42,407 nt of DNA. It comes from an uncultured Bacteroidales bacterium (lineage in GTDB: Bacteria > Bacteroidota > Bacteroidia > Bacteroidales > Bacteroidaceae). Below are positions 1 through 42,407 of the stretch, piece by piece (position 1 is the first letter of the stretch; each line of letters starts with the position of its first letter). The position numbers and the translations under genes are program-made. The stretch covers positions 1-42,407 of the forward strand of contig CACYBB010000021.1 in the NCBI GenBank assembly GCA_902772585.1, written 5' to 3'. The notes beneath the pieces are model-generated. The model had not been told where the DNA came from. It did no database searches and worked only from the letters and a program-made list of their open reading frames with translations.

Positions 1-958
1 GATGTTGTGGTTCTGACGAGTACCGGTCTTGAAGACCTCGCTGAACCAGTCGGTATCGGTGTTGTCCTGGAACTGATAGCGGCCTGTGGTAGGATTCAGG
101 CTGTAGCCACCTGCCAGAGCAGTGTTTGAGTTGGCACATGCCTGACCCAGATACTGACTGTACTGACTGGCATTCATCACGTCATAGACGTCGCTGGACA
201 CCTTGTCAATACCGAAGTAACCCTTATAATCCACCTTCAGAGGCTGGTCTTTCTTACCGCTCTTGGTTGTAATAATGATCACACCGTTAGCAGCACGAGA
301 ACCGTAGATGGCACCTGCAGAAGCATCCTTCAGCACCTGGATGGTCTCAATATCGTTTGGTGAGAAGTCGCGGATGGTGGTTCCTACGGGTACACCGTCG
401 ACCACATAAAGCGGTGCGGTGCTACCGAATGATCCGACACCACGAATGCGCACCGTCGGGTCTGCACCAGGCTGACCGTCGGAAGTAATCTGTACGCCAG
501 CGACCTTACCTTCCAGCATTGAAGAAATGTTGGAGTTAGAGACACGCTTCAGTTCTTCGGCATTCACGATAGATACAGAACCTGTCAGGTCTGCCACCCA
601 CGACTACCACCTGCTCCAACATGTTGGTGTCGTCTGCCAGTTGAATAGTTTCAAGGTTTGCGCGCCCACGTACGGCAATTTCGCGATCCTTGTAGCCAAC
701 GTAGCTAAAGACAAGAACGCCGTCAGAAGCGACATCGATGGTAAAGTTACCGTCAAAATCAGTAACAACACCAAGTTTCGCGTTCTTTACCTTGACGGTA
801 GCACCAATGAGTGGCTGTCCGTCTTGATCCACAACCTGACCACTCACTTTGATGGTCTTCGATTGTGTCACTGATGCCATAGCCTGAGAAGGGAAGGTAA
901 CAAGACCTCCAGCAATACCTGCCATGAACATCATCGAGAATAACATTTTCTTTCTCAT
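1..958 (-). pseudogene. SusC/RagA-type TonB-linked outer membrane receptor, 5' part, frameshifted
   Basis: The first 120 codons give a signal peptide (starts MRKKMLFSMM), then a carboxypeptidase-regulatory-like fold (VSGQVVDQDGQPLIGATV, DFDGNFTI, FSYVGY) and the VVVVG start of the TonB box/plug region. At about 595 the frame breaks: the expected YGTQKK-type codons are missing and the reading continues one frame over as ADLTGSVSIVNAEELKRV, then the plug (EGKVAGVQ, PTVRIRG, YVVDGVP, YGSRAANGVIIITTKSG) to the window edge. Family members import glycans or peptides together with a SusD lipoprotein, which would lie beyond base 1. A missing 17-base piece would explain the shift. It may be a real lesion, a variable locus or an assembly error. 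The family call is firm; pseudogene status is less certain. Confidence 0.8.
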
Positions 959-1009
959 GTGTAACGTTTTTAGGTTATGTTAATTTGTTATGTAATTGAA
1001 TTTTCGGTG

Positions 1010-1037
1010 CAAATATACGGCTCTTGATATAAATCAA
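1010..1037 (-). promoter_or_regulatory. Promoter of the susC-like gene
   Basis: On the minus strand TATATTTG (1017-1010) matches the Bacteroidetes -7 box TAnnTTTG. A CTTGA element about 17 bases upstream (TTG at 1037-1035) can serve as a weak -33 box. A short inverted repeat (CTTGAT, 4-base loop, ATCAAG; 1023-1038) lies in the spacer. The weak -33 box fits a promoter that needs an activator. Confidence 0.6.
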
Positions 1038-1069
1038 GGTGGACAAAATAATAATAAAGGTGGACAAAA
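1036..1069. promoter_or_regulatory. Candidate AraC-type operator: two direct repeats 21 bases apart
   Basis: AAGGTGGACAAAA occurs at 1036-1048 and again, identical, at 1057-1069, a spacing of 21 bases or two helical turns. The first copy overlaps the -33 element of the susC-like promoter. AraC-family activators commonly bind two direct half-sites about 21 bases apart with the proximal one touching the -35 region, and the neighbouring gene encodes such a regulator. Its role as that protein's binding site is inferred. Confidence 0.55.
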
Positions 1070-1080
1070 CCGTCCACCTT
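1057..1080 (-). terminator. Hairpin after the propeller/AraC regulator gene
   Basis: A perfect 9-base-pair stem (AAGGTGGAC at 1057-1065, GTCCACCTT at 1072-1080) with a 6-base loop lies 14 bases after the regulator stop codon. On the minus strand it is followed by a T-rich stretch (TATTATTATTTT). The same arm is one copy of the direct repeat, so the element may be terminator, operator or both. Confidence 0.45.
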
Positions 1081-1093
1081 ATATTTTCTCTAC

Positions 1094-4063
1094 TTAATGA
1101 CTTTCTTTATACGTACTGGGCGCTGTACCGTATAGTTGCGTAAAGCAGCGGGTGAAGTATTTAGGGTCGTTGAAACCAACCTTATAGGCAATTTCCATAA
1201 TATTACGGTTGGCATAGTTTTCCTGTATCAGGTCTCGGGCAATGCTAAGGCGGTAGTTACGGATAAACTGACTCGTACTCTGACCGGTCTCTTCCTTAAT
1301 GCGTTTGGCCAGCAGACTCTTGCTCATACCAATGGCATCGGCAAACTCAGTGACATCAAACTGACTGTCCATGTAGTGATGCTCCAGAATGTCGGTAGCG
1401 CGCTCCATGAAACTCTTGGCAGGTTTCGTCTGCTGCTTGTCAGTTTCCACACTACGCTGCCGACTCTCCTTCATGCGCTCCTGGTGGGTCAGGATATTCT
1501 GGATACGCGTTTGCAGAGCCTCGGGGGCATCCGATTCCTCAAGGACTTTCTTAATTGGTATCAGCAACTTCTCAGCTTCCTGACGGCGAAGGACTGCCAC
1601 ACGTAGTCGATAGAAATACAGAAAAGCCACTGTCAGTACAACCACGCACAACAGCATGAACCACCAACTCTTCCAAAAGTAGGGCGTTATCTCCACCTCT
1701 ATGCTGATAGGATCAGCCTCCAGACCTGCCTCCGTATTGCTTTTCACCTCGAAATGATAGGTACCTGGCTTCAAACTGGTATAGCGCACAGCGTGTTCGC
1801 CAGGTTTCAGGGCTGTCCATTCGTCCTCAAAACCGCGCAGTCTGCAGACATAATTCCGTGCTTGGCTGGCATAACTCAGCGTAGAGAAGCTCAGCGCAAA
1901 TGACTTGTTCGACTCATGCAGCCTTATCTTCTTCGCAAACGAGATATCGCAGTCCAGAATGGAATTGTTCGACGACGTAATCTCCTGATTGTCCACCACC
2001 AAATGCGTAAACGACAAGTGTGCAGGATAGTTGGCATCCACATTCTCACCACGCACCTCCGTCAGTCCCTTCATGCTACCCAGCCAGATGGTGCCGTCAG
2101 CACCCTTCTCCGCAGAATTCCAGTAGAAACGCTGACATAGCAGACCATCGTGCTCACCATAATTGATAAAGGTGTGCTGGCGCGGGTCATACACCGACAA
2201 CCCGTTATTCGTGGTAATCCATAGGCGCTCCTGATTGTCCTCGACAACACCCTTGACGGCATTATTCGCCAGTCCGTCATCAGTGGTCAGCACCTCAAAA
2301 CGTTCCTTGCCATCCTTCCCAACCACGCGGTGGTACAGTCCGTAGCCGTCACTGCCCAGCCACAGCGTGCCGTCCTTAGCCTCCAGAATACAGGTTATCT
2401 TGTCTATCACCTGCGTATCGGGCTTGTCCAACTTATAGCGCAGATGGCGGTATTTAAAGTTCCCCTTCCCAACTCGACTGGAGCTCAGGTCAATGTCGCA
2501 GACGCCCGTCAGGCAGCCCATCCACAGATGGCCGTTGCGGTCTATGCAGGCACCGATGCATCCTCGGATATTCCGATTGTCGGGGAACGGATCCTCTATC
2601 GTTCCCGTCTTCAGGTCGTAAAGGAAGACGCCATCGTTCGAACCAATCCATAGCGCATCATTGTATTTGTCGTACGCCAGCGCCCCGATATATTCGGTCT
2701 GCCGCTGGATGTCAGCAAGCAAGACAAGGCGGTGGATCGTTATTGGGGCATGGTTATTGGGGATTGGATACTGGTTATTGGTTATTATATTGATTCCGCC
2801 TCCCCACGTACCAATCCACAAGTGCCCGTACTTGTCGGGTTCCAGCACCGATACGGAGTTATGCGACAGCGCAGAATTGGCTGTCGTCCAGTGGACAAAA
2901 CTACCGTCAGGCATCCGACGACTCAGTCCGCCCTCCACGTTTCCAACCCACAGCACACCGTCTGCACCGGCATACATCGCATTCACAGGATTAGCCGGCA
3001 ACGACAGCGCATTGTCTCGCTGGTGCACATAGTTACGCAATAACAGGGGTTTCGGAAATAGTCTCACAATACCCGCAGTTTCGGTACCCACCCACAACTG
3101 TCCCTGATAGTTCAGCAGGCAACGGATGAAATTGCTGGGCAACGGATAACCCGCCGTAGAGGAGTTCCAGCACGAGAAGTTCGAACGACTGGCATCAAAC
3201 AGACAGATACCCCTCAGTGTGCCCACCAGCAGGTTGCCGTCAGAGGTCAGCGCCAGCGACGTGGCATGGTCATGTGCCAGCGAGTGCTCGTCCTCGGTAT
3301 GACGGAAGGTGCGTAGCGTACTGTCATACAGACCATAGCAATAAAGGCCCTGGTTGGTGGCTATCCATACCGAACTGCCCTGACGCAGTAGATCGGTGAC
3401 AAACAATCCTTGCAACGAGCGCAGCGTGGTATGTATGGGCGTAAACTCCAGCCTATCGCCCACCACCGTCAACCTCGACAGTCCCAGCGACGTAGAAACC
3501 CACACACTGCCTGTATTCTCAATGTCACGAATGGCAATATCGGGCGTGTTACCCACATATTTGCAACGGCTGATGGCCGACACATCGCCACGATCATCAA
3601 ACTCATAACGGTAGATGCTGTCACGCGCAACCTGCCACAGTGCACCCTTCGAGTCGCAATACACCTTCACGGTACCCCGTCCAAGTCTGCCTCTGATAGT
3701 CCCCCTGCCAAAGGCAGGCACTACCCTGCGCATCGTCCGCAGGTCCAGGACCACCGTACCCTCATCATACGCTATCCACAGACGCTGATGACGGTCTTCG
3801 GCAAAACCCAGACACGCCCTGCTATCGCCCTGACTGGGTGCTCGAAACGTATAACCGTCGTAGCGCACCGCACCACCGCCAAAGCTCGATACCCAGACAA
3901 AACCCTGGCTGTCTACAAAGAGATGGTTAACGTGGTCGTGGGGCAATCCTTTCGTCAAGTCCAGGCACGACATATTATAGCGTTCAAGCAACGAACTTGA
4001 AAGCTGTGCCCGCACCGACGTCGATAACATCTGCAGGAGGACTATAAACAGTACCACTCGCAT
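1094..4063 (-). CDS. Membrane-anchored propeller sensor with AraC output domain (HTCS-like, no kinase)
   Basis: This 989-residue protein has a signal peptide (1-19) and a long run of Reg_prop repeats (motifs such as VWVSSFGGGAVRYDG, LWIGTWGGGINII, LWLGSDGYGLY) to about residue 690, forming periplasmic propellers. A Y_Y_Y domain follows (about 715-790, ending near PGTYHFEVKSN), then one membrane helix (about 800-820) and an AraC helix-turn-helix domain (about 890-985, ending GFNDPKYFTRCFTQLYGTAPSTYK). Hybrid two-component systems of Bacteroidetes share this sensor and DNA-binding part, but here only about 70 residues join the helix to the AraC domain, so histidine kinase and receiver are absent. 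It probably senses a glycan and activates the downstream susC-like operon while tethered to the membrane. Residues around 447-470 contain a heptamer-repeat insertion. Confidence 0.88.
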   Translation of the reverse strand: MRVVLFIVLLQMLSTSVRAQLSSSLLERYNMSCLDLTKGLPHDHVNHLFVDSQGFVWVSSFGGGAVRYDGYTFRAPSQGDSRACLGFAEDRHQRLWIAYDEGTVVLDLRTMRRVVPAFGRGTIRGRLGRGTVKVYCDSKGALWQVARDSIYRYEFDDRGDVSAISRCKYVGNTPDIAIRDIENTGSVWVSTSLGLSRLTVVGDRLEFTPIHTTLRSLQGLFVTDLLRQGSSVWIATNQGLYCYGLYDSTLRTFRHTEDEHSLAHDHATSLALTSDGNLLVGTLRGICLFDASRSNFSCWNSSTAGYPLPSNFIRCLLNYQGQLWVGTETAGIVRLFPKPLLLRNYVHQRDNALSLPANPVNAMYAGADGVLWVGNVEGGLSRRMPDGSFVHWTTANSALSHNSVSVLEPDKYGHLWIGTWGGGINIITNNQYPIPNNHAPITIHRLVLLADIQRQTEYIGALAYDKYNDALWIGSNDGVFLYDLKTGTIEDPFPDNRNIRGCIGACIDRNGHLWMGCLTGVCDIDLSSSRVGKGNFKYRHLRYKLDKPDTQVIDKITCILEAKDGTLWLGSDGYGLYHRVVGKDGKERFEVLTTDDGLANNAVKGVVEDNQERLWITTNNGLSVYDPRQHTFINYGEHDGLLCQRFYWNSAEKGADGTIWLGSMKGLTEVRGENVDANYPAHLSFTHLVVDNQEITSSNNSILDCDISFAKKIRLHESNKSFALSFSTLSYASQARNYVCRLRGFEDEWTALKPGEHAVRYTSLKPGTYHFEVKSNTEAGLEADPISIEVEITPYFWKSWWFMLLCVVVLTVAFLYFYRLRVAVLRRQEAEKLLIPIKKVLEESDAPEALQTRIQNILTHQERMKESRQRSVETDKQQTKPAKSFMERATDILEHHYMDSQFDVTEFADAIGMSKSLLAKRIKEETGQSTSQFIRNYRLSIARDLIQENYANRNIMEIAYKVGFNDPKYFTRCFTQLYGTAPSTYKESH
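2739..2790. repeat. Heptamer tandem repeat inside the propeller coding sequence
   Basis: GTTATT recurs at 2739, 2753, 2774 and 2781, all multiples of 7 bases apart, with degenerate units between. Translated on the minus strand it gives a low-complexity stretch with a 7-residue period (NNQYPIP then NNHAPIT) directly after the propeller motif GGGINI. The frame is kept. Confidence 0.7.
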
Positions 4064-4071
4064 TTCGACGC

Positions 4072-4103
4072 CAAAGATACGAAAAGTTGGTCACAGTGCA
4101 AAA
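4072..4103 (-). promoter_or_regulatory. Promoter of the propeller/AraC regulator
   Basis: On the minus strand TTTTG (4103-4099) and TATCTTTG (4079-4072) are separated by 19 bases, an excellent Bacteroidetes-type promoter. The -7 box ends only 8 bases before the ATG at 4063, so the transcript would have almost no leader. Confidence 0.75.
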
Positions 4104-4171
4104 TTTTTTCAAAGAAAAACACAAAAATGTTGCCATTTAGGGGTTTTTACCAAGACAGCATTAGAAAGCTG

Positions 4172-4699
4172 TTAGTTCATAATTTGCGACGGTTCTTTCT
4201 TTATTTCATAGAGTTGCTTGTCACCTTCGACATCGAACGAGAGCAGGGCACCGTCCGGCGTGACGTCTAAGGAGCACGGTGCGCCTTCCAAAAGTGGCAG
4301 ACAACTGTTGCTACCCACAGAAAAACCACAGCAGACAGGTATGTCCAAGTCGTAGAGATGACCTATTAGCATCTGCTCCACGCTACCATACTGCAGGTCA
4401 TATTTCACAGAACTGAACGTACCAAAGATAATACCTTTCACCCTTTCAAAATTCTCCTGCAGGCGCAACGCATAGAACAGTCTGTCTATGGTATGCAGAG
4501 ACTCTTCCAACTCTTCGATAAAGAGGATAACATCCTGCTCAGGAACAATTTGAAATTTCGAACCTATAATGGATGCATAGCTGCAGAGATTTCCTCCCAC
4601 CAGGACACCCTCAGCATGACCGCACCTATTATAGGTATTAGCAGCTCTCCTGCCACCGTATAGAGCAGTGTCGTGATATCGCCATGTCCTATCAGCCAT
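4172..4699 (-). pseudogene. Remnant of an S66-family LD-carboxypeptidase
   Basis: The reading frame carries the C-terminal domain of muramoyltetrapeptide (LD) carboxypeptidases of family S66, cytoplasmic enzymes that trim murein tetrapeptides: YNRCGHAEGVLVGGNL, then ILFIEELEE with the catalytic Glu, then IDR and VKGIIFGTF. The N-terminal domain with the nucleophilic Ser is gone; upstream codons are unrelated and overlap the next gene's promoter. The catalytic His normally found in a GFPVGH-type motif is replaced (GFSVGS). Intact members have about 300 residues, while recognisable homology here covers about 160. The frame stays open upstream to 4900, but that part does not resemble the family. 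A decayed gene is the best explanation. Confidence 0.75.
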
Positions 4700-4746
4700 T
4701 TTGGATATTGTGAGAGTCACGTTTACGATGGCTGTGTTTGCCTCGT

Positions 4747-4760
4747 CGAAAGTACTTTCG
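4747..4760. promoter_or_regulatory. 14-base perfect palindrome upstream of the TPR-phosphatase promoter
   Basis: CGAAAGTACTTTCG is a perfect palindrome centred on AGTACT. It is flanked by a further inverted pair (GTCGAA at 4745, TTCGAC at 4761). It lies about 33 bases upstream of the -33 box, a position suited to a regulator site. No regulator is identified. Confidence 0.4.
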
Positions 4761-4792
4761 TTCGACAATAAAAACAAAAAAATCCATTTTTG

Positions 4793-4824
4793 TTTTGTAT
4801 TGTGCTCGCTTATTCGTACCTTTG
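4793..4824 (+). promoter_or_regulatory. Promoter of the TPR/PP2C phosphatase gene
   Basis: TTTTG (4793-4797) and TACCTTTG (4817-4824) are separated by exactly 19 bases, matching the Bacteroidetes consensus. Transcription should start near 4830, which excludes the upstream in-frame ATG at 4701 and supports a start at 4833, 4845 or 4848. Confidence 0.75.
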
Positions 4825-4832
4825 CAGCGTTA

Positions 4833-6929
4833 ATGGAGAATGAAATGATGAAAGGACTGCGGTCGATGACTGCTGTCGTGGTTATTACGCTAATAATCAC
4901 GGCACTATTTTCGTGTAATAAAACACAGCAGGCAGAACTGAAGGCTGGTCATGCTGACAGTTTGATTTTTGCAGCTGGTGCAGTGATGCAGTATGACCGT
5001 ATGTTGGCATTGGTAGATAGTTGTGAAGCTACGGGTGACATCAACAAACTGGATGCCTATCGCTGGCGTGGCTCTTACTATTATCATCAGAACCAATACC
5101 GCACGGCAGAGGTTTGTTTCCGTAACGCGCTGGACTATGAGGTAAAGACAGACTTCGACCAACTGGTCTATAACAAGGTGGTACGTCGTCTGACGGAGTT
5201 GTTGGTAGTACGTGGCGACTATGACGGAGCATTGCAGATAGCCATTCCTGCTATTGACCGCATGGCAAAGACTGGCATTGGTTCAGACGTGGACTATGCC
5301 ATCCTTTACAACAACATGGGCGTATGCCAGTTGAATCTAGGACAGGAGAAGGAAGCCAAGGAGAGTTTCCTGAAGGCACGTGACAAGTATGCCAAGCGTT
5401 GCGAGACAGACACGACGAGTCGTGGCTACCAAGAGTCGGTACTCGGTACGGTATATACTAGTCTGGCCTATATCAATACCCGTCGTTACGAGGAATCCAT
5501 CTACTGGATAGACCGTACGGAAACGCTGCTTAACGACTATCGAAAGATGAAGGATGCCCGTAAGCAGTATTTCGACGAATACCAAGGACGCATTGAAATT
5601 ATGCGTGCCACAGCCCTGCAGGGATTAGGAAAGAACAAAGAGGCGTACGAGGCCTATAAGCGTTTCCAGACAACCGCCTTTTCACAGACAGGTGTGGGTC
5701 GGGTGCATGGTAACGGATACCTTGTTTCCGCCCAGCGCTATAAAGAGGCTGCCGACAACTATCGCTATTTAGACAAGGCTATGCAGGAGCAGGGCCTGGA
5801 GCCCACACTAGATGTCATCCAGTTGTATATGCTGCCTAAATACCATGCCAATGACAAGGCCAGCCGTCGCGACTCGGCACGCGCCATGGGTATGCGCATC
5901 TTAGACATCCTTGACTCGGCCATCACCAGTCAGAAGTTAAGTGCCTCGGCAGAGTTGGCTACTATCTACCATACCAACGAGAAAGAGGCAGAAATCGTAC
6001 AACAGCAGGCAAAGATGTCGCAGATACAGATGGTTGCCGGACTGTTGACACTGCTACTCATCATCATCTTCCTGCTGTTCTATACCTGGCATAAGCGTAA
6101 GTCGGCCCACCGTCTGCGCGTAGCACACGAGAAACTGGAAGATGCCCACGAGAAACTGCAGTCAGCCTATGACCAGCTGGAGCAGACAACACAGGCTAAG
6201 GAGCGCATTGAGAGTGAGTTGCGTATTGCCCGAAACATTCAGATGTCGATGGTGCCCAACACCTTCCCCACCCGCGAGGGTCTGGATATGTATGCCTCGA
6301 TGACACCTGCCCGTGAGGTTGGTGGTGACCTCTACGGCTATGTGCTGATGGATGACGAGTTGTATGTTTGCGTGGGTGACGTCAGCGGCAAGGGTGTTCC
6401 TGCGTCACTGTTCATGGCACAGGCTACCCGCCTGTTCCGCATCCTGGCGACACAGCACATGATGCCCGCCGAGATAGTTACACGTATGAATGCCGTACTG
6501 ACGGAGAGTAATGATCAGGGTATGTTCATCACGATGTTCATCGGTCTGGTTGACCTGAATAGTGGTAGGATGGACTATTGTAATGCCGGTCATAACCCGC
6601 CAGTGCTGGGTGTTGACGGCGACGACCACTTTATGGAGGGTATGGAGACGAACGCACCGATTGGACTGTGGCCGGACCTAGAGTATGTTGGTGAGCACGT
6701 GGACAACATCCGCAACAAGATGCTGCTGGTATATACCGACGGTCTGAACGAGGCAGAGAACCTGCAGAAGGAGCAGTTCGGTGACGAGCGTCTGCTGGAC
6801 ATCCTGAACCATCGCCACTTCAATAGTTGCAAGGAACTGATAGACCATCTGGATGAAGAAATCGTGAAGCATCGTAACGGTGCAGACCCGAACGATGACC
6901 TGACAATGATGTGCTTGATGGTGCTGTGA
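4833..6929 (+). CDS. TPR-containing SpoIIE/RsbU-type PP2C serine phosphatase, membrane lipoprotein-like
   Basis: The N-terminus has a lipoprotein-type signal (TLIITALFSC), followed by helical tetratricopeptide repeats to about residue 330 (ILYNNMGVCQLNLGQEKEA is a typical unit). A membrane helix follows at about 400-420, then a coiled coil (EKLEDAHEKLQSAYDQLEQ) and a SpoIIE/PP2C domain from about 460 to the end. ARNIQMSMVP, VGGDLYGY and VGDVSGKGVPASLF carry the metal-binding aspartates, and the NDDLTMM end is typical. Such enzymes dephosphorylate anti-anti-sigma or other STAS-type partners; no partner gene is in the window. The start was chosen because the promoter lies at 4793-4824; ATG 4845 or 4848 is equally possible. 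It may sense envelope cues through its extracytoplasmic TPRs. Confidence 0.88.
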   Translation: MENEMMKGLRSMTAVVVITLIITALFSCNKTQQAELKAGHADSLIFAAGAVMQYDRMLALVDSCEATGDINKLDAYRWRGSYYYHQNQYRTAEVCFRNALDYEVKTDFDQLVYNKVVRRLTELLVVRGDYDGALQIAIPAIDRMAKTGIGSDVDYAILYNNMGVCQLNLGQEKEAKESFLKARDKYAKRCETDTTSRGYQESVLGTVYTSLAYINTRRYEESIYWIDRTETLLNDYRKMKDARKQYFDEYQGRIEIMRATALQGLGKNKEAYEAYKRFQTTAFSQTGVGRVHGNGYLVSAQRYKEAADNYRYLDKAMQEQGLEPTLDVIQLYMLPKYHANDKASRRDSARAMGMRILDILDSAITSQKLSASAELATIYHTNEKEAEIVQQQAKMSQIQMVAGLLTLLLIIIFLLFYTWHKRKSAHRLRVAHEKLEDAHEKLQSAYDQLEQTTQAKERIESELRIARNIQMSMVPNTFPTREGLDMYASMTPAREVGGDLYGYVLMDDELYVCVGDVSGKGVPASLFMAQATRLFRILATQHMMPAEIVTRMNAVLTESNDQGMFITMFIGLVDLNSGRMDYCNAGHNPPVLGVDGDDHFMEGMETNAPIGLWPDLEYVGEHVDNIRNKMLLVYTDGLNEAENLQKEQFGDERLLDILNHRHFNSCKELIDHLDEEIVKHRNGADPNDDLTMMCLMVL

Positions 6930-6942
6930 CGGCCTACGGCCT

Positions 6943-6976
6943 AATTGAGAATTGAAAATTGATAATTGATAATATA
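6943..6976. repeat. Heptamer tandem repeat between the TPR phosphatase and gpmI
   Basis: AATTGA starts at 6943, 6950, 6957 and 6964, with a degenerate unit at 6971, a strict 7-base period. It begins 13 bases after the phosphatase stop codon and fills much of the 67-base gap before gpmI. No -7 box is visible in this gap, so gpmI may be read with the upstream gene. Confidence 0.7.
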
Positions 6977-6996
6977 TAAGGTTAATTAGAAAAATT

Positions 6997-8517
6997 ATGG
7001 GAAAGAAAGCATTACTCATGATTCTCGATGGATGGGGAATCGGTAAACAAGGAAAAGGCGACGTTATCTACAATACGCCAACACCGTATCTGGACTATCT
7101 GACAGCCGTCAGTGCACACTCACAGCTGCAGGCCAGTGGTGAGGACGTTGGTCTGCCCGACGGACAGATGGGTAACTCAGAGGTAGGTCACCTGAACATC
7201 GGTGCTGGACGCATCGTCTATCAGGACCTGGTGAAGATCAACCGTGCCTGCAAGGACGGTAGCATTGTGGAGAACCCACAGGTAAAGGCTGCCTACACGT
7301 ATGCCAAGGAAAATGGTAAGAAACTGCACCTGATGGGTCTGTGCTCTGACGGTGGTGTACACTCAAGCCTGGATCATCTGTTCAAACTCATCGAGGTAGG
7401 CAAGCACTATGGTCTGAAGAACCAGACAATGGTACACTGCTTCATGGACGGTCGTGACACCGACCCCAAGAGCGGTAAGGGCTTCATTGAGCAGGTCACC
7501 AAGGTGTGTGCTGACAATGACGCTGCTATTGCCTCTATCGTTGGCCGTTTCTACGCTATGGACCGTGACAAGCGCTGGGAGCGCGTTCGTGAGGCTTACA
7601 ACCTGCTGGTAAAAGGCGAGGGTAAGCAGAGTGCCGATATGGTTCAGGCCATGCAGGAGTCATATGACGAAGGTGTTACTGACGAGTTCATCAAGCCCAT
7701 TCACAACAGTGCTGTTAACGGCTGCATTGAAGAGGGTGACGTCATCATCTTCATCAACTTCCGTAACGACCGTGCCAAGGAGTTGACCATCGTGCTGACT
7801 CAGCAGGATATGGAGGCAGAGGGTATGAAGACTATTCCTGGTCTGCAGTACTACTGCATGACACCGTATGACGCATCGTTTACGGGTGTCAACATCCTGT
7901 TCCCCAAAGAGAACGTGGAGAATACGCTGGGCGAATACCTCAGCCAACAGGGCAAGAAGCAGTTGCACACCGCTGAGACGGAGAAATATGCACACGTGAC
8001 CTTCTTCTTCAACGGTGGTCGCGAGGCCCCCTACGAGGGCGAGGATCGTATCCTGGTGCCCAGCCCGAAGGTTGCCACCTACGACCTGAAGCCTGAGATG
8101 AGTGCTTACGAGGTAAAGGACAAGTTGGTGGCTGCCATCAATGAAAACAAGTACGATTTCATCGTGGTGAACTTCGCCAATGGTGATATGGTGGGCCATA
8201 CAGGTGTCTATAACGCTATTGCCAAGGCCGTATGGGCTGTTGACCACTGCGTAGAGGCTGTTATCGAGGCTGCTAAGAAGAATGACTATGAGGCTATCAT
8301 CATTGCCGACCACGGTAATGCTGACAATGCCATCAACCCCGACGGTACGCCTAACACTGCTCACTCACTGAACCCCGTACCTTTCATCTATGTGACGAAC
8401 AACAACAGCGCCACAGTGAAGGACGGTCGTCTGGCCGACGTTGCTCCTTCAATCCTGCACATCATGGGACTGGAGCAGCCTAAGGATATGACGGGTGAGA
8501 ACCTGATTAACGATTAA
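6997..8517 (+). CDS. gpmI: 2,3-bisphosphoglycerate-independent phosphoglycerate mutase
   Basis: This 506-residue cytosolic enzyme interconverts 3- and 2-phosphoglycerate in glycolysis and gluconeogenesis, using two metal ions (usually manganese) and a phosphoserine intermediate. The alkaline-phosphatase-like signatures are present: LMILDGWG at residues 7-14, the nucleophile Ser61 in [49 protein letters not shown] and [11 protein letters not shown], all metal or substrate ligands. Length matches the family. It lies 67 bases after the TPR phosphatase on the same strand and ends at a bidirectional terminator, so the two may form an operon. Confidence 0.97.
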
Positions 8518-8548
8518 GGGTTAACGGTTATTAGTTAACGGTTAAAAT
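8514..8548. repeat. Heptamer tandem repeat starting at the gpmI stop codon
   Basis: TTAA/TTAT-type units begin at 8514, 8521, 8528, 8535 and 8542, exactly 7 bases apart (TTAAGGG, TTAACGG, TTATTAG, TTAACGG, TTAAAAT). The first unit contains the gpmI stop codon TAA (8515-8517). The array ends just before the terminator hairpin. Confidence 0.7.
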
Positions 8549-8558
8549 AGAAAAAGAT

Positions 8559-8588
8559 GGGGGCTTCAAATTGAAGTCCCCTCTTTTT
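8559..8588. terminator. Bidirectional rho-independent terminator between gpmI and the Cache phosphatase
   Basis: A stem of about 10 pairs (GGGGGCTTCA against TGAAGTCCCC, one G-T pair) with a 3-base loop is followed by TCTTTTTT on the plus strand. Read on the minus strand it is also followed by a T-rich tract. It overlaps the stop codon of the minus-strand phosphatase (8566-8568). Confidence 0.8.
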
Positions 8589-10578
8589 TGTATTGTATGG
8601 CCAGCATCGTGAGGTCGTCGCTCTGTTCAGCCTCACCGGCAAAGAAGTGGACGGCAGCCGTCATGCGCTGAATGAGTGGCATGGGCTCACACTCGCCTTT
8701 GGCTAACTGCTCTTCAGCCAACTGCAGAATCTGTTCTTCACCAAACTGCTGATGGTGAAGATTCTCCGCCTCGTTGAGACCATCAGTATATAGGAAGATG
8801 GTGGTTCCTGGAGCGATGGTGGTTTCCTGCGGAACGAATTCCCAATCCATGAGACCAATAGGAAGGTTGGACTCGCAAGGCAATACACCTACACCCTGCC
8901 CTATCAGCAACGGAGAATCGTGGCCAGCATTGCAGTAGGTCAGATGACCTGTCTGCAGGTCGAGGACACCTATAAACATCGTCACGAACATATTCATGTC
9001 ATTGCCATCGCACATTGACTCGTTGAGTGCCTTGGCGATGATATGCGGTTCCATGATATGGCCTGAGACATTATGGAACAGTGAACGTGCCACAGCCATG
9101 AACATAGAGGCAGGAACACCCTTACCACTGACATCGCCAATGCAGAAATACAGTTTCTCATCGCGAATGAAGAAGTCGAAGAGGTCGCCACCAACGGCCT
9201 TAGCTGGCGTCAGCTGTCCGTAGATATCGACGTCGTCGCGCTCAGGATATGGCGGGAAGGTCTTGGGTAGCATCGACATCTGGATGGAGTGGGCAATGTT
9301 CAGTTCACTCTCGATAACTGCTTTTTCGGCAGTGGTGGTCTTCAGTTGCTCTGTATATTCAGACAGCGAATGCTCCATCTTTTCAAAGGAGTCGCGCAAC
9401 TGATGTATCTCATCACGGCTCTTTAGTTGTGGCAGCGCAGACTTGAAGTTACCTTTTGCCACATCGTTGGCAGACAAGGCCAATAATCTGATGGGCAGAG
9501 AGGCTTTCTTGATAGCTCGGTCAGTAGTAATGAGAACTACCACCATACTAATTATAATAAAGAAAAGACCAATACCGACAAATATATAGGAAATGATTTC
9601 TACGAATAATTGTCGAATCACCATACTAACTGTCCAAGGAGTGCCTTCTACTGGTCGATAATCAATCCATACTTCGTTATTTTCCAGTTCGATCTCCATC
9701 TCACCACTAAAGTCATTTTCCCTATATTGGATAATATCAGCACAGACATTATCAGGATCATTGGTGACATCGTCTTGGAACTTTTTATTGATGACACGAC
9801 TCTTGTCTGGATGTGCCAAGTAGGTCCCCGTAGAGTCAACGACAAAAGAATACCAGAGCTTCTTCTTTTTAGACGATTTCTGGTCATCTGCGACGTCCTT
9901 TTCAGAAACATCGATAAATGTCGATAACGAGCTACTGAGCCTATCAAGCGATAAATCGACGCCCAATATCGCGACGACATGCTGTTGCCGATTGCGGATA
10001 GGCACTATGTAGGATACTAATGGGGTCTCTTTGTCCATGCCCTCGAAGAAAGGCTTCGACCAGTAGGCAGAGTCTGCTTGGATGGCCTCAACGAACCAGT
10101 CGGCATGGAGATAATCATGCTGTTTGTCGCCAACACTCATCATCTCAACGATATTACTGTCACGACGTACGGCGTAGGGACAGAACCAATGACCTTTCTG
10201 TGGATAATAGTTATCTACGAAGCTGATACCACAACTGCGGACGCACTCATTCGTACGAACCATGCGCTCCATGATATTGAACAGTTTATCAGGATTGTCT
10301 AGGTTCTCTTCAACGAAAGGAACGGTATTATTGGCAGCCACCATGACTTCCGACGTCACACGACGCACCTCTTCATATTTTCCATTTGTAAATTGCTCAA
10401 ATAAGGAAATAAAAAAGACACCGAATAGAAGATAACCAACCGCAAACAATATTAGCATAGGTATGCCCATAAATATCAGCATACGGAGTATGACGCGGCG
10501 TGTCAACCGATCGGAGAACGATTTAGGATAGGGGTTGTCCGACTTCTTCCAGAGTCTCTTAAACAGGTTTTTAAGCAT
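8566..10578 (-). CDS. Cache-HAMP SpoIIE/RsbU-type PP2C serine phosphatase
   Basis: The 670-residue protein has a membrane helix at about 30-58, a periplasmic dCache-like sensor (about 60-320, with VDNYYPQKGHWFCPY and STGTYLAHPDKS), a second helix at 326-352, a HAMP segment and coiled coil (355-425), and a SpoIIE/PP2C domain (425-665). The domain shows IAHSIQMSMLPKTF, VGGDLFDFF (Asp465) and IGDVSGKGVPASMF (Asp482), the metal ligands of active enzymes. It should bind a small extracellular ligand and dephosphorylate a cytoplasmic STAS-type partner, not present here. The gene begins 22 bases after the AGCS symporter gene, so ligand transport and sensing may be co-expressed. Confidence 0.92.
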   Translation of the reverse strand: MLKNLFKRLWKKSDNPYPKSFSDRLTRRVILRMLIFMGIPMLILFAVGYLLFGVFFISLFEQFTNGKYEEVRRVTSEVMVAANNTVPFVEENLDNPDKLFNIMERMVRTNECVRSCGISFVDNYYPQKGHWFCPYAVRRDSNIVEMMSVGDKQHDYLHADWFVEAIQADSAYWSKPFFEGMDKETPLVSYIVPIRNRQQHVVAILGVDLSLDRLSSSLSTFIDVSEKDVADDQKSSKKKKLWYSFVVDSTGTYLAHPDKSRVINKKFQDDVTNDPDNVCADIIQYRENDFSGEMEIELENNEVWIDYRPVEGTPWTVSMVIRQLFVEIISYIFVGIGLFFIIISMVVVLITTDRAIKKASLPIRLLALSANDVAKGNFKSALPQLKSRDEIHQLRDSFEKMEHSLSEYTEQLKTTTAEKAVIESELNIAHSIQMSMLPKTFPPYPERDDVDIYGQLTPAKAVGGDLFDFFIRDEKLYFCIGDVSGKGVPASMFMAVARSLFHNVSGHIMEPHIIAKALNESMCDGNDMNMFVTMFIGVLDLQTGHLTYCNAGHDSPLLIGQGVGVLPCESNLPIGLMDWEFVPQETTIAPGTTIFLYTDGLNEAENLHHQQFGEEQILQLAEEQLAKGECEPMPLIQRMTAAVHFFAGEAEQSDDLTMLAIQYKKEGTSI

Positions 10579-10600
10579 GGTTTCTTATTAGTTTATTATA

Positions 10601-11965
10601 TTATGTTTGTTCTTCGGGCATCTCATCATCCAGATGGTTACTCCACAAGTATTTCTTCGTCTCATGTGCAGCCACACCGCTCAACAGCAGGAGTGCGATG
10701 AGGTTAGGGATAGCCATCAGTGCATTCATGCAGTCGGCTATGTTCCAGATGATATCCAGATTGATGATACTGCCAAAGAACAAAGCAACGATATAGAGGA
10801 TGCGATAAAAGCGGTTGATACGATGACCTTCGATGTAGTTAACGGCACTCTCACCATAGTAGCTCCAGCCCAGAATGGTGCTGAAGGCAAAAGTCAGGAT
10901 GCCAAAGGTCAGCAAGGGAGCACCGACATAGGGAATCTTTGAAAAGGCGACCTTCGTCAGGGCAGCACCATCAGCATAGGTGATATCCGGATAGGCAAGG
11001 ATACTACTGACGAGTACGAGTCCTGTCAAGGCACAGATGATGACCGTGTCCCAGAACGTACCCGTACTGCTGACCAACGCCTGACGGACAGGATTACGCG
11101 TCTGTGCTGCTGCCGCAACGATGGGTGCCGAACCCATACCGCTCTCATTGGAGAAAAGGCCACGGGCAATACCATAGCGGGCTGCCATCATGACCGTTGC
11201 TCCCACAAAGCCACCACCAGCAGCGGAGGGATTGAAAGCCGCATCGATGATAAGCTGTACAGCCGGCCATACATAGTCGTGATTGATGCTGAGGATGACG
11301 ATACAGCCCAACACATAGAGCACGGCCATGAAAGGCACAAGGACAGTACATACACGGGCTATGGCCTTGACACCACCAAGAATAACTGCCGCCGTCAGCA
11401 AACAGACCACAATACCGATGACCCACGTTTCGATGCCAAAGGTTTCGTGAGCCAGTAAAGCAATGCTGTTGGCTTGAACGGTACAGCCAATGCCAAAGGA
11501 TGCCAATGCCGTAAAGACGGCAAAGAGGATGGCTAGCCACTTCATGTGCAGACCACGCTCCAAGGCATACATCGGACCACCATACATCTGTCCGTTGTCT
11601 GCCTTGACGCGGTATTTCACAGCCAGCAGTCCTTCTGCGTATTTCGTCGACATGCCGAAGATGCCTGTCAACCAGCACCATAACACGGCACCAGGACCTC
11701 CCAGCGCTACGGCTGTTGCTACACCGACGATATTACCCGTACCAATGGTAGCGGCCAGTGCAGTAGCCAACGCACCAAACTGGCTGACGTCGCCTGCTGC
11801 CCCTGGGTCTTTCTTCACTGACAGGCGAATGCCTGTGAACAGCTTTCTTTGTGGGAAGCGCAACCTGACAGTCAGGAACACATGGGTTCCTAACAGCAGG
11901 ATAATCATCGGCCATCCCCACAGAAAGCCACTGACCAGTGAGAAAAACGCATTTATCGTCTCCAC
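10601..11965 (-). CDS. Sodium:alanine (AGCS-family) amino acid symporter
   Basis: This 454-residue inner-membrane protein has about 10-11 hydrophobic helices and the AGCS signatures TIGTGNIVGVATAVALGGPGA, FGMSTKYAEG, GGPMYALERGL and SNESGMGSAPIVAAAA. The family imports alanine, glycine or related amino acids with sodium. D-alanine and glycine metabolism touch peptidoglycan synthesis, which may matter because the gene starts only 14 bases after the ftsZ stop. The link to the dcw cluster is inferred from spacing. Substrate cannot be read from sequence. Confidence 0.93.
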   Translation of the reverse strand: METINAFFSLVSGFLWGWPMIILLLGTHVFLTVRLRFPQRKLFTGIRLSVKKDPGAAGDVSQFGALATALAATIGTGNIVGVATAVALGGPGAVLWCWLTGIFGMSTKYAEGLLAVKYRVKADNGQMYGGPMYALERGLHMKWLAILFAVFTALASFGIGCTVQANSIALLAHETFGIETWVIGIVVCLLTAAVILGGVKAIARVCTVLVPFMAVLYVLGCIVILSINHDYVWPAVQLIIDAAFNPSAAGGGFVGATVMMAARYGIARGLFSNESGMGSAPIVAAAAQTRNPVRQALVSSTGTFWDTVIICALTGLVLVSSILAYPDITYADGAALTKVAFSKIPYVGAPLLTFGILTFAFSTILGWSYYGESAVNYIEGHRINRFYRILYIVALFFGSIINLDIIWNIADCMNALMAIPNLIALLLLSGVAAHETKKYLWSNHLDDEMPEEQT

Positions 11966-11979
11966 GCAGTCACATGATA

Positions 11980-13302
11980 TTATGCAAACTTAATCGTACC
12001 CTGAATAGGTTCTGGCTGTGCCTCTTGCTTCTGCTGAGGTTCCTCGCCACTGGCCTGCTGATAGATGCTATCGAGTATCTCGCGGGTACGCTTGTAGGTA
12101 GGAGTCTGCTCTACGGCAGAGATCACATCGTCGTTATCCAGATCCTCTGGACGGAACAGGAAGATATGCGGACGACGCTTGTAGCGCTTGCTGGAGCCAT
12201 CACCACCATAGAAACGGTTGCGGCGATCCTGGCGCTGAGCTTCCTTCTCCTGCTCAGCGGCAATGCGTGTTGCCTCCTCCTGAGTGTTATGACGCTGGCG
12301 GTGGCTTGACATGCCATCGACGCTATCAATACCGAAGCCGGTAGCAAGAATGGTGACTTTCACCTTCTTACCCAGTTCGGGGTCGGTAGCCAAGCCCCAC
12401 TTAATCTCGAAGTCGTTGCCAAACTTACCCATGAAGTCATTGACATCGTTCATCTCCTCCATCATCAGCGACTCCTTACCATCCTTACCGCCAGAGAAAG
12501 AGATGGAAAGGAGAATCTTCTTGGAGTTGAAGACATCGTTCTCATTGAGCAGCGGAGAATTCAGAGCATCTTCGATAGCCTTGCGCACACGGCCTTCGCC
12601 CTCACCGTAACCAGTTGACATGATGGCAACGCCACCGTCCTTCAATACGGTCTTCACATCATTGAAGTCGAGGTTGATGAGACCATGAACGGTGATAATC
12701 TCAGCGATAGACTTGGCTGCAACGCTCAGCGTATCATCAGCCTTACCAAAGGCATCAAGAACTGTCAGTTCAGGATAGATCTCGCGCAGACGCTCGTTGT
12801 TGATAACCAACAGGGCATCGACATGCTTCTGCATCTCCTCAACGCCATCCAGTGCCTGGTCAATCTTACGGTCACCCTCAAAACGGAAGGGAATCGTTAC
12901 GATACCTACAGTCAGGATACCCATCTCCTTAGAGACACGGGCAATGACGGGGGCAGCACCAGTACCAGTACCACCACCCATACCGGCAGTGATAAACGCC
13001 ATACGGGTTCCATCAGTGAAGAGACCCTTGATGTCCTCCAGACTCTCCTCAGCGGCAGCACGAGCACGCTCAGGACGGTTACCGGCACCAAGGCCCTCCT
13101 TACCCAATTGCAGATGCACGGGAACTGGTGAATCGTTCAGCGCCTGATTATCAGTATTACAAAGCACGAAAGTCACATCGTGAATACCTTCGCGATACAT
13201 GTGGTTGACGGCATTACCGCCACCGCCACCAACACCAATCACCTTGATGATGCTGTTCTCCTTTTCGGGTTCACCGAAGTCGAGCAATATGTTGTTGTCC
13301 AT
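11980..13302 (-). CDS. ftsZ: Cell division tubulin homologue FtsZ
   Basis: FtsZ is the GTPase that polymerises into the division ring at midcell. The 440-residue protein has the GTP-binding tubulin signature GGGTGTG at 109-115, an N-terminal GVGGGGGNAVNHM loop, and the T7 catalytic loop NLDFND at 210-215. The tail after about residue 320 is long, charged and Gln-rich. A TPTYKR segment resembling the conserved peptide that binds FtsA lies about 35 residues before the end rather than at the very C-terminus. It follows ftsA through a 62-base octamer-repeat spacer and is followed by the AGCS symporter after 14 bases. Confidence 0.98.
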   Translation of the reverse strand: MDNNILLDFGEPEKENSIIKVIGVGGGGGNAVNHMYREGIHDVTFVLCNTDNQALNDSPVPVHLQLGKEGLGAGNRPERARAAAEESLEDIKGLFTDGTRMAFITAGMGGGTGTGAAPVIARVSKEMGILTVGIVTIPFRFEGDRKIDQALDGVEEMQKHVDALLVINNERLREIYPELTVLDAFGKADDTLSVAAKSIAEIITVHGLINLDFNDVKTVLKDGGVAIMSTGYGEGEGRVRKAIEDALNSPLLNENDVFNSKKILLSISFSGGKDGKESLMMEEMNDVNDFMGKFGNDFEIKWGLATDPELGKKVKVTILATGFGIDSVDGMSSHRQRHNTQEEATRIAAEQEKEAQRQDRRNRFYGGDGSSKRYKRRPHIFLFRPEDLDNDDVISAVEQTPTYKRTREILDSIYQQASGEEPQQKQEAQPEPIQGTIKFA

Positions 13303-13317
13303 ACTTTTTCTTTTTTT

Positions 13318-13365
13318 CGTTATTACGATATTACGTTATTACGATATTTCGAAGTTTCGAAGTGT
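13318..13365. repeat. Octamer tandem repeat in the ftsA-ftsZ spacer
   Basis: CG dinucleotides fall at 13318, 13326, 13334, 13342, 13350 and 13358, exactly every 8 bases, in degenerate units of the type CGTTATTA or CGATATTA. The array runs from the ftsA stop codon to about 15 bases before the ftsZ ATG and ends next to a T-rich (A-rich on the coding strand) tract. Confidence 0.85.
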
Positions 13366-14813
13366 TATTCTTCTTCCTTCACAATTTCGGTAGCAGCCTT
13401 CTTCAGCCAGCGTCCGAACTTGCTCAGCGGACTGTTGCGGCGACGCTCCTCAGCCTCTTCGCGAGCGATACGCTCAGCCTCCTCACGGGCAATACGCTCC
13501 TCCTCTTCCTTCTTGAGACGAGCCTCTTCTTCCGCACGACGAATCTCCTCAGCAGTGCGTACCACACCGGCAGGCGTCTCTGTGGCCTGACGGGCACGGC
13601 GTTGTTCGAGGGTATCAGCAGGAGACTGGCGCTGAGCAGCAAAGAGATCGCCGTTGGGATCGTACTCACCACCAGCACAATTGATATCGCCCTTAGCCAA
13701 CAGACCCAGAACGGTGTTCATGCGTCCGTCATGAGCTGTCACCTCAGGAATCTGTGAGGTAATGGTCTGTGTCACAAACTTGGCGATACGAATCTTGTCA
13801 ATATGCGTATAGTTCTGGAAGGCTTTCTCGATTTCCTTCATATTCGAACCACCACCAGTGAGGATGATACCACCGAGAAGCTTGTCGCAGTAATCTTCAG
13901 GAACCTGGCACCACACGTTGGCGATAATCTCCTCCAGACGACCTTCAACAATCTCGATGAATTTACGGCACTCTACCTGACGATCCTGATCGATAGAATA
14001 CTTCATATTGTTGTCTATCTCGTTATTCTCGGTATAGGCACAACCATACTTAATCATCATCTGTTCAGCAACACGTTCCTCCATCTGGAGTGAGGCAATA
14101 TCCTTCACGATGTTGTTGAAACCAAGAGGAATGACTGCCAGATGACGCAGGATGTTCTTGAAATAGACACTGACTGTTGTGGTGTCGGCACCTAAGTCTA
14201 CCAAGGCACAACCAGAGCGGCGCTCTGCCTCTGTCAGCACGCTGTCAGCGAGTGCCAAAGGAGCGAGGTACATCTCAGCGACATTGATCTCTGCATTCTC
14301 AAAACACTTGTTAAGATTCTTGTAGAAGGTCTTACGCTGCAGGATGTTCAGGAAATTGCCTTCGATATGCGAGCACTGAATACCAACGGGATCGAGCTGA
14401 TACTGGGCATCGACCTTGTACTCCTGTACGGCAGCATCGAGGATTTCCTGATCTGGGTAATTGATGTTGCGGTTAGCATCCATCAATTCAATAACCATGT
14501 CTTGCGTAACAACGCTATCGTCGGTAATGTCTTTGGCGATGACGTTGTGAATAGAGCGGATAGACTGACCAGCAACACCCACATAAACCTGTGTGATGGT
14601 CGTCTTCAATTGCTTTTCCAGACGGCTGACGATATTCGTCAGACACTGGGCGGTCTTGTCGATGTTGTAAACCACACCCTTGCGGATAAACGACGAAGAA
14701 TCCTCCTTGACACTGGCCAGCACCTGAATGCTGCCGTCGAGGTTCTTCTTACCCGCGATACCGGTCATCTTTGATGACCCCAGCTCGATAGCTACGATGA
14801 ATTCCTTTGGCAT
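13365..14813 (-). CDS. ftsA: Cell division actin-like protein FtsA
   Basis: FtsA tethers FtsZ filaments to the membrane and signals to the septal synthase. The 482-residue protein has the actin-fold phosphate loop AIELGSSKMTG near the N-terminus, the SHS2 subdomain region (VYVGVAGQSIRSIHN), a second phosphate loop ALVDLGADTTTVSVY and the ATP motif GGIILTGGGSNMKEIE. Compared with the roughly 420-residue E. coli protein it has a long C-terminal linker rich in Glu and Arg (repeated ERIAREEA), then an amphipathic helix (SPLSKFGRWLKKAATEI) suited to membrane binding. It lies 19 bases after ftsQ. Confidence 0.97.
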   Translation of the reverse strand: MPKEFIVAIELGSSKMTGIAGKKNLDGSIQVLASVKEDSSSFIRKGVVYNIDKTAQCLTNIVSRLEKQLKTTITQVYVGVAGQSIRSIHNVIAKDITDDSVVTQDMVIELMDANRNINYPDQEILDAAVQEYKVDAQYQLDPVGIQCSHIEGNFLNILQRKTFYKNLNKCFENAEINVAEMYLAPLALADSVLTEAERRSGCALVDLGADTTTVSVYFKNILRHLAVIPLGFNNIVKDIASLQMEERVAEQMMIKYGCAYTENNEIDNNMKYSIDQDRQVECRKFIEIVEGRLEEIIANVWCQVPEDYCDKLLGGIILTGGGSNMKEIEKAFQNYTHIDKIRIAKFVTQTITSQIPEVTAHDGRMNTVLGLLAKGDINCAGGEYDPNGDLFAAQRQSPADTLEQRRARQATETPAGVVRTAEEIRRAEEEARLKKEEEERIAREEAERIAREEAEERRRNSPLSKFGRWLKKAATEIVKEEE

Positions 14814-14832
14814 CTCTTACGTATTTTAGATA

Positions 14833-15576
14833 TTATCTTTTTTTGCAAATAATCTGATTGTCAAACTCAATATTGATATAGGAGTACTTGTTCCAGCCAG
14901 CCTTGGAGAGTCCATATTTATAGAATTTCTCCAGACGCGCCAGCTTACGTTCAAGGTTAGAGGGACTGCCGAGATAGACGATATGGTCACCAACACGTGG
15001 CACCATCTCAATAGAACCGTCGGCCAACACATTAAGCTGCTCTACCTGATTACCCCACAGCGGAGAGTTCAACAGATAGCAGCCGATATCTTTCAGAACC
15101 TTTTGGGCGTATTTCTGATGAATGGCTCCTGTGGCTATCACCAAGTCGCTGGCAAAGTGTGTGTTCGGCATGATGTTACCATGCTCATCGACATAGTAGT
15201 CATCACCATTGTCAGCCTTGACACGCATAACAGGCAGACGTTGGTCAATAGAGATATTGATATGGCCTGTCTGCGTCTTGTAACACTGGGCATTCTTGAC
15301 GAAAGGATTCTTCTGGAGCTGTTCCTCGATGTTACGCACATCAACTTGATTCATCTGGTCACCGACAGGATAGCATCGTGAACGCTGGAGCAAGTTTTTT
15401 ATCTCCTCCTGGTCCAGAAAACCCTTGACGGAACCATCTTCGATATGAATATTAACCTCACGACACACGTTGTCTGACTCATCAGGACAATTAAATGCCG
15501 TGATGGCCAGTACAAGGTAGACCGCCAGTGCGATGTCTGCCAAGACAATAGCTGATTGTTTCCAGTTGATAGTCAC
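14833..15576 (-). CDS. ftsQ: Cell division protein FtsQ
   Basis: The 247-residue bitopic protein has one N-terminal membrane helix (about residues 8-28) and a periplasmic part with a POTRA-like region (FLDQEEIKNLLQ to KNPFVKNAQCYKTQTGHINISI) and the FtsQ beta domain (QRLPVMRVKADNGDDYYVDEHG). FtsQ links early and late division proteins through FtsB and FtsL. Similarity is weaker than for its neighbours, but the position between murC (11-base gap) and ftsA (19-base gap) is the conserved dcw position. An FtsB gene is not apparent in this window. Confidence 0.9.
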   Translation of the reverse strand: MTINWKQSAIVLADIALAVYLVLAITAFNCPDESDNVCREVNIHIEDGSVKGFLDQEEIKNLLQRSRCYPVGDQMNQVDVRNIEEQLQKNPFVKNAQCYKTQTGHINISIDQRLPVMRVKADNGDDYYVDEHGNIMPNTHFASDLVIATGAIHQKYAQKVLKDIGCYLLNSPLWGNQVEQLNVLADGSIEMVPRVGDHIVYLGSPSNLERKLARLEKFYKYGLSKAGWNKYSYINIEFDNQIICKKR

Positions 15577-15587
15577 TATTCAAGCAA

Positions 15588-16970
15588 TTATAGATAGGCC
15601 TTTTCTTTTAATATTCTTGCCATCTCAGGTACCTGGTTATCCAGATCGCCAGCTCCCAAGACGATAAGCACGTCGAACGAGTGCTCCTTGACGAATGTCA
15701 GCACCTCATCCTTGTTAATCATCTGCTTCTCGATACCTGGACGCAAGTTGTCATAGATGAGCGCCGACGTAACACCCTCAATGGGTAACTCACGGGCGGG
15801 ATAAATTTCGGTGAGGATAACCTCATCGAGCAAACTCAACGCATCAGCGAAATCATGATAGAAGTCGCGAGTACGTGTATACAGATGTGGCTGGAAGATG
15901 GCCGTAATCTTACGGTTCTTATACAACTCACGGATGCTGCGTGCACTCTGCAGAATCTCCTTAGGATGGTGGGCATAGTCACTCAGGAAGACCAGTTTGT
16001 CGGTCTTAATCTTAAAGTCAAAGCGACGCTCCACACCACTATAGGTCATCAGACCTATGCGGAGCTCCTCAGCAGTGCATCCTGCCAACTGAGCCATCGC
16101 CATGGCAGCGATGCCATTCTCAATATTGATGGGTACAGGCTGTCCCAGTTCGATATTCTTCACCGACTCAATGGGTGAGATGAAGTCAAAGGTAATCTCG
16201 CCATTCTCAATGCGGATATTCTCTGCATGGAAATCGCCCTCGGTCAAGGCATAGTCATAGCGACGTACACCTGCGGGCAGGTTCTCCTGCATTTCCAAGC
16301 CACGATGGATAATCAATGCACCTTCGGGTTGAATCAGTTCCGTATAGTGACGGAAACTCTCCAGATAAGCCTCCTTGGTACCATAGATATCCAGATGGTC
16401 GGGGTCTGTCGATGTGATAACCGTCATATAGGGTGACAACCAATGGAACGAACGGTCGAACTCGTCAGCCTCAATAACTACATAGTCTGAGTCAGAGAGG
16501 ATATAATTCGTTCCATAGTTCTTGGAGATACCACCGAGAAAGGCGTTACAGTCCAGATGACTTTGGTGCATGATATGGGCACACATCGTCGAGGTTGTAG
16601 TCTTGCCGTGGGTACCTGCAACACACAAGCCCTTGTGTTGACGGGTCAACGTACCTAACACCTGTGCACGCTTCTGTATCTCGAAACCATTCTCACGGAA
16701 GTACACGAGTTCTTGATGGTCGGCAGGAATTGCTGGTGTATAGATGACGAGACAATTCTCTTTCTTACGACAGGTATGAGGAATCTCGTTGACATTCTCC
16801 TCGTAATGGATGAGCATGCCTTCCTTCTCCAGTTGGCGGGTCAGCGTGCTGGGTGTCTTATCGTAGCCGGCAACCACCAGACCACGCTTGATGAAATAAC
16901 GGGCAATGGCACTCATGCCGATGCCACCGGCTCCTACGAAATATACTGCTTTGATATCTTTCAGTTCCAT
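15588..16970 (-). CDS. murC: UDP-N-acetylmuramate--L-alanine ligase MurC
   Basis: MurC adds the first residue, L-alanine, to UDP-MurNAc in the cytoplasm, using ATP. The 460-residue protein has the N-terminal UDP-binding loop FVGAGGIGMSAIARYF (residues 11-26), the Mur ligase P-loop AGTHGKTTT at 118-126, VVIEADEFDRSF, TSTDPDHLDIYG and the DYAHHPKEI motif of the C-terminal domain. Length matches the family. The start lies 25 bases after the murG stop, in a gap filled by a 9-base tandem repeat. Confidence 0.98.
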   Translation of the reverse strand: MELKDIKAVYFVGAGGIGMSAIARYFIKRGLVVAGYDKTPSTLTRQLEKEGMLIHYEENVNEIPHTCRKKENCLVIYTPAIPADHQELVYFRENGFEIQKRAQVLGTLTRQHKGLCVAGTHGKTTTSTMCAHIMHQSHLDCNAFLGGISKNYGTNYILSDSDYVVIEADEFDRSFHWLSPYMTVITSTDPDHLDIYGTKEAYLESFRHYTELIQPEGALIIHRGLEMQENLPAGVRRYDYALTEGDFHAENIRIENGEITFDFISPIESVKNIELGQPVPINIENGIAAMAMAQLAGCTAEELRIGLMTYSGVERRFDFKIKTDKLVFLSDYAHHPKEILQSARSIRELYKNRKITAIFQPHLYTRTRDFYHDFADALSLLDEVILTEIYPARELPIEGVTSALIYDNLRPGIEKQMINKDEVLTFVKEHSFDVLIVLGAGDLDNQVPEMARILKEKAYL

Positions 16971-17003
16971 AATGGGTTTAATGGGTCTAATGGGGTTAGT
17001 GGG
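16971..17003. repeat. Nonamer tandem repeat between murG and murC
   Basis: AATGGG or AGTGGG begins at 16971, 16980, 16989 and 16998, exactly 9 bases apart. The array covers the whole gap from the murG stop codon (16996-16998) to the base before the murC ATG (16970). Confidence 0.7.
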
Positions 17004-18114
17004 CTTTTTCAGCCAGTTTTATAACTTCTTTTGCGATGATGTCTGCTGAGTCGGGCAATGCCATCTTCAGGATGTTCTCACTCAGACTCTTCAACTTTTC
17101 TACGTCCTTGACGGTATCAACAGCCATCGGCAACAACAGTTTGTCGGCCTCACGATCCTTGACATAAAGAGCTGCCTGCTTGTTGACAAGAGCCATTGCA
17201 TTCTTTGTCTGATGATCCTCTGCAACGTTGGGGGAAGGTACCAGAATAACAGGTACACCCAACAAACAGAACTCACTGATGCTTCCCGCTCCGGCACGAC
17301 TGATAACGAGGTCAGCAGCCTTATAGGCAGCACCCATATCTGCAATGAAGTCAGTAACAACGAGGTTGTCAGGCTTGATATCTTTCAGACGTTCAGCTAT
17401 CTCTGCACTATAGTATTTACCTGTCTGCCAGATAAACTGCACATCAGGATTCTGACGAATAAGATCAAGATGCTGCAGTACGCTCTCATTGATAGTACGA
17501 GCACCCAGGCTGCCACCCACCAACAGAATCGTCTTCTTCTGAGGGTCAAAGCCAAAGGTCTTTACTGCCTCCTCATGAGTAACAGCGGTATCGAGTAACT
17601 GCTGACGAACTGGATTACCTGTCAGCATGATCTTCTCAGCGGGGAAGAAACGCTCCATACCCTCGTAAGCCACACAAATCTTAGCGGCATGCTTGGCAAG
17701 GGTCTTATTAGCCAGACCAGCATAGCTATTCTGCTCCTGTAGCAGAGTGGGAATACCCAAGGCATTGGCAGCACCCAATGCTGCACTGCTAGCATAGCCT
17801 CCTACACCTACTGCAACCTGCGGCTGAAACTGACGGAGCAGTTTCTTGGCCATATGTTTACTACGCAGATAGTCGATGGCCACTCCGATGTTACCCAACT
17901 TCCACAACGGACGCAGGAAACCGCGAATAGGCAGGCCCTCAATATCATAGCCGGCAGCCGGCACACGCTGCATCTCCATACGACCTTGTGCACCGACAAA
18001 CAGAATCTTGGCATCAGGGCGCAAGGCCTTGATAGCATTGGCAATAGACACGGCTGGAAAAATGTGACCACCCGTACCGCCACCACTGATAATGACTCTT
18101 AACTCGTTACTCAT
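16996..18114 (-). CDS. murG: UDP-N-acetylglucosamine--lipid I N-acetylglucosaminyltransferase MurG
   Basis: MurG is a membrane-associated GT28 glycosyltransferase that converts lipid I to lipid II on the cytoplasmic face. The 372-residue protein shows the N-terminal glycine-rich loop ISGGGTGGHIFPAVSIA, VGVGGYASSAALGAA, LLQEQNSYAGLANK, and the C-terminal UDP-GlcNAc site LLVGGSLGARTINE and SRAGAGSISEFCLLGVPVILVPSP. Its start overlaps the ftsW stop by 4 bases, which implies coupled translation. Confidence 0.98.
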   Translation of the reverse strand: MSNELRVIISGGGTGGHIFPAVSIANAIKALRPDAKILFVGAQGRMEMQRVPAAGYDIEGLPIRGFLRPLWKLGNIGVAIDYLRSKHMAKKLLRQFQPQVAVGVGGYASSAALGAANALGIPTLLQEQNSYAGLANKTLAKHAAKICVAYEGMERFFPAEKIMLTGNPVRQQLLDTAVTHEEAVKTFGFDPQKKTILLVGGSLGARTINESVLQHLDLIRQNPDVQFIWQTGKYYSAEIAERLKDIKPDNLVVTDFIADMGAAYKAADLVISRAGAGSISEFCLLGVPVILVPSPNVAEDHQTKNAMALVNKQAALYVKDREADKLLLPMAVDTVKDVEKLKSLSENILKMALPDSADIIAKEVIKLAEKAH

Positions 18115-19361
18115 ATAGCTTTATTTTCTTCTTTATCCAATTTTTGTTTTGCAGAGCGGCTGACACTCAGTATCGCACCGATATAGGCACAGTTAATAAT
18201 GGTCGATGTACCTCCCTTAGAGATGAGTGGCAAAGGCTGACCGGTAACAGGTGCCAAGCCAACAGCAACCATCATATTGAACGTGGCCTGAATGACCAGC
18301 AATAATCCCAAGCCCATGGCAAGGAATGCCGGGAAGTTATTCTCGCACTTGCTGGCAATACGTGCACAACGGTAGAGTAGGAAGATATACAGACACATGA
18401 CCACAAAGGCGCCGACAATACCAAGTTCCTCGATAATGATGGCGTAGATGAAGTCAGAGAAGGCCTGCGACAAGAAGTCACGCTCTGTACTCTTGCCAGG
18501 ACCCTTACCGATAACGCCGCTCGACACGATAGCAATATTTGCATGAGCCACTTGTGCATCCTTGTCAAGATCATACTCCTGGGGAGAAGGCTTGGGTTTA
18601 CCAAACTTCATGATACGACTCTTCCACGTGTCTGCACGGTGGAACATCTTCTCGATAGCATTCTTTTTCTTTGGCTGTTGATCCGTAACTTGTTCTGTCT
18701 GTGCCAACTGTTCTTCCTCAGCACTGGTGTCGTGACCCACGAGCATCACCATAGAGAGTGCAAAGACGACAAAGACAATAATGATAGCGGCCAATTTCGC
18801 CAACTGTCGGATAGGCACCAAACCAATGAACATCATCAGATAAACCACGGCAAAAAGCATGGCGGCTGTTGACAAGTTCTCCAGGCCTATCAGGAAACAA
18901 GCCGGTATCGTGATGCGCATAATCCATTTGAAGGTGTTCTTGTCGGCACCATCATCACGCTGCATGGCTGCCAGCACCTGTGCCACAGCCAACACGATAG
19001 TACCCTTGGCTATCTCTGACGGCTGGAAGGTGAAGCCAAACAAACTAATCCAACGACCAGCATCGCCCACCTTAGTACCCGCCAGCAGTACCCATAGCAA
19101 GGTGACTGCCGAGATGAGCATCAGGAAGGGTGTCATGAGTTTGAAATAGCGGCAAGGGATATTCAAGGTGATGATGGCTACCAGCACACCTACCATGATT
19201 GTACCGGCATGATAGATGATAGGGCCAATATAGTTCTGGCTCTTATAGGTAAGTCCGCTGGATGCTGAGAACACCTCAACGATACTCACCATACAAAGGA
19301 AGAAGAAGATCATCCAGACAACCTTGTCTCCTTTGAAGATATTGCCTATTTTCTTATTCAT
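18111..19361 (-). CDS. ftsW: Septal peptidoglycan glycosyltransferase FtsW (SEDS family)
   Basis: FtsW polymerises lipid II at the septum together with the transpeptidase FtsI. The 416-residue protein has about 10 membrane helices and SEDS motifs: GDAGRWISLFGFTFQPSEIAKG, the IGKGPGKSTERDFLSQAFSDFIYAII region, and the C-terminal GLAPVTGQPLPLISKGGTS. The large extracytoplasmic loop (about residues 211-272) is long and polar, with a Glu/Gln/Lys-rich stretch. It overlaps murD and murG by 4 bases on each side. Confidence 0.96.
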   Translation of the reverse strand: MNKKIGNIFKGDKVVWMIFFFLCMVSIVEVFSASSGLTYKSQNYIGPIIYHAGTIMVGVLVAIITLNIPCRYFKLMTPFLMLISAVTLLWVLLAGTKVGDAGRWISLFGFTFQPSEIAKGTIVLAVAQVLAAMQRDDGADKNTFKWIMRITIPACFLIGLENLSTAAMLFAVVYLMMFIGLVPIRQLAKLAAIIIVFVVFALSMVMLVGHDTSAEEEQLAQTEQVTDQQPKKKNAIEKMFHRADTWKSRIMKFGKPKPSPQEYDLDKDAQVAHANIAIVSSGVIGKGPGKSTERDFLSQAFSDFIYAIIIEELGIVGAFVVMCLYIFLLYRCARIASKCENNFPAFLAMGLGLLLVIQATFNMMVAVGLAPVTGQPLPLISKGGTSTIINCAYIGAILSVSRSAKQKLDKEENKAI

Positions 19362-20689
19362 AGATTCCTTGCCAATTCCTTGAATTGTTCACCACGGTCC
19401 TCCATGTTCTTAAAGAGGTCGAACGACGCACAACAGGGTGATAGCAATACGGTCATACCCGGTTCTGCCATCTCATAGCAGGCCTGTACGCACTCCTTCA
19501 TAGAGTGAGTATCGCGCACTGGGATGCCTAATGCATCGAAGTTGTCGTGTAACTTCTGATTATCTGCGCCGAGGTACACCAGACCAGCACACTTCTCCTT
19601 GACAAGTGGCTTGATGGGGTCATAGTCGTTACCCTTGTCCTTACCACCAATAATCAGGATGGTCTTGGTCTTCATAGACTCCAACGCATACCAGCAGGCA
19701 TCAACGTTGGTAGCCTTTGAGTCGTTGACATACTGCACACCACGTACGGTGCACACCTTCTCAAGACGATGCTCTACACCAGGGAAGTCGCTGAGCGACT
19801 GACGGATGACATCTTTCTTGATGCCAGCGATATTGGTAGCAATACCTGCTGCCAGCGAGTTGTAGATATTATGCTTACCTGTAAGACTTAGGGCCTCCTG
19901 TTCCATATTGAACGGCTCTGGCTGTTCAATGGTATATTGACCAGCCTCAATATAACCGATAGAACCCTTCTCCTTCAGCTCTGAGAACGGATACTGGATG
20001 GCCTTGATATCGTACTTTTCCAACTCCTTCTTGATGATGGGGTCGTCGTTCCAGTAGATGAAGGCATCCTGCGGTGTCTGATTCTGGATGATACGCATCT
20101 TTGCATCAACATAGTTCTGCATCTTGAAATCATAACGATCCAGATGGTCTGGTGTGATATTCAGCAAGATGGCAATATTGGCACGGAAATCGTACATATT
20201 GTCTAGTTGGAAGGAGCTCAGCTCAATGACATAGTAGGCATGGGGATCCTCAGCCACCTGTAAAGCCAGTGAGTTACCGATATTTCCTGCGAGACCTACG
20301 TCATAGCCTGCATTCTTGAAAATATGATAGATGAGACTGGTGGTGGTGGTCTTTCCGTTAGAACCAGTGATACATATCATCTTCGAGTCGGTATAGCGAC
20401 CGGCAAACTCTATCTCACTGATGATGCCGATGCCACGCTCCTTAATCTTTACAATCATAGGAGCCGTATCGGGAATACCAGGACTCTTAATAATCTCGTC
20501 AGCACTGAGAATCTTCTCCTCAGTGTGTTGGCCTTCCTCCCATGCTATCTGATGGTCGTCAAGCATCTTCTTATACTTATCGGTGATTTTCGACATGTCG
20601 CTGACGAACACCTCGAAACCCTGCTTCTTAGCCAGTACGGCAGCTCCTGCGCCGCTCTCACCTGCTCCTAATATTACTATCTTGCTCAT
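19358..20689 (-). CDS. murD: UDP-N-acetylmuramoylalanine--D-glutamate ligase MurD
   Basis: MurD adds D-glutamate to UDP-MurNAc-L-Ala, the second step of the peptide stem. The 443-residue cytosolic ligase has the nucleotide loop VILGAGESGAGAAVLA at the N-terminus, the P-loop GSNGKTTT at 109-116, NITPDHLDRY, VNDSKATNVDA and the C-terminal LLSPCCASFDLFKNMEDRG. Length is typical. The start overlaps the mraY stop by 4 bases and the stop overlaps ftsW by 4 bases. Confidence 0.98.
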   Translation of the reverse strand: MSKIVILGAGESGAGAAVLAKKQGFEVFVSDMSKITDKYKKMLDDHQIAWEEGQHTEEKILSADEIIKSPGIPDTAPMIVKIKERGIGIISEIEFAGRYTDSKMICITGSNGKTTTTSLIYHIFKNAGYDVGLAGNIGNSLALQVAEDPHAYYVIELSSFQLDNMYDFRANIAILLNITPDHLDRYDFKMQNYVDAKMRIIQNQTPQDAFIYWNDDPIIKKELEKYDIKAIQYPFSELKEKGSIGYIEAGQYTIEQPEPFNMEQEALSLTGKHNIYNSLAAGIATNIAGIKKDVIRQSLSDFPGVEHRLEKVCTVRGVQYVNDSKATNVDACWYALESMKTKTILIIGGKDKGNDYDPIKPLVKEKCAGLVYLGADNQKLHDNFDALGIPVRDTHSMKECVQACYEMAEPGMTVLLSPCCASFDLFKNMEDRGEQFKELARNL

Positions 20690-21957
20690 CTTACTTTCAG
20701 TGTTATAATCGTTAATGCTGCCAATATAATCGTTACAATCCAGAAACGGATGGTTATCTTAGACTCATGGAACGGGCGACGGGGCCAGCCCTTAAGGATA
20801 TAGGTGCTGGTAGCATCGAGTTGTGAGTCAAGACGACGGAATGTATCGTGGATAGGGGTTGCACGGAACACGCGCACACGCTTGCCCTTTCTCTTCTGAA
20901 TCTTAAACCACTGGGTCTGGATGATGACACTCAGGCTCTCTATAAAGAAGATGCCACACAACAACGGAAGCATCAACTCTTTATGGATGATAACAGCACA
21001 GACGCCAATGATACCACCAATGGCCAACGAGCCCGTATCGCCCATGAAGACCTGTGCGGGATAGGCGTTATACCACAGGAAACCAATCATAGCACCGATG
21101 AAGGCGGCCAAGAATACTACCAACTCCTGCGACTGTGGGATATACATAATATCGAAATACGCTGCATAGACAATATGTGACGACACATAAGCAAAGATAG
21201 CCAATGCCACACCCACAATGGCAGAATTACCGGCACACATACCGTCCATACCATCATTGAGGTTAGCACCATTCGACACTGCTGTCACAACCAGAATGGT
21301 CATAAAGACAAACAGTACCCAGCCTGCAGCAACCTTATACTTTCCACAGAACGACATCACATCAGAATAGTTCAGGTTGTGGTTCTTGATGAACGGGATG
21401 GTTGTCTTCAGCGACTTCACTGCCTCTGGCTGGTGCTTGATGACCATCTCCTGGTTCTGCTGGGCTACAGTAACATTCTCACGAACCACAGCATCGGGGC
21501 TTAGCCATAACGTCAGTCCAACAATGAAACCTATCGACAACTGACCAACAATCTTATAACGTCCCTTCAGACCCTCCTTATTCTTGCGGAAAATCTTGAT
21601 ATAGTCATCCATAAATCCGAGAAAGCCCAGCCATACGGTCGTAACAATCATCAGCAACAGGTAGATATTACGCATACGTCCCAGCAGGATAACTGGCACC
21701 AAGATGGATACGATGATAATGATACCACCCATGGTCGGAACACCTTTCTTCTCCACACCGAATGGGTCGATGCTTGGGTCGCGAGCCGTCTCGGAGATGT
21801 TGCGACGCTTCATCCACTTGATGAAGTACTCACCAAACCATGCAGAAATCACCAACGACAGAATAAGCGCCAATAACGCACGGAATGAAATATACGACCA
21901 GATGTGCGCACCCGGTATGTTGAACTGTTCAAGGAATCTGAAGATGTAGTATAGCAT
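20686..21957 (-). CDS. mraY: Phospho-N-acetylmuramoyl-pentapeptide transferase MraY
   Basis: MraY moves phospho-MurNAc-pentapeptide onto undecaprenyl phosphate to make lipid I in the inner membrane. The 423-residue protein has about 10 helices and the signatures KKGVPTMGGIIII, LGFLGFMDDYIKI (DD motif), NDGMDGMCAGN, FMGDTGSLAIGG and the HDTFR end of the active-site loop. It is longer than the 360-residue E. coli enzyme because of an insertion at about 155-210 (DAVVRENVTVAQQ to NHNLNYSDVMSF). Such an insertion is, from memory, usual in Bacteroidetes. It is separated from murE by a 45-base octamer-repeat spacer. Confidence 0.98.
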   Translation of the reverse strand: MLYYIFRFLEQFNIPGAHIWSYISFRALLALILSLVISAWFGEYFIKWMKRRNISETARDPSIDPFGVEKKGVPTMGGIIIIVSILVPVILLGRMRNIYLLLMIVTTVWLGFLGFMDDYIKIFRKNKEGLKGRYKIVGQLSIGFIVGLTLWLSPDAVVRENVTVAQQNQEMVIKHQPEAVKSLKTTIPFIKNHNLNYSDVMSFCGKYKVAAGWVLFVFMTILVVTAVSNGANLNDGMDGMCAGNSAIVGVALAIFAYVSSHIVYAAYFDIMYIPQSQELVVFLAAFIGAMIGFLWYNAYPAQVFMGDTGSLAIGGIIGVCAVIIHKELMLPLLCGIFFIESLSVIIQTQWFKIQKRKGKRVRVFRATPIHDTFRRLDSQLDATSTYILKGWPRRPFHESKITIRFWIVTIILAALTIITLKVR

Positions 21958-21973
21958 ATTCTTTCTCTTTTTT

Positions 21974-22008
21974 CGTTATTACGGTATAACGTTATCTCGT
22001 TATTACGA
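21974..22008. repeat. Octamer tandem repeat in the murE-mraY spacer
   Basis: CG dinucleotides fall at 21974, 21982, 21990, 21998 and 22006, exactly every 8 bases. The first unit in the direction of transcription contains the murE stop codon (22003-22005), and the array ends in an A/G-rich tract just before the mraY ATG. Confidence 0.85.
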
Positions 22009-23466
22009 AAGACCAAAGATCTCACGAACTACTTCACGGTCATCAAAGTGGTGCTTCACACCCTTAATCTCCTGATAGTCCTCATGACCTTTACCGGCAA
22101 TGAGGATGACATCCCCTTTCTCTGCCATCATAGAGGCTGTACGAATGGCTTCTTTGCGATCAACGATGCTCACCACCTTCTTCATCTGTTTCTGATCGAG
22201 ACCAGCAAGCATGTCGTTGATGATGTCCTGAGGTTCCTCGAAACGGGGATTATCAGAAGTGATGATGACACGGTCGCTCTGCTTAACAGCCTCTTGGGCC
22301 ATCAGCGGACGCTTGCCTTTGTCACGGTTACCACCAGCACCACAGACGGTAATAATCTTTCCCTGCTTACCTTCCATCACTTCATGAATAGCATTGAGTA
22401 CATTCTCCAAAGCATCAGGGGTATGAGCATAGTCGACAATGGCTGTTACACCTTCCTCCGAGCGAATAGGCTCCAGACGTCCTGCAACACTCTTCAACGT
22501 GCTAAGTACGACGAGGATGTCTTCTGGTTTCTTACCCAACATAATAGCAGCACCATAAACAGCCAGCAGGTTCGACACGTTGAACTTACCAATGAACTGT
22601 ACACCAACTTCTTGACCGTTGATATCCAGATACATACCCTCGAAATGGCACTCGATGATACGGGCACGGAAGTCAGCCATGCGTTGCACGGAATAGGTCT
22701 TTACCTGTGCCTTGCAGTTCTGTACCATCACGCTACCGTTTTTGTCATCGGCATTGGTGATGGCGAAAGCGTCTTTTGACAGTCCATCAAAGAAAGCCTT
22801 CTTGGCATCACGATAGTTCTCAAAGGTCTTATGGTAGTCAAGATGATCGCGGGTAAGATTGGTAAACAAACCACCGGCAAACTGTAAACCACCAATGCGC
22901 TGCTGGGCGATGGCATGACTGGAGCACTCCATAAAAGCATATTCACAGCCTGCCAGCACCATCTGGTGCAACAGTTTGTTCAGTTCAATAGGATCTGGGG
23001 TGGTATGGTCGGCAGGAATAGCCTCACCCTCTATGTAGTTACACACCGTAGAGAGCAGACCACATTTGTGTCCGAACTTGCGGAACATATTATATAATAA
23101 GGTGGCAATTGTTGTCTTACCATTGGTACCTGTAACACCTACAAGTTTCAGCTGATGTGATGGTTCACCATAGAAGACGGTAGCGACGGGTCCCACGGCA
23201 GCTTCCGTAGAAGTCACCTGGACATAAGTGATACCACTCCCGAGAGCATCTGCGTCGGGCAGATCCTCGCACAACACAGCCACAGCACCCAGTTCGATGG
23301 CTTTGGGAATGAAACGATGACCATCTGTCTGTGTTCCTTTGATGGCCACAAAGAGATGTCCCTTCTCAATCTTACGTGAATCGATATTCACACCCGTGAT
23401 GTCTACTTCCGCATTACCGACAATGGCAATTGGTTTGACGTACTTCAGCAGTTCACTTAATCTCAT
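22003..23466 (-). CDS. murE: UDP-MurNAc-tripeptide synthetase MurE (meso-diaminopimelate adding)
   Basis: MurE adds the third residue of the peptide stem in the cytoplasm. The 487-residue protein has the N-terminal UDP-MurNAc site ([22 protein letters not shown]), the P-loop GTNGKTT at 113-119, [21 protein letters not shown] and [14 protein letters not shown]. Near residue 405 it carries DNPR, the motif that binds meso-diaminopimelate, so the murein should be the DAP type. The usual following gene murF is absent; mraY comes next after the octamer spacer. Confidence 0.98.
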
Positions 23467-23491
23467 ATACCTTATTATATTATATAGTATT

Positions 23492-25687
23492 TTATTCTAA
23501 TGTCAACAAACACTCACTATTCTTCGTAATAGCACTTCCCGCAGGCAGACTTTGGCGTTTAACCTTGCCTCGTCCTTGCAACTTGACGCGAAGGCCATAT
23601 GTTTCCAACAGATATACTGCATCTTTGGCACCCATACCTGTCACATCAGGAATGGCAGTGTCACTCATCTTGATTTTCGACAGTGCCACACCATCACGAC
23701 GGCGCTCTGCATTACCCCAGATAGGATTGCCATGTGAGTAGCTGCCACTCCAATGGTTATTGGTCTTGACACCTAAGCCGTCGAGAACCTGACTGGCTGC
23801 AGCAATATTACCATTCTTGACGTCAGGAATAACGATAGAACGTTCATCATGGGCATCGTCAACGCGCATTTTCAAGTGACGTGCCATGACACCCTCTGAG
23901 ATATGGTGGAAGACGACACCACTCATACCACCACCTGATGCCGGCAGACCCGTCTTCTTGATACATACGATACAGGTATAAAGAGGATCATCGGCAGGGA
24001 AGTATCCAGAGAAGGACAACCAGTAACGGGTGACGCCCGAATGGTAGCTACCATGCTGGTCAGCAACCTGTGCCGTACCTGTCTTACCTGCCACCTTAAA
24101 CAATGGTGAACCTGCCTTGCGTCCCAGACCCTGGCTGACAACATGCTCCAGAATGGTCTGCATGGTCTTGATGGCCTGGGGCTTGGCAATACGTTCCTTG
24201 ATGACTTCTGGTTCGAACTCAGCAACCGTCTCACCATTCTTGACAATCTTCCTGACAAATCGCGGACGCATCATCTTACCATTGTTGGCAATAGCGTTAT
24301 AAAATGTCACCGTATTGATAGGTGCAATCTGTGTCTCGTAACCAATGGACATCCAAGGCAAGGCCGTCTTGCTCCAGTTTTCATACTGACCACGCTTGTT
24401 CTTTTGTGGCATACGAATGCGAGGAGGCAGATAACCCACCAACGGCAATTTCAGATCTTCATGGATACCTACACGGTAAAGTCCCTTGACGTAGCGCTCA
24501 GGATTCTTGCCATAGAACTTATCGATGACATGACTGACACCGATATTCGAGCTAACCTCCAATGTACGTGCAACATTGATGTCACCATAGCCACCACGAC
24601 GCCAGTTATGGTCTTTCATCCAACGACCATGCATCTCCTGCACACCACTACCTGTATGGATGACATAGCTGGTATCAACTACTGCGTCGTCGAGAGCCAC
24701 CAAGAAGGAAGCCACCTTGAATACGGAACCTGGCTCACAGCGATAGCTGATGGCACTGTTCACCGCCTCGGCATACTGGTAGTTTTCGGGACTATCGCCC
24801 ATACGCATCATGTTGACGATGGCCTTCACATCACCCGTTTTCACTTCCATCAGGATAGCAACACCCATCTCACCGTTGACCAACTTCAGTTCGTCTATCA
24901 ACGCACGTTCAGCGATATCCTGCATATTGACATCGATGGTTGTGACGATATCTGCACCATCAATAGGCAACATGACAGGGATATTCATATACTTATTAAG
25001 TATCTTGCGACGACCCGTGATGCCTGGTGTACCACGCAGAATGGAGTCGTACGACATCTCCAAACCATAATAAGCAGAATCCTTGGCACCGAACAAGCCA
25101 CCAATGGTACGCTTGGCCAGCGAACCAAAGGGGCGGTTGCGGGAGTTGTAAATCTCCTCGGTAAAGCCACTCTTGTTCTTCGACATGTTGAAGAAAGGCA
25201 GTGCCTTAACCTCCATATAGGTATTATAGTCGATGCGCTTCGGCCAGATATTCCACCAACGAGCGCCCATCTTCTGCTGTCCCGTCTTCCTGTCGTACAC
25301 CATTTTGTGACGACCTTCCTCTAAGTTAGCCTTAAACTCCTCGGCCGTACGCGTGGGGAAAATACGGTGAAGACCCTCGCAGACAGAATCCACCTTATCC
25401 AACCATAGCGAGTCATCCTCAAAGGCAGAAGCCTGGAAGTCCATAAAGATCTTGTATTCCGGAATAGAGCTGGCCATCAACTGACCATCACTGCTAAGAA
25501 TATTACCACGGTTAGGCTTTACAACGACACTGTCTCGCTTCAAACGACCAGCAACCTCCGTCCAGTACTGTTTCTTGGCAGTCATGATATAGAAGGCCTT
25601 GCCGATAACAGCAATTCCTACAAGTGTCAGCACTAAGGCAATAGCCATATAGCGCGGCATCACTTTATCATTGTCAAACTTGCTCAT
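23492..25687 (-). CDS. ftsI: Septal transpeptidase FtsI (class B PBP) with C-terminal PASTA domain
   Basis: FtsI cross-links septal peptidoglycan in the periplasm as partner of FtsW. The 731-residue protein has one N-terminal membrane helix (about 13-33), a dimerisation domain ([18 protein letters not shown]), and the penicillin-binding triad: Ser321-V-F-Lys, S379-S-N381 and K535-T-G. After about residue 620 come a degenerate and then a clear PASTA domain ([23 protein letters not shown]). PASTA is absent from E. coli FtsI but known in Bacteroidetes homologues. The start overlaps the ftsL-like stop by 4 bases. Confidence 0.96.
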
Positions 25688-26151
25688 TCTGGTACTTCAA
25701 TAATATAGGGTGGCTGATCGGCTTGATGAAGCAACGAATCATTATTCTGTTTCAATATCTCTAACACATGGCTCTCACGGCACTTCTCCGTCAAGCGACT
25801 TGACGAGCTCAATGCCCTGAATTTAGCATCTTTCAATTGCTGCTCCATCTTGTCAATGGTCAGCATATCCTGCTGACACTGATAGCGGAAGGCAACATAG
25901 ACCGTTGAGAAGGCTACAATCAGCACGAACAGCCAGATCTGCGAACGCACCATCTCCGAAGTCAGCAAATCGCCACCGAGGATGGTACGCAGATTCAGTT
26001 GTGACGAGGGTTTAGGGTCCTCTTCACTCACCGTTTCCTTAATCTTCTTCAGCGTCTCCTTCAGATCGCTTTCACCCTGACCCTTTTCGTCGGTCGTCAT
26101 CGGTGCGCTTTCTTCTTGGATGAGCTCTTCTTGTATCTGTTCGTCAGCCAT
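25684..26151 (-). CDS. ftsL: FtsL-like bitopic division protein
   Basis: The 155-residue protein has an acidic, Glu/Lys-rich cytoplasmic tail (about 1-70), one membrane helix (IWLFVLIVAFSTVYVAF, about 77-95) and a short periplasmic helical part likely to form a coiled coil (MEQQLKDAKFRALSSSSRLTEK). FtsL, with FtsB and FtsQ, recruits and activates FtsW-FtsI. Sequence similarity within the family is low, so the call rests on topology and the conserved position between rsmH and ftsI. The N-terminal tail is longer than in E. coli FtsL. Confidence 0.85.
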   Translation of the reverse strand: MADEQIQEELIQEESAPMTTDEKGQGESDLKETLKKIKETVSEEDPKPSSQLNLRTILGGDLLTSEMVRSQIWLFVLIVAFSTVYVAFRYQCQQDMLTIDKMEQQLKDAKFRALSSSSRLTEKCRESHVLEILKQNNDSLLHQADQPPYIIEVPE

Positions 26152-26160
26152 ATCTTTCTA

Positions 26161-27084
26161 TTAAATTCTTTCTGCTATGCGGAGCTTGGCACTACGACTG
26201 CGCGGATTCTCCGTCTGTTCTTGTTCACTGGGTACTATCACCTTGTTGGTTGTAGGCTTAAAGGGTGATTGAAAGCGTCCAAAAAAATCCTGCTCCACCT
26301 TACCCTCCGCATTACCTGATTTCATCACGTTTTTCACAATGCGATCTTCCAACGAATGATAAGTGATGACACTCAGTCGCCCACCCTTTCTCAGCAAGTG
26401 GGTAGCACCCTTCAGCATCTCACGCAAGGCATCCATCTCGTGGTTCACCTCAATGCGCAATGCCTGATAGATCTTTGCCATGTCTTTTTTCCACTGGCCA
26501 TTCGCATTGTCAACATCTACGCCAAGTGCATTTAGCAACTGACCCGTCGTCTCTATGCGTCCCTGTTGACGGACTTTCACGATGGTTTTAGCAATACGGC
26601 GAGCGTCTTTCAGTTCTCCATAGAGATAGAAAACGTCTGCCAACTGCTCTTCGCTATAGTCGTTCAGGATCTCAGCAGCAGTCTTACCGGCACGGTTGTT
26701 CATACGCATATCCAATAGAGCATCGAAGCGGAAAGAGAATCCGCGGGTCTCATCATCGAAATGATGACTGGACACACCCAAATCGGCCAGCAATCCGTCA
26801 ATATGTTCAACCCCATAGTACTGCATCCAGTTCTCTATATATCTAAAGTTACTGCGTACAAAGGTGAATCTATCATCGTCAACGATATTTTTCTCAGCAT
26901 CGGCATCTTGGTCAAAGCTATACAGATGACCGTTGGCACCCAATCGTGAGAGTATTTCCTTGGAATGGCCACCACCACCGAAGGTTACATCCACATAAAC
27001 GCCGTCGGACTGGATATCCAATCCGTCAACGCTCTCTTTCAAGAGAACAGGAATGTGGTATGTTTCCGCAGTCGTAGCCATCAA
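26161..27084 (-). CDS. rsmH: 16S rRNA (cytosine-1402-N4)-methyltransferase RsmH
   Basis: RsmH (MraW) methylates N4 of C1402 in the ribosomal P site using S-adenosylmethionine. The 307-residue protein shows HIPVLLKESVDGL, the SAM-binding VDVTFGGGGHSKEIL, LADLGVSSHHFDD, RGFSFRFDALLDMRMN and VITYHSLEDRIVK, all characteristic. It is the usual second gene of the dcw cluster, 24 bases after mraZ and 9 bases before the ftsL-like gene. Confidence 0.98.
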   Translation of the reverse strand: MMATTAETYHIPVLLKESVDGLDIQSDGVYVDVTFGGGGHSKEILSRLGANGHLYSFDQDADAEKNIVDDDRFTFVRSNFRYIENWMQYYGVEHIDGLLADLGVSSHHFDDETRGFSFRFDALLDMRMNNRAGKTAAEILNDYSEEQLADVFYLYGELKDARRIAKTIVKVRQQGRIETTGQLLNALGVDVDNANGQWKKDMAKIYQALRIEVNHEMDALREMLKGATHLLRKGGRLSVITYHSLEDRIVKNVMKSGNAEGKVEQDFFGRFQSPFKPTTNKVIVPSEQEQTENPRSRSAKLRIAERI

Positions 27085-27108
27085 TGTCCAATGAACAACT
27101 ATTATATA

Positions 27109-27597
27109 TTATTCTTTTATCTCCGAGTTCTCCTCGCCCATCAACTCCTCCAAAGTCTCACCGAATTCCTCTGGACCCATCTGATTCGCCTCTGCCTGCT
27201 GACAGCTCCATATTTCTATGGTGTCACCCATGCCCACAAACTTCACATCTTGTTCGATGTCGGCCATGCGAAGATAGCGCTTAGGCACCAAAAAGCGACC
27301 ATTGCCGTCGAGTGTTACCACCTCAACTTCACTGACAAACTGGCGAAAAACCTGCTGATGTTGCTTGTTCCAACGGTTCAAACGCTGGCGCAAGGCATCC
27401 ATCTGCTCATTCCATACGCTTTCGGGATAAAGCACCAGGCAAGGCTGGAAGACATCCTTGCGCAACACCAAACGCAGACTGTGGTCTGCATTAACAGTAC
27501 CATTGCCATCAGACAGCAGCATTTTCCTAAATACTGCGGGCAGGAAGGCGCGGCCTTTGGCGTCCATTTTGGCTTCTATATTACCTAAAAATCGCAT
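27109..27597 (-). CDS. mraZ: Transcriptional regulator MraZ
   Basis: MraZ is an AbrB-like DNA-binding protein that in E. coli represses its own dcw operon. The 162-residue protein has two SpoVT/AbrB-type halves: FLGNIEAKMDAKGRAFLPAVFRK near the N-terminus and VVTLDGNGRFLVPKRYLRMADIEQDVKFVGMGD near residues 93-125. The second has the DxxGR-type motif. The C-terminus is a Glu-rich tail. It is the first gene of the dcw cluster, and boxes matching the known MraZ recognition pattern lie in its promoter. Confidence 0.96.
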   Translation of the reverse strand: MRFLGNIEAKMDAKGRAFLPAVFRKMLLSDGNGTVNADHSLRLVLRKDVFQPCLVLYPESVWNEQMDALRQRLNRWNKQHQQVFRQFVSEVEVVTLDGNGRFLVPKRYLRMADIEQDVKFVGMGDTIEIWSCQQAEANQMGPEEFGETLEELMGEENSEIKE

Positions 27598-27628
27598 GCG
27601 TACTTATATAAAAAACTAGTTTCGGTTG

Positions 27629-27636
27629 CAAAGGTA
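27629..27636 (-). promoter_or_regulatory. -7 box of the mraZ/dcw promoter
   Basis: On the minus strand TACCTTTG (27636-27629) fits TAnnTTTG, 31 bases before the mraZ ATG. No good TTTG is seen 19 bases further upstream; that position is taken by the TGGGG boxes. This is the only convincing promoter found for the dcw cluster. Confidence 0.7.
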
Positions 27637-27645
27637 TACATTTTC

Positions 27646-27670
27646 CTCCACATTCCCCCACATTTCCCCA
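27646..27670 (-). promoter_or_regulatory. MraZ operator: three TGGGN-type boxes with 5-base spacers
   Basis: On the minus strand TGGGG (27670-27666), TGGGG (27660-27656) and TGGAG (27650-27646) repeat every 10 bases, separated by AAATG and GAATG. This is the arrangement described for E. coli MraZ (TGGGN direct repeats, 5-base spacer). The boxes cover the -33 region of the mraZ promoter, so binding should block transcription. Confidence 0.8.
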
Positions 27671-27751
27671 CTTTTTTGAGTGAAAAGATGCAAAAGATTC
27701 CTTATTTGCGCAAATTTTCTTTAAAAGTGCTATTATTAGAACATTTTTCCG

Positions 27752-27759
27752 TATATTTG
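27752..27759 (+). promoter_or_regulatory. -7 box of the glsA promoter
   Basis: TATATTTG (27752-27759) fits the Bacteroidetes -7 consensus, 26 bases before the glsA ATG. A canonical -33 TTTG at 19 bases is not seen. The gap between mraZ and glsA (27598-27785) thus holds two divergent promoters. Confidence 0.65.
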
Positions 27760-27765
27760 CATGCC

Positions 27766-27777
27766 GTTAGTACTAAC
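27766..27777 (+). promoter_or_regulatory. 12-base perfect palindrome in the glsA leader
   Basis: GTTAGTACTAAC lies between the -7 box and the start codon, at or just after the expected transcription start, where a bound repressor would block transcription. It shares the AGTACT centre with the palindrome at 4747-4760. Function unknown. Confidence 0.4.
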
Positions 27778-27785
27778 AGAGAGAA

Positions 27786-28610
27786 ATGGGACAGATTACA
27801 GAGAAGACTATCGACATTGACAGTATCCTGAAAAACAAGATGGGAGCCAAGGCAAAATGGATTCCCCGTCCGTTGGTGTCGTGGCTGAAACGCATTGCAC
27901 ACCAAGAGGAGGTGAATGCTTTTCTTTGGGAATCTCGCGACAAGGTTGGTACACCCTGGCTAGAAGCTTGTGTAGAGTATTTGCAGATGACGCTTGAGGT
28001 GGAAGGCAAAGAGAACCTACCCGACCCTGCCGACGGACGTTTCTACACCTTTGTCTCCAATCATCCGCTGGGTGGCGAGGACGGTGTAGCACTTGGTGCT
28101 CTTATCGGACGCCACTACGACTCGCGCTTTCGTTATCTGGTCAACGACCTGCTGATGTACCTGCCTGGACTGGCACCGCTGTGCATTCCCATCAACAAGA
28201 CCGGCAAAGCCAGTCGCAATTTCCCTGCTATGGTAGAAACGGGATTCCAGAGCGACAATCACATGCTGATGTTCCCTGCTGGACTTTGCTCCCGCCGTCA
28301 TAATGGTGTCATTCGCGACATTGCATGGAAGAAAACTTTCATCTCGAAGAGTGTGGAGTACCAACGCGACGTTATTCCCATCCATTTCAGTGGGCAAAAC
28401 TCCAGTTTCTTCTATCGCCTGGCCAATTTCTCCGACCGTTTCCTGCCATTCAATCTGGCCATGTTGTTTTTGGTCGATGAGATGTACAAGAACGTCGGCA
28501 AAACCTTCCGCATCGCCATTGGCAAACCCATTCCCTGGCAGACTTTCGATAAGAGTAAAAGCCCGATGGAATGGGCACAATATGTACAAGATATCGTCTA
28601 TAACCTATAA
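27786..28610 (+). CDS. glsA: Glycine-lipid O-acyltransferase (PlsC-type), GlsA
   Basis: The 274-residue protein is a lysophosphatidate-acyltransferase-like enzyme. The acceptor motif is NHPLGGEDG (His93, Asp99: five rather than the usual four residues between them), followed by LMYLPGLAPLCIPINKTGK and LMFPAGLCSRR, the counterpart of the PEG motif. In Bacteroides thetaiotaomicron paired glsA and glsB genes make glycine lipids: GlsB N-acylates glycine and GlsA adds a second acyl chain through an ester bond. Here the two are adjacent, 23 bases apart, with glsA first. The general family is certain, the glycine-lipid role follows from the pairing. Confidence 0.82.
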   Translation: MGQITEKTIDIDSILKNKMGAKAKWIPRPLVSWLKRIAHQEEVNAFLWESRDKVGTPWLEACVEYLQMTLEVEGKENLPDPADGRFYTFVSNHPLGGEDGVALGALIGRHYDSRFRYLVNDLLMYLPGLAPLCIPINKTGKASRNFPAMVETGFQSDNHMLMFPAGLCSRRHNGVIRDIAWKKTFISKSVEYQRDVIPIHFSGQNSSFFYRLANFSDRFLPFNLAMLFLVDEMYKNVGKTFRIAIGKPIPWQTFDKSKSPMEWAQYVQDIVYNL

Positions 28611-28633
28611 AACCCCATAACCTCATCACACAC

Positions 28634-29629
28634 ATGGAAGAACCAATTATCCAGCCCATCCCCAAGGAGATACTCAAGAGTGAACTCACTCCTGACAAAC
28701 AGTTGCGCATGACCAACAAGAGCAACAACAAAATCTACGTCATTACGGCACACAATGCCCCCAATGTAATGCAGGAGATTGGCCGACTACGCGAAATAGC
28801 GTTCCGTGAAGCTGGCGGCGGTACCGGCAAGGAAGTCGACATCGACGAATTCGACACTTGCGAGAACTGCTACAAACAGCTTATTGTATGGAACCCAGAA
28901 GAAGAGGAGATAATTGGAGGCTACCGTTATCTGGCTGGAACCGACTGGCAATACGACAAAAAGGGGCAACCGATATTGGCAACCAGCCACATGTTCCATT
29001 TTTCAGAGAAGTTTATCAAGGATTATGCTCCTTGGACCATCGAACTTGGGCGCTCTTTTGTCTCTCTTCCCTATCAGAGTTCACGAATGGGTGCCAAAAG
29101 CCTTTTTGCACTAGATAATCTGTGGGATGGACTTGGAGCACTTACGGTTATCAAGCCCAACGTAAAATACTATTTTGGCAAGATGACCATGTACCCCAGC
29201 TACATCCGCAAAGGACGCGATATGATTCTCTATTTCCTTAAGAAGCATTTTGATGACAAAGAAAACCTTATCATCCCGATGAAACCATTGGAATTAGAGA
29301 CAGACCCCACTGAGCTGGCAGCACTTTTCTGCGGTAACGATTTCAAGGAAGACTATAAGATTCTGAATGGTGAGATTCGCAAGTTGGGCTACAATATTCC
29401 ACCACTCGTCAATGCGTATATGGGTCTATCACCAACGATGAAGTTGTTTGGCACAGCTATCAACTATGGTTTTGGCGATGTTGAGGAGACTGGTATCCTG
29501 ATTGCTATTGACGAGATTTTCGAAGAGAAGCGCAAGCGTCATATAGACTCCTTTATTCAGGAGCATCGTGACGAGTTGGAACTCACCTCAGGTGCTAACA
29601 AAATCATCTATAAATACAAGAACAGCTGA
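28634..29629 (+). CDS. glsB: Glycine N-acyltransferase (GNAT fold, hemolysin-like), GlsB
   Basis: The 331-residue protein belongs to the OlsB/hemolysin-like GNAT acyltransferases: IGRLREIAFREAGGGTGKEVDIDEFD, IIGGYRYLAGTDW and ELGRSFVSLPYQSS form the acyl-donor binding core. The second half (KYYFGKMTMYPSYIRKGRDM) is conserved in the Bacteroidetes group. GlsB puts a 3-hydroxy fatty acid on glycine as first step to glycine lipids, membrane lipids important for stress tolerance and colonisation in Bacteroides. It follows glsA closely and ends 2 bases before the HPr-kinase-like gene, so the lipid genes and the cassette behind them are probably one transcript. Confidence 0.85.
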   Translation: MEEPIIQPIPKEILKSELTPDKQLRMTNKSNNKIYVITAHNAPNVMQEIGRLREIAFREAGGGTGKEVDIDEFDTCENCYKQLIVWNPEEEEIIGGYRYLAGTDWQYDKKGQPILATSHMFHFSEKFIKDYAPWTIELGRSFVSLPYQSSRMGAKSLFALDNLWDGLGALTVIKPNVKYYFGKMTMYPSYIRKGRDMILYFLKKHFDDKENLIIPMKPLELETDPTELAALFCGNDFKEDYKILNGEIRKLGYNIPPLVNAYMGLSPTMKLFGTAINYGFGDVEETGILIAIDEIFEEKRKRHIDSFIQEHRDELELTSGANKIIYKYKNS

Positions 29630-29631
29630 GA

Positions 29632-30495
29632 ATGAAGCATTACTATAAGGTCGCTGAACACACCTTCTCTGTCGATATACCAGAAGGCAATACTCTTCTC
29701 GATGAAATGGGGCAATACGCTCCATTTTCTGTCAATGAAGACGCTCACGTGGTCTTCTCCTTACGTATCGTCAACAAAGATGATTTCCCACAGACTGACG
29801 ACCTTACCACAGAGATGAATCAGGACGATGACGGTTCACAGATACTGGCAGGTCATCTCCATGGACAACCTTATTTCGAGTTTCAACTGTGGGGACGCTG
29901 TGCTGCCCGTATGGTCACGGACAAACATTATAAGCATGCTGACGTCTTGCTCGTCGATGAACCATTATTTGGCATCAACAATGCTTTGATGGTTATGTAT
30001 GCCCTGTCAACAGCCAACCTCCAGACTGCCCTCTTCCACTCTTCCGTGGTTAGTTGTGCCGGATACGGCTATATGTTCCTGGGCAAGAGTGGTACGGGCA
30101 AAAGTACTCATTCCAGTTTGTGGCTGAAGCATATTAGTGGTACCCAACTAATCAATGATGACAACCCCGTAGTGCGTCGCATGCCCGATGGATTCTACGT
30201 TTTTGGATCTCCTTGGAGTGGAAAGACCCCTTGTTATCGCAACGTATGCTATCCTTTGGGGGCTGTTGTCCAACTCAGTCAAGCACCTTATAATCAAATA
30301 CAACGATTGAGACCATTATCGGCCTACGCCGCACTTGTACCATCTATCTCTGGCAAGCGTTGGGACAAGCAGGTTGCTGAAGGCCTGCACGAGACGGAGG
30401 ATATGATGGCAAGCGAGGTTAATGTATGGCATCTGGAATGCCTGCCCGACCAAGAAGCCGCAGAAATCTGTTCCAAGACAATACGTAAAGCATGA
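29632..30495 (+). CDS. HPr-kinase-like P-loop ATPase of a PqqD-associated cassette
   Basis: The 287-residue protein has a PEP-carboxykinase/HprK-type fold. The P-loop GKSGTGKST lies at 151-159, an acidic INDD motif at 174-177 corresponds to the HprK Asp pair, and a second glycine/lysine loop (FGSPWSGKTP) begins at 191. The N-terminal 140 residues (QLWGRCAARM, GINNALMVMYA) form the domain found in stand-alone HprK-like proteins of peptide-modification loci. In the lasso peptide paeninodin such a kinase phosphorylates the precursor peptide. The substrate here is unknown. It overlaps the next gene by 4 bases. Confidence 0.8.
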   Translation: MKHYYKVAEHTFSVDIPEGNTLLDEMGQYAPFSVNEDAHVVFSLRIVNKDDFPQTDDLTTEMNQDDDGSQILAGHLHGQPYFEFQLWGRCAARMVTDKHYKHADVLLVDEPLFGINNALMVMYALSTANLQTALFHSSVVSCAGYGYMFLGKSGTGKSTHSSLWLKHISGTQLINDDNPVVRRMPDGFYVFGSPWSGKTPCYRNVCYPLGAVVQLSQAPYNQIQRLRPLSAYAALVPSISGKRWDKQVAEGLHETEDMMASEVNVWHLECLPDQEAAEICSKTIRKA

Positions 30496-30944
30496 ACAAC
30501 GTATCCGATAACGAGATCATCCAGAGTGCCATCAAGCTGGTCAACGAAGGGTTACGCGTCACCTTTCCCGTGAAAGGCTACAGCATGCTGCCATTCATCA
30601 TCGGTGGTAAGGAGAGCGTTGACCTCGTCAAACCTGATAATCTGCAGGTCGGCCACGTCGTGCTGGCATGGGTGGAGGGCTGTCGTTACGTGGTACATCG
30701 TATTATTCAGATAGATGGTGATAAAGTAACACTGATGGGCGACGGCAACATTGCGGGTGTAGAGCACTGCCTGCTCAGCGACGTAGCAGCACTGGCTATC
30801 AACGTCGTCACACCGCAAGGGAAACACCACCATCTCTATGCCTCATGGCGCATCAAGGCCAGTCGTCTATGGTGGCGCTTGCTACCTATTCGTCGCTGGA
30901 TACTGGCTATCTATCGTCGGACTTGGCTAAGAATAGTGTCGTAA
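30492..30944 (+). CDS. S24/S26-like signal-peptidase-type protein
   Basis: The 150-residue protein has the signal peptidase core. VKGYSMLPFI places a nucleophile-like Ser at 31, GHVVLAW is the usual second box, and YVVHRII places His at 69, as in the Ser-His SipW/archaeal type rather than the Ser-Lys bacterial type. DGDKVTLMGDGN is the following box. There is no N-terminal membrane helix; the C-terminus is basic and tryptophan-rich (WWRLLPIRRWILAIYRR) and may lie on the membrane. It may remove a leader peptide within the cassette. LexA-type repressor is unlikely because there is no DNA-binding domain. Confidence 0.75.
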   Translation: MNNVSDNEIIQSAIKLVNEGLRVTFPVKGYSMLPFIIGGKESVDLVKPDNLQVGHVVLAWVEGCRYVVHRIIQIDGDKVTLMGDGNIAGVEHCLLSDVAALAINVVTPQGKHHHLYASWRIKASRLWWRLLPIRRWILAIYRRTWLRIVS

Positions 30945-30987
30945 TGTCGTAATAACGTTATACCGTAATACCGAAATATCGAAAAGA
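30940..30987. repeat. Octamer tandem repeat between the S26-like gene and pqqD-like gene
   Basis: CG dinucleotides fall at 30940, 30948, 30956, 30964, 30972 and 30980, exactly every 8 bases. The first unit holds the last sense codon and stop of the S26-like gene (TAA 30942-30944). The array ends in an A-rich tract before the ATG at 30996. Confidence 0.85.
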
Positions 30988-30995
30988 AATAGAAT

Positions 30996-31271
30996 ATGAA
31001 ACAGAAAGAAGGATTTGTGCTGCGTACCGTCTGTGGCGAGCACGTCATTGTAGGTGAAGGCTTAGGTACCATTGATTTTGGCAAGCTTATCAGTCTCAAC
31101 GAAACCGCTGCATGGATATGGAAAAAAGCCGGTGAGATGGGAGATTTTACTATCGACCGTCTGGCAGAAGCCCTCTGCGAGGAATACGAAGTCGATGCCC
31201 AACAAGCTCACGATGACGTAACAAAGATGGTCCAGCAATGGCAGGAACTGGGAATCATTGAGAATTCGTAA
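30996..31271 (+). CDS. PqqD-family protein (RiPP precursor recognition element)
   Basis: The 91-residue protein is a stand-alone PqqD-like winged-helix domain: GFVLRTVCGEHVIVGEG, the hallmark ISLNETAAWIWKKA (about 32-45), and a helical end (DDVTKMVQQWQELGIIE). PqqD-like domains bind leader peptides of ribosomally made, modified peptides and deliver them to tailoring enzymes. Here the neighbours are an HprK-like kinase, a peptidase-like protein and an ABC exporter; no precursor gene is visible. Its stop codon lies 18 bases before, and in the same frame as, the exporter start. Confidence 0.85.
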   Translation: MKQKEGFVLRTVCGEHVIVGEGLGTIDFGKLISLNETAAWIWKKAGEMGDFTIDRLAEALCEEYEVDAQQAHDDVTKMVQQWQELGIIENS

Positions 31272-31289
31272 TTCATAATTCGTAATTCC
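31263..31289. repeat. Heptamer tandem repeat between pqqD-like gene and ABC exporter
   Basis: AATTC begins at 31263, 31270, 31277 and 31284, exactly 7 bases apart. The array covers the last codons and stop of the pqqD-like gene and the whole spacer to the TTG start of the exporter. Confidence 0.8.
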
Positions 31290-32918
31290 TTGAAGTACGT
31301 CGTCTGGATCATACGCAACATGGCGGGCATCAGGTGGAACACCCTGATTCGCATCGTGGTAGGCATCACACAAGTGATGCTGGGCCTGATTATGATATGG
31401 TTCAGCAAGCAGTTTATCGATGTTACCATCCGCACAGGCAGTGACCAGGATGTTATTACGATGGTAATACTGCTCATCGCTTTGGTTGTTACGGGTATCC
31501 TGCTGCGCCAGTTCTACTACTATATGGCCACCAAAGCCAACACCTATCAGTCGAACAGCATCCGACTGCGGGTGTTCAGTAGCCTGTTTCGTCGTCAGAT
31601 GTACGAAGATCAGCTACATTCCGGTGATGTCACCTCACGACTTTCCAAGGATATAGACACCGTTGCCGATGTCACTACCTCTCTGCTGCCTCAGTTTACC
31701 GTTACAGGAGTACAACTCGTTGGAGCCTTCCTGCTGATGTACTCCATGGATAGCAGACTGGCACTCGCACTGCTACTCATCACACCGTTTGTGGTAGCTT
31801 TCGGCAAACTCTTCGCCCATCGGTTGCGTAACATGACGCTCGACATCCGTCAACAGGAGAGCACCATCCAGATGCAGGTACAGGAAGGTATGGAACACAA
31901 TGCCGTCCTGCGCTCGTTGGGTAGCGAACAGTGGGTAACAGGACGTCTCAGCGATATGCAAGACCAATTGATGGGACGTGTACTCCGTCGTACGCGTTTC
32001 ACGGTCGTATCCCGACTGCTCTTGGCTTTTACTTTCAGTCTGGGCTATCTTATGGCTTTCATCTGGGGTGGACTGCAACTACGCGCTGGCGTTATCACCT
32101 TTGGTGTCATGACATCGTTCCTCCAGTTGGTAGGACAGATTCAGCACCCCATATTAAATATGCTGAACATGATGCCTCAGTTCTTCTATGCTATGGCGAG
32201 TATCGACCGCCTGGAAGAGTTGACGACGACGTCTGAACAGACAGATAGCGGTGACCACGAACAGCTAACAGGCCCTATAGGTATCATGGTTCATGATGTC
32301 TGCTTCACCTATGCTTCTGGTGACCAAGAGGTGCTTACCCATTTCTCTCACAACTTTCCTCCAGGCAGCAAGACAGCCATCATGGGAGCGACAGGCATCG
32401 GCAAGACCACCCTCTTCCGACTGATGCTGGCATTTATCAAACCTAATGCCGGTGAAATCACTGTTTCTGGTAGCAACCGACAGTCCCAGCCCGTTGACGA
32501 GCACACACGGAAGCACTTCGTCTTTGTGCCCCAAGGCAATACGCTCATGAGTGGTACTGTCCGTTACAACCTACAACTGGCCCGTCCAGAGGCTACTGAT
32601 GAAGAACTACGTCAGGTACTCCATGTCGCTATGGCGGATTTCGTCTATAACCTACCCCAAGGCATCGACACCCAGTTGGGCGAACGTGGTATCGGTCTCA
32701 GTGAAGGTCAGGCACAGCGCATCGCCATCGCTCGTGGTCTGTTACGTCCTGGTGGCATTCTTCTTCTCGACGAAATCAGCTCTTCTCTCGACGAACAAAC
32801 CGAGCGAGAACTCTTCAGCCGTCTCTTCGACTATTGTCATGACAAGACCATGATCTTCATCACCCACCGCCCTGCCGTCAGCCAACTCTGTGATGATGTC
32901 ATCCAAATTAAGAAATGA
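31290..32918 (+). CDS. ABC exporter, fused permease and ATPase
   Basis: The 542-residue half-transporter has about six membrane helices in the first 300 residues and an ATPase domain: Walker A GATGIGKTT at 366-374, signature LSEGQ at 470-474, Walker B ILLLDE at 490-495. There is no N-terminal C39 peptidase domain, so any leader would have to be cut by another protein such as the S26-like one. Its place behind HprK-like, S26-like and PqqD-like genes suggests export of the cassette product. The start is taken as TTG; the alternative is ATG at 31320. It overlaps dgt by 4 bases. Confidence 0.9.
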   Translation: MKYVVWIIRNMAGIRWNTLIRIVVGITQVMLGLIMIWFSKQFIDVTIRTGSDQDVITMVILLIALVVTGILLRQFYYYMATKANTYQSNSIRLRVFSSLFRRQMYEDQLHSGDVTSRLSKDIDTVADVTTSLLPQFTVTGVQLVGAFLLMYSMDSRLALALLLITPFVVAFGKLFAHRLRNMTLDIRQQESTIQMQVQEGMEHNAVLRSLGSEQWVTGRLSDMQDQLMGRVLRRTRFTVVSRLLLAFTFSLGYLMAFIWGGLQLRAGVITFGVMTSFLQLVGQIQHPILNMLNMMPQFFYAMASIDRLEELTTTSEQTDSGDHEQLTGPIGIMVHDVCFTYASGDQEVLTHFSHNFPPGSKTAIMGATGIGKTTLFRLMLAFIKPNAGEITVSGSNRQSQPVDEHTRKHFVFVPQGNTLMSGTVRYNLQLARPEATDEELRQVLHVAMADFVYNLPQGIDTQLGERGIGLSEGQAQRIAIARGLLRPGGILLLDEISSSLDEQTERELFSRLFDYCHDKTMIFITHRPAVSQLCDDVIQIKK

Positions 32919-34264
32919 AATATATGGACTGGAAACAACTCATATCAAACAAGCGACTCGGACAAGAACAGCGCCACACAGAGCGTCACGACGACCGTTC
33001 AGAGTTCAAACGCGATTACGACCGACTCATCTTCTCGGCACCGTTCCGCCGCCTGCAGAACAAGACACAGGTATTCCCTTTGCCGGGTAGCGTCTTTGTA
33101 CACAACCGACTGACCCACTCGCTAGAGGTGGCCAGCGTAGGCATGTCACTGGGTAACGACGTCGCTCAGCGTACCATCACCGAGCGTCGTCCCGAACTGC
33201 GCGGCACACTGTTTGAAGAGATTGGCCAGATTGTTTCTACAGCCTGTTTGGCTCATGACTTGGGCAATCCACCGTTTGGTCATTCTGGAGAGAAAGCCAT
33301 CCAGACGTTCTTTACTGAGGGCCCTGGCAAGGAACTGCAAGAGCAGGTATCACCCGCCTTCTGGGACGACATCACCCATTTTGAGGGTAATGCCAATGCC
33401 TTCCGACTGTTGACGCACCAGTTTAAGGGTCGCCGTCCTGGTGGTTTTGTCATGACCTACTCCACCATTGCCAGCATCGTGAAATATCCCTATGCCTCGT
33501 CAGCAGCCAGCAAGAAGGGCAAATTCGGATTCTTCCAAAGCGAGCAGGCCACCTACCAGCGCATTGCCGATGAAATGGGGATTTTCTGTATCTCAAAACC
33601 TGGTGAGCCACTTCGTTATGTGCGCCATCCGCTGGTCTATCTCGTTGAGGCTGCCGACGACATCTGCTATGAGATAATGGATTTAGAGGATGCCCATAAA
33701 CTGAAGATTATTACCTTTGAACAAGCTTCACGCCTCATGCTCGATTTCTTCGACGCCGAGACGCAGCAACACATCCTGCAACGTATCGAGAGCGAACAAC
33801 TCACCGATAAAAATGAGCAGATTGTCTATCTTCGTGCCTGTGTCATCGGTAAATTAGAGAATGAGTGCGTCAACACTTTCGTAGCACATGAAGACGAAAT
33901 ATTGAACGGTACCTTCACTGGCAGCCTCATCGACCATATCAGTCCCTTACAGCGCGAAGCCTATCGTCGTTGTGCCGAAGTTTCCGTACAGAAAATCTAT
34001 CGTAGCCGTCCTGTGCTCGACGTAGAACTGTCAGGTTACAAGATTATGGAGACACTGATGCAGCAGATGGTAGAGGCCGTCATGCATCCTGACCGCTACT
34101 ACTCACAGCAACTCATTGGTCGCGTGTCCAGCCAATATCACATTGACGACCCCGACTTGGAGGTTCGTCTCATGGCTGTTATCGACTACATCTCCGGTAT
34201 GACCGATGTCTATGCCCTCGACGTCTACCAGAAGATAAATGGTATCTCCCTGCCGATTATTTAG
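32915..34264 (+). CDS. dgt: Deoxyguanosinetriphosphate triphosphohydrolase
   Basis: The 449-residue HD-domain enzyme cleaves dGTP (or other dNTPs) to the nucleoside and triphosphate. Motifs are RDYDRLIFSAPFRRLQNKTQV, NRLTHSLEVA (His68), ACLAHDLGNPPFGHSGEKA (His114-Asp115) and VEAADDICYEIMDLEDA with the last metal-binding Asp. These match Dgt type 1. Start and exporter stop overlap (ATGA), and the 3' end overlaps the convergent sensor kinase gene by 8 bases, leaving no room for a separate terminator. dNTP hydrolases can limit phage replication, but this one looks like a housekeeping member. Confidence 0.95.
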   Translation: MKYMDWKQLISNKRLGQEQRHTERHDDRSEFKRDYDRLIFSAPFRRLQNKTQVFPLPGSVFVHNRLTHSLEVASVGMSLGNDVAQRTITERRPELRGTLFEEIGQIVSTACLAHDLGNPPFGHSGEKAIQTFFTEGPGKELQEQVSPAFWDDITHFEGNANAFRLLTHQFKGRRPGGFVMTYSTIASIVKYPYASSAASKKGKFGFFQSEQATYQRIADEMGIFCISKPGEPLRYVRHPLVYLVEAADDICYEIMDLEDAHKLKIITFEQASRLMLDFFDAETQQHILQRIESEQLTDKNEQIVYLRACVIGKLENECVNTFVAHEDEILNGTFTGSLIDHISPLQREAYRRCAEVSVQKIYRSRPVLDVELSGYKIMETLMQQMVEAVMHPDRYYSQQLIGRVSSQYHIDDPDLEVRLMAVIDYISGMTDVYALDVYQKINGISLPII

Positions 34265-35909
34265 GAATCTCCAAGATAAAGCGACTACCATCATGGTAAT
34301 CAGCATCATAGAGCAGGTCACCACCCAGATTGAGGGCATGACGCTTTGACAAAGGAAGTCCCAATCCAAGACCCTCAGAGAGGTCATCAACCTTAACAAA
34401 CGGTTTGAAGAGCAGATGCTGCAATTCGGGAGGAACACCAGGCCCCACATCTTCCACAATGAATTGAATGGTAGAGCTGGTCTCTGTGATGCGTAGCGTA
34501 ATATGTTGTCCATCGGAGTATTTCGCAGCATTGAAGAGCAACTCACGAAGTGTACGCATGAGGAAGAGGTGGTTAGTCAGGATATTGGTACTGTCTGACA
34601 GGTCGGTAGTGAAATGAATGGTCACCTTCGGGAAACGCTCACGAGTATAGTCAATGCACTCCTGAGCGACGGTATTACACGATATAAAATCACTCTTAGG
34701 AGAGAAGAGACCATGCGTAATGGCCAATTCAGAACTGTCGGAAAGCATCTGCACCATACGGTTCAGGTGGATGGCATTATGAGTCATCGTATTGGTGATG
34801 TCAGCCAATTCAGCATCCTGCAACTGTCGTTGCACTTCTCCTGAATGTTTGGCTTCAAGACTGTCACCAAGCACATCGGCAAAACCCATGACAATGTTCA
34901 ATGGTGTACGAATCTGGTGAGAGACATTCTGGATGAACAGAGCCTTCTTCTGGACAGCGTACTTGGCAAGTGCCATGGCACGCGCCAATTCCTGATTATG
35001 TTTCTTGGCTTCCTCACCAGTCTCACGGATGCTGTTCACATGTTCATAGAGCGATTGCCGCATGACAGCAAAGCTGTTCTGTAGGCGTCCGATGGCATCC
35101 TGACGATTGGAACGCGGTATCGTCTCTTCATAATGTCCTGCAACAATCTTCTTGCTGAGTTTCAAAAGTTGGTGAAGGGGTTTGATGGTCCGCCTTGTCA
35201 TCAGATAACAAATCAGCAAGATGAGCAAGAGCCCAACAACGAAAAGCACATAGGCAAGATTGCGCAACTGGTGGTAATTCTCCATGAGTTCATTGTCAGG
35301 ACATACCAAGACGAGGTTCCAGTCAGTACCCGGCAATGCGTTATAGAAGACATGAGCATTGTCAAAATCAAGACGCTGCTCCTTGTCCATCAGCAAGAAG
35401 TAAGAGTTGGCAGACGGTCGCTCTGCTGCATTGATGACCGAAGACAGTTGCTCATAGGAGAGCGTGGCGATAACGACACCCTCAATGGGACCGCCATTAA
35501 GATTAAGCGCCTTAGAATATGTAAAAATGGTGTCACCCTCCACGATATTGACAGTATATCCAGGAGAAATCTGCGCGATTTCATCGGGAGATGTCGCGAC
35601 ACGACAAGTCTTGACGGTACGGTTCATAGCGACAATGCGCTGGCAGATAGACTGCAAGGAATCAGGAGGGAAATTCTCCTCCAGCAGCCAGCTGTTGCTC
35701 TTGACAGCATTCTCCATCAGGTACAGCTTTGTCATCATGCGTTGAACGGTGGTATGCAGCACTCGCTCAGCATATTGCTCTGACTCCCCCTTGATGAGGT
35801 GGCGCGAATAGAGAAACAGGATACCTAATGCCGCCACAAAGATAAAGGCAGCCACCATCGTGATGCCGATACTAAGCTTTGCTGCGAGTTGTCGTCGGAT
35901 GCTATTCAT
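34257..35909 (-). CDS. Membrane sensor histidine kinase
   Basis: From the chosen start the protein has 550 residues: a membrane helix near 15-35, a periplasmic sensor region, a second helix near 215-238, HAMP and coiled coil, then HisKA with FIQNVSHQIRTPLN (phospho-accepting His331) and an HATPase_c domain (LRELLFNAAKYSDG, VEDVGPGVPPEL, GLGLGLPLSKRHALNLGG). No response regulator is adjacent. I take ATG 35909 as start because GGAGG lies 9 bases upstream and the stop of the upstream gene overlaps it (ATGAATAG); the longer ATG is 35933. Together with the upstream gene it may form a two-protein sensor. Confidence 0.9.
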   Translation of the reverse strand: MNSIRRQLAAKLSIGITMVAAFIFVAALGILFLYSRHLIKGESEQYAERVLHTTVQRMMTKLYLMENAVKSNSWLLEENFPPDSLQSICQRIVAMNRTVKTCRVATSPDEIAQISPGYTVNIVEGDTIFTYSKALNLNGGPIEGVVIATLSYEQLSSVINAAERPSANSYFLLMDKEQRLDFDNAHVFYNALPGTDWNLVLVCPDNELMENYHQLRNLAYVLFVVGLLLILLICYLMTRRTIKPLHQLLKLSKKIVAGHYEETIPRSNRQDAIGRLQNSFAVMRQSLYEHVNSIRETGEEAKKHNQELARAMALAKYAVQKKALFIQNVSHQIRTPLNIVMGFADVLGDSLEAKHSGEVQRQLQDAELADITNTMTHNAIHLNRMVQMLSDSSELAITHGLFSPKSDFISCNTVAQECIDYTRERFPKVTIHFTTDLSDSTNILTNHLFLMRTLRELLFNAAKYSDGQHITLRITETSSTIQFIVEDVGPGVPPELQHLLFKPFVKVDDLSEGLGLGLPLSKRHALNLGGDLLYDADYHDGSRFILEIPK

Positions 35910-37419
35910 GGGCGTCCTCCTTTCCTGTTTCATTATCAGCAGACTGAATCATATCATCCACCAGATCAATAATGGTGTTACCCTGTTTGCGGATAATCTC
36001 AATCTCATGGCTCGCATCGTCAGGGCTGATAGTATGATAGTTGCTGCAGAGCGTGGCCACATGACTGTTGAGGGTTTCCGAGGGCTCCAGCATCTTGTTG
36101 GTCATCTGGTGTAGGAAGGCCGTCTTCATACGGTCGGCCTCTTGTGCCTGATGGTTAGCTTGCTGCAATTCCTTACCACGCTCCGTGAGTTGGCTGTTCA
36201 AGTCTTCTAACTCAGCAATTCGGATAGCCAATGAGTGTTGCATCTGCTGGAAATCCTCCTGCAACTGACCTATCTCATCAGCACGCGCCGTATCGGGGAT
36301 GGTCATGTCATAGTGGCCCTGACTAATCTGCTGAGCAGCCTTCGTCAGCATGTCTAGTGGCAACAATTGGCGATGCACAAACAGACTGCTTAAGCCAACA
36401 ACGAACACCAGTCCCAGGAAAGCAATGGCAAGCACCAAGTAGAGCAGTCGATTATAGTCGCCAAAGATGTCCTCCTCTGGATAGACCACAGCGACACTCC
36501 AACCAAGGTAATCCGTTGTTCGTCCCACCACAGCAGAGCGCATGAAGGGTTTATAGACCACATACCACTCCTCGTCATTCATGATGATGTGCTGCTGACC
36601 GCTTTCACCATTCATCATGGCCTTGACGACCCTTAGCATAGAGGGGTCGGTATTCTCGTTCACAAACTGAGAGAAGACATTCTGCTTGGTCAACTTCTCC
36701 TTATCAGGATGGACGATGTAGGAACCATTGCTGGCCAACAGCGTGCTGTACCCATTAGGCGAAGGCTTGGCAGCAAGGACTATCTGTGAGAGCAGTTCGA
36801 TGGCAACATCAACAGCCACAACGCCTATAGGCTTTCCGCTACGATCGAAGAGGGGCAGACAGAAAGTAGCCAAAGCCTCATCCTCGGTATCTTCGTTTTT
36901 CAGCGGGTCTGTCCAGCAGGCATGTCCCAATGTCATCGGCTCGGTGTACCACACCTGCAGGGTATAGGGACGGTTGACAAACGTCTCCTGGACAACCAGT
37001 TCCGAAGAAGCATTGGTTGTCGTACTATGGCCCTTGCGGTGAATGTAGGCCATAAACAACTCACGGCCTGGATAGTAATAAGGTTTGAAGACGATAGCAC
37101 AGCCTACAATATAAGGGTTACACTCTACCAGTCGACGACTGTAGGAGAGCATGCTGTCAGGTCTGTTAAGGTGAGCCATTACCTGCCAATAGACGTTTCC
37201 TGCCGACTGTTCCACACTAAGCAGGACATTGTCAATATCCTGTACCGTAGCATCCAGCGTTTCCTCAGCATTATGCAGAGACTTCTCTCTTAGTGTCTGG
37301 CGTGAGAATTGGAACATGACCACCAAAGACACTAAGAGCAGCAACGCTACCACGCAGGCCACTATCAGGCTGAGTCTAAGCGAAAGCGTTTGGGAGATTT
37401 TCTTAGTCAACATCAGCAT
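35902..37419 (-). CDS. Cache-HAMP sensor with degenerate histidine-kinase dimerisation domain
   Basis: The 505-residue protein has helices at about 16-36 and 324-347 around a periplasmic dCache-like domain (FKPYYYPGRELFMAYIHRKG, DRSGKPIGVVAVDVAIELL, NGSYIVHPDKEKL). A HAMP segment and long coiled coil follow. The end (430-495) aligns with a HisKA helical hairpin, but the expected SHEIRTPLN is TNKMLEPSE, with Asn441 where the phosphorylated His belongs. It stops before any ATPase domain, so it cannot act as a kinase alone. It may pair with the intact kinase encoded directly downstream, overlapping by 8 bases. Confidence 0.82.
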   Translation of the reverse strand: MLMLTKKISQTLSLRLSLIVACVVALLLLVSLVVMFQFSRQTLREKSLHNAEETLDATVQDIDNVLLSVEQSAGNVYWQVMAHLNRPDSMLSYSRRLVECNPYIVGCAIVFKPYYYPGRELFMAYIHRKGHSTTTNASSELVVQETFVNRPYTLQVWYTEPMTLGHACWTDPLKNEDTEDEALATFCLPLFDRSGKPIGVVAVDVAIELLSQIVLAAKPSPNGYSTLLASNGSYIVHPDKEKLTKQNVFSQFVNENTDPSMLRVVKAMMNGESGQQHIIMNDEEWYVVYKPFMRSAVVGRTTDYLGWSVAVVYPEEDIFGDYNRLLYLVLAIAFLGLVFVVGLSSLFVHRQLLPLDMLTKAAQQISQGHYDMTIPDTARADEIGQLQEDFQQMQHSLAIRIAELEDLNSQLTERGKELQQANHQAQEADRMKTAFLHQMTNKMLEPSETLNSHVATLCSNYHTISPDDASHEIEIIRKQGNTIIDLVDDMIQSADNETGKEDAHE

Positions 37420-37433
37420 ATGGCTTTCTAGTG

Positions 37434-37441
37434 CAAATATA
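37434..37441 (-). promoter_or_regulatory. -7 box of the sensor pair operon
   Basis: On the minus strand TATATTTG (37441-37434) fits TAnnTTTG, 14 bases before the ATG at 37419. No clear -33 TTTG at the usual distance. The rest of the 100-base gap to the BASS gene shows no hairpin. Confidence 0.6.
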
Positions 37442-37519
37442 GCAAATGTTTGAGCTATTTACGCTTAGAAACCCTTCGATTTAAGGAATATTAACTAAAT
37501 AATCTCCTCTTACGACTGA

Positions 37520-38374
37520 TTAGCGAGGGCGATAGGCTTTGATGATGCCCACATACGTCAGCAGGATGACATTCATCATCAGTGCATAGACGATAGCAGG
37601 AATGGCCATCACGTCGTTGGCAAAGACAAACGGACTGCTGGCGATAGAAATGGCCTGGGCCGCATTCTGCATACCTATTTCTATGATAATAGTGCGCTGC
37701 TCACGACCACTGAGGCGCATCATCCACGACAAGATGACACCACCACCCATAGCCAGCAGAATAAGGACGGTCATCGCCAGTCCTAACTGGGGAAACTCGC
37801 TGACAATGGTCTCGCGATTCTGTACAAAGAAGACGGAGGCCAGCAATATCAGGGCGGGGAATGCCAGCTTCTTCAGCACACCATGCATCTTGTGAGCCAA
37901 CTGCTCACGCCACATTGCCAAGGACAGTCCGATGAGGATGGGCACCAGCATCAGCACGATGTTCTGCACCAACAGGTTGCCTACGGGCAGGGTTATCGAC
38001 TGGTTCTCACCAACCAGACCAGTGGCATAGCTCATCACCAGCGGACCTGTGAACAACGTGATGATGCTACTCAGCATGGTCAGCGACACAGACAGTGCTA
38101 CATCGCCACCCGCCAGCATAGAAAACACGTTGCTGGAACTGCCACCAGGACTGCACGCTATGAGCATGACACCCAGGAAGAATACTGCTTCCAACTGGAA
38201 GCCATAGCCTATAGCTAAACCTATCAAGGGCAACAGCAGAATCTGGCCCACCAAACCTACCAAAACAGCCTTAGGGCGCTCAGCTAACAACCGGAAATCG
38301 GCAGGGCGCAGTGTCAGTCCTAAGTCGAACATCAATAGGACGAGAATCGGTAAAACTATAAAAATTGTGTTCAT
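37520..38374 (-). CDS. Bile acid:sodium symporter (BASS/SBF) family transporter
   Basis: The 284-residue inner-membrane protein has about nine or ten helices and the family signature ACSPGGSSSNVFSMLAGGDVALSVSLT with the sodium-binding region, plus EIGMQNAAQAISIASSPF. BASS proteins carry organic acids such as bile acids, pyruvate or pantoate-like compounds with sodium. The substrate cannot be told. It is divergent from the GH127-type gene with mirror-image promoters, which hints at joint regulation. Confidence 0.92.
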   Translation of the reverse strand: MNTIFIVLPILVLLMFDLGLTLRPADFRLLAERPKAVLVGLVGQILLLPLIGLAIGYGFQLEAVFFLGVMLIACSPGGSSSNVFSMLAGGDVALSVSLTMLSSIITLFTGPLVMSYATGLVGENQSITLPVGNLLVQNIVLMLVPILIGLSLAMWREQLAHKMHGVLKKLAFPALILLASVFFVQNRETIVSEFPQLGLAMTVLILLAMGGGVILSWMMRLSGREQRTIIIEIGMQNAAQAISIASSPFVFANDVMAIPAIVYALMMNVILLTYVGIIKAYRPR

Positions 38375-38392
38375 CGTTGCTTAATTGTGGTG

Positions 38393-38400
38393 CAAAGGTA
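38393..38400 (-). promoter_or_regulatory. -7 box of the BASS transporter promoter
   Basis: On the minus strand TACCTTTG (38400-38393), 18 bases before the ATG at 38374. It is part of a 17-base inverted repeat shared with the divergent promoter (38389-38405 against 38441-38457, one mismatch). Confidence 0.7.
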
Positions 38401-38410
38401 CGAAAAAAAA

Positions 38411-38440
38411 TCGTAATTCGTAATTTGTAATTCATAATTA
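38411..38440. repeat. Heptamer tandem repeat between divergent promoters
   Basis: TAATT recurs at 38414, 38421, 38428 and 38435, exactly 7 bases apart. The array separates the two -7 boxes and supplies the -33 TTTG of the GH127-type gene. Confidence 0.75.
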
Positions 38441-38453
38441 TTTCGTACTTTTG
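38424..38453 (+). promoter_or_regulatory. Promoter of the GH127-type gene
   Basis: TTTG (38424-38427) and TACTTTTG (38446-38453) are separated by 18 bases, a good Bacteroidetes promoter, 22 bases before the ATG at 38476. Confidence 0.75.
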
Positions 38454-38475
38454 CACCAAACTAACAGAAAAATCT

Positions 38476-40785
38476 ATGAAGCGACTATTCCTCATCAGCC
38501 TTACGGCTATCACGCTGACAGCCAGTGCAGCGCCTACAACACGTATCGAAACTTTCCCTATCAGTAGTGTCAGACTGGGCGACAGCCAGTTTCTGAAAAA
38601 CCAGCAGGCAGACATCTGTTACCTCCTTAGCCTGGATGCTGACCGACTTTTAGCGCCCTACTTGAAAGGTGCCGGTCTGACTCCCAAGGCCGAGAACTAC
38701 ACCAACTGGGAGAATACCGGCCTGGACGGACACATCGGTGGTCACTACGTGTCGGCACTGAGTTACATGGCTGCAGCCACAGACAATCAGGAAATCAACG
38801 CCCGTCTGGACTACGTGCTCAGCGAGTTAAAGCGTTGTCAGGACGAACGTTGGGACGGTTATCTGGGTGGTGTTCCCAATCCCAACGAGATATGGGGACA
38901 GATCGCTAAGGGCGATATCCGCGCCAACTCCTTCGGACTGAACAACCGCTGGGTACCTTTATACAATATTCATAAGATCTATGCAGGTCTGCGCGATGCA
39001 TATCTCATCGCTGGTCGCCAAGAGGCCAAGGGGATGCTTATCAAGCTGACCGACTGGATGATTAAGGAGGTGAGCCAGCTGAGCGACGACCAGATTCAGA
39101 AGATGCTCATCAGCGAACAGGGTGGACTGAACGAGACCTTTGCCGATGTCTATGCCATCACGGGCGATAAGAAATACCTGCGCCTGGCTCATCAGTTCAG
39201 CGACCAGCAGATGCTCCAGCCACTGCTGAAGAGCGAAGACAACCTGACGGGTAAGCATGCCAACACCCAGATTCCTAAAGTCATCGGCTACAAGCGTATT
39301 GCCGATGTGGAGGGACTGGACGACTGGAATCACGCTTCTAAGTTCTTCTGGGACGTGGTCATCGGACAGCGTAGTGTCAGCATTGGCGGCAACTCCATGC
39401 GCGAACACTTCAACCCCACGAATGATTTCAGCGGACTGCTGGCCTCAGAGCAAGGTCCTGAGAGTTGTAACACCTATAACATGCTGCGACTCACGAAGAT
39501 GCTCTACCAGACCTCAGCAGACAAGAACTATATGGACTACTACGAGCGTGCCCTCTACAACCACATCCTCTCGATACTGAATCCCGTGCAGGGTGGTTTC
39601 GTCTATTTCACGCCGATGCGTAGTGGTCACTACCGCGTCTATTCACAGCCACAGACCTCTATGTGGTGCTGCGTGGGTACAGGTCTGGAGAATCCTGCTC
39701 GCTATGGTGAGATGATCTATGCCCACGAGGGCAACGACCTCATCGTCAATCTCTTCATCCCCTCTACCCTCACCTGGGACGGCATGACCGTAAAACAGGA
39801 GAACCGTTTCCCACAGGAAGCCGCCACCACCATCACCCTGCAACTGAGGAAGGCACGCAAGTTTGCCGTGAAGCTTCGCAAGCCAGCATGGGCAGGCTCC
39901 GTGCAGCTGGCTGTCAATGGCTCTCCCGTTGACTACAAGATAGCTGCCGACGGCTACCTTGTCATTGACCGCTCATGGAAGGATGGCGACCAGATTCGTA
40001 TGGATATGCCCATGCACCTGACTGCTATGACCACCCCCGATGGCAAGCCGCAGTACTCGTTCCTCTATGGTCCTATCGTACTGGCTGCCAAGACAGGTAC
40101 CGACCGTCAGGACGGACTCTTCGCTGACGACAGTCGTGGCGGACACATCGCCAACGGTCCGAAGATTCCGCAGGCTCAGATGCCTGCCATCATCGGCACT
40201 CCCGATGACGTGCTGTCACACCTGAAAGCCGTGGAGGGCAAGCCGCTGACATTCTCTTTGACTGGACTGACGACTCCTGCCTATGAGGGTATCCAGTTGG
40301 TTCCTTTCTATCAACTCTACGAATGCCGCTACCAGATTTACTTCCCACTCTACTCTCAGTCAGAATGGGCTGCCAAGCAACAGGAGCTGGCTGCTGCCGA
40401 GAAAGCAAAGATGGAGATGGAAGCCAACACCGTCGATAAGGTATTCTGTGGCGAACAGCAGTCGGAGAGCGACCACTTCTTCAAGGCTGACAATGCTTGG
40501 AACGGCTACGATGAAGGCATGCACTGGCGTACCGCTCGTGGTTCCTTCTCTTACCAGCTGAAGGCTCAGGGTGCCAAGACATTGCGTCTGCAGGGCTTTG
40601 CTGCCTATGAGCGTGTCGTCGTCAGCATTGATGGCACAGTGCTCGACGCCGTCCGCCTCGATGGCCAGGGTCTTGCCGTCATCACCCTCCCTGCAACCTT
40701 GCAGAAGGAAGCCATCACACTCACCCTCGCTGCAGAGTCTGGCAAGCAGACTCCCCGCATCCACGAGGTTCGTCTGTGCAAGTAA
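38476..40785 (+). CDS. Secreted GH127/GH146-type beta-L-arabinofuranosidase
   Basis: The 769-residue protein has a signal peptide (1-18) and the DUF1680 (alpha/alpha)6 barrel of GH127. GGNSMREHF (Glu310) likely holds the acid/base, GPESCNTYN (Glu329, Cys331) and WCCVGTG (Cys398, Cys399) match the zinc-binding Glu and Cys set, one Cys being the nucleophile. A beta-rich part follows (KFAVKLRKPAWAG, YSFLYGPIVLAAKTG) and an extra C-terminal beta domain from about 650. Such enzymes release beta-L-arabinofuranose from plant glycans or glycoproteins in the periplasm. GH127 versus the sister family GH146 cannot be settled by eye. No SusCD pair is next to it. Confidence 0.9.
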   Translation: MKRLFLISLTAITLTASAAPTTRIETFPISSVRLGDSQFLKNQQADICYLLSLDADRLLAPYLKGAGLTPKAENYTNWENTGLDGHIGGHYVSALSYMAAATDNQEINARLDYVLSELKRCQDERWDGYLGGVPNPNEIWGQIAKGDIRANSFGLNNRWVPLYNIHKIYAGLRDAYLIAGRQEAKGMLIKLTDWMIKEVSQLSDDQIQKMLISEQGGLNETFADVYAITGDKKYLRLAHQFSDQQMLQPLLKSEDNLTGKHANTQIPKVIGYKRIADVEGLDDWNHASKFFWDVVIGQRSVSIGGNSMREHFNPTNDFSGLLASEQGPESCNTYNMLRLTKMLYQTSADKNYMDYYERALYNHILSILNPVQGGFVYFTPMRSGHYRVYSQPQTSMWCCVGTGLENPARYGEMIYAHEGNDLIVNLFIPSTLTWDGMTVKQENRFPQEAATTITLQLRKARKFAVKLRKPAWAGSVQLAVNGSPVDYKIAADGYLVIDRSWKDGDQIRMDMPMHLTAMTTPDGKPQYSFLYGPIVLAAKTGTDRQDGLFADDSRGGHIANGPKIPQAQMPAIIGTPDDVLSHLKAVEGKPLTFSLTGLTTPAYEGIQLVPFYQLYECRYQIYFPLYSQSEWAAKQQELAAAEKAKMEMEANTVDKVFCGEQQSESDHFFKADNAWNGYDEGMHWRTARGSFSYQLKAQGAKTLRLQGFAAYERVVVSIDGTVLDAVRLDGQGLAVITLPATLQKEAITLTLAAESGKQTPRIHEVRLCK

Positions 40786-40810
40786 TCAAGATACTTGTTT
40801 GAATATGATG

Positions 40811-40844
40811 ATAAAGGAGTAAGGCAAATGCCTTACTCCTTTAT
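40811..40844. terminator. Bidirectional hairpin terminator between convergent genes
   Basis: A perfect 16-base inverted repeat (ATAAAGGAGTAAGGCA at 40811-40826, its complement at 40829-40844) with only 2 unpaired bases between the arms lies in the 71-base gap between two convergent stop codons. The U tract is weak on both strands. Confidence 0.75.
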
Positions 40845-40856
40845 TAGCTGTTCTTA

Positions 40857-41615
40857 TTATTCTATGATCTCAAAGTGCTGATAGTCCTTGCGCGTTATCC
40901 AGTCGCCACCCCAGTCAAATCCTGCCTCGGTAAATAGTTTGAAGCAGAGGTCGTCATGGTCTATCTTGTAGGGGAAGTCCATGGTGCGCTCACAATACGC
41001 CCCTGCCGTGGCGGGCTGGATGAACAGGGAGCCATCCTCACGCACCTTGAAATACGGGTTATAGAGCGTATTGATGTCGATGGCCAGTCCACGGGCGTGC
41101 TTCGACAGGTTGGCGCTGCCAGCGATAGTTCGGAAGCAGAAGCACGACGAGTTATTATCGCGCATCTGCGTCTCATCATCAGCATCATAGACGTCTGGCA
41201 GCAGCATACGCTGGATGGGATACTTCGCATCGAAGAGCTGGCGCAGGATGCGCGCCACGACGTCGGCAATCTGCTTGTTGCACACCATCTCGCCGATGTG
41301 CATCTGGTCGTCGTAGTCCCAGTGCAGGGCACGGACGTGGCGCAGGTCGTCACGACCTATATAGGGATTCTCCTTATAGGTCTTGCCCTGCATGCGCTGC
41401 CACACCCTGTCGGGAATAGGCTCTGCAGCGAAGCACTTGTCAATGCCGCCGTAGGCTTTCACCGCTTCAGCGCTGACCGTCTTTCCTGCCTGCCACTCCG
41501 TCAGCGGCGTCGTGTCCGGTGCCTTGTCATCATCACTGGTGCTGCACGCCGTCAGCAGGCTAGTGCTGCAGACAAGGATGGCGGCCAGCATCCAGTTCAT
41601 CATTGTTTTCATCAT
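40857..41615 (-). CDS. M15-family murein peptidase lipoprotein
   Basis: The 252-residue protein has a lipoprotein signal (LLTAC, Cys24) and an Asp-rich linker. Its C-terminal half is an M15 zinc peptidase: SKHARGLAIDIN carries His173 and Asp180, and DYQHFEI carries His247, the usual zinc ligands. FRTIAGSANLSKHARG is the substrate-side loop. The family (D-Ala-D-Ala carboxypeptidases, L-Ala-D-Glu endopeptidases) trims or recycles peptidoglycan peptides. It follows a second lipoprotein gene through an 80-base octamer repeat and is probably co-transcribed. Confidence 0.87.
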   Translation of the reverse strand: MMKTMMNWMLAAILVCSTSLLTACSTSDDDKAPDTTPLTEWQAGKTVSAEAVKAYGGIDKCFAAEPIPDRVWQRMQGKTYKENPYIGRDDLRHVRALHWDYDDQMHIGEMVCNKQIADVVARILRQLFDAKYPIQRMLLPDVYDADDETQMRDNNSSCFCFRTIAGSANLSKHARGLAIDINTLYNPYFKVREDGSLFIQPATAGAYCERTMDFPYKIDHDDLCFKLFTEAGFDWGGDWITRKDYQHFEIIE

Positions 41616-41618
41616 TGA

Positions 41619-41698
41619 CGTTATTTCGTTGTTTCGATGTTTCGTTATTACGTTATTACGTTATAACGTTATAACGTTATTACGACATTACGACATTA
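41619..41698. repeat. Ten-unit octamer tandem repeat between two lipoprotein genes
   Basis: CG dinucleotides fall at 41619, 41627, 41635, 41643, 41651, 41659, 41667, 41675, 41683 and 41691, exactly every 8 bases. The commonest units are CGTTATTA and CGTTATAA. The array fills the whole gap, from the stop codon of the upstream gene (41696-41698) to 3 bases before the M15 gene's ATG. Confidence 0.9.
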
Positions 41699-42407
41699 CA
41701 TTGTCACGGCATCAGGGATAGTGTACAACTGGCCTTTAGCGGCATCATAGTACTTCAGCGTCACCGACTCCTCAGCACTACGTCCGTAGATGACCAGCGG
41801 TGTCTTACCTGTTGCGGGGATGACCACCGTGCCACGGCACTCTTCACCCACGAAGGCACCTACGATGTCACCCTTGGCAGGCTTGACACTGATCTTCGAC
41901 AGCAGGGGATCCACATCCACCGTCTTCGTCACCGGGAACTTGGCAGAACCGAGGGTGAACGGAAGAATATAGTCCTCGTCAATGCCAGTGCTCTCATCCG
42001 AGTTCATGCTGACCTTGTCAGACAGCGTAAACATGTGCTTCAGCTTCTGGCAGTAGTAGCGCAGAGATACATTCAGCATCTCAGAGCCCGACTCGTTGCC
42101 GTAAGCCTTCATCAGGAACTGGTTGCTGATAGACTCGTCACCACCCACGCTGACGGCAGGACTAGCCAGTCCGCGCAACTCGTCGTTGATGAACATCGCC
42201 ATCAGGTCACCCTCAGAGACATAGGGTGCCAAGGCCTCCTCTACCTGTACCATCATGATGGTCCAGTGTTCAAAGGCTGATGCGTTCGGTTCCGTCCAGT
42301 TAGGACGCTCCTGGTCGTTGTTCCAGTCTACCTGCCATACAGGGGCCTCACTGATCTCGTCCACCGTATAGCCATCATTGTTGTTGTCGTCGTCGGTGCT
42401 GCAAGCC
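41696..42407 (-). CDS. Lipoprotein with two GD-x-AF-x-E-RG beta repeats, N-terminus beyond window
   Basis: About 237 codons are present; the start lies beyond 42407. The first residues read ACSTDDDNNNDGY, a lipobox Cys and Asp/Asn linker, so it is a lipoprotein. Two repeated units of roughly 95 residues follow, marked by GDLMAMFINDELRG and GDIVGAFVGEECRG, each later with a FLMKAYG or LVIYG strand and a segment on change of tone (LNVSLRYY, VTLKYYD). Such repeats occur in surface proteins of Bacteroidetes, but I know no function for them. The gene precedes the M15 peptidase gene and may share its transcript. Confidence 0.75.
   Translation of the reverse strand, partial: ACSTDDDNNNDGYTVDEISEAPVWQVDWNNDQERPNWTEPNASAFEHWTIMMVQVEEALAPYVSEGDLMAMFINDELRGLASPAVSVGGDESISNQFLMKAYGNESGSEMLNVSLRYYCQKLKHMFTLSDKVSMNSDESTGIDEDYILPFTLGSAKFPVTKTVDVDPLLSKISVKPAKGDIVGAFVGEECRGTVVIPATGKTPLVIYGRSAEESVTLKYYDAAKGQLYTIPDAVTM

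Follow-up and report, generated by a model that had tools for sequence, protein, structure and literature searches.

The window analysed here, a stretch of 42,407 nucleotides from an uncultured Bacteroidales bacterium, carries a four-gene cassette that is probably a Bacteroidales RiPP system resembling that of the linear polyphosphorylated peptides (LPP) and acting in trans on dispersed precursors. In the proposed pathway, the PqqD protein would bind the YxxP leader of short precursors from other parts of the genome, the HprK-like kinase would phosphorylate a serine, most likely the LLAGS Ser about 20 residues past the leader Tyr, the S26 peptidase would cut the leader off near LLAGS, and the remaining core, linear and mostly acidic, would leave the cytoplasm through the ABC exporter. 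The gene set and its linkage, the peptide family, including the leader motif and the conserved Ser, and the co-occurrence of peptides and cassette can be read directly from the sequences.

All four packed genes described in the first-pass annotation are present on the + strand: an HprK-like kinase of 287 aa (LppK-like; 29632..30495), an S26 or archaeal-type signal-peptidase-like protein of 150 aa, the likely leader peptidase (LppS-like; 30492..30944), a stand-alone PqqD domain or RiPP recognition element (RRE) of 91 aa (LppB-like; 30996..31271), and a fused ABC exporter of 542 aa without a C39 domain (LppD-like; 31290..32918). The HprK-like and S26 genes overlap by 4 bases (30492-30495), 51 bases separate S26 from PqqD, and 18 bases separate PqqD from the TTG start of the ABC gene (31290), whose product begins with MKYV, as do ABC homologues at two other loci (L103 and L119). 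Because the glsB stop and the HprK start are separated by 2 bases and the ABC stop overlaps the dgt start by 4 bases, the cassette sits tightly inside a glsA-glsB/dgt run. The host is a Prevotella-type gut bacterium.

The kinase matches PF07475 (E 4e-4) and TIGR00679 (E 4.6e-5) weakly and below the cut-offs, as well as the HprK structure 1ko7 in the PDB (E 8e-5). In an alignment of 37 rows, H136, S153, G154, G156, K157, T159 and D177 are invariant, i.e., the His, the P-loop and the Asp are kept, and the AlphaFold model has a pLDDT of 95.8. The S26 protein (pLDDT 89.8) likewise matches its family, the archaeal-type signal peptidase I TIGR02228, weakly and below the cut-off (E 4e-6); S31, H69, R70 and G83-N86 (GDGN) are invariant among 36 rows, and the spacing of Ser31 and His69 is 38, compared to 39 in LppS (S29/H68; PMC13381572). 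The exporter contains ABC_membrane and ABC_tran domains (PF00664 and PF00005) and matches no C39 family at E 0.1; in NCBIfam it scores 236.4 bits against CydD and 235.7 bits against MsbA, both under the equivalog cut-offs.

The first-pass annotation had noted that no precursor lies within the run and that the product may be encoded elsewhere. Indeed, neither the leader regex nor the profile (E up to 0.5) detects a precursor in the whole window, and candidate precursors with YxxP leaders are dispersed through the same genome. These peptides are ~37-70 aa long and share the leader MKKxYxxPxxxVVxL...LLAGS; this genome holds ten of them on nine contigs (leader profiles A4/A6), and 16 profile matches each were obtained in G090 and G146. 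A 30-aa clustering of short ORFs gave no recognised small family, and finer clustering revealed the peptides. The leader regex has little specificity (28 matches vs 14 in reversed sequence), and 19 of its 26 distinct matches were retained, 7 being discarded by eye. Two matches (G000:C17 and C3) were rejected as peptides, lying in frames of 525 and 450 aa, and were left out of the counts; peptides with YEAPxAEx leaders at L133, L140, L144 and L157 are missed by the profile and enter no count. Of ten peptides searched, none matches a Pfam family up to E 1, and NCBIfam gives nothing meaningful (one chance-like match, E 0.085). Six peptide pairs were compared; in the two that diverge most, identity amounts to 20/22 and 22/22 in the leader vs 7/15 and 13/26, respectively, in the tail, and the cores are mostly acidic. 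Many of the peptide genes neighbour genes of large, often secreted proteins.

The candidate phosphorylation site stands out by its position: a Ser is found 19-20 residues past the Tyr/Phe in 74/77 peptides (other positions: 0-9) and at Tyr/Phe +18..21 in 96/98, counts that are partly selected, because the profiles were trained on peptides near cassettes or from this genome with the LLAGS columns included. No further Ser follows the conserved one in 26/98 peptides; if the kinase is Ser-specific like LppK (PMC13381572), this residue would therefore be the likeliest target and should remain in the core.

The distribution of the peptides also links them to the cassette. Among 198 genomes of the order, peptides were found in five, all of which belong to the 20 with adjacent HprK and S26 genes (5/20 vs 0/178 without the pair; p 6e-6). 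Leaving out the own genome gives 4/19 vs 0/178, and additionally leaving out G054, whose peptide is part of the profile, gives 3/18 vs 0/178; the peptide match in G120 is weak (E 9e-4, 17 positions). Several observations count as evidence against a link between cassette and peptides: 15 of the 20 HprK-S26 genomes have no peptide match with this profile, and neither PqqD nor HprK was detected in G032 (97% complete; two peptides, best E 2e-12) or in G001 (79% complete; 13 peptides). The same applies to the 19 genomes with only a sigma-factor-linked type of the HprK-S26-PqqD triad, where strong peptides (E up to 1e-5) occur in three, and in 15 at E 0.01.

A rival idea is that the cassette handles a non-YxxP substrate, such as a sigma-factor-adjacent secreted protein or surface proteins, and that the peptides are merely co-resident small proteins. 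In 20 loci the triad adjoins genes for an rpoD-like sigma factor and a secreted protein, with no ABC gene alongside, and in G001 and G032 the peptides are found without a detected cassette. However, the secreted protein, which is conserved, ~165 aa long and encoded by 32 of the 36 genomes from the genus, is triad-adjacent in 20 of them and lacks an adjacent triad in 12, including the own genome, and is therefore disfavoured as a dedicated substrate. Moreover, the peptides bear YxxP, the motif through which LPP and lasso leaders bind the RRE, track adjacent HprK-S26 genes across the order, and in 12/119 loci are encoded no more than 3 kb from HprK (e.g., 38 bases upstream of it at L070). A substrate other than the YxxP peptides thus appears unlikely.

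Less probable still is a pathway for lasso peptides, or what is left of one, in which the PqqD protein would be B1, and cyclase and B2 would have been lost or reside elsewhere in the genome. The assignment as a stand-alone PqqD domain is firm (PF05402, 66.8 bits, above the Pfam cut-off of 23.4), and lasso B1 proteins are its closest likeness: three PDB sequences match the PqqD profile up to E 0.01, all of them lasso leader-binding proteins of the B1 type, with TfuB1 (6jx3) as the best (E 5e-9) and TbiB1 as another. HprK-like kinases and NTP transferases are also known from lasso clusters of Bacillota (PMC7533575 and PMC13381572); those of the paeninodin type and others combine an HprK-like kinase, a PqqD/B1 protein, an ABC exporter and, in some cases, an NTP transferase. 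On the other hand, the lasso leader peptidase B2 (PF13471) has no match in 33 of the 36 genomes of the genus, including the own genome (88% complete), and stays under the family cut-off in the other three; only 2/60 genomes exceed it, neither of them in the genus. Instead, an S26 gene lies beside HprK and PqqD in 36/39 loci, and the leaders form a different family.

Linkage across loci bears out the cassette as a unit. In the neighbourhood survey, which the first-pass annotation had named as a refuting test, the cassette genes travel together, and the reading survives this first test because HprK, S26 and PqqD are kept together not only in 36/39 loci, as stated above, but also in 55/61 loci with enough flank, in mostly constant order while flanks and sites change; S26 and PqqD adjoin HprK in 67 of the best 80 named loci. 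Given this linkage, it is very unlikely that the four genes are unrelated chance neighbours that share no pathway, even though sites vary between species and an ABC gene, which 54 of the best 80 named loci have no more than 3.5 kb from HprK, was not found there in the other 26, some of which are cut by contig ends. At 13 of these 80 loci, NTP_transf_5 homologues are encoded at most 3.5 kb from HprK, and the transferase (PF14907) was confirmed in three relatives (L038, L043 and L070). Many of the 80 are ruminant-gut bins by their titles; cultured commensals that carry cassette genes include Segatella baroniae B14 and Prevotella ruminicola. The four-gene run itself lacks a radical SAM enzyme, but on contig C58 (L034) the genome carries another cassette, in which such an enzyme accompanies a second PqqD and a precursor that contains Cys. 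The HprK matches include two phage-labelled and two plasmid-labelled records, one of each being inspected: in the former (L251), a complete cassette is surrounded by housekeeping-like genes and the record resembles bacterial chromosome, and the latter (L252) belongs to a 1.77-Mb replicon that carries the sigma-factor-linked triad. Both were rejected as cases of mobile carriage.

The closest described relatives of the putative trans-acting system are the LPP RiPPs, for which the accessible part of the report demonstrates leader binding, Ser phosphorylation and leader cleavage by the Bacillota enzymes, but neither export nor a final product (Popov et al., 2026, PMC13381572). By sequence, the cassette shares with LPP the SipW-like or archaeal-type leader peptidase with its Ser/His pair, the discrete RRE, the HprK-like kinase and the MsbA-like exporter; both peptide families have a YxxP leader, a conserved Ser soon after it and a variable C-terminal core, and both kinds of cassette are patchily distributed. 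The NTP transferase, in contrast, is part of the set that defines LPP and is present here in some relatives only, with none in this cassette. LPP clusters each hold one to three precursors with the consensus YxxPxVLxHQxIxFETxxS (PMC13381572), whereas the candidate Bacteroidales precursors are mostly encoded outside the cassette and retain YxxP and the conserved Ser, the remainder of the consensus being absent; the radical SAM side-branch is a further difference.

By homology to the LPP system, we infer leader binding, Ser phosphorylation and RRE-dependent leader cleavage; the exporter gene by itself suggests export. The putative sequence of recognition, phosphorylation, cleavage and export put forward at first pass is thus supported by the linkage survey, the lasso-B1-like PqqD protein, the near-identical LPP enzyme set and the YxxP precursors. 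The scissile bond may lie before AGS, by alignment with the LPP site between FET and AQS, or after AGS, if the cut follows the preference of signal peptidases for small residues at -3 and -1. A cut before AGS would place the conserved Leu at -1, which is unusual for an S26 enzyme. Prochlorosins, in which a single LanM enzyme serves many scattered precursors, resemble the arrangement in that one enzyme set acts on many dispersed substrates, with unrelated chemistry and enzymes.

LPP RiPPs are stated to be restricted to Bacillota (PMC13381572), whereas the present analysis places near-identical machinery in Bacteroidales and supplies a candidate precursor family for it. Since the precursors would be recognised in trans, cluster-based mining would overlook them; the leader profile brings them within reach of a search. 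That many peptide genes are neighbours of those for large, often secreted proteins provides a first handle on peptide function. Tentatively, the cassette might be a mobile four-gene unit that serves ~10-16 dispersed phosphopeptide precursors, many of them from satellite genes of surface lipoproteins or large secreted proteins, and the peptides could then tag, plug or partner surface proteins instead of forming a classical antibiotic-like RiPP.

The cassette of the window is a conserved, moving peptide-maturation unit. ORF calling recovers all four genes where the first-pass annotation had placed them, all on the plus strand: an HprK-like kinase (29632-30495), an S26 peptidase (30492-30944), a stand-alone PqqD protein (30996-31271) and an ABC exporter (31290-32918). 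The latter two score above the Pfam cut-offs; the matches of the kinase (PF07475, E 4e-4; TIGR00679, E 4.6e-5) and of the peptidase (best to TIGR02228, archaeal-type signal peptidase I, E 4e-6) are weak yet consistent, and their AlphaFold models are confident (pLDDT 95.8 and 89.8). His136, the P-loop SGTGKST (invariant except at two positions, which are at least 90% conserved) and Asp177 are kept among 37 aligned HprK-like proteins, as are Ser31, His69 and GDGN among 36 S26 proteins. All three solved sequences that the PqqD profile matches at E up to 0.01 are proteins that bind lasso leaders, namely TfuB1, TbiB1 and a protein named as a lasso chaperone of the PqqD family. The cassette begins 2 bases beyond glsB of the glycine lipid synthesis pair glsA-glsB (NCBIfam equivalogs, over cut-off) and overlaps by 4 bases with a dGTPase-like gene (dgt) on its other flank. 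The spacers at 30945-30995 and 31272-31289 are A+T-rich, with short near-repeats (CGTAAT/CGAAAT and TTCGTAATTC units). Elsewhere in the window (34257-37419), two tandem minus-strand ORFs of 558 and 505 aa resemble sensor kinases, the first with HisKA, HATPase_c and HAMP matches.

A PqqD search of 60 genomes gave matches in 34, 31 of which fall within the window's genus (36 genomes, its own counted). The genes do travel together, as expected earlier: the triad of HprK, S26 and PqqD is complete in 36 of the 39 regions fetched around PqqD matches (exceptions: L043, L069 and L072). Among the best 80 of at least 587 confirmed relatives from named genomes, HprK has both S26 and PqqD nearby in 67 loci and an ABC gene in 54; where at least 4 kb are available on both sides (61 of these 80), the corresponding figures are 55 for S26 and PqqD and 42 for all four genes. 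The loci L112, L123 and L125 seem to repeat L040, L042 and L037, whose contigs are equally long. Nearest among the named bins are Bacteroidales bacterium RUG10554 and Prevotella sp. RUI260 and HAN020. In the same best 80, the flanks vary, and the glsB junction is common only to the three closest loci (L093-L095, L094 being cut off by its contig end); in all eight fetched relatives with an ABC-type cassette elsewhere (L085-L092), glsB stands without an adjoining cassette. A second arrangement, found at 20 loci, combines a sigma factor, a secreted protein of ~165 aa and the triad without ABC gene. The secreted protein is present in 32/36 genus genomes, and no triad was seen beside it at the 12 places fetched for want of a triad match.

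Several individual loci deserve mention. At L101 (433-2613), an upstream reading frame, presumably IspG, runs on in frame into the HprK-like ORF to give a joint ORF of 726 aa; this looks like a cassette insertion at the extreme end of a housekeeping gene, but may be an assembly effect. In a bacteriophage-labelled record (L251, MT835698.1) that looks like bacterial chromosome, HprK-S26-PqqD-ABC stands among housekeeping-like genes. On four contigs titled Fibrobacter (L106, L109, L116, L121), the cassette genes are close to Prevotella ones, and L109 and L116 hold candidate precursors too, which may reflect mis-binning or transfer.

The first-pass annotation had found no precursor gene in the four-gene run and proposed that the product may be encoded elsewhere. 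Indeed, the whole window is without a precursor peptide by leader regex and profile search, and ten candidates, with a leader of the form MKKxYxxPxxxVVxL...LLAGS, lie on other contigs of the same genome. They were reached by short-ORF comparison and a leader regex, the latter weak alone (28 matches vs 14 in reversed sequence). A profile of 19 peptides picked by eye out of 26 distinct regex matches (alignment A4) finds 11 places in this genome at E up to 10: nine are short peptides (C58, C34, C56, two on C35, C27, C24, C8 and C6), and two were dropped as they sit in long frames. The tenth peptide (C7) was found with an enlarged 27-row profile (A6), which yielded 81 unique peptides at E up to 0.5 in an initial set of loci and, with further loci added, 99 at E up to 0.02. 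The ten peptides compared with Pfam, nine from this genome, match nothing there up to E 1, and NCBIfam gives a single, chance-like match (E 0.085).

A typical peptide is MKRKEYQKPTMQVVKLQQQTQLLAGSGELPGMPGYPGGGDPFNP (C34). Among 77 peptides containing [YF]xxP (E up to 0.01), the residue at Tyr/Phe+19 is Ser in 25 and that at +20 in 49, other positions having Ser in 0-9 peptides each. Outside the training set, the motif occurs in 50 of 51 peptides and Ser at +17..20 in 48 of these 50, compared to 31% of four-residue tail windows that hold Ser (336/1072), an enrichment that is partly selection, since the profile includes Ser columns. The residues leading up to this Ser are mostly L, A, G/A. Of 98 motif-bearing peptides, 96 have Ser at +18..21, no further Ser follows it in 26, and the tail is net-acidic in 87. 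The C-terminal GDPTRNVPWWDGEGD is common to the C27 and C56 peptides; the two precursors on separate contigs that share these identical last 15 residues are at L187 (5379-5537) and L185 (232-354), and relatives in G001 and G035 (L201, L241) end almost the same way. Six peptide pairs were compared: the two most diverged (C58/G007 and the L119 pair) keep the leader while the tail has diverged, and the remaining four are similar along their whole length, differing at few positions in total.

The peptide genes are dispersed. A profile-matching peptide lies within 3 kb of HprK in only 12 and within 7 kb in 16 of 119 HprK loci, repeats still included. A same-strand gene lies at most 350 bases upstream of 65 of 99 peptides and encodes at least 300 aa in 54 of the 65; 46 of the 65 have their start inside the locus, and 36 of these show a hydrophobic N-terminal stretch by a crude test without control. 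Other peptides precede, by a few up to some tens of bases, genes with lipoprotein-like product starts; two of these proteins have no Pfam match, and to call them fimbrillin-like would be tentative.

The genome of the window contains a second cassette (contig C58, L034, 3476-6859) with the order radical SAM - PqqD-a - HprK - S26 - PqqD-b, which is repeated in L044, L045 and L130 as far as the contigs extend; no ABC gene was found on the 8.3-kb C58. In each of the four loci the radical SAM gene has upstream of it an ORF of 41-46 aa with the leader MExKKKFEKPxxxVVxxK, in which Phe replaces Tyr, and a variable, Cys-containing tail. In Segatella baroniae B14 (L118, 6889-16826), NTP transferase-HprK-S26-PqqD lies ~2.5 kb from an opposite-strand run in which a further radical SAM enzyme and an ABC transporter are encoded.

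Among the 60 relatives, strong peptides (best E up to 1e-5) occur in 10/10 genomes with a window-type, ABC-bearing cassette, at least four of which supplied training peptides, vs 5/26 other genus genomes (p 1.2e-5, uncorrected for phylogeny). In the 19 genomes that have only the sigma-factor-linked triad, strong peptides occur in 3 and a match at E 0.01 in 15. Of the 24 genomes outside the genus, one has a match (G054), where the peptide lies 38 bases upstream of HprK (L070). Across the order, HprK and S26 are adjacent in 20/198 genomes (within 3 kb by our own reading of the search results; G178, 39 kb apart, excluded), and the five genomes with peptides (G000, the window's own, G054, G090, G120 and G146) are all inside the 20 (p 6e-6; omitting the own genome gives 6e-5, and omitting G054 as well 7e-4). 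G120 matches weakly (E 9e-4); in G090 and G146, which belong to other families, there are 16 matches apiece, spread over many contigs. However, 15 of the 20 genomes have no peptide match by profile, and strong peptides occur in G001 (79% complete) and G032 (97% complete), where neither PqqD nor HprK was found; both results count against the link.

In parts, the cassette is LPP-like. The set for linear polyphosphorylated peptides (LPPs) comprises a SipW-like peptidase, an RRE, an HprK-like kinase, an NTP transferase and an MsbA-like exporter; LppB binds YxxP leaders, LppS cuts the leader in vitro with LppB but not alone, and LppK phosphorylates core Ser3, no phosphate being detected with Thr or Tyr in that position (PMC13381572). 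The paper does not identify the final product. Aligned on YxxP, LL-AGS of the peptides (Ser at Tyr+19/20) is similar to the LPP sequence FET|AQS (Ser at Tyr+18), and it is because of this likeness and the LPP enzyme roles that an LPP-like mechanism is proposed. LPPs are termed restricted to Bacillota in that paper, whose text has no word starting with 'bacteroid' (PMC13381572). Bacteroidales RiPPs mined with BAGEL4 are described mostly as C39-transporter, GG-leader clusters, unlike the present set (PMC10352776), rumen surveys describe lasso clusters, mainly of Bacillota (PMC7533575, PMC13289728), and no counterpart in Bacteroidetes was recognised among listings of the open-access PMC literature. 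The dispersed peptides form a newly recognised candidate precursor family. The earlier proposal that the four proteins recognise, phosphorylate, cut and export a peptide has gained linkage and dispersed candidate precursors, and its four steps are what we infer: the cassette would act on such peptides by leader binding, phosphorylation, cleavage and export.
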